From Terramyces sp. JEL0728 (Eukaryota; Chytridiomycota; Chytridiomycetes; Rhizophydiales; Terramycetaceae): DNA of 49,475 nucleotides. The stretch lies in assembly GCA_027603945.1 (NCBI GenBank), contig JADIIU010000096.1, positions 1 to 49,475 on the forward strand. The letters run 5' to 3'. This document shows positions 1 to 49,475 of the stretch, piece by piece; within the stretch, counting starts at the first letter, position 1; each line of letters opens with the position of its first letter. The notes beneath the pieces were generated by a model that was not told where the DNA came from, ran no database searches, and saw only the letters and a list, made by a program, of their open reading frames with translations. Made by a program: the position numbers and the translations under genes.

Positions 1-267
1 AGCCCATAATAATCGATCATTTAGATATCGTGTTCTTTGAACCAAATTAGGATCGCCAATAAAAGTGTCAAATCGCAACTCTGGCAAATATTGCATATTC
101 ATATTGTATTTCGTTAAACTTTTCATCTCAATCGCACTATCACCGGCAATTTGGTTTAGGAGTGCCAGCCATACTGGAATACATTTATTGACTACTAGAT
201 CAATTCAAAAGTTGTTTAGAACACAAACAAGTCTATTCCAACTCTGTCTATTGGGGAATATAGACAT
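1..267 (-). CDS. Unknown protein, 5' part (runs off window start)
   Basis: Reading on the minus strand from the ATG at 267 gives a protein beginning MSIFPNRQSWNRLV, then, after a putative intron at 195-224 (30 nt, GT...CTAG), VNKCIPVWLALLNQIAG and on to position 1 without a stop. The reading frame contains LPELRFDTFIGDPNL and YLNDRLLWA. I do not recognise the family. The proposed intron is longer than the 19-23 nt usual here, so the first exon is less certain than the open frame at 1-194. The start lies only 41 nt from the divergent start of the next gene at 309. A plus-strand ORF across the same bases looks like an antisense shadow. Only about 78 residues are visible, so no function can be inferred. 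Confidence 0.5.
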
Positions 268-308
268 CTCCAACTATTGCATCCATAGCTTGAAAAATTT
301 GACAAGAT
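268..308. promoter_or_regulatory. 41-nt divergent intergenic promoter
   Basis: The proposed starts of the minus gene (267) and the plus gene (309) leave only 41 nt between them. If both starts are right, one very short spacer must serve two promoters and 5' leaders, in keeping with the compaction seen elsewhere in the window. Confidence 0.35.
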
Positions 309-1680
309 ATGACACGCGTCGATCATCAGAATATTGAAATAGTGGTAGAAAACATAGAAGACGGAGAAAATGTATCAGAGTCCAAAAGTATTGATAAAAT
401 ACTTGAAAAAGACAGGAAACGAAGGGCTCGTACTATTACCGAATCACTTCAGCCAGATGTGATAATGAACGCGAAAACCAATATTTACACAGCTCAGACC
501 AAGGCACAATTCTTTGAAACAATCTCCAACAGTGACTTTCAAGACGATGAAAACTTTACTCGGGCAATTCGTACAATGCCAATGCAGCAGCTGTCAAATT
601 TGAAAAAAGAACCACCAAAAACAATCAAAACTGAAACTCAAGTGCTCTTGCATACTCCAGAAAACAAAAATAATACGCCAGCACAATGCAGTGTAGATGC
701 CAAAGAAGTATCTGAGAAAATTCAATACACACACAATGATCTGAAAAAGATGTCTGAGAATCTCAAGCATATGGCAGAATTCAAATTAAACAACTTGCGG
801 AATACCGTTATACCTCCATTCGATGACGAATTGGCAGAATTCAAAAAGGTGCGCAAACTTGAATTCTTACTTGGAGTGGCTCTTACAGACTACGACATGA
901 TTATCGAATCAGAAGCATGGATTAACGAAGAAAAGCTTCGGCAGCACAATGGACACCAACTAGAAGCAATTAAACATAAACATAAAAAAGAACTTGACGA
1001 CATGCGCAAGAAAAAGGTCAACCACACGAAATGCGATAAACAAATTGTCGAGTTGAAAAACAAGAATATCGCACTGGTGGATGAATTATCAGCAACGGAA
1101 AGAGAAAATGAACAACTAAAAGAACAAATACGGCTGCTGCAAGTGGATTCATCAAACAAAGATGACGAATTCAAACTATTAATGTCAAAATATAAAAATA
1201 TCCAAATCCACAACAAAGTCAACCTATTCAACAACCATATTGGCCCGATAAAAGACGCAGAACGAGAAATAGAACACGACACTGTTAGAAAAGATATAGA
1301 AATTCTCTCAACGTACTCTTTTCTAACTGCAGGCATCACGAAAGAAAGCCTGCTTGGAACAAGTACGAAGCTACACAAAAGGAAATCACACCGAAAAGTG
1401 TGTTTTATGAATCTCAGCAACCAGTAGCAAAGAAAAATTATGCACCAGTAAAGAAAATAGAGAGATTGACGTACGGCTGTTTAACTCTAGCACAATGCAA
1501 AAACTGAGAGACCGAGCACAAGAATTGACAAGACTAGTTGGGAAATACAATGTTTGCAATGAGATCAGCGATGCTGTAAAAGAATTAGAGACAGTTGTAA
1601 AGCAAATCAATGGTACACCGAAACGATTCGTAAAAGAAATAGATAGAGTTAAACTAGATGCATTCAAGAAACACTTTTGA
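309..1680 (+). CDS. Coiled-coil protein of unknown function
   Basis: Exons 309-1397, 1418-1470 and 1491-1680 join into a 443-aa protein. Both introns (1398-1417 and 1471-1490) are 20 nt, start with GT and end with AG, and removing them joins the frame ending SHRK to QPVAKKNYAPVKKIERL and then TMQKLRDRAQELTRLVGKY. The middle (about residues 215-300) is a long Glu/Lys/Gln-rich heptad region typical of a coiled coil, and the ends are polar and probably disordered. No catalytic motif is visible. A structural or scaffold role, for example at the cytoskeleton or kinetochore, would be a guess. The stop codon TGA is fused to AATAAA, and the gene converges on the acyl-CoA synthetase with 12 nt between the stops. 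Confidence 0.75.
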
Positions 1681-1697
1681 ATAAAAAAGAATTTATT
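1678..1697. terminator. Overlapping convergent polyadenylation signals
   Basis: The plus-strand stop reads TGAATAAA and the minus-strand stop reads AAATAAATT, 12 nt apart. Each gene's AATAAA overlaps its own stop codon, so each transcript's cleavage site must lie in or next to the opposite gene. Confidence 0.55.
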
Positions 1698-3899
1698 TCT
1701 TGCCGTACATTTCATTTACTTCATCCTTGTAATGAGCCAAGATTTCTTTACGTTTGATTTTCTGTGCAGCAGTCAAGAAGCCGTTATCTGGTGTCCATTC
1801 ATCGTCAACAAACTTGAACGTACGTAAAATTTCAGCACTCTTGAGGCCATAGGTCTTGCAAATCGCCATCAAATCTTCTTGGATTTCTTTTTGCACTTTT
1901 TCGTGGTTGTTTTCAACATTTCCTAAACCTAGGTCATCCTTTAAAGTTAGCAATTCCTTTTCATTTGGAACAATTAGAGCAATAATGTGGGATTGGAACG
2001 GATCGGCGTGGATACACATGTTCATGAAATACTTTGAGGTTTTGTATTGGGATTCGAGTTTTTCCAAAGCAACGTATTCGCCATGAGCCAATCTACTTTA
2101 AAATAACAGTTACTTGACCAAGTTCTTTTTACGGTCAATAATAGCCAAAGAACCATCAGCCCTCCATTCAGCAATATCACCAGTCATCAACCATCCATCT
2201 TCAGTCAAAGCTTCCTTTGTAAGCTTGTCTTGTTTGTAGTATCCCTTCATAATATTTGCACCTCTAACCCATAATTCACCTTGTTGTAGTTTACCGTCCT
2301 TTGGATTTGGATCATAATTGTTACAAGCTACCAATTTAATTTCAGATGCAGGAGAAGGAGAACCACAGACGCCAAACATACCCTTGTCAGATGCATTTTG
2401 AACAGCGATTAAACCACAACTTTCAGTCATTCTAATATCAAAGATAATTACCCATAGCCTTGTAACAAAGTGCATAGCGTAACAGTCAGGAATTCATGGG
2501 TTTCAGCAGCCATTGGAGCACCGCCAGAAACTGCAAATTTCAATCTTCCACCAGTGTTATCAGAAATCTTTTTGAATACAATCTTGTCCATAAAAGAATG
2601 TGGTAGTCCCATGTTGATCAAATTCCTTTTCAATGCATAAGCCATCTTGAACACCAACTGTTGAACTGGTGAAGCTTCCTTTAATTTTGCTTGCACTCCT
2701 TTACGAATAGTTTCCCATACAGAAGGCACACCTAGGATTAACTTGGATTACCAGCCATCAACGTAGGTCTCAATTCACGAATATCACCTTTGCAGTTACG
2801 AACTGAAGCGTCAGTTAAAGTTTTTGGAGAGCCATAGCCAAGGGTAACACCACAAAAGATGCAGGTGTTTTCAATAAAGAATTCCAAAACGTGGGCAAGA
2901 GGCAAGTAGGCAAGATACACTTCATCTTCAGCCAAAACGGATTTCAAGATTGGTAAAACACCAGCAACAGAAGCAACCATGTTTCCATGAGTAAGCATAA
3001 CACCCTTTGGATTGCCGGTAGATCCAGAAGTGTACATGATGCAGCATAAATCATCTGGTTTCGGTGGGCATGGAGCGACAGGATTTTCTTTTCCTAGTTG
3101 AATCAATTCTTCCAAAGAAATAAACTTGAATTGACTTGCACCATCAATGATTTCCTTTTCCTTTTTACCAACAGTTCCTTTGTAAATAACGTTCTTTAAG
3201 GTAGGACATTCCTTTCCAATCTTTTTAATAACATCAAATAAATCAGTTTGAGTGTAAATGGTAGAAACTTCACCTGCGATTAACAAATAGTACCTTCATT
3301 CAAGGAAAAGATTAACGCATCGACGCCCAAGTTATCATAGGCAGTGGTAATGTAGATTGATTGCGTGTAGCAACCATGAGTCATCAGCATCCATTCTTGA
3401 GAGGTTGAGGCGAAAATATTGACCTTGTCTTGCGCTTTCAGTCCCAATTTAACCAATCCAGCACCAATCTTGGAGGCCATATCAGCAACATCACGATAAG
3501 TCAAGTATTTGTAAGGACCCATTTCAAAAAACTTCCACGTCTTTGTTTCGGTCTTTTCAACGCCGTTAACAATCTTTTTAACTTGCTTTTCTTCTTCGAT
3601 GGTTCTTACGAGTTCTCTTTGGCCAAACAAGTGAGACGAGGCTGGATACTTTTTCACAGCGTATTGCAAGACATCGTACAGCGTCTTTACTGACTCGTGC
3701 GGAATTGAAAGTAATTTGTTTTCCTTTTGAATAGTGCATGATCGACGTACTTTTCCTTCGGTTGCTGTGGACTCGCCAGTTTCAAAAGTGAGTTGACGAC
3801 CGATTGCTGATTTTAACCAGAACAGAGGAATCACAATCCCGAGACCTTGATTATCTATCTTGTACCTAGCCAAACAAACGTAGTGAGAAAGACACCCAT
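1693..3899 (-). CDS. Long-chain acyl-CoA synthetase (ACSL/Faa type)
   Basis: Exons 3899-3866, 3845-3294, 3273-2752, 2731-2452, 2431-2114 and 2092-1693 give 701 aa, the usual ACSL length. The five introns are 20, 20, 20, 20 and 21 nt. The protein activates long-chain fatty acids with ATP and CoA. Visible landmarks are the AMP-binding P-loop YTSGSTGNPKGVML, the GYGMTESCG motif (joined across the intron at 2432-2451), WLMTGDIAEW, DRKKNLVK joined to LAHGEYVALEKLE, and the C-terminal catalytic-lysine region. The first 34-nt exon encodes a hydrophobic start, MGVFLTTFVWLG, so the enzyme is probably anchored in a membrane such as ER or lipid droplet. The first ATG after a stop was chosen; a start further in (3873) would lose the membrane segment. 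Confidence 0.95.
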
Positions 3900-4794
3900 T
3901 TTATTAGATTGAGAAAAGAAACCCCGCCTTTCCCCATGCCAAGACATTAAAATACTAGCGTAAAACCCGAAATTGAGATCTGGCTGGAATCTTGGGGAAT
4001 AAGCGAGCAGCACGCTAGGAATAATCAGTACCATTTAGCTTTTAAGCGCATTACCCATAACCGCGAGATTCAAATATGCATTGCCAATAAAACATTTCTG
4101 CTCGTAGACTTGCGTATGATTAAATATGCGTAGATATCTAAATTTAGAGCTGGATAAGGTATTGCTTAAAATGTGCCACTTAGTTTTGGCCACAATAGTT
4201 GATTCTTTTTCGATTTGAACTGGAAAAGGCAGAGCGCAGAACCTTGTCATTCTGCGTAGCGTTCACTAGCGCAAAGTATCTCCAATTTAACTGCATGCTT
4301 TGATCTCTTGTTTACAGTAAAATGTTATTAATTCTCACTAGCGGGCTTTACGAATGATATAATATAGCATTCTGGGAATGCCGTTGGAAACAAATCCAAT
4401 AACGACTGTTCTTCAAGTGCCTGGTATTTGCAACATACATTGGGATACTGGCAGGATGTAAATTACCACCGCAAAATGAATAGCAGTAAAGCTATTCGTT
4501 TCTGAAATATGCATCAGTAAGTAATTGTCTACAAATGGCAGGTACAAAGTGCCTCAGGAGAACCAATTGGTTAATACATCATCTGCATGATAAAAACGAA
4601 ATTATTTCATTTCTGAAATGAGATCATTTTTTGTTGGAAAAAAAATCAGAGCAGCTTTTTCTAATTGTATTGAAGCCAAGCCAAACCACAAAGATATCTT
4701 ACCACGAGAGTTACTCTGGGTAAATAAGCTCAATTATTTTAAATGTATTATTTTAAATGCCAAATTTTTTACTTTTTTAATAGAACAATCTCCA
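3900..4794. other. Intergenic region between ACSL and Dot1
   Basis: About 0.9 kb lies between the divergent ACSL and Dot1 genes and should hold both promoters. The 4740-4785 stretch is T/A-rich, as expected just upstream of a start. Apart from the weak minus-strand ORF at 4035-4250 I see no coding frame, RNA gene or repeat here. Confidence 0.5.
4035..4250 (-). pseudogene. Isolated 71-codon ORF, possibly a gene remnant
   Basis: An ATG-started minus-strand frame of 71 codons. It contains SSKFRYLRIFNHTQVYEQ and CFIGNAYLNLAVMG. The segment FIGNAYL faintly resembles FIGDPNL in the partial gene at 1-267, which could mean a decayed paralogue. Chance similarity is just as possible. No obvious intron extends the frame. 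Confidence 0.2.
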
Positions 4795-6257
4795 ATGGGC
4801 ACGCTAGAAAACACCAAACGATTTGTCTATCTCCCAGTATATTTGCCGTATTTGCCAAATACCAAATCAACAAAGAGGAAAAGAGAGTCGCAGGAGTTCA
4901 AACCAAAAAAAGAAGAGAAACTCGATATAGATAAACAGGAAGGAAAAAGTGAAGCAAAAGTGGAAAGAAAAGAAGGAATTAAAGAAGAAAAGGGAGAAAA
5001 AAGTCATTCTGTGAAAGAAAAGCAGGACGGAAAGGGCAGTGAAGATAAAAAAAAGGATAAAGTCGCCAGAAAGGATCACCGATATAAAGCTCCTGTAGCC
5101 CAAAAGGATGCGATTGAAGCCAAGCAAATTGTATTGGAAAACCTCAAAGTATATAAGCAAAGTAAATATAATTAATCCAGTGGAAGGTGAAGAAATAGAA
5201 ACCATACAACTGGAATATCCAGGAAAGGGTTGCCATGAAGAGTATTTGTTTATTAAATCAGATATGCGCTCGCTGTTTCAAATAATCCAGATGAATACAA
5301 TCCAATAACAGATATTTACAATACGGTACAGCTAATTGCTTCTGAATGCTTGCCAAAAGAAACAACAAACAATTTTGGAGATTCACGGTCAGGGATAATA
5401 AGAAATATAATGAAAGGTTTGTTGTATTAACAAAGCTTGTCACCGCCAAGTTGCTTCTGATTTAAAAGATGGAATATTGACTTTTAATGCAGTAATGCTG
5501 GAATTAAAAGATTCTCAAGTGTTTGAACGGTGTGAAATCAAAGGACCACCAGCGTCGTTTGATTTAATCACTCATATACTTGAACAGTCTTATGCACGCT
5601 CAATAGCACCAAAATCACACTTGCTGAACAACTATGAAGGGTTTTCTAATAATGTGTATGGCGAAATCAAACACACTTTTGTACATGAATTAATTAGAGA
5701 AGCCAATATCAAAGCAACAGATATTTTTCTGGATATGGGAAGTGGGATTGGTAATGTAGTGCTCCAAATCGCTGCCGAGTGTCTGTGTGAATCATACGGA
5801 ATTGAAATAATGGAAATACCCAGTAATTTTGCAAAGAAACAACGAAACGAATTCTTATCACGAATGCGATACTATGCCAAGCCGTGCGGGAGGATATATT
5901 TAAAACAAGGGGATTTCCTTGAAGACGAAAGTATCAGCAAAGTCATTTCAAAGGCAGACGTGATCTTTGTCAACAAGTAGTTTCCATTAACGTAGTTATG
6001 CATTCGACCCTGCACTAAACCATTCAATACTGGCGAAATTCCTCGATTTGAAAGAATCTGCGAAAATTATAACTTTGAAATCTTTTGTGCCGTTAAACAG
6101 TCGTCAACAGAATAGAAGAGTGAATGCTATTGAAAGTATATTTACCGTCAAAGAGTATCATTTTGCAAGGAATAGTGTTAGTTGGATGCCTGAAGGTGGA
6201 AGTTATTATATTCACACTGTTGATCGTACTCTGATTAGTGGTGTTAGTTTTGTATAG
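4795..6257 (+). CDS. DOT1: Dot1-type histone H3 lysine-79 methyltransferase
   Basis: Exons 4795-5161, 5181-5241, 5262-5416, 5436-5976 and 5996-6257 give 461 aa; an in-frame upstream ATG at 4618 would add 59 aa. The introns are 19, 20, 19 and 19 nt. The N-terminal ~115 residues are very Lys/Glu-rich, as in yeast Dot1, where such a tail helps bind nucleosomes. The catalytic fold shows NNPDEYNPITDI, VYGEIKHTFVHELI, the SAM-binding motif FLDMGSGIGNVVLQIA, the acidic strand-2 motif YGIEIMEI, and VIFVNNYAFDP, which is restored only by removing the intron at 5977-5995. The enzyme would methylate H3K79 in chromatin without a SET domain. I chose the 4795 start because the stretch upstream looks like T-rich promoter. 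Confidence 0.92.
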
Positions 6258-6339
6258 TGGGAAAATATAATCTTATTTTTCGGCTAGTATTTCATATTAC
6301 TCTTGATCACCTACTGGATTGATGTTTATTTTACGTTCA

Positions 6340-7083
6340 CTATTGTAAATGATTATTGAAGTTGGGATTTGGTTCCTGCTTGATAGCACACGAGTCAATA
6401 TCTTTTGGCTCTTCATGTACCAGTAGTTCCTCATTTCCCTTGAGCAAAATATTTACGTTCTCCAACACACTGCCAAAAGTTCCCATCATTGGATATAAGA
6501 CTGAACAAAAGTTCCAAAATAGGATTGTATACTCGTTATCCATCATTAAGTCTGAAATTGCACATGCAAGACAGCCAACCAACGGAACAATAAACCACGA
6601 ATACACTATTTTCACATTTCCTCTACCAATCTTCCCTTTAGCCAAACGCAATCCTGGACTTACATCGAACCAAATACACATCATTGTAGCGGAGATTGCA
6701 GTTGTTGGTATTTCGTATATCCAAAAAGAAGTAAATAAAATACAGCTTCCAGACTTTCCAACCAAATCCAGAAACACGGCTGCTCCAAAAACGATTCTGT
6801 CAAATATATCAATATTTGATTTCCGTTTGAGCATAACAGTATACATCAGCAGGTAAACTAGCCAGTCGATCGGTTTCAATATTTTGTAATAAAACGGATT
6901 TTGAGTGAATAGTAGGATAAATATCCCTTTGAGAAGATGCATGGCTAATGCAGGCAGTTGATACTTTGCGAGACGTGTATATGGATTGAAAGTGTTTTTT
7001 GTGAGCGGGATTAGCAATATTAATGATATTATTGCTGTTGCTGTGTATGAATAAGTATCTTCAAGTGTCCACGACGCGTTCAT
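6340..7083 (-). CDS. Multi-pass (about seven-span) membrane protein, unknown
   Basis: A single-exon frame of 247 aa from the ATG at 7083; the open frame reaches 7134, but only through a non-ATG codon. It begins MNASWTLEDTYSY, a short glycosylatable N-terminus, followed by roughly seven hydrophobic segments (for example TAIISLILLIPL, MHLLKGIFILLF and VYSWFIVPLVGCLACA). It ends in a hydrophilic acidic tail of about 40 residues. The topology resembles a receptor or small transporter, but I recognise no family motif. An AATAAA lies 13 nt past the TAG stop. It converges with Dot1. Confidence 0.65.
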   Translation of the reverse strand: MNASWTLEDTYSYTATAIISLILLIPLTKNTFNPYTRLAKYQLPALAMHLLKGIFILLFTQNPFYYKILKPIDWLVYLLMYTVMLKRKSNIDIFDRIVFGAAVFLDLVGKSGSCILFTSFWIYEIPTTAISATMMCIWFDVSPGLRLAKGKIGRGNVKIVYSWFIVPLVGCLACAISDLMMDNEYTILFWNFCSVLYPMMGTFGSVLENVNILLKGNEELLVHEEPKDIDSCAIKQEPNPNFNNHLQ

Positions 7084-7216
7084 TGAACAAGTGCAGATAA
7101 AGAAACAGAGTCCTTTTACGTTGGATACCGTCAATTAAGCCATGATTGCTGAACGTTGTAATTGATATCCTCGCTCACATATACATACCTGGACTTGCAA
7201 ACAATATTAATTTTAT

Positions 7217-7864
7217 TCACACGCAGTCTAAATCAAATGGTTTTGCGACTAGTGAGTAATCAGTGTGCATGTCCGTACTTTCATCTCCAATGTCAATGTA
7301 TTCAAATTCAGCAACAGACATTGCATCTTCAGGTTGAATAGATTGTTGATCTTGAGAAACTTCCTTGGCTATTGGATTCTTTTGCGCATACTTGGCAAAT
7401 ACTTTTGGGTTATACACATCGTATACCAGCAGTTTATCCAATTCTATAAAAACTAGGGGCGACTCTTGTCTGATTTTAGTCCTTATAGTCCTGTTATAAA
7501 CCAGCTTGCAACTAGCTGGTACTTGTCGCAATGGTTTCGTTTCCAACATTGGCACAGGCTGGTCCACTTTTATATTCAAGTACGAAAGATTGTCAACGTG
7601 TCTATATCGGCACCTCTTTGTTTCGCAATGTCCAAACGACAAAAACGACGGACATTGTAAAGTTTCGTCTGTTGGATGCTTTACAAAAGCTACCAGTAAA
7701 TCCTCTGGTATATTCTTTTTCCGACAATCATCCAACAGCCTGGCTCTGACTTCGTCTGGTGTTGCCAATTCACAACCTCCCAATTTGCGCTGAATTTCAT
7801 CCTTTTGGTCCTGTTTTCTTTGCTGTGCTAGTTGTCGTCTCCTATCTCCATTTCCTTTTACCAT
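7217..7864 (-). CDS. CCCH zinc-finger protein
   Basis: An intronless frame of 215 aa. A strongly basic N-terminus (MVKGNGDRRRQLAQQRKQ) is followed near residues 71-90 by one finger, CPSFLSFGHCETKRCRYRH. It has Cys-x8-Cys-x4-Cys-x3-His spacing, one residue shorter between the second and third Cys than the common CX8CX5CX3H finger. Such fingers usually bind RNA. The remainder contains a conserved-looking segment LVYDVYNPKVFAKYAQKNP and an acidic C-terminus. The stop is fused to a polyadenylation signal (TGAATAAA). It diverges from the PP2C-like gene, with 94 nt between starts. The exact RNA-related role is unknown. Confidence 0.75.
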   Translation of the reverse strand: MVKGNGDRRRQLAQQRKQDQKDEIQRKLGGCELATPDEVRARLLDDCRKKNIPEDLLVAFVKHPTDETLQCPSFLSFGHCETKRCRYRHVDNLSYLNIKVDQPVPMLETKPLRQVPASCKLVYNRTIRTKIRQESPLVFIELDKLLVYDVYNPKVFAKYAQKNPIAKEVSQDQQSIQPEDAMSVAEFEYIDIGDESTDMHTDYSLVAKPFDLDCV

Positions 7865-7958
7865 GAATTGAAAAATGAAAAAAATATTCTTGTTACGAAA
7901 GGTTCAAAATTTAGTTTATGGTCAAGTTTAATTGTACTGCATAATTATTTTCACTGAA

Positions 7959-9391
7959 ATGGAAAATGAAATCTCTGAATTTTACAGAGTACTGGAAACC
8001 CCTCCACCAGCAAATATTGTTGATCAAATGCAATTCCATCTCTATAAATCCCTCCATAAATGCGACTCGAAATTCACGGTTTCACTTTACAGGCAGCTTA
8101 ATATATTAATTTCACTATGGACAAAAATCAAGTCGCTACAAACCGAAATAGTACATACGATATTCCATGAATTGTATTTCTTTATTACGTTTCATTCTGC
8201 TAGGATTGATATTCCGAGACATTATGCGCATAATTTAATCAAGGACATGATCCAGCTGCACGACTTGTTTTTACCATTTGGATTCAACGTGCTTGTTAAT
8301 GACTTGCCAAGTGATTACGGAATCGAACCTGTGTCTCTGACAGAATTTGAATATTATTTTAAGCATCCTGGAAACCAGGAATTTAATGTTTTGGTTGTCA
8401 ATCAAACGACAATTGACCAGGAATGGGGAAAAATAACAACAGGATTAGAGACACAGGATCAGCTAAGCTGTTGGTTTGAAACGTATCCATTAATTCAAGT
8501 GCAAAACGAATGGCGATCAATCAACTACCCAAACAATGACTCTTTTGGGTTGTTGAGAAATAAAGATACTATAGTTGGAGGTATCTTTGATGGATGCGGA
8601 AGCGGTTCAAGAGCTTATTTCGCTTCAAATCTTGGGCTGGTAAAATATTTACAGAAATGCAAGCAAGGAAATCTTGATATGGACTTTTTAATCAAGACTT
8701 ATTATGAATTGAATAGTGAAATTATGAATATTGAAGAATGTGGAAACAGCACTCTTGGATTATTCACAGTCAAAAATGGGATTCTGAATACGTTGATTGC
8801 AGGCGGTATTTTCTATTTGATTACTAGATGTCGAATTGTTTTTGGTTAGAAAAGGTAGAGTCATTGATTTGCAATTAAACTATCCATTTTGTAGAATTTC
8901 AACCTCGTCAGCGCCAGGTGCTTTTAGTTAACAAAGGGGCAATTGGAAACGGTGTAGATCATGTATACATTGAATCATCGAATTTGCAAGTGTGTAAAAT
9001 AAAGCATGAAAAGGGAGATGTCTTGATTGCCAGTAGCGATGGGCTGGGAGACAATCTCGATCCCATACAAATTAGCGATCCAAAAGATTACGGATACGAT
9101 AGCTGGAAGGACTTGTCACCAACAAAACATCCCTCGGTAATAGCAAAACTAGGAGAAGCAAAAACCAAAAACTTGGAAACTCTGCTCAAAGACGTTGATA
9201 TTAACGACTACCCAAGGGTTCTCAAATCGTATTGTCTTTCGAGAGCTGAGCTTGAAATAGATTTGTGGAAAGACGATAAATACTTTCACAGCGACAAGTT
9301 TGCCAAGGATCAAATGTACGAAGAGGGAAAGAAGCGGGGATTAAAGTACGGCAAATTGGACCATGTTGGGATCCTTGTTGTACCTCTTTAA
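7959..9391 (+). CDS. PP2C-like (PPM family) protein phosphatase
   Basis: Exons 7959-8806, 8829-8917 and 8937-9391 give 463 aa; the introns are 22 and 19 nt. The first ~190 residues are a helical extension I do not recognise. The PPM-like core then shows VGGIFDGCGSGSRAYFASNL (Asp211 as a likely metal ligand), GNSTLGLFTVKNG, LIAGD (completed across the first intron) followed by LFLVRKGRVIDLQ, GDVLIASSDGLGDNL and the terminal KLDHVGILVVPL. The spacing of these Asp-containing motifs fits a metal-dependent Ser/Thr phosphatase. The VADGVGG signature of PTC7-type enzymes appears as IFDGCGSG, so this may be a divergent subfamily. The substrate is unknown. Confidence 0.75.
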
Positions 9392-9515
9392 TATAATGTT
9401 TTTATTGATTTGCCACAGGCAGTTGGACCACGGAATAGCTGCCTGTAGTGCGAGTCGTATGCTAAAGATTTGCTGTGCATCAAATTCAACCAACTTGCCA
9501 AACAATAGAGATTTA

Positions 9516-10800
<1,285 letters not shown>

Positions 10801-10884
10801 TTGAGGAAAAAAGTTAAGTGAGTCATTTCCTGGCTGTCACTATTTAATGCTTGTACAGGAAGTCGGATTGAATTTATATATGAT

Positions 10885-10934
10885 ATCCGGTCAAGTTTAA
10901 AATGACAAGATCCGGTCAAGTTTAAAATGACAAG
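10885..10934. repeat. Two tandem 25-bp direct repeats
   Basis: Two perfect 25-bp copies at 10885-10909 and 10910-10934, with the start of a third (ATCC). They lie 85 bp upstream of the MAP2 start, in the gap between MAP2 and the next minus-strand gene. Each copy contains GGTCAAGTTTAAAATGACAA. This could be replication slippage or paired regulatory sites. Confidence 0.85.
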
Positions 10935-11027
10935 ATCCAGTGATTTGGCAATCTTTCAATAGCAAATAGTAACCACTTTGAACTATAAAACATTTATAAG
11001 GATTCATTTCCAAAGACTACAATACAT

Positions 11028-12018
11028 TCAGTAATTGCTTTTTTCAGAGATTCTCGCTGTTTGAAGAGCATCCCCACCTTGAGTAGGTTCATTCTTTGTC
11101 GAAGACAATTTAGACCTGTAATTAGCACTGATGGTACTTTTGCTGGGAAATACTGAAATCTTTCAGCAGCTGTTGGGAAGCGTTAAAACTAGCATGCACA
11201 AATACAAATGCCGCATAGACCGGAGAAGCAATGGTGGTCCCTGGATTAGATTAAATTACCATTAACCCCAACCAAAGTGATATTTGTGCTGACTCTGTTA
11301 TTTTTCAGCAGGATTATCAATGCAACACAAGTGTAAATCTTGTACCCAGCAAGGATAACATAGTCCAAAAGCGCGTACTTCATAATCAGCTGTGAAGCCA
11401 GCTCTCTATTGGAGACTCCTAGCTTTGAAGCGATATTGAAGATGAACATTACGGATGCTGCAACGAAATTTACAGCCTGCAAGAATGCATTTAGTGCCAC
11501 GAATAAAACTGTCACCTAGATTAACTGGGATTACAGTTGTATAAGGAGTCACGTAATAGTTATTATAAGCTCCTGATAAGACCACTCCAAAATTTATACT
11601 CGTGACAATAATCGTTACAATTTGAACCAACAAGCCAATCGCATTCAATAAAAACCATATTTTGTATGACATTGACTGAGGCTATGTTAATGAAATTTAC
11701 CGACTGGACGACTGGTAATCTCTGTAAGATGACCAAGTACAAAATGCTGTTTGAAATTCCAATCGTGATGACAGCCAGCAATGCAACGAGATTATAATTT
11801 TTCCAGTTATAAGGCGACACTGTGTAGTCTGTCATTGCAATATAAAACAGCAAGGAAACCATATTGAGTAAGCCAGTTGCTACAGCAGCGTAGAAATATC
11901 TCGATTTTTTCCCATAGTTTTGACACGCAATGTGAAATGTTTGAAAGTTCTTTTGCAAGGCTGCACCAAGAATAATTAGTTGTGGAACTATATACGAGGA
12001 CGCGAGTCTGTCAGCCAT
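11028..12018 (-). CDS. Seven-span membrane protein, tandem paralogue 1
   Basis: Exons 12018-11701, 11681-11535, 11515-11260, 11240-11138 and 11115-11028 give 303 aa; the introns are 19, 19, 19 and 22 nt. The protein starts MADRLASSYIVPQLIILGAAL and has about seven hydrophobic segments, including KIWFLLNAIGLLVQIVTIIV and YVILAGYKIYTCVALIILL, then a polar C-tail. It is clearly paralogous to the next gene (12268-13248), with all four introns at the same positions. Without the last intron the frame would stop inside the tail, and the paralogue comparison supports splicing there. Topology suggests a receptor-like protein, but I see no diagnostic GPCR motif. Confidence 0.8.
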
Positions 12019-12267
12019 GAGAAAGATGGTTTTTAGAAATGAATGACATAATACAATCACCTGGAATGAATTTTATTCACGCGATGGTGTCTTTTGCCAT
12101 GCAAGTTATATTGATATATGTGGTGGTATGTAATTTTAGCGATTTTGTTTATGGCTCGCATCCTTGTATTAAATCCATTCAAAGTCCACTACTATTATGG
12201 GTATAAATCGCGTTTTAGTCATTAAATGGTATCCAAAAAAAAGAAATCATTTATATTACAAAAAATT

Positions 12268-13248
12268 TTAATCATCCTGGGAAGACATTTTCTTTCCAGT
12301 ACCAGACTGTGACATTTTCTGTGCTGTACTACCTTCTTTGGACCTAAAGTTAGTGATTTCATACTTGGTGTAATTGGAGACGCTAAAGTCTTTCAGCAGC
12401 TGTTGAGACGCATTGAAACTAGCATGCACAAATACAAATGCCGCATAGATCGGAGAAGCAATGGTGGTCCCTGGATTAGATTAAATCACCATTAACTCCA
12501 GCAAATGTAACGTTTGTGTTTACTTTGTTGTTTTTCAAAAAAATAATCAATGCAATACAAGTGTAAATCTTGTACCCAGCAAGGATGACATAGTCCAAAA
12601 GCGCGTACTTCATAATCAGCTGTGAAGCCAGCTCTCTATTGGAGACTCCCAATTTTGAAGCGATATTGTAGATGAACATGTACGAAGCCGCGACGAAATT
12701 TACAGCTTGCAAGAAAGCGTTGAGTATGACTAAAAGGGCTTGTACCTACATTAAAGTCAATTACAGTTGTATAAGGCGTAACATAAATGTTTGGGTAAGA
12801 GCCAATCAAAACTACAGTATAATTCAAAATGTTTACCACCAAAGCAACTATTTGTACCACCAGCCCAAGTGTGTTTAAAATGTACCATACTTTGAATTGC
12901 AAAGAGGTTTTCTACATTAATCATTGTTACATCTTGTACTACCGGAAGCCTAATCAAGATGACATAGTAGAGGATGCTGTTTGATATTCCAATGAATATG
13001 GCTGCCAACAAGGAAACAATATTAAAGCTGGGCCAATTATAAGGCGACACTGTGTAATCCAGAATCGCAGTATAAAAAACAAGTGTCAAAAGATTCAGGA
13101 TTCCAGTTGCTATTGCCGCGTAAAAGTATTGAGATCTTTTTGAATAATTCTGAATGGCTATATGGAATACTTGGAAATTCTTTTGAAGAGCCGCACCAAG
13201 AATGATGATTGTGGGTACAATAAAGGACGAGGTTAGCCTATCTGCCAT
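12268..13248 (-). CDS. Seven-span membrane protein, tandem paralogue 2
   Basis: Exons 13248-12931, 12911-12765, 12745-12490, 12470-12365 and 12343-12268 give 300 aa; the introns are 19, 19, 19 and 21 nt. It starts MADRLTSSFIVPTIIILGAAL and shows about seven hydrophobic spans. The conserved central part SKLGVSNRELASQLIMKYAL lies in a DNA stretch almost identical to paralogue 1. The last intron (12344-12364) is 21 nt and has no in-frame stop, so a single-sequence gene caller would read through it. I call it an intron because the sister gene needs one at the same place and because it carries the branch-like CTAAC. The tail is basic (GTGKKMSSQDD). Function unknown. Confidence 0.8.
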
Positions 13249-13585
13249 TTAAAAAGTAAAGTTCGCTTGGCATGACATCACTTTAGTCACCGCGTATCTG
13301 AATGATGGGCATTAATACAATATTTGGCTTTCTTCTTGTCAAATAACTATTGAAATTTACCAATAGAAAATGTTGAATTGGTCAGAGTAAATTATCACTT
13401 AATTTTTGGGTTTTATGAGATAAATCAAACCCATACTGCCTTTTTATCGTCACTTTGAGCAAATTCCACCAATGCAGTTCTTTAATTGTAAAGTTTCACA
13501 AATATTAAATTGTACTGTAAAAAAATTGTGCCAGTAGAAACAAAAAATTACAGGCATTTGTTTCCCTCCTTTAGCACGACTTGTT
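13249..13585. other. Intergenic, no feature seen
   Basis: About 340 nt upstream of the second seven-span gene. The sequence is AT-rich, has no long frame on either strand, and presumably holds that gene's promoter. Confidence 0.4.
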
Positions 13586-13726
13586 ATGAACTGGAACAGA
13601 ACTAGAATGAACGATTCAACGTTACAGACAATTATGTGTGTAAAAAATTGGATGGGCGTTGACTTTGACGACCCAAATAGTGAATCAGATCCTAAAGTAT
13701 GTAAAGTGACTCTCCAGGATGAATAA
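13586..13726 (+). CDS. Possible 46-codon small ORF
   Basis: ATG to TAA encodes MNWNRTRMNDSTLQ, then WMGVDFDDPNSESDPKV and a short acidic end. A stretch at 13700-13720 has intron-like GTATGT...CAG ends and is 21 nt, so splicing could shorten the product without changing the frame. The stop overlaps AATAAA (GAATAAAG), the arrangement seen at several real genes here. Length and the lack of a known family keep confidence low. Confidence 0.25.
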   Translation: MNWNRTRMNDSTLQTIMCVKNWMGVDFDDPNSESDPKVCKVTLQDE

Positions 13727-13809
13727 AGTGTATCGGAAGTTGAGACACTTCTCTAACTTGCCAAAGAAGTTAAAACCAGGATTTAAAATATAACTGATTT
13801 TGGAATTTA

Positions 13810-16800
13810 TTAACCCAAGGTAGATTGCAACTCTTGAGCAGCTTTACGAATCATTTTAGCATTAGCACTTCCAGAATCATTAGTCATTCGAGAAAACAAC
13901 GAATTAGGATCTTGCAATAATTTAAAAGGTGAATCGCATTCAACCACAATTCCATCTGATAACACCAACACACGGTCAAACCCTGCAATAGTATTCAGCC
14001 GATGTGCAATCGAAATAACAGTAGTATTCAGGAAAAAGGTTTTCAAAACTTTTTGAATCAATTGGTCAGATTCTCCATCAACAGCTGCAGTAGCTTCATC
14101 CATCACAAGTATCTTTGGTTGAGCTAAAATAGATCTAGCCAAACAAATTAATTGCCGTTGTCCTAAAGATAGACTTTCTCCCTTTTCGTCAACCCCAGTA
14201 TCTAGTTTATCAGCTTGTTGCTGGAAATACTCTTTTAAACCGACAAATTGCAATGATTCCCAAATCTTATCGTCATGGAATTCTGATTCAGGGTCAAGAT
14301 TTGTTCTAATTGTTCCCTTGAACAAAACAGGATCTTGTGGAATTATTTGGATTGACTGACGCAACTTTTTTAACCCACACTTGGAGATATCTATGTTATA
14401 TAATCTTACCTTGGCCATCTATAAAAATAGAACCTTTTGTAAGTTCCATGATTCTAAATAATGAAGTCATTAATGTACTTTTTCCAGACCCAGTACGTCC
14501 AATAACACCAAGCTTTTCACCAGGTTGGATAATCAAAGACAAGTTCTTGATGACAAAGTGGTCAGGACGAGTAGGATACGAAATGCCTACTTTTTCAAAT
14601 TCAACTTTTCCTTTTGTTGGCCATGCTTCCAAACTAGAATCATAATCGGAAACACGAGCTGATTCTTTGGATAAAGAATTTCCATAATAAAGTAATCGTT
14701 CAACTGAATTCATCTACAGTTAATTCTAGGTACTGTTGCTTCTCCTAAACCTGTAAATTCTAAAACTATTTCCATGATTCTTCCTAAATCGGATGATGAT
14801 TGGATAGCGAGGGCGACTGCTTCAACATTTACACTCCCGTTTGATTTTGATAACACACCGTAAACAATAACCAATAGAGTTATAAATTGCGATAAAATAG
14901 ATAATCTGAATGATAACCAAATCGCAAGTGATGTTTTGACAAAGTAAGAAGCTTGATATTGATCAATTAATTTGTGTTGCTTATGTTCAAATTGTTTTTG
15001 GACGTTAAATGCTTTGATGGTTGATAGTGCTGTTAGTGATTGAGAAACATGAGCGTCCATTGGAGATTTAAGGACAGATTCGATTCTTTGCATGGCCAAA
15101 TTAGAGTTTTGAAAGAACTTGTAAATGTAATAGTAGATTACGAAAACTGCAAACAAAAATATGGAGATATACCCACTGGCTTGTGCAGTCAAAATGGCAC
15201 AGGCAATAAATTCCAATAAGATTGTTGGTAAATTGGAACCAACATAGCAAAGTGTAGAATCAGTTTCATCGATATCGGTGGAAAATCTATTCAAGATCCT
15301 ACCAGATGGGTTACGTTGAAAAAAAGATAGTGGTGCATTGACTACACCATTTAGTGCCATATTGTGCAACGAGGTACTAGCAGCGATAACCAAAAATGGA
15401 CGGAAAATACGAGAAATTACGTTTCCTACCAAATTAATTGCCCCTGCAATTGTATAAAATTCGATGAATCTATCTGATGGAATGTGGTTGTTAACGTTGG
15501 CTACTTGCGTGATCCAGAGTTTTGACCAGACATCGCCTACAAGGGTAGCACCGTACCCCAAGATCAAGATAATTTGCAGAGGATAATTTCCCATTGCTTT
15601 CATATAAGCAAGGAATACACTTCCTTGAACAGATCCCTTAAATTAGAATGACCATACCTTTTCAACCTCTTCTTGTTCGGTAAATTGACCCCCATCTTTT
15701 TCCACAAATTCTTTGCTTTCCACGATTTCTTGTTGAGTACTTTGGTCATCTTCTGAAACTTGATAATTTTCCATTAATTTGACCAATGCTCCGTTCTTGG
15801 ACATCAACTCTTGGTAAGACCCGTATTCTTTAACACTTCCTTCTTCCATTACAATAACTTTATCAAATTGAGGCAAATAGTGCAACTGGTGGGTGACCAT
15901 AAGGACTGTTTTGTGAGCTAGGAACTCTTTGATCGCCATGTCAAACACTTTTCTTCCCACAGATGCGTCAAGGGCAGCTAAAGGGCAATCCAAGAGATAA
16001 ACGTCAGAGTCTTTGTATAAAGCTCTAGCCAAAGATAATCTAGCTTTTTGACCACCTGATAAATTAGAACCTTCTTCTCCGATTTCAGTATTCATTCCAG
16101 CAGATAAGTTTTCCAAGTCTGACGCCAAACAGGCAGCTTTGATACAATATAATAGCAAAAGCTTATCTTCTTTTGAGCCAAACAAGATATTGTTTTTTAT
16201 ACTATCACCCATTATCCATGGCTCTTGAGAACAATAAGCAATCTTTCCTTTGATATCAAAAGTACCAGCAGTCAATTCCAAATCCCCAATTAAACTTGAC
16301 AAGAGAGTAGATTTGCCAGACCCGACATTTCCAACAATAGCAACAAGAGATCCTTTTGGTACAGTTACATTAATTCCATTAAACTGCTTTTGGCTTTCCT
16401 TTTCTTCTTCCAAGTAAGTCCAAGTAGCATTTTCAATTTTGATTGCAACATCTTTATCCAAATGATTTTGCTCCGATTGCGAGCCCTCTTCAGCTAATAG
16501 AAAATCTCGAACTCTTTGCCAATTCTGACGAGTCATGACATAAGTTTGCGAGAGACCACTGACGCTAAGCAAAGGTTCATAGAGTCTTTGAAAAATAAGC
16601 ATAGCAGGAAAGATAATCTGGGGGTCCATTTTACCATTAGTAGCAGAGTATACAGCGAATGTTACGATGGGCATCAAGATTGGGGCAACAGATGACAGCA
16701 GTTGACCGAATGCAAGGACGTAAATAAATCCAACATAGTTATCCCCTTCCATTTCTCTGAGTTTTTGAATTTGCCTAACAAAATAATCTTCCATGGCTTT

Positions 16801-17655
16801 AAACTTTACCACTTGGATACCATTCAACATTTCACGAATCTTTGTTATTCTAGCATCGTTGTTTGTTAAATACGCATCATAGTATTTGCTCATTAAAACA
16901 GAAATGGCCAAGGTAGAGATAAAAGAAACCACAGCATAGCCAACACTTGCCCAGACTGAATTGCCAACCAAAACCAAAAGATATAAAATACCGATTACAA
17001 CACTGAATGGAATTGACCATAAACTATTCACAGCGCGTGGGGCTTCAGAAAGTGCCCTCGAATCATTATTGATCATGTTAATAATTTTCCCAGTTGAGAA
17101 TTCCTTTCTGCTTTTCTGAGACAAACGAAACCTATTATTAATCTAGAAATACGATTTTTCATAAATTGCTGCCATAAGCATTGTGCTAAGGACGGTGCTA
17201 ATCCTACGTATTAACGATTCAACAAGAGCACTACAACAAGCAATTCCAATTTGCAGCCCAAAGTACAAGACGACCAAAGCAGTAATATTTGAAATTATCA
17301 AGCTAGAATTACCGTTTTGCAACCACAAGATAATTTGACCAAATATCAAAGGTGATAAGAAAAAATCTACCAGTACTTTGATGAAATTCAAAAAGTAGTA
17401 CAGAACAAGTTGATAATAGATTGGACCAACCAAGGTCTTGATCAAACTTGGCTTTCTATCAATGTTGGCCCAAAAGAGGTCGAAATGCTTTGTAACTTCA
17501 AATGCAGAGTTTTTTGATTCTAATTTGGGAATGTCCTAATTTTAGTTGTAACATACATTTTTTTCAAGAGTTTCATGGTTTCCTTTCGCAAGTAACGGGT
17601 TTAGCCATGAACAAGTCACTAAATTCCAAAAGTCATTTTTAATGTAGTACTGCAT
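13810..17655 (-). CDS. ABC transporter, ABCC/MRP type, probable NRPS-product exporter
   Basis: Exons 17655-17557, 17535-17153, 17131-15658, 15636-14734, 14713-14410 and 14390-13810 give 1247 aa; the introns are 21, 21, 21, 20 and 19 nt. The order is TMD1-NBD1-TMD2-NBD2 without the extra N-terminal TMD0, so a short MRP4-like full transporter. NBD1 has VGNVGSGKSTLL and LSGGQKARLSLARAL. Its Walker B reads YLLDCPLAALD, with Cys where ABCC proteins usually have the second Asp, so this site is probably catalytically weak. NBD2 has IGRTGSGKSTLM, LSLGQRQLICLARS and ILVMDEATAAVD with the catalytic Glu. The start MQYYIKNDFWNLVTCSWLNP matches the usual ABCC entry into TMD1. It diverges from the NRPS, sharing a repeat-rich promoter, and so is a likely exporter or self-protection pump for the peptide. 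Confidence 0.92.
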
Positions 17656-17680
17656 CGTTTCGTTCCAGTTCAACCAGCTG

Positions 17681-17688
17681 CTTTTATA
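17681..17688 (-). promoter_or_regulatory. TATA box of the ABC transporter gene
   Basis: On the minus strand this reads TATAAAAG, 26-33 nt upstream of the proposed ATG at 17655. With normal TATA spacing, transcription would begin almost at the start codon. Confidence 0.5.
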
Positions 17689-17692
17689 AAAA

Positions 17693-17880
17693 TATGGCGT
17701 AGTGATACAAAGTTGCTTTTTTTGTGTTCTTTATAAAAAAATACGGCGTGGTGACACAATGTTGCTTTTTCCGTGCCCCTACAAAATATATAGCGTGGTA
17801 ACACAAAGTTGCTTTTTTCGTGTCCCTACAAAACATATAGTGTGGTAGCACAAAGTTGCTTTTTTTGTGTTTCTGGCGTC
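17693..17880. repeat. Four ~48-bp imperfect direct repeats in the divergent promoter
   Basis: Copies begin at 17693, 17742, 17791 and 17838, with periods of 49, 49 and 47 bp. Each holds a core like GTGGTAACACAAAGTTGC, followed by a T-run, then CGTGTCCCTACAAAA in copies 2 and 3. They fill the centre of the 305-bp gap between the ABC transporter and NRPS starts. They could be repeated binding sites for a factor controlling both genes. Confidence 0.85.
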
Positions 17881-17910
17881 AGCCGTTCGGTTGTACGCTT
17901 AGTTCTCAAG

Positions 17911-17918
17911 TATAAAAG
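17911..17918 (+). promoter_or_regulatory. TATA box of the NRPS gene
   Basis: TATAAAAG ends 42 nt before the NRPS ATG at 17961, just after the direct repeats. Spacing suits a TATA box with a very short leader. Confidence 0.55.
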
Positions 17919-17960
17919 CCAAATAGATTAAATCTCAGAAAACTTAAATAGAATTTATCA

Positions 17961-20900
17961 ATGCAAGCTCAAACTATTATCAAATCTACTGCTAACAACA
18001 ATGAAAATGTCCAACAAGATTCCATTAATGCGACTGTCTCATCTGGCGCAAAGGTAATCGAGGCTAAATTTACTAATCCCACTAACCTTTCTAGCGCAAA
18101 TGAACCTCCTCACAGTGTTGAATCTGGTGTCAAGTCTGTTCAAGGTCGTAAATTGGTTGAAAACAAGCCGGTTTTAAACTCAATGCCAAAGGAGTCGAAA
18201 GAAGGTTTTGGTGAAACTCATGTTGAATGCATCTCTGAAGTATCTGTCTCTGGCGAAGACATGGATCAAGAAACTAAAAAATTTTGGATGGACTATTTAG
18301 TAGACGTTGAATCAACTGATGTATCCCAGCATGTTGTCAATCAATTACCAGTATATGCACAAATGAATTTGACCTCTTTAGTTAACATTGACACTTTGAA
18401 TCAAGTTACAGTCACACACAACGTAGAAATGGTAACTGTCGCAAATGCTGCTTGGTCTTGTGTTCTAAAAACATTTTTCCAAAGAGAACATGCCATTTTT
18501 GCAACTATGGATGGGTAATTTTTGATTTAATATAGATATAAAAATATAGTTCCATTCAAATCAACTGTCAATCCTCATGCTGTCTTATCAGAATGGATTC
18601 AAAATTTGCAAAATCAGGCTCAGGTAGTCAAGAAACATCTTGCTCCATTAGAAGCAATCTTGGATCTTACCAACTTGCATGATCACGTGAATTCCCTTGT
18701 GCAATATGAAACTGGGGAAACCTTTACCGAAAAATTTCAAATTCTCTTACATCTCATTTCAACAAATAATAGTTTAGATATAAAAATAGAATACAATATA
18801 AAAGCAATAGAGCCAGCTTTTGCTCAAAGTATGGGCGACTACTTTAATCAGTGCTTGTCATGGATGTGCACCAGTTTATTGCAAAATGATCATGGTTTAG
18901 TCAGTGATATTCTAGTGTTGGAGCCTCTTCAAAAAGCTCAGGTTCTTGCATTCGGAAAAGGACCACTGCGGGATATTCATTTTGATTTGGGACATTTAGC
19001 GTTTGAAAAAATAGCCATGCATGATCCGGATTTGATCGCAGTTGAACAAGATGGAAGATCAATTACCTATGGAGAATTGAACCAACAGGCTAATCAACTT
19101 GCTGCTGCTTTAGTTGGTAAAGGCGTTCAAGTTGGAGATTTTGTTGCAATAGTTACAATCCGATCTATTGAAATGATTATTGGTATTTTCGCAGTGTTGA
19201 AAGCTGGAGCCGCCTATGTTCCTATTGATTCTTCGTTGCCTTTGGAAAGAATTCAGTATATCTTGGAGACTTGCAATTGTCCAATAGTATTGTATCACGA
19301 AGAAATTGAAAGTAGTTTATTCAGATCGCTCAGCAGTACCAATAAAATGGTGAACTTGTGCAGCAGGAAGGAGGTCTCATCAGATCAACTGCCTAGTGTA
19401 GTTCTGAGCAGCTCAGACTCGGCCTACTGTATCTTTACTTCTGGATCTACTGGTAAGCCAAAGGGTGTGGTGATCTCTCACCTCTCTCTTTGTAATTGTG
19501 CTTTAAATGATATTTGTTCGTTTGATTTACGTCGCGGGACTAAGATTGCTCAAATGGCCTCAATTAACTTTGATGTTAGTGTTGGTGAAATTTTTACTGC
19601 ACTTTCAAACGAAGCCACTTTGGTTTTGCGATCCAACTATGACTACTATTCTGTTCTTGATCAAGTGCAAGTGGCTAATTTAACCCCAACGGCATTTGCA
19701 AAGATTCAACCTCACCAATATCCAAACTTGAAACGAATTCTTCTTGCGGGAGAAATGTTTAATCCTTCATTTGCAGACTTATGGGCTGGCCGATTGAATC
19801 TTATAAACAGCTACGGCCCAACAGAAGCCACCGTTATTTCATCCTCAGGTTCTCAAATTCCAGGCAAGCGTGTTCATATCGGTAAACCAGTTCCAAATTC
19901 GAATCAGTATATCGTCGATAGAGAGTTGAATCTAGTTCCAATTGGAGTCCCAGGTGAATTATTGATCGGAGGGGTTTGTGTCGCCCAAGAATATTTGAAT
20001 AGACCTGATTTAACTCGAGAAAAATTCATTAAAAACCACTTCTTGAATGATGGATCAAAAATGTACCGAACTGGAGATGTTTGTAAATGGAGTGAAGATG
20101 GAGATATTATTATGATGGGAAGGAAGGATGACATGGTAAAAATCAAAGGTTACAGAATTGAACTTGATGAAGTCTCTTCCGCTCTCCAAAGACATCCACT
20201 TGTTTCTGCTGCCACTGTGCTAGTTCAACAGGATCAACTTTTCGCTTATATTACGCCTAAAGTTGAGCTTTCTTCTGTTCGTGACTTTATTTCAGATATC
20301 TTGCCACATTATATGCTTCCATCAGTTATTATTCCACTTCATGAACTGCCAATGACTCCGAACGGAAAGGTAATCGAATATTAATATCAGATTGACAAAG
20401 CTGTTTTACGCACTTTAAATGTCCAAGCAGAGTTCCAAAAGCCAGAAACTGAATTGGAGATCAGCTTGGCCTCACTTTGGGCAGACTTGCTGAATGTAGA
20501 GCAACACAAGATTGGCAGATATTCGTCTTTCTTTGAATTTGGAGGAGATTCGATTTCTGCCATCCAATTAGTTGGCCAAGCAAAGGCGATTGGACTGCAA
20601 TTGAACACCACCATGGTTTTCAAAAAGTCCTTATTATTGCAAATGGCACTATGCACAGTTTCGGAAAGCACAAGGTCTGAAATTAAGCCGATTGTTGTTC
20701 CGTAAGATATTTATTTAACGTTAGTGAAATGATAGTTGAGGAAATTAATCAGCAAGTTGAAGATTCTGGTAGTATTGAAGATATGTATCCCGCAACTCCA
20801 CTTCAATCCGGAATGATAGCAAAATCAATGCAAAATTCAAAAGCGTATGTTAATCAAATGAAATTGCAGCTTTCCCAAGAGTTGGATTTGGATCAACTTC

Positions 20901-23900
20901 AACATGCAGTGGATCAAATCACTCGTGCTCATGGAATTTTACGTACCCGATTTGTTTCTACATCTCAAGGAATCTACCAAGTTCTCCAAAAGCAAATCGA
21001 TGCGTTTGTTGAAATACAATCAAGCTTGGAAGAATATTGCTGTGCCGATCTTGAAAGAGGGTTTGATTTACACGAAGTCGCTTGGTTTAGAGTAGCCTAC
21101 ATTAACGGCGCTCAGCCATACCTGATTTTTACAATTCATCATGCGTTATACGACGGTTGGTGTATGGACCAGATTGTGGAAAGCCTGTTCTCTGCGTACT
21201 CTGGAAACATTATTGAACAGAGTGGATCTTTCAAATCAGTTGTGGAATATATCGAATCAATGGATAGGGAAAAGGGTAAAGAATTCTGGAACAGCTATTT
21301 GTCAGATGTGGAGTCATCTACTGGGTTTGGTGGAAATAAGTCATCGCAAAAGGATTTGGTGGTAGACTATGAACCGCATACTTTCAAAGTTTCAGCAAGT
21401 TTGTCTGACATGAAGCTGATTTCATCCAAATATCAGATTACAATGGCTACTCTTGCTAAAGCAGCCTGGGCCTCTACTTTGAAAATGTTTACTCAGCAAG
21501 ATACAGTTGTGTTTGCCAATATTGTTTCCGGAAGAGATATTCCTGTTGAGAATGTGGAAAGGTAATTAATGATTAATTTTAGTATTGTTGGACTATTGAT
21601 GAACTCAATTCCGTTCAAGGCAAATGTCAATCCAGAAATGAACTTGCTGGATTGGTTGAGACAATTACAAGAAAACCACACTTCTACTTTGGACTACTCT
21701 CATTCAAGCTTGGTTGATATTTACAAATGGACCAGCAAGTCTAATCTTTTGAAAACCTCTTTTGTATTTGAAAACATGCCTAACAATGGAGATTCTTCGT
21801 CTGAAAGTTTTGTTATTTCCAACGGACCGGATGCTAACGCAGGAACGTTTAATGAGTATGAAATCCAAGTTGTCCTTTTCCCAACAGAATCAGGTTTAGA
21901 TGTAGAAGTAGAGTATGATTTATCAATTCTGGATGCTTCGTTTGCTCAAAGTATAGGTGACTACTTTAATCAGTGCTTGTCATGGATGTGCACCAGTTTA
22001 TTGCAAAATGATCATGGTTTAGTCAGTGATATTCTAGTGTTGGAGCCTCTTCAAAAAGCTCAGGTTCTTGCATTCGGAAAAGGACTACTGCGGGATATTC
22101 GTTTTGATTTGGGACATTTAGCGTTTGAAAAAATAGCCATGCATGATCCGGATTTGATCGCAGTTGAACAAGATGGAAGATTAATTACCTATGGAGAATT
22201 GAACCAACAGGCTAATCAACTTGCTGCTGCTTTAGTTGGTAAAGGTGTTCAAGTTGGAGATTTTGTTGCAATAGTTACAATCCGATCTATTGAAATGATT
22301 ATTGGTATTTTCGCAGTGTTGAAAGCTGGAGCCGCCTATGTTCCTATTGATTCTTCGTTGCCTTTGGAAAGAATTCAGTATATCTTGGAGACTTGCAATT
22401 GTCCAATAGTATTGTATCACGAAGAAATTGAAAGTAGTTTATTCAGATCGCTCAGCAGTACCAATAAAATGGTGAACTTGTGCAGCAGGAAGGAGGTCTC
22501 ATCAGATCAACTGCCTAGTGTAGTTCTGAGTAGCTCAGACTCGGCCTACTGTATCTTTACTTCTGGATCTACTGGTAAGCCAAAGGGTGTGGTGATCTCT
22601 CACCTCTCTCTTTGTAATTGTGCTTTAAATGATATTTGTTCGTTTGATTTACGTCGCGGGACTAAGATTGCTCAAATGGCCTCAATTAACTTTGATGCTA
22701 GCGTTGGTGAAATCTTTACAGCACTATCAAACGAAGCCACTTTGGTTTTGCGATCCAACTATGACTACTATTCTGTTCTTGATCAAGTGCAAGTGGCTAA
22801 TTTAACCCCAACGGCATTTGCAAAGATTCAACCTCACCAATATCCAAACTTGAAACGAATTCTTCTTGCGGGAGAAATGTTTAATCCTTCATTTGCAGAC
22901 TTATGGGCTGGCCGATTGAATCTTATAAACAGCTACGGCCCAACAGAAGCCACCGTTATTTCATCCTCAGGTTCTCAAATTCCAGGCAAGCGTGTTCATA
23001 TCGGTAAACCAGTTCCAAATTCGAATCAGTATATCGTCGATAGAGAGTTGAATCTAGTTCCAATTGGAGTCCCAGGTGAATTATTGATCGGAGGGGTTTG
23101 TGTCGCCCAAGAATATTTGAATAGACCTGATTTAACTCGAGAAAAATTCATTAAAAACCACTTCTTGAATGATGGATCAAAAATGTACCGAACTGGAGAT
23201 GTTTGTAAATGGACTGAAGATGGAGATATTCAAATTATGGGTAGAAACGACAATATGGTGAAAGTGAAGGGCTACCGTATTGAACTGGATGAAGTCTCTT
23301 CTGCTCTCCAAAGACATCCACTTGTTTCTGCAGCGACGGTAATTGTCAAGGATGGGCATTTAGTTGGATTTGTCACGCCAAAAGTAGATATTAATGAAGT
23401 GAGGGGTTCGTTGATGGAGATTTTGCCGTATTATATGGTACCTTCAGCTATTGTATCTTTGAACGAACTACCAGCGACAACGAACGGAAAGGTATTTATC
23501 AAACTTATTTAGATTGACAAGAGTGCATTAAGTTCCCTTGATTATCGTATTGAATTTGCGCTCCCTACAACAGAAGATGAAATGAACCTTGCGTCTATTT
23601 GGAGCAAAGTATTGAATGTCAGCCTTGGGAAAATTGGTAGGGATACTTCTTTCTTTGAAATTGGAGGTGACAGTATATCTGTATTGCAAATGTGTTTTAA
23701 GTGCAAAAAACTTGGATGGAGCTTAAGTTCGTTTGATGTCTTCCAAGCCCAAACTTTGTCGCAAATGGTAAAAGCCAAGGTTGATTTAAAAAAGAAAGCT
23801 AATTACAATACTGAAATTGTTGGACCAGTACAGTTCACCAACATTCAAAAGATTTATCTCCGCAACAATGGCTCTTCAGATATGCACTACACTCAATCGA

Positions 23901-26900
23901 TGGTTGTCGAATCTAAATTGAACATTTCAAAATTGCAACTGCATAGTTTGCTTAAACAACTGGCAATTCAACATGATATGCTCAGGTCTGTATTCCAAAT
24001 AGATTTTCAGGGAGTTATTACACAAACGATATTGCCAGTCTCTGAATTAACTATTTTGGAACCATTGGTGGAAACATGCAATTCAGTGTCTGAAGTTGAA
24101 GATTATCTTTTCAATGTACAGTCATTGATATCTATCGAAAAGGGGATTGTATTTGCTACTGGGTTGTTTGAATTCAAAAATCAACAGCATCTGTTCTTTA
24201 CAATTCATCATTTGGTGGTAGATCTTGTATCCTGGAGAATTATTTTCGAAGATATTGAATTATTATTAAACAAGCAACCGCTTCCTGATAAGACAATGTC
24301 ATTCCAGGAATGGAGTAATCAATTAGACGTGTTCAGCAGAGATTTCGCTTCAGATTGGAAAGAGCATTTACGCCCAATTGTCAACACTATTCAATCTACT
24401 TTAATTTCAAAGTCGAAAATGCCAATGCAAATAACCAGCATAGATTTCACAGTTTCAGAGGAATTCACTTCCTTACTAGATCAAGCCAATCTACCATTTG
24501 AAACGAATATCCAAGATGTTATCATTGCTTCTATGATTCAATCTTTAACTCAGTTAGCAGGTGAAAATTCTTCTATCCGTTTCCATTTAGAATCTCATGG
24601 AAGAAATCCTTGGGAGAAAGACCTCGACATTTCTCGAACCGTGGGCTGGTTTACCTCTATATTCCCCGTCGCTTTTGATGTCGAGTCGGACATTCTAAAA
24701 TTACTTCCAAAGGTGAAATCTGTTATAAGATCGGTGCCAAATAAGGGTGTGGATTACAATTCTGATTACAACGCCGACAAGGAAGAAGTCGTCATTGCTT
24801 TTAACTATCTTGGGAGATTCCAGCAGTTTGAAAATTCTAAATCCAATTTTAGTATTATTTCAAAGTTTGATCAAAAAGATACCGGAAAAGGTTACGTGTC
24901 AAATAATGATGTGGTTATCTCAGCTATGCATGAAGGATCGGATTTGATTGTATCTGGCGATTTCAATGAAAGAGTAAGTAAATCGGTAATGACTGACTGG
25001 TTCCGTCACTCAAAAGAAATTTTTCAACGAAACTTGATCTGCTTGTCCACTCAGAAACCGTTTAGAACGTTGGAAATAAAGACTTCAGAGTCCAACCAAT
25101 CCCCAAATAGCCACAGTAAGCTTCAGGAAAAGTTCCATCTGATCAAGGCATTATTTGAAAAAGAAATGCAGGAGAGGAAAATTCCAGGTTTGGCATTTGC
25201 AATGGTGACTAAGGATGAAGCAGGAACACGCCAAACTCTCACGGCTGGAATTGGTAAAGCAGTGCACAACAAAAGCAAATTTGTTGACAGCAATTCGCTA
25301 TTTGGTGTAGGATCTCTTTCGAAATTTATTTTAGCAGTTGCAATAGGACAAATGGTGGATGAACGCAAACTTGACTTTTACAAACCTGTCAAAGAATATT
25401 TTCCACAATTTAAGTTGACTGATGAATATGCAACCGCCAATACTACTTTAATTGACTTGCTATCACACCGAACTGGGGTACCAACTGCAAACTTTGCGCA
25501 TGCTCAAAATTGGGACATATTTACCGCCATGGAACAAATATCTTACGCACCTCTTGTTGGCGAATTTGGAAAAAGCTTCAATTATCAAAATACTTTGGTG
25601 GCATTTGCTGCAACTTTGCTTGGAGGTAGTAAAGATGATCCTTTTGAAGAGTACAAGAATCGAGTTCAGGAAATGATTTTCAAACCGCTTGGAATGAACG
25701 ACACAACTGTTGATTATTCTGCATATTTAAAGTCAAATAATAGGAGTATTCCCCACAAATGGTCACTTGATAAACCAGATCCCATTGAACAATATCCAGA
25801 TAACATCAATGAAGATGCAAAACCATCAGGTTCAGTTATTACCAGCATTTCAGACTATGCAAAGTGGTTGGAATTTATCATCGACATGTCAAATAATGCT
25901 ATGGAAAATCCTATCGTTTCAAAGAAAGTATTTGATACAATCACGTCACCGCATAACGGGGAACATGGATTGGGTGTCATGTCGATGAGCGCAATGGGAC
26001 ACAAATTGCTGTATCACGATGGTAGTGTTTATGGGTTCAAAAGTATTATGTTTGCAATTCCGGAATTGGATTTTGCTTTCGCATTATTCACAAACGCTGA
26101 TCAGTCATTGGGAAGTTTAAACGAATTATTACCCGATATTTACAACATCCTATTTAATCAAGAAGTCGAATTGAAAAAAATCACAGAAGAAAGATACAAA
26201 TTGCTAAAGAACATCGAATTGGCTGGTTTGAAGTCGAATGCAAGAAATTCAAACATCAAGAATACCCTTCCATTATCAGAATATTGTGGTGTGTATAGTC
26301 ATTCGTTTTATGATCAATTTATTTTAAAAGAGTTGACAACGGACGGCTTTGCTTTTGCCATGCATATTGGCAAAGACATTTATCATTTCATTCACTATGA
26401 ATGTGATTCTTTTGTAGCTTCAACCTCACTTCATCAAGCAATAATAGATCCAACTTTCAAAGTGCAATTCAAAATTGTTAATGGGAAAGTAGTTGGGTTT
26501 GAAAGCTCTTCGAAAGCATTTGATTATCCAATCGTTTATTTTGAAAAAATTGTTAAGGAATACCTTGAAGGTAAAGTTATTGACTAATTTAGATGTTCAA
26601 TCGGAAACATCTCATATTACTCGTCAAGGTTCAGTTTCCAGCTTCAACTCTGTTGTCAATGAAATTGATGATTATTTAAAGGAGACTAAACTCGCCACAA
26701 GATATGAATTCAAACAAAGGCACCTAAAGGTTGTCTGCTTGTGTCCATCACACATAAACTTGGACTCATTTATTCAAAAGTTCAAAAATATTGTGGAATT
26801 GCTTGGCTCTGTTGCAGAATTCTCCTATATTGTGGTGGATACCAGTATCCTAAAAGGCAAGTCATGGTATTCCAAACTGTTCAAAAATGATCAGAAAGCA

Positions 26901-27353
26901 AAACTGAATCTACTTATGACTCGCGTATATGAAAAATTAGTAGAAATTGGAAAGGTGGATGCTATTCTTGGCTTTGCAGACGCAGCAGCACTAATTGAAA
27001 TCCTTGATGGCAAGGTGCAATCAAACGAAATTGCCATCACTTGGAACTTTAGTATTTTACTTTCAGGCTCTCCAGTCAAATCAAAATCACGTTGTCCACA
27101 TCCAGCTACAGCGTTAATAGTCAATGGTGAAAAGGAAGGAATTAAAGTCCGAACAGGCTTACTGGATAGATACAATGTGTTATCTAGAGAACACTTGGAA
27201 CACAACTCAGGTCAAGAAATTCCCCAAAACACTGAATTCATTCGCAAGTTTGCTGACAAAATCTTTAGAATGGCAATTAATGAACGCAAAAGGGAAAGAA
27301 AATCATCAGAAATTGACATTGTTACTTCAGCAATCAATATGGATTATATTTAA
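17961..27353 (+). CDS. Two-module NRPS with epimerase, PBP-type hydrolase and FSH1-like tail
   Basis: Exons 17961-18514, 18536-20369, 20391-20701, 20725-21561, 21583-23491, 23513-26570 and 26593-27353 give 3087 aa; the introns are 21, 21, 23, 21, 21 and 22 nt. Approximate order by residue: disordered leader 1-95; C-terminal remnant of a condensation domain without HHxxxDG, 96-310; A1 320-796 (FTSGSTGKPKGVV, YGPTEATV); PCP1 with GGDS near 850; C 915-1335 with HHALYDG; A2 1345-1815; PCP2 with GGDS near 1862; epimerase 1920-2335 (HHLVVDLVSW, RTVGWFTSIFPV, FNYLGRF); S12/beta-lactamase fold 2357-2715 (Ser2416-Leu-Ser-Lys2419, Tyr2506-Gln-Asn, His2650-Asp-Gly); FSH1-like fold 2850-3087, with GFADAA where GFSxGA is expected. 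It should assemble a short peptide whose second residue is epimerised. Release probably falls to the S12 domain, since there is no classical thioesterase. Confidence 0.93.
18819..20108 (+). repeat. 1290-bp near-identical A-domain block, copy 1
   Basis: This block and 21941-23230 align without gaps at an offset of 3122 bp. I count 13 differences in 1290 bp, about 99% identity. It covers the linker and the substrate-binding core of A1. Identity falls sharply just outside both ends. Confidence 0.93.
21941..23230 (+). repeat. 1290-bp near-identical A-domain block, copy 2
   Basis: Partner of 18819-20108, covering the equivalent part of A2. The only pocket position seen to differ is the one equivalent to GrsA 236: Val in A1 and Ala in A2 (FDVSVGE versus FDASVGE). 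Confidence 0.93.
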
Positions 27354-27492
27354 AAATAAAGCTACCTTTTCTTTTAAAAATTTTGTATTACAACTCTTGA
27401 ATAAAGAAGTTATAGCGTGATGTTTTATTGCTAACATACTAAAACAAACTGCAAACATCTAATACTAATTAATCAGAATGGCGAATATATGG

Positions 27493-27840
27493 TTAGTCAT
27501 CGATTAAGTGTGGATTCAAGTATATTTCCAATTTCGCTTTTTTCATGTCAGGTAAATTTAGCTGTTTTAAATGCTCCTGTCTTAGATGTTTAGTCAAATT
27601 GGAGGTGTTTTTGTCGCCTTTGCCAACAGAATATGAATTTTGACAAAACATGCACCTTCGTTTGTAAACTATCAACTTTTTTTCATTTTTAATAGATTTT
27701 CTTTGAAATGCGATTGAATTTGCCCGAAAATCTACTTTAATGATGTTGCTCTCTGAAATTGTTCTCTTATTTGACACTGTGTTTGTTTGTGACGACCTCT
27801 GGGACACGCTTGAAGATGGACTCTTTACTTTCCAGATCGG
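27493..27840 (-). CDS. BED-type zinc-finger protein, 5' end unresolved
   Basis: The open minus-strand frame ends at 27493 and contains a Cys2-His2 BED-like finger: CMFCQNSYS, then about 14 residues, then SNLTKHLRQEH (Cys-x2-Cys and His-x4-His). The frame continues upstream without an ATG (KYPIWKVKSPSSSVSQR), so a first exon is probably missing from this model; candidate splice ends near 27850 did not give a convincing start. BED fingers occur in DNA-binding regulators and in hAT transposases. No transposase catalytic region follows, so this is either a small regulator or a transposon-derived fragment. It converges on the NRPS. Confidence 0.5.
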   Translation of the reverse strand, partial: PIWKVKSPSSSVSQRSSQTNTVSNKRTISESNIIKVDFRANSIAFQRKSIKNEKKLIVYKRRCMFCQNSYSVGKGDKNTSNLTKHLRQEHLKQLNLPDMKKAKLEIYLNPHLIDD

Positions 27841-27988
27841 ATATTTTACGAAATGAATGTGCTACTGAAATTTGGACTAACAAATTGAAGCTAAAAGTTG
27901 CTATACAACGAGATTTACTCACATAGATAGCATAGAATCTTTATACCAATTCAATATTTATCTCAATTATTGTTTTCGAATTGAAATT

Positions 27989-28117
27989 TCAACTGTGAGG
28001 AAGCGTACCACGTTTGATATTATCATTACAACCTTCATTATGGTTTGATGTAGCGTTTGGAACTCTGTGATTTGGTTTCGCGACTTTACTGCTACCGAAT
28101 CCATAAGTTGATCCCAT
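27989..28117 (-). CDS. Possible 42-aa small protein
   Basis: ATG at 28117 to TGA encodes MGSTYGFGSSKVAKPNHRVP followed by an Asn-rich stretch and RGTLPHS. Composition is polar and low complexity, without a known family. It sits in the 400-nt gap between the BED-finger gene and the divergent lectin-like gene. Coding status is uncertain; a larger frame (to 28171) opens upstream. Confidence 0.2.
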   Translation of the reverse strand: MGSTYGFGSSKVAKPNHRVPNATSNHNEGCNDNIKRGTLPHS

Positions 28118-28239
28118 TTTGAAAAAAATCACACTAGCCTTGATAAACCTTTTATGATAGTATTCCAACAAGTAATTTGATCCCAGCTTTTGTCCACGTC
28201 ATTCGATACTTTGTCCAAATGTTCCCGAGTTGAGGTTTC

Positions 28240-29165
28240 ATGGATAAAAAGCAGAAAATATTTTTACAAACTAGAATGTCGCAGACTCCAAATTATATTC
28301 CTTTCCGTTACAAAAACAGCCCGAATTGTCTGTACTGTGATTTATCTGTCATGAATTGTTTTTCGCAACATTGTAATTCAACCGACGAATATCAAAAGTG
28401 GGACGCTGAACAGTACAGCAATGGGTTACAAACTGTTTTGGTCAACAATTTTACAGTAAGCATTGTTTAATTTAGCATACATGTTTCAGTGGCGCGCGCG
28501 GTTATGGTGAACCAATTACACTGCAATACTGCGGTGGTACCACTACAATTGACTGGATGTTACTAAAAGGATCAAATTTCATCTCGCTTCAATTGAACGG
28601 TACCGTGAATTCTTGCGCTGGAATTATCGATGAGTACGGAACAGTTGGATTGGTGGATTGTAATCCAAAAGATATGAATCAACAATTTGAACCTATTAAC
28701 CTCCCATCAAAGTAGATTTAAACTAATAATAGACCGTACCCAACTGATTTTCCTACTCCTAGAACCATTTTTTCTGGATTTCCATCTGGTACTACTGATG
28801 GAGGATCCTCTGGTGTTTTTTCTGATTTACCGTCATTTCCAACATACATTCCGCCAACACCTAGTGGAAACATTTCATACACAAACAGTCGCAACAACAC
28901 TACTTACTACGTGGTGGGTATTATTTTCTCAGTCGCCATTTTTTGCGTCAGAATTTGGTTTTGTCTCAATAGAGTAGAAAAACGAAAAAAGTTTCAAGCA
29001 GAAGTAGATGCACAACTTGCTGCTGGTAAAAATGAGCATGAGATTACTCTTGATGGGCAGGTGATTCAACCTCCTGCTACCAACAGTCATCTCCAACAAG
29101 CTCCTACTGTCCCAGAGGCAGCGGTTGTTGCACCTACTCCTAAAGTTCCTACAGTGGCAAACTAA
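28240..29165 (+). CDS. Single-span surface protein with ricin-like beta-trefoil repeats, paralogue 1
   Basis: Exons 28240-28455, 28476-28711 and 28733-29165 give 294 aa; the introns are 20 and 21 nt. The first ~160 residues have Cys pairs and CL...C spacing (NCLYCDLSVMNCF, QYCGGTTTIDW, SCAGIIDEYGTVGLVDC) reminiscent of ricin-B/trefoil lectins. A Pro/Ser/Thr-rich stalk follows, then one membrane span (VVGIIFSVAIFCVRIWFCL), a basic stop-transfer (NRVEKRKK) and a cytoplasmic tail. No N-terminal signal peptide is visible from either Met (28240 or 28276), so insertion may be of the signal-anchor (type III) kind. It is paralogous to the next gene. A sugar-sensing or adhesion role is inferred only. 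Confidence 0.7.
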
Positions 29166-29256
29166 AAATAAACTAGATATTAAATTATGCCTGACTGTAT
29201 TCTGGGCATTTTCTTGGAATGAGCCGAGAAAAAAGTGACAAAAATAGAAATAGAAA

Positions 29257-30060
29257 ATGGATGGATTCCAATTTGTTTTCAATGAGACTTACACCGTAGG
29301 ACCGACTGCCCTAACATGCGAACCTTCCATTGGTTCAACCCCCATATCCACATTCCAAGGTCCAAGCTCAACATTAACTCAACAATGGTCAATTATTCCC
29401 AACAAATCAGTATTCCAATTGGAAAAGATCAGCCAATTTGATTTCGATTCGCTCTGTCTCAGCGGTACACAATTACTAGAATTTGTTACCCTCGTTGATT
29501 GCAGCTCAACAATCGATAAAACTTATTGGACGGCTTATCAAGCATCAAATGTAATGGTACTGAAATTATTCGGTACCACAAATTATTGTCTCGGAATGAC
29601 TAATCAGGATTATCATATGGGATTATTGCCTTGCAACATTACTGATGATAATCAGATCTTTAAACTGAACAGAATACCTACTTTGTACTTGATTACTGAT
29701 TATAGGCCATACAGTAATATCGACACTCCAGTTGATTTCGTACCAACAAGCAATCCTACAACAGTCCCAAAAAGCAATCCTACAACAGTCCCAAAAAGCT
29801 ATTCTACAACAGTCCCAACAACAGCAGCCACTCCCAGTACCAGCACTTCAACTGGCAGCTACCGTATACTTGGTTATTCTGCTGTTGGACTTACTTTTAG
29901 TATAATTCTATGCTGTATCAGAATGCTTCTTTGTGCTAATAGAATAAATAAAAGGAAAAAGAATAGAGTAGCGATAGAAACAAAAGCAGATGGGATGGTT
30001 CAAACTCTGGCTACTACTACGTCTCCACCACCAGCCATCCATGCAAATGCCAGTGCGTAA
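29257..30060 (+). CDS. Single-span surface protein with ricin-like repeats, paralogue 2
   Basis: An intronless frame of 267 aa. The extracellular part has trefoil-like blocks such as SLCLSGTQLLEFVTLVDCSS and NYCLGMTNQDYHMGLLPCN. A Thr/Ser/Pro stalk contains three SNPTTVPK-type repeats, followed by a span (GYSAVGLTFSIILCCIRML) and then NRINKRKK. The span and the basic motif after it closely match the upstream paralogue (C-x-R...C-x-N-R-x-x-K-R-K-K), so the two are tandem duplicates. There is again no cleavable signal peptide at MDGFQFVFNETYTV. A role in binding carbohydrate or surfaces is an inference. Confidence 0.7.
   Translation: MDGFQFVFNETYTVGPTALTCEPSIGSTPISTFQGPSSTLTQQWSIIPNKSVFQLEKISQFDFDSLCLSGTQLLEFVTLVDCSSTIDKTYWTAYQASNVMVLKLFGTTNYCLGMTNQDYHMGLLPCNITDDNQIFKLNRIPTLYLITDYRPYSNIDTPVDFVPTSNPTTVPKSNPTTVPKSYSTTVPTTAATPSTSTSTGSYRILGYSAVGLTFSIILCCIRMLLCANRINKRKKNRVAIETKADGMVQTLATTTSPPPAIHANASA
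29749..29820 (+). repeat. Three 24-bp repeats encoding SNPTTVPK
   Basis: Copies at 29749-29772, 29773-29796 and 29797-29820 lie in the stalk of the surface protein; the third differs slightly (SYSTTVPT). Stalk length is likely to vary between isolates. Confidence 0.85.
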
Positions 30061-30175
30061 TTAAACAAGTGCAGATTAATCTACTCCAACATTCGACAAT
30101 AAAGCAGTTCAATTCATATCATATCTACCAATTATCGAGTGGCTCATTTCTAGTCTCGGTATTTTTCTCATTTTC

Positions 30176-31582
30176 ATGCTTTCCGAAATCTCGAATGAAC
30201 TCTCAACAGTTGGCCATTTCTTGCCAATTCAAGACTACCAACACTTGAGATTGTCATTCAGGAATTCTCTTCCGTTGCAGCAACAAATCAATCCAGCCGC
30301 ACTTGATGCAGCCTACCTAACCAAATCAAAAAAGGACTTTTCTAGTTTAATTACCATTCATTCCAATTACATTACAGAAACGGTTATTCTAGACTTGTTC
30401 AAATACAAGCTTTACGAGTTGCTTACTAGGAAAGAATACACAATCCCTGAACAGTACGTTGCGTACTTTATGTTTGAAATCACACTTGGTAGCCACCTCA
30501 ACCAGGAATTGGTTTTGAAATTGATTCCAATGGTACCCATAGGCACGGCTGGATTTGAACGGTATAGAGGGGTTGGATCTTTAGCTAGGGCAGTCAAGCA
30601 TTTCAACGCACAAGCATCGCTCTCTTACCTCCTCGCTCGCGTTTTAACTGCTGGATATACACGACTTGCAAAACGGTTATTATCAACTGATTTCAAAGTA
30701 ATTGATTGGTTTCCTTTTCATATTACACTATACAGAGACGATTTGATTTTGCTTGCCCTTGAACAAGTACAGATCAAATCCAATTTGGGGATATATAATG
30801 TCCTAGAGTATCCAGTAACCAACGGAATGCTTTCTACGGTACAAGCCATCTTATCAAAACCCGGCATTACTTTTCTATCTAAAAATATCAAACTTGCATT
30901 CTCATTGGGGTTCAATGAAATAGTGCTGGAAATATTGAAATACAAAGAGTTTAATATGAATGATATACTTGGATACGAACTGGACTTGTTTGAATTTGTG
31001 TTTGGCAATATTCCCATTGCAGATGAATTCAAACAGCAAGTGTTTAATGCAGCAATTGAAAAGAATTCTAGAGTTTTCGACGCTCTGTTTTCGTCTGTGG
31101 ATCTTTTGGATAACAATAGCGAGTGTTTGAGAACCGCTTGTTCAACAGGAAATGTAGAGTTTGTCACAAGGTTATTGAATGATGGTAGAGTTGATCCTGA
31201 CCATGCTATGCAAGCTAGGAAATGGCACCCGGGACTACTTGAACTGTTTCTTGCAAACCCCAAATTCTCAATCGACAGTAACTGGATTGTTCAACACTGC
31301 TTGGATATTCACGATCTAAAAGTATTGTTGAATGATAAGAGAATCAATCCGGTTGCTGGCAATCACTTGCTCAAATACGCAGCAGACCGCTCTGATTACG
31401 AAATGTTTAAGCTCTTGATTGCGCTTGATTTTGATTTTGCTGTTGATAATCACTATGTATTTCGGAGATTGGTAACAAAGAAAGCCAGAGAATGTTTGGA
31501 GCTGCTCATTAGCCATCCGAGGTTCAAGATGGAGTTGCCTATTGAGTGGTTGGAAAAGAATGGGTTGAATAAAGAGCAATAA
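30176..31582 (+). CDS. F-box-like/ankyrin-repeat-type protein, paralogue 1
   Basis: An intronless frame of 468 aa. The N-terminus SEISNELSTVGHFLPIQDYQ followed by HLRLSFRNSLPL looks like a degenerate F-box-like helix bundle. The rest is a string of helical pairs typical of divergent ankyrin repeats (for example NVEFVTRLLNDGRVDPDHA, YEMFKLLIALDFDFAVDN and ARECLELLISHPRF). It is closely related to the next gene and more distantly to 45017-46288. Such proteins often act as binding platforms or ubiquitin-ligase adaptors; the F-box reading is inference. AATAAA appears about 35 nt past the stop. Confidence 0.75.
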   Translation: MLSEISNELSTVGHFLPIQDYQHLRLSFRNSLPLQQQINPAALDAAYLTKSKKDFSSLITIHSNYITETVILDLFKYKLYELLTRKEYTIPEQYVAYFMFEITLGSHLNQELVLKLIPMVPIGTAGFERYRGVGSLARAVKHFNAQASLSYLLARVLTAGYTRLAKRLLSTDFKVIDWFPFHITLYRDDLILLALEQVQIKSNLGIYNVLEYPVTNGMLSTVQAILSKPGITFLSKNIKLAFSLGFNEIVLEILKYKEFNMNDILGYELDLFEFVFGNIPIADEFKQQVFNAAIEKNSRVFDALFSSVDLLDNNSECLRTACSTGNVEFVTRLLNDGRVDPDHAMQARKWHPGLLELFLANPKFSIDSNWIVQHCLDIHDLKVLLNDKRINPVAGNHLLKYAADRSDYEMFKLLIALDFDFAVDNHYVFRRLVTKKARECLELLISHPRFKMELPIEWLEKNGLNKEQ

Positions 31583-31673
31583 TCTGTATCTCATTCTGCC
31601 TGTAATCGTGTTCAATAAATCTTATTCTAATTGAGATGCCAGATCCTCGTTCGAGTCACTCAACTTTACAAAA

Positions 31674-33071
31674 ATGCTCCACCAAATTTCCAATGAACTA
31701 TACCTTGTTGGACAATACCTGCCAATTCTAGAGTACCAGCACCTACGCATCGCATTCATAAACACACTGCCACTGCAGCAAATAGCAAACCCGCTTTCCC
31801 TTGATAAACAGTTTCTGGAAAAGAGAGACCTCTCCCATTTGATCGCAATCACACCAGCCTACATTGCGGATAAGGTTATTCTGCAACTATTCGATTTTGG
31901 ATTACATCAGGCATTAGTTGATTTGGATATTCCACCAGCATTCATTCCGTTTTTCATGATACGTATAATCACTGATGAATTTCAATTGAATCCACATCTG
32001 GTATCGAAAATGTTGCCTTTTATACCAAGTGGTACGAGAGGGTTCACTGGATCTACTTTGGAGAATGCCAAACCAACCGATTACAATTCGTTCTATACCA
32101 GATCTAATATCCCCTATCTAACAGCACAAGCAGTGCACAAAGGATACATTGATTTGGCCAAGGAACTCTTGTCAAGTGAATTAGTTGCAGTTTTAGGATT
32201 TCCTCTTGCCTACAATATGTACCATGAAGAATTAATTGGGCCAGCAATGACGCAAAGATTTGTAAAAAGCGGACTTGGTGATCACGATATACTCGAGTAT
32301 CCAGTAAAGAATGGAATGAGAGGTGTAGTAGATATTATTCTCTCGTGCCCTGGCGTTGGTTTCTTGTCAAAGAACGTTAAACTGGCGCATTCATTAGGTC
32401 ACTGTGATATCGCACTTGCATTACTAAAACACAAGGAATTCAACTTTACCGATGTACTCGCCTATGACTTGGATGTATTTGAATTTGTCTACGATAGCAT
32501 CCCAATCCCACCTAAATACATGGATCAAATGTTTATTGCAGCAACGAGTAAGAATTCGCGGATATTTTATTCATTGTTTGATACAGTTATAGATCCATCT
32601 GTATCTGGCAGTGTGGCATTGGCAGTCGCAAGTACAAACAACAACATTCCTTTTGTAACGAAACTGCTAGATTGCAGTTCAGTGGATCCGAATGTAGTGA
32701 AAAAAGATACCAAATGGCATGCAGGGCTACTTGAACTATTCCTCAAGCATCCGCAGTTCAAAGTAGAAAGTGGATGGGCAGTCAGACACTGTCTAGATAT
32801 AAACGATTTACATATTCTGTTGGGCGATAAAAGGATTGAGCCAACTGCCAACAACTACTTGCTTAAATACGCAGCAAGCAAAGCAGATTTGGAAATGTTT
32901 AAACTGTTGATTCCGTTAGATTTTGATGTTGCAATTGAAAATAATTATGTGTTTAGGAAACTGGTGTCCAAGAAAGCCAGGGAGTGTTTGGAATTGCTGG
33001 TTGACGACAAGCGATTCAAGATGGAGCTGCCAGATGGCTGGTTGGAAAAGAATGGGTTCAGTAAACGATAA
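31674..33071 (+). CDS. F-box-like/ankyrin-repeat-type protein, paralogue 2
   Basis: An intronless frame of 465 aa, aligned along its length with the preceding gene (LYLVGQYLPILEYQHLRIAF versus LSTVGHFLPIQDYQHLRLSF; YVFRKLVSKKARECLELLV near the end of both). The two are tandem duplicates about 90 nt apart and divergent in sequence, so the duplication is not recent. Helical ankyrin-like pairs fill residues about 130-465. The stop is TAATAAAG, overlapping the poly(A) signal, and the next gene converges with only 7 nt between the stops. Confidence 0.75.
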   Translation: MLHQISNELYLVGQYLPILEYQHLRIAFINTLPLQQIANPLSLDKQFLEKRDLSHLIAITPAYIADKVILQLFDFGLHQALVDLDIPPAFIPFFMIRIITDEFQLNPHLVSKMLPFIPSGTRGFTGSTLENAKPTDYNSFYTRSNIPYLTAQAVHKGYIDLAKELLSSELVAVLGFPLAYNMYHEELIGPAMTQRFVKSGLGDHDILEYPVKNGMRGVVDIILSCPGVGFLSKNVKLAHSLGHCDIALALLKHKEFNFTDVLAYDLDVFEFVYDSIPIPPKYMDQMFIAATSKNSRIFYSLFDTVIDPSVSGSVALAVASTNNNIPFVTKLLDCSSVDPNVVKKDTKWHAGLLELFLKHPQFKVESGWAVRHCLDINDLHILLGDKRIEPTANNYLLKYAASKADLEMFKLLIPLDFDVAIENNYVFRKLVSKKARECLELLVDDKRFKMELPDGWLEKNGFSKR

Positions 33072-33087
33072 TAAAGATTTATTCAAA
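33069..33087. terminator. Overlapping convergent polyadenylation signals
   Basis: The plus gene stops TAATAAA and the minus gene stops GAATAAA, with a 7-nt gap. The two AATAAA elements form a short near-palindrome (AATAAA...TTTATT). Confidence 0.6.
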
Positions 33088-34200
33088 AGTAGCTTTGATA
33101 GTACCAGCTGTAACAGAAGATTGCAATTCCATTGATCCTTCGCCGATAGTACCATAGTAGTGTTGACCTGGGAATGATTTCTTTTTGTTAATTTGAACTT
33201 GTTTGCCTTTAGGAAAGGTTAATTTAACAGTTCCAACTTGAGCTGCAATGTCAATTTTTCCTTCAAATCCAGTTACAGTGAAATCGATTGTTGCAGCTTC
33301 AGCAGTGATCTTTGTCAAACTTTCATCAAGCGGGACAAGATCGAAAGAGTGAACACCAGCTTCAAGTGACGCAGTAAATGAATTGTAGTTTTCGTACTTG
33401 CCAACAATCTCGCCAGCATCAGCATGCAGATCTACTTTCTTTTCACCATTACCAACAAATTCAACATCGAAATCAACAATAGAAGCGTTCGTATCTGCTT
33501 TAACAAGATCGGTAGCTTTGATATCTTTAACATTGATCACACCAACATTCATTTGGAAATCAAAATTATCGGCTTGGACTTCTCTAACTTTGATAATGCC
33601 AACGTGTATGTGGGAAGTCATGGAAGTGATTTTCTTTGGATTGCCATAAAAGTCGAGCAATCCAACATCGGCATCAATATCAAAATCAAATGAAAGTGAT
33701 TTAGGGACAGTCAGATGAACTAGCACTTGGAATTGAAGTGCTTTTGGGTGATGTGGTCGGATTTTTGGGGTTTTTACATGAACAGTATATGTATCCGACT
33801 CCAAAGTTGACCACACTTCAGTGTACTCCATACAGTGTTTGTCATTAGATTGAATAAGGTAGTCCATTTGGATTTGCGGTACATCAGCGAATCTGACGGT
33901 TGCGTTGCAAGCTCCGAATCCTTTGCAGTCAAACGCAACATGTTCGACTGGTTGGATTTTGTTGCGGGATAGTTTAAAGTTGTATAATTTGACATCAGCT
34001 TCTGGAAATCCTTGTACTTCTCCTGTTTCCGGTACAGGTTCAGTTCCTTCTTGGAGTGGGGCTTTGTGTAGCTGAGAGTAGGTAACATACCCACCGATGG
34101 CTACAGCAGCAACGATGACGCAGCCAACAATAGCATTTTTATAGCTCTTTTTAGTAGGAGCAGCAGTATTATTGTTTATGAGCGGTGTTGCTTCAGACAT
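33079..34200 (-). CDS. Membrane-anchored beta-rich protein (DUF4097-adhesin-like)
   Basis: An intronless frame of 373 aa from ATG 34200. A short polar N-terminus (MSEATPLINNNTAAPTKKSY) precedes one hydrophobic span (AIVGCVIVAAVAIGGYVTY), giving a type II anchor with the C-terminus outside or in the lumen. The remainder is a regular series of short beta-strand repeats with hydrophobic-polar alternation (DVGLLDFYGNP, VGIIKVREVQADNFDF, VGVINVKDIKATDL), resembling the DUF4097 beta-helix found in putative adhesins. The family placement is by pattern only. The function may be surface or wall attachment. Confidence 0.65.
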   Translation of the reverse strand: MSEATPLINNNTAAPTKKSYKNAIVGCVIVAAVAIGGYVTYSQLHKAPLQEGTEPVPETGEVQGFPEADVKLYNFKLSRNKIQPVEHVAFDCKGFGACNATVRFADVPQIQMDYLIQSNDKHCMEYTEVWSTLESDTYTVHVKTPKIRPHHPKALQFQVLVHLTVPKSLSFDFDIDADVGLLDFYGNPKKITSMTSHIHVGIIKVREVQADNFDFQMNVGVINVKDIKATDLVKADTNASIVDFDVEFVGNGEKKVDLHADAGEIVGKYENYNSFTASLEAGVHSFDLVPLDESLTKITAEAATIDFTVTGFEGKIDIAAQVGTVKLTFPKGKQVQINKKKSFPGQHYYGTIGEGSMELQSSVTAGTIKATFE

Positions 34201-34656
34201 TTTTGCAAAACAAACAAAAATTAATGCTTTTATGCTTTTTAATGCAGTCACATTCGTGACTCGCAAAATAGCACAGAGAAAATATCCAAGCTGTCAAAGC
34301 AAACCCCTGATCATTTATTCACACGATTCGCCTCGCGCTACTGTTTCCACTTTTCCTCTCTCTCCCAGCCCCTTATTTCCTCTTCCTTCTTTTCTTCCAA
34401 CATTGCCGCAATGTGATTAACACGGGAAAATATCGGATTCAATTGCCGAAGTTATGAAAAAAAGCAAATATTAATAGCTGGAGTTGGACATAGGACTGGC
34501 CAGATACGACATTGAGATGCGGTAACGATTCCAAGCGGTATTGAGTCCTGTAATCAGTGTGTTACTGTTGCAGCTATCAAACTGAGAGTTGGCAGACAAT
34601 AAAAGAACAGGAACGAGATAGACCAAAATACAGTGACGTATTCCAAACTTACAAAA
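34201..34656. other. Divergent promoter region with a pyrimidine tract
   Basis: 456 nt between two divergent starts. A strongly pyrimidine-rich stretch at about 34345-34400 (CCACTTTTCCTCTC and similar) stands out. No coding frame fits. Confidence 0.4.
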
Positions 34657-35529
34657 ATGGGCGTCATTGCTGTACTATCAATAGTATTCCTTGTAATTGC
34701 AATAGCTGCCGTATCGTACACGCTGTATAATTTGCTTTCGATATACATAAAGGAAAGCTGGCAATTATTCAGGATAATCCAGATTTGCTCACTGTCAAAT
34801 TGCTTTGTGCTACTGATATTCAGATTGGCCCAGGATATTCTGGGAATAATCGACAGCGATTGTCCGCAAATTGTTGTGATTATATTTGGATTATCAGATT
34901 TCTTGTACTTGGTTTTCACAAACTTGTATTACATTGAAATACTAAAAGCATTCAATTCGTTACTCAAATATAGGATATTGAGTGGGGATAATTCCAGATA
35001 TTGTCAGGTAATACTGGTTGTATTTCATTTTATGGTCAATTTTCCAATGGTTTTCGAAGGATCTTTGTATGGAGATGGTGTCCAAAACCAAAACGAATTT
35101 TTGTACAAATGGGGAATGTTTGGTGCGGCAGCGATATTGGAGACTGCTATATTCGGTCTAGTAGTCGCGATAGTTTTATTTAGAGGGATATCCCAAGCAT
35201 TCGAAAAAACACTCTCAAAGAATCTAGCAAGGCAAATTAGAGTCTATTTACTGGGGTTCATTGCAGTCACCATACTTCTGGATCTCTCTTACCAGTCGTC
35301 AGGATTTCTCAAAGTTTACAACTTGGAATCGCTTAGTTTGTCGTTTTTATCTATTGGAACCTCTATTTCTGGGTTTCAGCTGGTTTACTTTACTTTTATA
35401 TTCAAGAAAACACTAGAGTTCCTGGATACAGTGTCGTCAAATTCCAGGAACGATGAAAAGCGGCAAACTTTGCCTAAATCTATCGAAGCTAGCAGCGAAC
35501 CACATACCGACAAATCGCATACCACATAG
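34657..35529 (+). CDS. GPCR-like seven-span membrane protein, paralogue 1
   Basis: An intronless frame of 290 aa from ATG 34657; an upstream GTG extension is not used. Seven hydrophobic segments run from IAVLSIVFLVIAIAAVSYTL to FLSIGTSISGFQLVYFTFIF, with a polar, Ser/Lys-rich C-tail. The last span and the loops align with 42553-43372 (ESLSLSFLSIGTSISGFQLV against KNLSLMFRGIATGIIGVQVC), so they are paralogues. No class A DRY or NPxxY motif is visible. A receptor role is suggested by topology alone. AATAAA lies 12 nt after the TAG stop. Confidence 0.65.
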   Translation: MGVIAVLSIVFLVIAIAAVSYTLYNLLSIYIKESWQLFRIIQICSLSNCFVLLIFRLAQDILGIIDSDCPQIVVIIFGLSDFLYLVFTNLYYIEILKAFNSLLKYRILSGDNSRYCQVILVVFHFMVNFPMVFEGSLYGDGVQNQNEFLYKWGMFGAAAILETAIFGLVVAIVLFRGISQAFEKTLSKNLARQIRVYLLGFIAVTILLDLSYQSSGFLKVYNLESLSLSFLSIGTSISGFQLVYFTFIFKKTLEFLDTVSSNSRNDEKRQTLPKSIEASSEPHTDKSHTT

Positions 35530-35637
35530 TATTTTGAAATAAAGAGTTGGCGTTAATCGACAAATGTAAGGCAGCTACTCTTGCCGACAGGACAAAGCAC
35601 AAACTAAATATTGTATATGACCTTTATTTAATTCTAT

Positions 35638-36351
35638 TTAAGCAAGTTTAATTGGGACTTTGCCGTTGATAGCCTTTTGGGCGAATGGCTTAACCAAAGT
35701 ATCCAATCTATCCAAAATTTGTGACTTTACACGTCCTTTAATGTGAGAAGTAATGAATTCTAAAAGTGGGTTAAAGATTTGAGCAACTCCGTCAAAAGTA
35801 ACATCGATTTGTCCGTATTCGATATCGATACCTTCTAAAGTGGCAGCAGCGACAGCGAATCCGTCAGAGGTGTCAAAGAAGACGTTTGCGTTCAAAGCAA
35901 CAGTGAGACTCTGAATGGCAACGTTTCCGTTGAGGGCTTCCTTGGTGTGGATCAATCCACAGTGGGAGGTAATGTATCCGGAAAAGTCCAGAGCAATGCT
36001 GACTGGTTTGATGGCAGCTTGAACTTCAGCAGCAAAGTTTCCAGTAGTGTCGTTGATGATGGCAGACAATACGGTAGCGTGGTCGACTTGCAAAGTGTGT
36101 AACCCAATCAAGTTTGAAAGAATGTATCCGGCTTCAGCATCAGCAACGCAGACACCCAAGTTGACTGGCTTTGGTGGGGTGGAACCAACAGCGACTTGAG
36201 CCAATGGGTCAAAGTGGCCTTGTTGGATCAAGGTTGGGATTTGTTGGTTGATTCCGTCAAGGGTTCCACCGATCAAAGAGTTGAGAGCAGCAATATCATC
36301 TGGTCCAGCTACGGAAGCGAGCGCAACAGTTGCGAATAGAGCGAATTTCAT
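35638..36351 (-). CDS. Secreted protein, unknown family
   Basis: An intronless frame of 237 aa with a clear signal peptide MKFALFATVALASVAG. The mature part is rich in Ala, Val, Ile, Asn and Thr with alternating beta-like patterns and three Cys residues. Helical pieces such as LEFITSHIKGRVKSQILDRL recall TULIP/BPI-like lipid-binding proteins, but the resemblance is weak. Codon use is more GC-ending (GCC, ATC, TCC, GTC) than in its neighbours, which may reflect strong expression. A TATA-like AATAAAAGG lies about 25-33 nt upstream of the ATG. Confidence 0.7.
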   Translation of the reverse strand: MKFALFATVALASVAGPDDIAALNSLIGGTLDGINQQIPTLIQQGHFDPLAQVAVGSTPPKPVNLGVCVADAEAGYILSNLIGLHTLQVDHATVLSAIINDTTGNFAAEVQAAIKPVSIALDFSGYITSHCGLIHTKEALNGNVAIQSLTVALNANVFFDTSDGFAVAAATLEGIDIEYGQIDVTFDGVAQIFNPLLEFITSHIKGRVKSQILDRLDTLVKPFAQKAINGKVPIKLA

Positions 36352-36898
36352 TTTGAAAACGTTCTACAACGCTCTCCTTTTATTTCATTACGCTGCGCAT
36401 GTGAGTTACACAGGGTTGCCATATTTAGACAGGTACCGTCCCGGCTGTAAAAGACCTGCAAAACATATGAGCAGGCAGTCTGTGAAAGAAAACAACAAGA
36501 TAATAGGTGGAGAAGGACAGGGCAAGTTTTGTTGCACGGAAAGTAGGATTTTTCCATTGTAAAATTAAACCACGAGCGTACCTGTTTTTGTACGATGCGT
36601 CAAAATTAAAAAGCAATTTGTGCACCAACATTGCGGCACACGATCAGCACAAAGACATCAGTAGTTTCGAATTAAATCGCCGAAAGAAACCGAATCGACT
36701 TTACACTGATGTATCCGACTGAAAAGTAACAAAAAATCCCAGTTGTTCCATCCTCGACACAGCTGCTGCAAGGCTACAACTAAATGTTTCTCAAAAAACA
36801 TTTAAATCCCACTTTAGTTTAATGGCATGCGTCAACACAGATAGAGGCGGTGAAGATGCAACAGATGTTGATTTATGGAAAGGACAAAGATAGTTTAT
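36352..36898. other. Intergenic region between secreted protein and intersectin-like gene
   Basis: About 550 nt holding the promoter of the secreted protein. A short hairpin-like motif (AAATGTTT...AAACATTT) lies near 36782-36805. Several short frames overlap on both strands; none has supporting motifs. Confidence 0.4.
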
Positions 36899-39800
36899 TC
36901 AAGTTGGCCTGTACATCATCTGGATATAAACGGATTCTCCCTGGCCATCCTTCATGTTAAGTTGGATCTTTTCAGTTTCTTTGCCTCCATAGTACTCTAG
37001 AAAATCAAGCTGGATTTCAGAATGCCCCAAGTATTCTATATTAGCGAAAACCTACCGTCAGGCGAGTACTTGTCGTAGGTATGCAATGACACTTTAAGAC
37101 TCTCGTCCAGCGAAAAGATTGTAAAGATAAAAGACTGGTTAAACACAAGCTTTGGTGGGTTTACCATTTCTGAGCGGAGACTCTGGTGGCCGACTCTCAC
37201 TACGGCAAATACTTTTTTAGGTTCTAGGTTAATCGTCCAATACTGCTTGGGTCTGATTTGTGTACTCCTTCAAGCAGCCTTACCCGCACAGTGCCAATAG
37301 CCTGCTGTGCATTGTTCATATTAATACTTGATTTTTCCTTGATCATTGATAATTTGAATTCTTTGATGGCTGCTTCTACTAAATTGATCCACTGTCGTTT
37401 TTCAGATACATTTGTGGTTCGAAGCGTGATAATTTCTTCTTCGTAAATAATTTGGAACGAGCAGTTTGTAATATCGCCAGTGTCTTTCTGCGGCAACTTG
37501 ATCGCATCTCTAATCGACAGGTGGTTCAACATCAGCGGCTGATTTAGAACACTGTTACCTTTCTGTACAATCCTAGAGGTTTGCCGCCTGTCTTTGCTGA
37601 TGCGAGCAATAAAAAGTCGCTAAACAAATACGCCTGAAGCTTTCTACCGCTCTTGTTCTTGAAAACTACCCCTTCGTGGTGGAATACTCTTGTTCCCATT
37701 GTTCTAGTAGGTAAAGTCAAATCTAATTTGTATTGCAAAGTTAAAAAATGGTTACTTCTTGAGGAATTTCCAAGTCTAGCACCTTGACAATGTCCCTGAT
37801 TTTTGCAATGCTCTCTTGCACTTTTACTGCATTATTGATTTTTTCTAAAAACTCTTCGCTAAGCTGGAACGCAATCAAGGAGGTATCATGGTGAGGATGA
37901 TTCTTTGGGGTATAGTGTTTGATCTGCCGCAATAATAGAGAGTACCTGGTAATTCTTTGCATTGGCTTCAGCAAGAAGGACGACAGATCCAGGTGTTTGC
38001 ATTGCGGAAGGTTTTGCTGACCCTAAAAAGTTAAAACTGCTCTTGGAAAAGAATTTATTAACAAACCTTTAAAAACTCGTTGATTGTTGGATTCTCTGTC
38101 CTGCATGACTGTAAATATGCCGAGGCTTTTGCCATGTGTTCGCAATATCTTTTGTAGCATTCCAAATCGTCCAAATGATTGAGATAAACCTGTCCAATCG
38201 GTTCTCCTTTTGCAAAAGTATTTTCAAACTCTTCCAATAATGTTGTATTAACACACAAGATTTCCAGTAAATTCGAAAACAACTTGTCCACATCGATTTC
38301 CATTTCCAACATTGGGTTGTAGAAATACTCTACCATTGTTTGTAAATCCTCGACATATGTTCTTTCTGTTTGAATCAGTTCCACCACTGCTTCCGATCTG
38401 TTTTTCTCCTCTGGCAGGTTGTGGCCTGGGCCATCAACCATCTCATATGATCCAAACGGATTCTTGCCTGCATTTTGGGAACCAAATGGATTAATACTGT
38501 CTGATTTTCTTCTGGGCGTCGTTAGGAAAGGATTTGATGAAAATGGGTTGGCATTATCGTTTCCATCATCCCCTCCATCAGCATCTCTGAAAGCAATGCC
38601 ATTTCCTTCTCCAGGAAGCAGCTCCTTCAAGAAATTGGACGGAACAAGGCCAGATTTCCCATCATGTTGAACTACCCACCAATCACTTTCTGGCTTGGCA
38701 AGGATTTGCACAATTTGCCCAGCATTTAATGTAATTTCATCAGTGTTTCTTGCTTCAAAGTCAAACAATACTTTTGCACTTCCAATCGGCTCCAATTTAA
38801 CTTGCACCTCTTTTGTTTTGACAAATGTTTTGGGAATGTACCCACTGTTTCCATTTTGAGTTTTACAAACTAGCCATTCACCCTCTTCTTTTTCAACCAC
38901 CAAAACATCTCCCGATAGAACTTGCAAATCGTCGGGTCCGTTTCCTTGGAAATCAAATCCAACCACCACTTTGTACTGCAGGAAATCTATAATTAGGTGA
39001 AATCACCTTTAGTAGGAGACACTTCAGATTGGTTCTTATCAGAGACTACTTCCCAGCTTTCATCTGAAGTGATTGAAGGCATATTTAATCCAACAGGAGT
39101 AATTCCGCTGGAAAACGGATTGACTGGTGTTGCAGCTGTGCTGAATGGATTAGTTGGTGTAGGCAAATTTTGCTCAATATCCAGAGTTGATGGTTTGAGT
39201 CTTTCTGTCTCTCTAGCTTTGATTTGAGCCAAGGGATCAAAATCAGGCGGCCGGCTAGTTGAATGCTGCATTTCATGTTGTTTAACAGGTTTCACTTCTT
39301 CAGTAGCTCCAGTTTTCTTTAGTGTATGAGTTTTCATTAAATCAAACAAATTTGGGCCGACAGCTCCAATATCCCGTGGTTTTGGTTTTGGTTTTGACAC
39401 GTTTGAAGCCCTTGATTCGTCGGTTGATTCAATCTTGACAGCTGCTACACTTCCATCAATGTTTACTGGTGGAGGTGGTGGTGGTGGAGGAACACCAGCA
39501 ACTGCAGGAGCGATTGCAGGGACGGCGTCGAATGTTGGTAGCCCCATTGCAGGAGATTTTTTGTCTGGGGAATATGCGCTCCATTCAGAGTCGTTGCCAT
39601 CAGTTTCAGAATCATTACCAACATTCTTGCGGTATTTTGAAAGCGCATCACCAAGACCTGAGGAAAATAGTGGATTTGATGGAGGGGGTTGCTCGACAGC
39701 TGGTTTAGGTCTAGGAGGTAGTTGAGCGTATGTTGCTGTGGGTTCAACTACAGGCGGTGGAGGTGGTGGTGGTGGAGCACTACCAGCATTGAAAACTGGG

Positions 39801-42421
39801 CTCGGACTTTTCTTAACAGGACTTGGTGGTCTATCAAGCACTGCAGGTTTTACAGGACTTGCCGGTCTAACAGGGCTGTCGGGACGTAATTCAGCCGGTT
39901 TGACAGGAGTAGGTGGTCTTTGTATATTTGCAGGCTTTGTAGGACTTTGCGGTCTCGCAAAATCGGGGTTTGGGCTCTTTTTTGGTGATGTCTTGACACT
40001 TTTTTGTTGTTCGAGAAAAGTCTTTTCTTTTTCACGCATTAGTTGCATTGCAGATGGTCCTCTTTCTTCGACCGGTGGTACAGATGGAACTGTTGGTTGA
40101 GTGTAGGTATGTCCAGGAACAGTAGGTTGAATGAAAATATTGTCTTGATTCGCAGGAACAGGAGGTGGGACTTGAGGAGCAATACTATGTGCGACAGGCT
40201 GTGATGGCACTGGAACACCAGGAACTTGAGATGTAAATGAATATCTTTTTGCTGGTGCGGGGATTGATGGTGCAGTAACACTCTTTCTAGTGAATTCAGG
40301 TGAAGTTATTTTTGCAGTTCTTTCCCTGGCCTGTCGGATTGCTTCTTCAGCTTGCTTCATCACATTATTAACCTCAGTACTTGGCTGGTATGCATATGCA
40401 GGGCTGGGTCTGTCTTGGGCAAAGGTTGAACTGGGTGGATAATTATTATTTGAAGGGGTAAACGCAGTATTAGGTGTAAATGTCGATGTTTGCGGTGTAG
40501 GAATAGTGGATGGCGCATAAGTTGCCTGGAATTTCTGCACACGAGTAGCTAATCCTCGTAATTCGGTATATAATCGAATGCCAATTTTAGTATCAAGGCC
40601 AATTCCCCCTTCATATTTTGCCTTGTCTGATTGAGATGGATTCCAAAGAACTTCTGCAGTTTCAGGGTTGCTACTAATCGCCGACTGAATAGTTGTTGTG
40701 TAATGGCCGAATCGAGACTCAATAGCTTCAATTTGCTGTAGTCGCTGTAATTTTTCGGTTTCAATCTTTGCCAGTTCTTCAGTTAATGAAGGTTTATTTT
40801 GTTGTGCCAAAGGAGCAGGGACATTTGTTGATAATGTTGATTTAACACCTAGTTTAGCCATTCTTTCGGCTAACAGAGCAGCAGCTTTGTTGACTACTGG
40901 TTCGGGAGAAGCTGGGTTGTTTGCAAAAGTAGTACGAATTTTTTCTGCCTGGCGTTCAGCAACATTGACTGTATTGGTTTTCAATTCTGCAATCAATGCT
41001 GGGATTTCCACTGACGCTTTTCTAAAAAATTCAATTTCAGAGTTGGACAACAACGGCCCAAAGCCTGGCTTTTTGTTTTTCAACAAGTTTTCTTTGGTTT
41101 CATACAATAGAGGTAGTTTTTCCATCTCTGCCAAGGCTGTATGCTTCATTTCCTGGAATTTGACTTCAAGTTGAGTAGCTGCCTTGTTGAGCGAATCAGT
41201 TTTCTCCTTGTTCTTGTGAATAATGCGACGCTGTTCTTCAACCTTTTGAACCAGTTCTTGACGCTTTCCTTCATTTTCTTCAGGAAGGTTCAAATTTGAT
41301 AAACTATTTGAAGCAGACATTCCTTGAGCAATGGTTGAAATCCCCATTAATGAAGCTGCAGGACTGACTCTATTAGATTGCGGCTGATTTGATTGTAATA
41401 CATCCAATTTCGCAAAGTCTGAAAGAGCTGATAACTCTCTTTGTGAAGGCGGAACAAGATTAGGAGGTAATGTTGTTGGCAAATCAAATCCATTCAGTTT
41501 TTTGTAAATTAAATGCATGGCGACACAAAATTCATCCAAATTTAGCTTTCCTCGTTTTTGCATATCACATAACCCCCAAATATGAGCCAGCATGTTTTCT
41601 CTTAGTTGACTCTGTGCGAAAACTGCAATTGCACGATCGCCTGGGGTTAATTAAAAATACCTGAAAGGAACCCAGTTCCTTCTGGATCAAAACTCTTGAA
41701 TATGGCTTCGTATTGCTGCTTTTCCTGTAGCGATACAGCCCACTGATTAGATACTGGAGTAGCCATCAAGTTTCTCATTTGATTATGGTTATTAAACAAC
41801 CCCTGCTGTCCACTCTGTCCACTAGATCCAGTCATACTATGTTGCATACTTTGCACTCCTGACAATCCAGTCATTTGTGGCCGCATACCACCCATAGCCA
41901 TTTGGTTTCCAGGTTGCATACCAGTCGTTTGAGGCTGCAGTCCCATCTGGATATTGGAAATTTGTGGTCCAGGCAGTGTAGGAATCCCAGTCATTTGTGG
42001 TTGTAAAGGCACTCCAGTCATTTGTGGTCTCATTTGAATATTTGTCAGTTGTGGGCCTGGCATTCCAGTCATTTGCGGTACCATTTGTTGGCTAGCTTGT
42101 TGCACCTGTTGCTGAATATGTAAGGGTAGCTGTTGTGGAAGTTGATTGCCATTAGCAGCTGATTTCGTCAAGAACATGGCCAAACAAAACTCTGGAAATG
42201 TGATTGCGGCTCCATTATTAATCGCAAGATTCCTTTATCAGTGATAATTACCAAATCTGTCCAAGGATATGTTGCGGTAATCCAGATTGGACCAGAATTT
42301 GTTGAAGTTGCTGCGCTTTGGTCAGTATTAAGTTACCAGAGATTTTCGAATTCTGCGCATGTTGAGTGAATATCGTTTGGTATTGTGCAAGGTCTTTTTG
42401 ATCGATAAACGAGAGATTCAT
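36899..42421 (-). CDS. Intersectin-like endocytic scaffold and RhoGEF (EH-EH-SH3-SH3-DH-PH-C2)
   Basis: Exons 42421-42252, 42232-41661, 41640-39007, 38986-38067, 38022-37756, 37735-37559, 37538-37244, 37223-37056 and 37035-36899 give 1779 aa. EH1 spans about residues 5-95 (GQIWNLAINNG, ITFPEFCLAMFLTK), a PQMTG-repeat spacer follows, and EH2 about 225-320 (AHIWGLCDMQKRGKLNLDEF). Next come a coiled coil near 365-430 and a long proline-rich region with PPPPPPPP tracts. Then two SH3 domains (1130-1245), a DH domain (LDLSSFLLKPMQRITRY), a PH domain and a C2 domain. The same order occurs in animal intersectin-long and in Cryptococcus Cin1. It should link clathrin-coat assembly and actin by activating a Rho-family GTPase. 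One intron (37736-37755) appears to end in TG and another (38023-38066) is 44 nt. The stop is TGAATAAA. Confidence 0.92.
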
Positions 42422-42552
42422 TTCTCTGTTTTTAAGAAATGTGGCACAACGAGTACAAGCAATGTCCTCTCAGAAGAGTCTGATGGGGATCAGCAATTTA
42501 TCGAGAGCGCTAGGAAAAGTGCTCAATTCTGCACGGGAAGAGCAAATTGTTG

Positions 42553-43372
42553 CTATTTTATTGTGATAGAGCCAGTTCCTGCCCGCGAACTATGAACAGC
42601 ACTCGCACCCAACAGCTGCTCGTATATAAAACAAAAAACGCATACTTGAACTCCGATTATACCCGTTGCAATTCCTCTAAACATCAAACTGAGATTCTGC
42701 GTCAATTAAACTTACCTTTGATTCTGGCGTGCTCAGCACTCCTGAGATTGATTCGAATACTATTACGGATACCAATAATACGATAAAATTGTGTAAATAA
42801 GAGTTGATTGATTTCAATTGAGTCTCATTCTTTGTGATTGTCTTCAGGATCTGTTTGACGGTTCTGACCAAAACAACTGCAACCGCAATGCCCAATAAAA
42901 ACGTTTCAATGATAACCAAAGCCCCAAACTGCGTCCAGTAATAGCTTATTTCCTGTATAATTGGAATATCGTTGGTCTGGTAAAAAATTGATCCAAAATC
43001 CCCACAGAAACTGAATCCAGTAAAGACATATTGATAAACTAGTATCCGCTTTTCAGTTAATAACTTTGATTTGAAATAGTGGCTTTGTGATTTGAGCATA
43101 CCCAAGTAGAATATATTTGACAGCACCAGAAATGAGAAATAGGATAATCTGAATATAATAACTATTCCTAATGGGATCCTAACATTGTACAGGGCGAATA
43201 TCTGAATATATAATTCTCCAATTAGCAGGAGAAATGCGGATATTAGTGTAAATATTTTGGTTTTTCGTAGTTTCTTGATTATTTGAAAATTGATGACTGG
43301 CTTGAGGAGTTCGTATCCTACTGCTATTATTGCTGGTATTAGTACTAGTATTGCTATGATTTGCTCGCTCAT
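42553..43372 (-). CDS. GPCR-like seven-span membrane protein, paralogue 2
   Basis: Exons 43372-42716 and 42696-42553 give 266 aa; the intron is 19 nt (GTAAGT...CAG). Without splicing the frame ends after six spans. Splicing adds a seventh, NLSLMFRGIATGIIGVQVC, that aligns with the last span of 34657-35529, so the intron is well supported. The N-terminus MSEQIIAILVLIPAIIAVGY forms span 1. No ligand-binding or G-protein motif is recognisable. It lies 131 nt upstream of the intersectin-like gene on the same strand. Confidence 0.72.
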
Positions 43373-43470
43373 GAATAAAACTGACGTAAGTGCCTTTTGA
43401 TTTAAATCTGTTTGAACGAGTGTAACACGAACTTGCCAATTACCAATTCAATATAAGAGATACAGTTTAT

Positions 43471-44346
43471 TTACATTGCAGATATGAAATCAAGTTTAAT
43501 CTGTCTGCATTCACTTTGAATATTGGAAAACGCATTGTTGGCATCTTGCAACAAACTAATATCTTGTTGACTTGCCGGTTGAACCAAATCAGTACTCCTT
43601 GCTAGTGAGCTCATCAAAGCATCAATACGAGCAATTTCATTTACGGCACCAGCACGGGTAATTGACACTGATTCCAAGTCATCTTTGAGTTGCGATAATT
43701 GGTTGTTTGATTGAAGTAGTGATTGTGATACATCAGTCAAGCGTATTTGGTCTTGCTGTTGGCCTTGGATTTTACCAATTTCACGGTTGAGGGACGAGAT
43801 GCGATCTTGAGTTCGTGATAATTGATTAACGAACTGGAGTGTTTGTGAACCCGGCTGGTTTACCTGTTGGTTTACTTTGTTTTTTCCTTGGCGGCTCTTT
43901 TGAGATCCTCTTGAGTTGGAATTGCCTTTTGGAGTTGGGATTTGATTTCTGTCTTTTGATTGCCCGTTGGTTTTTTGTGCGCTTTCAGCTTTTACAGTTC
44001 TTGTTGCTTCAGCTCTGGTTGCTTCAGATCTGGTTGCTGATTGGCCATTAATTTGAGCATTTCTGGTTGGTTCAGACGCGGATGGTCGGGAATCACCAAT
44101 GACAGTCACTGATGGTACATTTTCGACTTTTGTTGCTTCACGATTTGGTTCCACGCCAGTAGATGGTGGTTCGCTAGCACTAGCATTTGGTTCGCTGGCA
44201 CTAGCATTTGGTTCACTGGCACTAGCATTTGGTTGGCTGGCATCTCCAGATTCAGGTATAGCGATTTCAGGAATAGATACATCCGCAGAATCAGGAGATT
44301 CAGATTGGGCAAATACAAATAAAGCTAGAAATAAGACTTTGAACAT
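43471..44346 (-). CDS. Secreted repeat protein with coiled-coil C-terminus
   Basis: An intronless frame of 291 aa. A signal peptide (MFKVLFLALFVFAQS) precedes a low-complexity region of Ser, Ala, Glu, Pro and Asn with three EPNASAS repeats, several EATRAEATR-type motifs and a basic Gln/Asn/Lys-rich linker. The C-terminal ~120 residues are helical and heptad-like (NREIGKIQGQQQDQIRLTD, SNNQLSQLKDDLESV). Many NxS/T sites suggest a glycosylated wall or extracellular protein. The TAA stop runs directly into ATAAAC, giving an AATAAA that overlaps it. Confidence 0.7.
   Translation of the reverse strand: MFKVLFLALFVFAQSESPDSADVSIPEIAIPESGDASQPNASASEPNASASEPNASASEPPSTGVEPNREATKVENVPSVTVIGDSRPSASEPTRNAQINGQSATRSEATRAEATRTVKAESAQKTNGQSKDRNQIPTPKGNSNSRGSQKSRQGKNKVNQQVNQPGSQTLQFVNQLSRTQDRISSLNREIGKIQGQQQDQIRLTDVSQSLLQSNNQLSQLKDDLESVSITRAGAVNEIARIDALMSSLARSTDLVQPASQQDISLLQDANNAFSNIQSECRQIKLDFISAM
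44170..44232 (-). repeat. Three 21-bp repeats encoding EPNASAS
   Basis: Units at 44170-44190, 44191-44211 and 44212-44232 differ by a few bases and keep the reading frame of the secreted protein. Confidence 0.85.
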
Positions 44347-44773
44347 TTGGATTATTGATTAATGTCATGGGAATTTATAATTTTCTACCAGATGAGATAA
44401 TTATTTCAAATGTTTCAGATCAAAATTCCACTATGACGCATAAAATTTACCATGAATTCAAAGTGCACTAAAGACAATTGGGGTATATTCTCGCATAGTT
44501 GGAATAGCTCGATCTCGAATAGTAAAAAGTCCCACTAAAGGCCTCGAGTTAGGACCTGATTCTATATCGTGAGGCTTCATATGAAACAAAGAGTTGGATG
44601 AACAAAAATATTGCTGATGGATTGCGACAGCTTGGCTCAGTTGCTCTTTATAATGAGCGAAATGACTACTATATAAATATTACACGATGAAATTAACCAG
44701 TTTATTGGTGAGCAGCACAGAAAATTCTTGTCGCTTGTTCCAAGTGGCCTGTTTGCAAGTAGCATTCACATTT
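44347..44773. other. Intergenic, promoter side of the secreted repeat protein
   Basis: Upstream region of the secreted gene, with TATAAATT about 25-33 nt before its ATG on the minus strand. I see no convincing coding frame. Confidence 0.4.
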
Positions 44774-44902
44774 TTATTCATCCAGCTCTTTAATCTCCAA
44801 TTCCTCCCACTTTTCATTTTCCTTTCTTTCCTTTTCTCTCTTTACTCTCCATCGTTTCTGTATTTTTGTCGGCAGTTTCTTTGCTGGTTTCTGTTTGCCC
44901 AT
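44774..44902 (-). CDS. 42-aa basic mini-protein
   Basis: A minus-strand ATG at 44902 opens a 42-codon frame beginning MGKQKPAKKLPTKIQKRWRV, continuing with a charged helix-like stretch KREKERKENEKWEE and ending ELDE. Its stop is GAATAAAA, with AATAAA overlapping the TAA as in several confirmed genes here. It diverges from the ankyrin gene (start 45017), with 114 nt between. Composition resembles small nucleolar or ribosome-associated factors, but I know no matching family. Competing frames on both strands look like low-complexity shadows. Confidence 0.4.
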   Translation of the reverse strand: MGKQKPAKKLPTKIQKRWRVKREKERKENEKWEELEIKELDE

Positions 44903-45016
44903 CAGACTGATTTTGTACAATTTCTCCTCTAGTTTTGCAGTCCGAAAAAAGAACTAAAAGCCATGCCCCAGAGTGTGGCAAATGGATTAAAACCACAGCA
45001 GGTTTGAAAAAACTAA

Positions 45017-46288
45017 ATGAAATTGATCAACGAGCTACATTTGATTGCAGTTCACTTGGACTTGCAGACTTACCACAATCTTCGATTCTCGATGAAATGT
45101 CCGCTTCCAAAGGTGCAGAAAGCGAGTACTTTTCAATACAAACAGACTACAATAGAATATCCAAAAACCCACGATATTTCAGAGTACATTTCTACCAGCA
45201 ATGATATGTTTGAATTCTTTTGTATGAATAACCACCTGTTTATTATCAGGAATATCATAAACCAGATACCAATGCAGCTCATCAACGATATGCTTGTGGA
45301 GTTGGTATTCAGCGAACTAGAATTTGATGTTGAGCTGGGCTACATACTGTACAAGAATTGCCAGTTTACCGATGTGGACGATTTGCTCTTTCGGGTGATT
45401 GAAACCAACGATATAAACTTTGTCAACGAACTAATGGAAATTGTTGATATTGCAGTAGAAAATAATTACGCTATTAGACAGGCTTGTTTGTTTGGGTACT
45501 ATGATATGGTAAAGCTGCTACTAGAAAACGGAGCTGATCCAAGCGACTTTAATAACGACGCCTTATTCTCTGCAACCCAAACAGGATCTTTGGAAATTGT
45601 TGAATTGCTGCTAAGAGACCCAAGGGTAGACCCTAGTGATATGCAATCGATAGCTTTCAGAAATGCATGTAGCAACGGACATTACGAAATAGTGAAATGC
45701 TTTGTACAGGATAACAGAACAAATTTCCAAGCAGACAACAATTTCGGACTGTATATTGCATGTGAAAACGAATTTACAAATATTGTCGAGTTGCTTAAAG
45801 ATATCTGCGACCCAACTGACAATGATTTTCAAATATTCAAAATTACATTGGAAATTGGTAATTTAGATATCCTCAAATTGCTATTAAAGGAAAGAGACTA
45901 TACGTTTGATTTAGTAGGGTTTGCGACCATGCAGAATCAGCCAGCGATTGTAGAATACCTATTATCCATAGGAATAGACCCTACAAAGAATGACTGTTTC
46001 TGTCTTAGACATGCGGTCAAGCATCAATTACTAGATATATTTAAACTGCTACTAATAGACAATAGAGTCGACCCATCAATCAGGAATAATTATCCCATTG
46101 GAAAGGCCAGCGAGCTGGGCAACACAGAAATGGTCCAGATGTTACTGCAACGCGATGTAGACCCCAATGACGAAGATTATTATGCATTGAAAGCTAGTTA
46201 TATCAACAAACATTTCGATATAGTGAATCTACTGCTGCAGGATCATAGACTAAAGAACCCAAATATAATTGCAAGTATGTTTCAATAA
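45017..46288 (+). CDS. Ankyrin-repeat protein, paralogue 3
   Basis: An intronless frame of 423 aa. An F-box-like start (MKLINELHLIAVHLDLQTYH, then NLRFSMKCPLP) resembles the N-termini of 30176-31582 and 31674-33071. Canonical ankyrin repeats follow from about residue 155, including GYYDMVKLLLENGADPSD, GSLEIVELLLRDPRVDPSD, GHYEIVKCFVQDNRTNFQ and HFDIVNLLLQDHRL. The protein should be a binding scaffold; the partner is unknown. The stop is CAATAAAT, again overlapping AATAAA. Confidence 0.85.
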   Translation: MKLINELHLIAVHLDLQTYHNLRFSMKCPLPKVQKASTFQYKQTTIEYPKTHDISEYISTSNDMFEFFCMNNHLFIIRNIINQIPMQLINDMLVELVFSELEFDVELGYILYKNCQFTDVDDLLFRVIETNDINFVNELMEIVDIAVENNYAIRQACLFGYYDMVKLLLENGADPSDFNNDALFSATQTGSLEIVELLLRDPRVDPSDMQSIAFRNACSNGHYEIVKCFVQDNRTNFQADNNFGLYIACENEFTNIVELLKDICDPTDNDFQIFKITLEIGNLDILKLLLKERDYTFDLVGFATMQNQPAIVEYLLSIGIDPTKNDCFCLRHAVKHQLLDIFKLLLIDNRVDPSIRNNYPIGKASELGNTEMVQMLLQRDVDPNDEDYYALKASYINKHFDIVNLLLQDHRLKNPNIIASMFQ

Positions 46289-46337
46289 ATACAATCTAGA
46301 TCTTGCTAATTTATTACTGTACGTGGTAAATATCACC

Positions 46338-46499
46338 TTATGTACAGCTAATAGCTGGGTCAGCAGCCTTTGCTTGAATTTGAGAAGGATCAGCAAAAGG
46401 GTTGATTAGATCGTAATAGACAGTTCCTTGGGAACCGCTAGCGGTAATTTGGCAGGTATATAGTTTGCGATTGAGTTGTCTGTTTTCAACAAAAAAAAT
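46338..46499 (-). pseudogene. Coding-like C-terminal fragment abutting Trm7
   Basis: The minus strand reads [20 protein letters not shown], then GTVYYDLINPFADPSQIQ and AKAADPAISCT before a stop. Amino-acid composition looks like a real secreted or structural protein. There is no start codon: upstream the frame runs into the Trm7 start region (46500 onward, opposite strand) and meets a stop. A 3' splice-like AAAACAG lies just upstream, so this could also be a terminal exon. Confidence 0.45.
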
Positions 46500-47345
46500 A
46501 TGGGAAAAAGCTCAAAGGACAAGAGAGATATTTACTACCGATTAGCAAAAGAACAAGGATACAGAGCAAGAAGTGCGTACAAACTACTCCAAATAAACCA
46601 AGAATTCGACCTGTTCACTGGTGTGAAAAACATTGTTGACTTGTGTGCAGCTCCAGGTTCATGGTCCCAAGTCTTGTCCAAAGAATTCAAAGACAAGGAT
46701 TGTAAAATAGTAGCTGTGGATTTACAAGAAATGGCGCCTTTGGACGGTATAATATGTATACAAGGAGATATAACCAAGGAATCAACTGCGAATGAAATAA
46801 TCAAGCACTTTGATAAAGCAGATCTAGTTATTTGTGACGGAGGTGTTTTTTGTTAATTTTAGCTCCGGATGTAACTGGATTACATGATATGGACGAGTAC
46901 ATTCAAGCGCAGTTGCTTCTAGCTGCGTTTAACATTACTTCTCACATTCTGTCTAATGGAGGGACATTTTTGGCAAAGATATTCAGAGGAAAGGACATGT
47001 CGCTATTAGTTGCGCAAATGAATACATTCTTTAAACAAGTGTATATCTGCAAACCGAGAAGCTCAAGAGATTCGTCAATCGGTATCTTTTTACTAATTAG
47101 AATCGTTCATTTTGTGCAGAGATTACAACCCGCCAGCGAATTACAAACCCTCGTTCGTTGATCCGCTGCTGGATTACAAGTACACTACAGAGTATCCTAT
47201 TGCTCCGTTTATGGCGTGCGGTGATATTAATGATTATGATTCTGACAAGACTTATCCTACCGAGGAAGGATACAAGTTTATTGAGCCTGTTCAACCGCCT
47301 ATTAATCCACCCTATAAATCATTCCTTGACAAGAGAAAAAACTAA
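46500..47345 (+). CDS. TRM7: tRNA 2'-O-ribose methyltransferase Trm7 (FtsJ family)
   Basis: Exons 46500-46842, 46863-47081 and 47101-47345 give 268 aa; the introns are 20 and 19 nt. It methylates the ribose of anticodon-loop positions 32 and 34 of certain tRNAs, working with partner proteins in yeast. The FtsJ motifs are intact: [33 protein letters not shown] (catalytic Lys), [14 protein letters not shown] (SAM), [25 protein letters not shown] (joined across intron 1), [11 protein letters not shown] and [19 protein letters not shown] (joined across intron 2). An upstream non-ATG extension was rejected because homologues begin at MGK. The stop is TAATAAAT, overlapping AATAAA. Confidence 0.95.
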
Positions 47346-47363
47346 TAAATTGATATATTATTG

Positions 47364-47617
47364 TTACCGTTGGAGTACTTTATTCTGGTGGCATCTTTCC
47401 TAAATTATCGCGCTATTACTGGTTCTCCAGTTGCCCTACAACCCTGACGCATTTGATTACAGCCTTCTTTGATGTACCCACAGTCTGCGTTATAGTTACC
47501 ATATTCAACCCCATTGACCGCTAGTATAGGGGACCAGCCTCAAATCCAGTGAATCGAAGCTTTGGTTGCACAAGTCCTCGTCAAAAAGTTCCCAAGCTTT
47601 GAATATACCAAATCCAT
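47364..47617 (-). pseudogene. Coding-like Cys-rich fragment with an internal stop
   Basis: On the minus strand, ATG 47617 opens MDLVYSKLGNFLTRTCATKA up to a TGA. The same frame then continues GWSPILAVNGVEYGNYNADC and GYIKEGCNQMRQGCRATGEP. A 20-nt intron-like stretch at 47400-47419 would join this to ERCHQNKVLQR and a stop at 47364. The TGA may mean a pseudogene or an unresolved intron. It lies directly downstream of Trm7 on the opposite strand. Confidence 0.35.
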
Positions 47618-47645
47618 TCGCTTTTTCACAAAGAAATCAAACAGA

Positions 47646-48191
47646 ATGCTGTACACGTTAATTTCAACATGCATCATATCAACACTAATCATATACCTGC
47701 TTTTCAACTACAAATACACATACCCAGTCATAATCCTGCTGCTACTATGCGTGCTGCAGCTATACATTTCACTTGAGCAGTTTGTGTACACATCGATAAT
47801 GTCCCTTTACCTAATCCTGAATTTTTACGTTTCACAGCAAGATTACATTTTGTTTTACTGTACAATCGTCATTCTTCAACTACCTAGTATCCTAAACACA
47901 GTTGGAGTCGACTCTTACATAATCATATTCCAAATCATGGTTGGATTGTGGCTACTATGGTTTATGAAAGGGTACTATGGTTGTAAATGGTGGTATTTTT
48001 GTAGTTGTGGAGTATTTATTGCTGGGATATGGATAGACTTGGTTTTCGTGCTTGGAATATTTATATGGAGTTTTGAACCAAGGGAAAAGGAGATTGTTGT
48101 TGGCCCAATTATTTTGGATGAAGAGAGTGTCGACCATGCGTTGATTATACTGGCGTACGATTCAGACTTTTATCAAATCAGAGAAGAATAA
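47646..48191 (+). CDS. Multi-span membrane protein, unknown
   Basis: ATG at 47646 gives 181 aa; the frame is open from 47562 but only through non-ATG codons. Five or six dense hydrophobic segments (for example ISTCIISTLIIYLLF, YPVIILLLLCVLQLYISL, YIIIFQIMVGLWLLWFM and CGVFIAGIWIDLVFVLGIFI) fill most of the protein. It ends in an acidic cytosolic-type tail of about 35 residues (REKEIVVGPIILDEESVDHA). I recognise no family. The stop reads GAATAAAAT, with AATAAA overlapping it. Confidence 0.6.
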   Translation: MLYTLISTCIISTLIIYLLFNYKYTYPVIILLLLCVLQLYISLEQFVYTSIMSLYLILNFYVSQQDYILFYCTIVILQLPSILNTVGVDSYIIIFQIMVGLWLLWFMKGYYGCKWWYFCSCGVFIAGIWIDLVFVLGIFIWSFEPREKEIVVGPIILDEESVDHALIILAYDSDFYQIREE

Positions 48192-48328
48192 AATATATTT
48201 ATGGTTGTATTATCTATGTAAGCGAATTAAGGAATGACACTATAATCATTCTTGAAAGATGAATTCACATGTTAATCGATTAATTATTACTAAAATATCG
48301 TATTGGTCACAAATATTTCGAAATCATG

Positions 48329-48400
48329 TCTTTGTTAGTATAGTGGTTAGTATCTCCGCCTGTCACGCGGAAGACCGGGGTTCGATTCCCCGACAAAGAG
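48329..48400 (+). tRNA. tRNA-Asp (GTC)
   Basis: A 72-nt cloverleaf: acceptor TCTTTGT pairs with ACAAAGA, the anticodon loop is CTGTCAC with anticodon GTC, and the T-arm is CCGGG-GTTCGATTC-CCCG-like. The discriminator base is G. No intron. Confidence 0.97.
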
Positions 48401-48404
48401 CATT

Positions 48405-48488
48405 CCGACCTTAGCTCAGTTGGAAGAGCACAAGACTGTAACGATTGAAGCTATCTTGGGGCCCTCGGTTCGATCCCGAGAGGTCGGA
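48405..48488 (+). tRNA. tRNA-Tyr (GTA) with an 11-nt intron
   Basis: An 84-nt gene: acceptor CCGACCT pairs with AGGTCGG, the anticodon stem CAAGA pairs with TCTTG, and the anticodon is GTA. An 11-nt intron sits one base 3' of the anticodon, the standard eukaryotic position. It begins 4 nt after tRNA-Asp. Confidence 0.95.
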
Positions 48489-48499
48489 TTTTTGTTTTT
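48489..48499 (+). terminator. RNA polymerase III T-tract
   Basis: TTTTTGTTTTT directly follows tRNA-Tyr. There is no T-run in the 4-nt spacer after tRNA-Asp, so both tRNAs probably end here. Confidence 0.8.
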
Positions 48500-48671
48500 A
48501 CATCGTACTTTTTAGACAAGCTGTGCGATGGGCTTTGTTGAATTTCATCACAGCTGCAGGTTGCAGATATTGCATCGAGAGCCAACTAATTTTTCATGAT
48601 CTCGTTCAAAGTAATCTCAATCCAACAACCAGACACATTTACCATCCATTATGAAACTGACAACAAATATT
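48500..48671. other. Spacer downstream of the tRNAs
   Basis: About 170 nt with no recognisable gene; short frames here overlap the tRNA-Tyr and are not supported. Confidence 0.35.
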
Positions 48672-48972
48672 TTAATCAGTCGCAAACGATAACCAGAAAT
48701 CTTTCTTTTTCAGACAAGTCCGGATTAAATATGTAGCCAATCCTGATGGACAAAAGAAAGTGTATTGAATCAGAAAAATGACCATATGTTTGTTGGCTTC
48801 AGCAATTTTATCGAACCTCATCCAATTTGCTAAAGTCTGTTCCATTAACACGTTTATTAAAAAGCATGCTTCTTTCACTTTGGAAATCCAGCAGAATTCC
48901 TTTACTGTGGATCAAGAGTAACTCTTTTATCAACTATAAGTGACATCTCACATGATTAATATCGATCGCCAT
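48672..48972 (-). CDS. Possible three-exon small gene (about 84 aa)
   Basis: Exons 48972-48952, 48933-48906 and 48877-48672 join to MAIDINH-LIKELLLIH-MKEACFLINVLMEQTLANWM and onward to KKKDFWLSFATD. The introns would be 18 nt (GTGAG...TATAG) and 28 nt (GTAAAG...AAAG), both off the usual 19-23 nt. An alternative reading without the second intron gives ILLDFQSERSMLFNK before a stop. The frame choice is therefore uncertain, and no family is recognised. Confidence 0.3.
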
Positions 48973-49207
48973 TGTTCAATTAATGACGTGGATTATTTTA
49001 GAATAAACTAGTCTCATTTGATATTCTCACCACTTCTAAAATAGTAAAACGAACTATCGCCCAATTGCTTAAAATGTATCAATAAGAAAACAGAACAGAA
49101 ATTGATGGAACCACTCAAAGTAACTGGAACCATTTACCTTCATTGACTCATGACTCACCACTTACCGTTATCGATCAGACCAGTCATACATGACTTATTA
49201 CTACTAT
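48973..49207. other. AT-rich spacer before the foldback element
   Basis: About 235 nt, AT-rich, with no coding frame, RNA gene or clear repeat visible. Confidence 0.35.
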
Positions 49208-49397
49208 ATACCCATTAACACTTATTTCCTGTCTTGACGTCCACCGTGATTAACATTTAACACGATATGGATAAAGAATCAAACGATTACATACTTCCAC
49301 GAAACTCTAGCCCATCTGAAGTTTGATACTTGATCCATATCGTGTTAAATGTTAATCACGATGGACGTCAAGACAGGAAATAAGTGTTAATGGGTAT
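49208..49397. repeat. Foldback element with 77-bp inverted arms
   Basis: The left arm 49208-49284 and right arm 49321-49397 are reverse complements with three mismatches that I can count, separated by a 36-nt loop. The outer ends read ATACCCATTAACACTTATTT. No ORF lies inside. It could be a MITE-like or foldback transposon or the source of a hairpin RNA. The motif TTAACACGAT recurs just outside the right arm. Confidence 0.9.
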
Positions 49398-49475
49398 TTA
49401 TTAACACGATGGTTATTCAGGAATTTCGAGGATTAACGACAGCGATTGGGACTGCATGAAAGATTTGCTTGCTGT

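Follow-up and report, generated by a model that had tools for sequence, protein, structure and literature searches.

An S12 serine-hydrolase domain fused directly behind the epimerisation domain of a two-module NRPS in the chytrid Terramyces sp. JEL0728

The window analysed here, a stretch of 49,475 nucleotides, is the entire contig C96 of the 231-contig, 15.0-Mb assembly of the chytrid Terramyces sp. JEL0728 (Rhizophydiales). It carries an NRPS gene whose spliced model is identical, over 3087/3087 residues, to the deposited hypothetical protein HDV01_007836 of this organism, and which stands head-to-head with an ABC transporter gene. The features of the locus are as follows.

13810..17535, minus strand: ABC transporter gene in several ORFs, divergent from the NRPS start
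17961..27353, plus strand: NRPS gene from start to stop codon, 3087 aa once six introns are removed
18390..18869, plus strand: truncated condensation domain (Pfam profile positions 238-434 of 456; score 15.5 bits, cut-off 30.6), probably a vestige
18515..18535, plus strand: intron 1 of the gene model, 21 nt
19002..19997, plus strand: adenylation domain A1 (Pfam)
20370..20390, plus strand: intron 2 of the gene model, 21 nt
20466..20624, plus strand: carrier domain PCP1 (Pfam; GGDSIS)
20702..20724, plus strand: intron 3 of the gene model, 23 nt
20777..21997, plus strand: condensation domain (HHALYDG)
21562..21582, plus strand: intron 4 of the gene model, 21 nt
22124..23119, plus strand: adenylation domain A2, its DNA almost identical to that of A1
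23492..23512, plus strand: intron 5, 21 nt, containing an in-frame stop immediately before 23513
23588..23773, plus strand: carrier domain PCP2 (Pfam; GGDSIS)
23834..25078, plus strand: epimerisation domain E (HHLVVDLVSW, FHLESHGR, FNYLGRF), scored by Pfam as Condensation
25145..26116, plus strand: S12 serine-hydrolase domain of the PBP/beta-lactamase fold (SLSK, YQN, HDG; Pfam PF00144)
26243..26506, plus strand: beta barrel, DUF3471-type, sub-threshold, C-terminal to S12
26571..26592, plus strand: intron 6, 22 nt, separating S12 and barrel from FSH1
26838..27248, plus strand: FSH1 domain (Pfam PF03959)

In the single ORF of the transporter gene that was scanned (15643-17142), Pfam recognises ABC_membrane and ABC_tran, and the transporter could export the product of the NRPS. 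The window also holds a tandem pair of adjacent, similar-looking ankyrin-type ORFs (30080-31582, which was Pfam-scanned, and 31635-33071) and another ankyrin-like ORF, read by eye, at 45017-46288.

Similarly short introns occur elsewhere in the genome. The partial NRPS on contig C202 is accommodated by introns of 20 and 21 nt. Three chaperonin genes (CCT, Hsp60-type) were also tried: L111 has an uninterrupted frame once introns of 19, 23 and 20 nt are removed, L115 once a single one of 21 nt is, and L112 with introns of 17, 20 and 21 nt, the 17-nt one being doubtful. This fitting admitted introns of 17-30 nt only, the frequency of longer ones lying outside its reach. Introns of about 19-23 nt are thus seen in two NRPSs and in CCT and Hsp60-type genes of Terramyces sp. 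JEL0728; among the papers listed by a literature search there was no chytrid with introns so short, and the ultra-short introns listed were from ciliates. When intron 6 is retained the frame stops at 26585-26587, and the NRPS protein would then finish at 26587, directly past the S12 barrel, so that the gene could yield two forms, one of them lacking the degenerate FSH1 tail.

The domains of the protein are ordered as truncated C, A1, PCP1, C, A2, PCP2, E, S12 hydrolase with beta barrel, and FSH1. The adenylation domains are nearly identical in DNA, with 12 differences between 18825-20091 and 21947-23213. Of these, five fall close together at 19576-19604, where the substrate pocket is encoded, and turn one pocket residue from Val into Ala; the pattern reads as a homogenisation of recent date in which the pocket segment was spared or selected. 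Adenylation pockets end with the usual Lys, and by the GrsA positions we take the pocket codes to be DVGNLASVI and DAGNLASVI. Since A1 and A2 are almost the same DNA, the two residues that they load are probably, judging from the sequence, the same or similar.

A preliminary description, made from the letters of the locus alone, had placed an epimerase and an S12 hydrolase with their motifs behind PCP2, and HHLVVDL, FNYLGRF, SLSK, NYQN and HDGS are indeed all present. The E domain keeps HHxxxDxxSW and NYLGR, and its region is matched by TIGR01720 (NCBIfam) at 30.9 bits, below the cut-off of 74.2. The profile search proposed in that description placed both hydrolase families above their cut-offs in 23513..27353, with PF00144 at 149.5 bits (cut-off 27) and PF03959 at 26.8 bits (cut-off 21), beside PP-binding at 39.6 bits and Condensation/E at 133.2 bits. 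The S12 motifs lie at 25313-25324 (SLSK), 25583-25591 (YQN) and 26015-26023 (HDG), and the motif residues of the SxxK, YxN and HxG forms are invariant in 20 aligned rows, this one included. The DUF3471 match that follows scores 23.2 bits, under its cut-off of 29.3, and none of the best 25 of 38 NCBIfam matches to S12 reaches its cut-off. A classical thioesterase, the absence of which the preliminary description had also noted, is not among the Pfam matches of the five NRPS pieces scanned.

PCP2, E and S12 form a single open frame (23513-26587) and lie in one exon, to which the FSH1 part is joined by splicing of intron 6. As they share one exon, no splicing event can drop S12 while leaving E as it stands, and the E-S12 fusion is certain. 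The codon use of S12 resembles that of E, of FSH1 and of a pool of four nearby host ORFs taken as reference. Contamination or an assembly chimera is ruled out by the one open PCP2-E-S12 frame and the host-like codon use of S12 and E, and is further countered by the FSH1 tail, which is 35% identical to the tail of the NRPS on contig C202. A word-limited search of NRPS-length proteins (4253 candidates) gave no second protein of this length with a near S12, returning the query and one bacterial S-layer/S12-domain protein (E 1.1e-4). Among the titles and beginnings of abstracts listed by literature searches, no eukaryotic NRPS with a fused S12, no E-S12 tandem and no mention of HDV01_007836 itself were found. 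The architecture is real and unusual, and its function is what we infer below.

The S12 region with its barrel was modelled by AlphaFold with a mean pLDDT of 80.6, the barrel strands falling at model residues 407-494. Among the matches listed by Foldseek the order is IS11 esterase, Pab87, Lip3 DL-peptidase and then SurE, with four SurE chains at ranks 6-9, Ulm16 at 10 and D-aminopeptidase at 11. Superposed on SurE and Ulm16 by Foldseek, the model gives alignments of 484-515 columns with an rmsd of 7.0-9.2. SxxK, YxN and HxG are the motif forms of SurE, and the region as modelled has both the S12 fold with these motifs and a C-terminal lipocalin-like barrel; the trans-acting, stand-alone state typical of the SurE family is not found here, S12 being fused to the NRPS. 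The best 50 entries of VIA-align include none of SurE, Ulm16 and LovD, the best 60 of 142 PDB profile matches neither SurE nor Ulm16, and the best 50 Foldseek rows no LovD; these absences do not imply a difference. The fold search also turned up PDB 8kem, titled PKS domains-fused AmpC EC2, which is perhaps a further case of S12 joined to a megasynthase; no paper was found under this title phrase in the literature search.

The PBP-type thioesterases SurE, PenA, Ulm16, FlkO and WolJ, called stand-alone in a 2024 review, link an N-terminus of L configuration with a C-terminus of D configuration (PMC11735501). As they are described there, they share with the window S12 an S12-like and a lipocalin-like domain, and they act in trans whereas the window S12 is fused in cis. 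In the window gene S12 lies in cis behind a motif-bearing E, which would supply the D-residue, as the preliminary description had argued. D,D-peptidase-like folds accept D-ended acyl groups and, together with the L-to-D coupling of the PBP-type thioesterases, this favours release by S12.

That description had further regarded a cis-fused S12 domain as a new release architecture. The fusion in a multi-intron fungal NRPS stands, but the idea of a cis-fused PBP-type thioesterase is not categorically new, because a bacterial case was published in 2026: BifB, from the biffamycin A pathway of Streptomyces albidoflavus S4, is an NRPS with a cis-fused SurE domain, and deletion of this embedded domain abolished the product in Streptomyces (PMC13285481). 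That report gives its last module as C-A-PCP-SurE, in which E is lacking, and its last residue as Gly. Thus BifB, as reported, resembles the window NRPS in having an S12/PBP-type domain fused in cis at the NRPS end, whereas the window NRPS has E between PCP and S12, a degenerate FSH1 after it and a fungal host. Fungal NRPSs release mostly by terminal C or R, with few TE domains, and NRPSs are scarce in chytrids, according to a 2010 survey (PMC2823734). The window S12 sits, like those domains, at the end of a fungal NRPS; S12 as a release domain is absent from the set described in that survey, the main text of which uses the word lactamase 0 times. The eukaryotic host and the E followed by S12 look new.

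In a rival reading S12 would be a D-stereospecific peptidase that trims or matures the released product, comparable to ClbP in the case of colibactin, release itself being achieved by other means. ClbP, Lip3, D-aminopeptidase and D-amino-acid amidase are among the better matches listed for S12, by sequence or by fold. However, the position directly behind E suits a carrier-bound substrate more than a diffusing one, there is little to trim on a two-residue product, and FSH1, the other hydrolase of the protein, has lost its catalytic residues, so that we consider such a peptidase unlikely. A similarly low probability is given to an acyltransferase of the LovD/EstB type, also raised in the preliminary description, in which the serine-bound peptidyl group would be passed to an external alcohol or amine to give a dipeptide ester or amide. 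LovD and EstB are S12 folds known to act as acyltransferases, the S12 motifs fit this activity equally well and a two-residue chain is a plausible group for transfer, but a Pfam scan of 10 window ORFs, which cover a small part of the stretch, showed no recognisable acceptor pathway.

When S12 was searched against proteins of about 560-1790 aa, 24 matches of 22-28% identity were obtained, and the named organisms among them were all bacteria save for one mushroom protein. By sequence and tree, the nearest relatives among the matches listed are serine hydrolases of the DUF3471 type (CubicO group; Bacteroidota, Acidobacteriota and others), many of which share the layout of S12 followed by DUF3471. 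In GTDB, at least 451 relatives were confirmed by a pattern scan, and the 80 best of them were retained. In their flanks, examined for up to 10 kb per side with many shorter, 0/80 loci had a match to the C, E or FSH1 of this gene and 3/80 matched its A domain. These hydrolases are separate proteins, whereas the window S12 is fused to an NRPS.

A tree of 65 rows was built from the S12 domain, database proteins (25 of 26, P0025 being the query itself and left out), six S12 genes of the fungus itself, 30 of the 80 GTDB loci (the first 30 with a match across the S12 domain) and three solved structures. S12 fell inside a 26-row clade with support of 98/97, the other rows of which are bacterial or database proteins without an organism name. 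After removal of 21 long-branched or near-duplicate rows, leaving 44 rows with four of the fungus's own genes, S12 fell inside a 20-row clade with support of 99/99. Both trees, which were made without SurE and LovD rows, nest S12 in the clade of DUF3471-type serine hydrolases, on a long branch and with rows picked by similarity. For these two reasons the trees show kinship to a bacterial-type group and leave transfer unproven, and unsampled fungal relatives could alter this sequence-based placement. The genome has six other S12 genes, two pieces on contig C47 being counted as one, and two of these match the window S12 by tblastn at E 1e-2 or better (best 4.9e-6). A copy of the fungus's own S12 proteins is not favoured as the source of the domain, as none of them groups with S12 (six in the 65-row tree, four in the 44-row tree). 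The preliminary description had named nesting among stand-alone hydrolases without E-PCP context as counting against its reading. The tree position and the 0/80 loci with C or E nearby go part of that way; the single exon leaves the fusion itself beyond question.

The C-terminal FSH1-like domain announced in the preliminary description has its Pfam match above cut-off, but it is degenerate. Its nucleophile elbow is GFADA, with Ala at the nucleophile position (26976-26978), against GFSQG in the C202 NRPS, and it has GQEIP, with Gln at the histidine position (27213-27215), against GHEIP; both the nucleophile and the histidine are therefore lost. The C202 NRPS (L025:1-3191) has C, A, PCP and FSH1 and, like the window NRPS, bears its FSH1 tail behind a carrier domain; both GFSQG and GHEIP are intact in it, whereas the window NRPS retains neither and carries E-S12 ahead of its FSH1. 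As contig C202 starts within a gene and has a frame change near base 1510 (assembly error or decay), this NRPS is partial and perhaps an imperfect copy. The predicted structure of the window FSH1 alone has a mean pLDDT of 40.4 and was set aside, and no PDB match by sequence was obtained for the C202 copy at E 0.01 or for the window copy at E 10. Among 580 candidates the only FSH1-fused NRPS was the query itself, the search being a weak one with a degenerate query domain.

An unfused FSH1-type gene with FSQGG (L027:612-1349) lies on contig C8, about 1.3 kb from the last listed ORF of another NRPS (L026:2602-8818), of which it may be the trans-acting release enzyme. At the start of the C8 NRPS there appears to be an acyltransferase stretch resembling that of fatty-acid synthases (GHSQG), after which come carrier, C, A, carrier and C. 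Its acyltransferase and leading carrier were identified by eye in the ORFs, and it is possibly an acyl-loading NRPS.

FSH1 matches outside NRPSs, such as the one on C8, also speak for the view that S12 is only a passenger of the fusion and that the dipeptide leaves unaided, by the E-assisted cyclisation that has been proposed for NRPSs ending in E, or through a separate FSH1 enzyme. Moreover, the bacterial relatives of S12 lack an NRPS context in the best 80 loci, and a fungal NRPS that ends in E without a TE has been described (PMC7253712). Nevertheless, the catalytic motifs and frame of S12 are intact and its codon use is host-like, while the FSH1 behind it has decayed. The fusion thus looks neither fresh nor decaying, and an idle S12 seems improbable to us.

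Release by S12 would proceed as follows. A1 would load the first residue onto PCP1, and C would couple it to the residue loaded by A2 on PCP2. E would then convert the second residue to the D-form, giving L-X-D-X on PCP2, and the serine of SLSK would accept this chain, as a D,D-peptidase or SurE does with a D-ended substrate. The chain would leave by attack of its own amine or of water; two residues would cyclise to a diketopiperazine, or to a cyclic tetrapeptide if two chains were joined in a second round. FSH1 would be the former release thioesterase, which lost its Ser and His after S12 took over the job and persists as a pseudo-hydrolase tail. Taken as a whole, a two-module NRPS with an S12 that releases a D-ended chain and an FSH1 displaced from that role has, in our analysis, about an even chance of being right. 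The simplest story for these NRPSs is that FSH1 is their older release enzyme, displaced by S12 in the window gene, the reverse order being conceivable. A release-domain takeover, in which a bacterial-type, D-specific S12 was placed behind E and replaced the fused FSH1, now a dead tail, is put forward more tentatively.

If this is true, it would be the first known eukaryotic NRPS in which a PBP-type domain fused in cis frees the product, and the first in which such a domain comes immediately after E. A D-specific S12 behind E would give the fungus a SurE-like route to close or free D-ended peptides, and the fusion would show the same fold joined to NRPSs in bacteria and in fungi. For peptide engineering, such an S12 would be of use as a compact release domain that acts in cis. 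As the genome has both an intact and a decayed FSH1 tail, the replacement of a release domain becomes testable.
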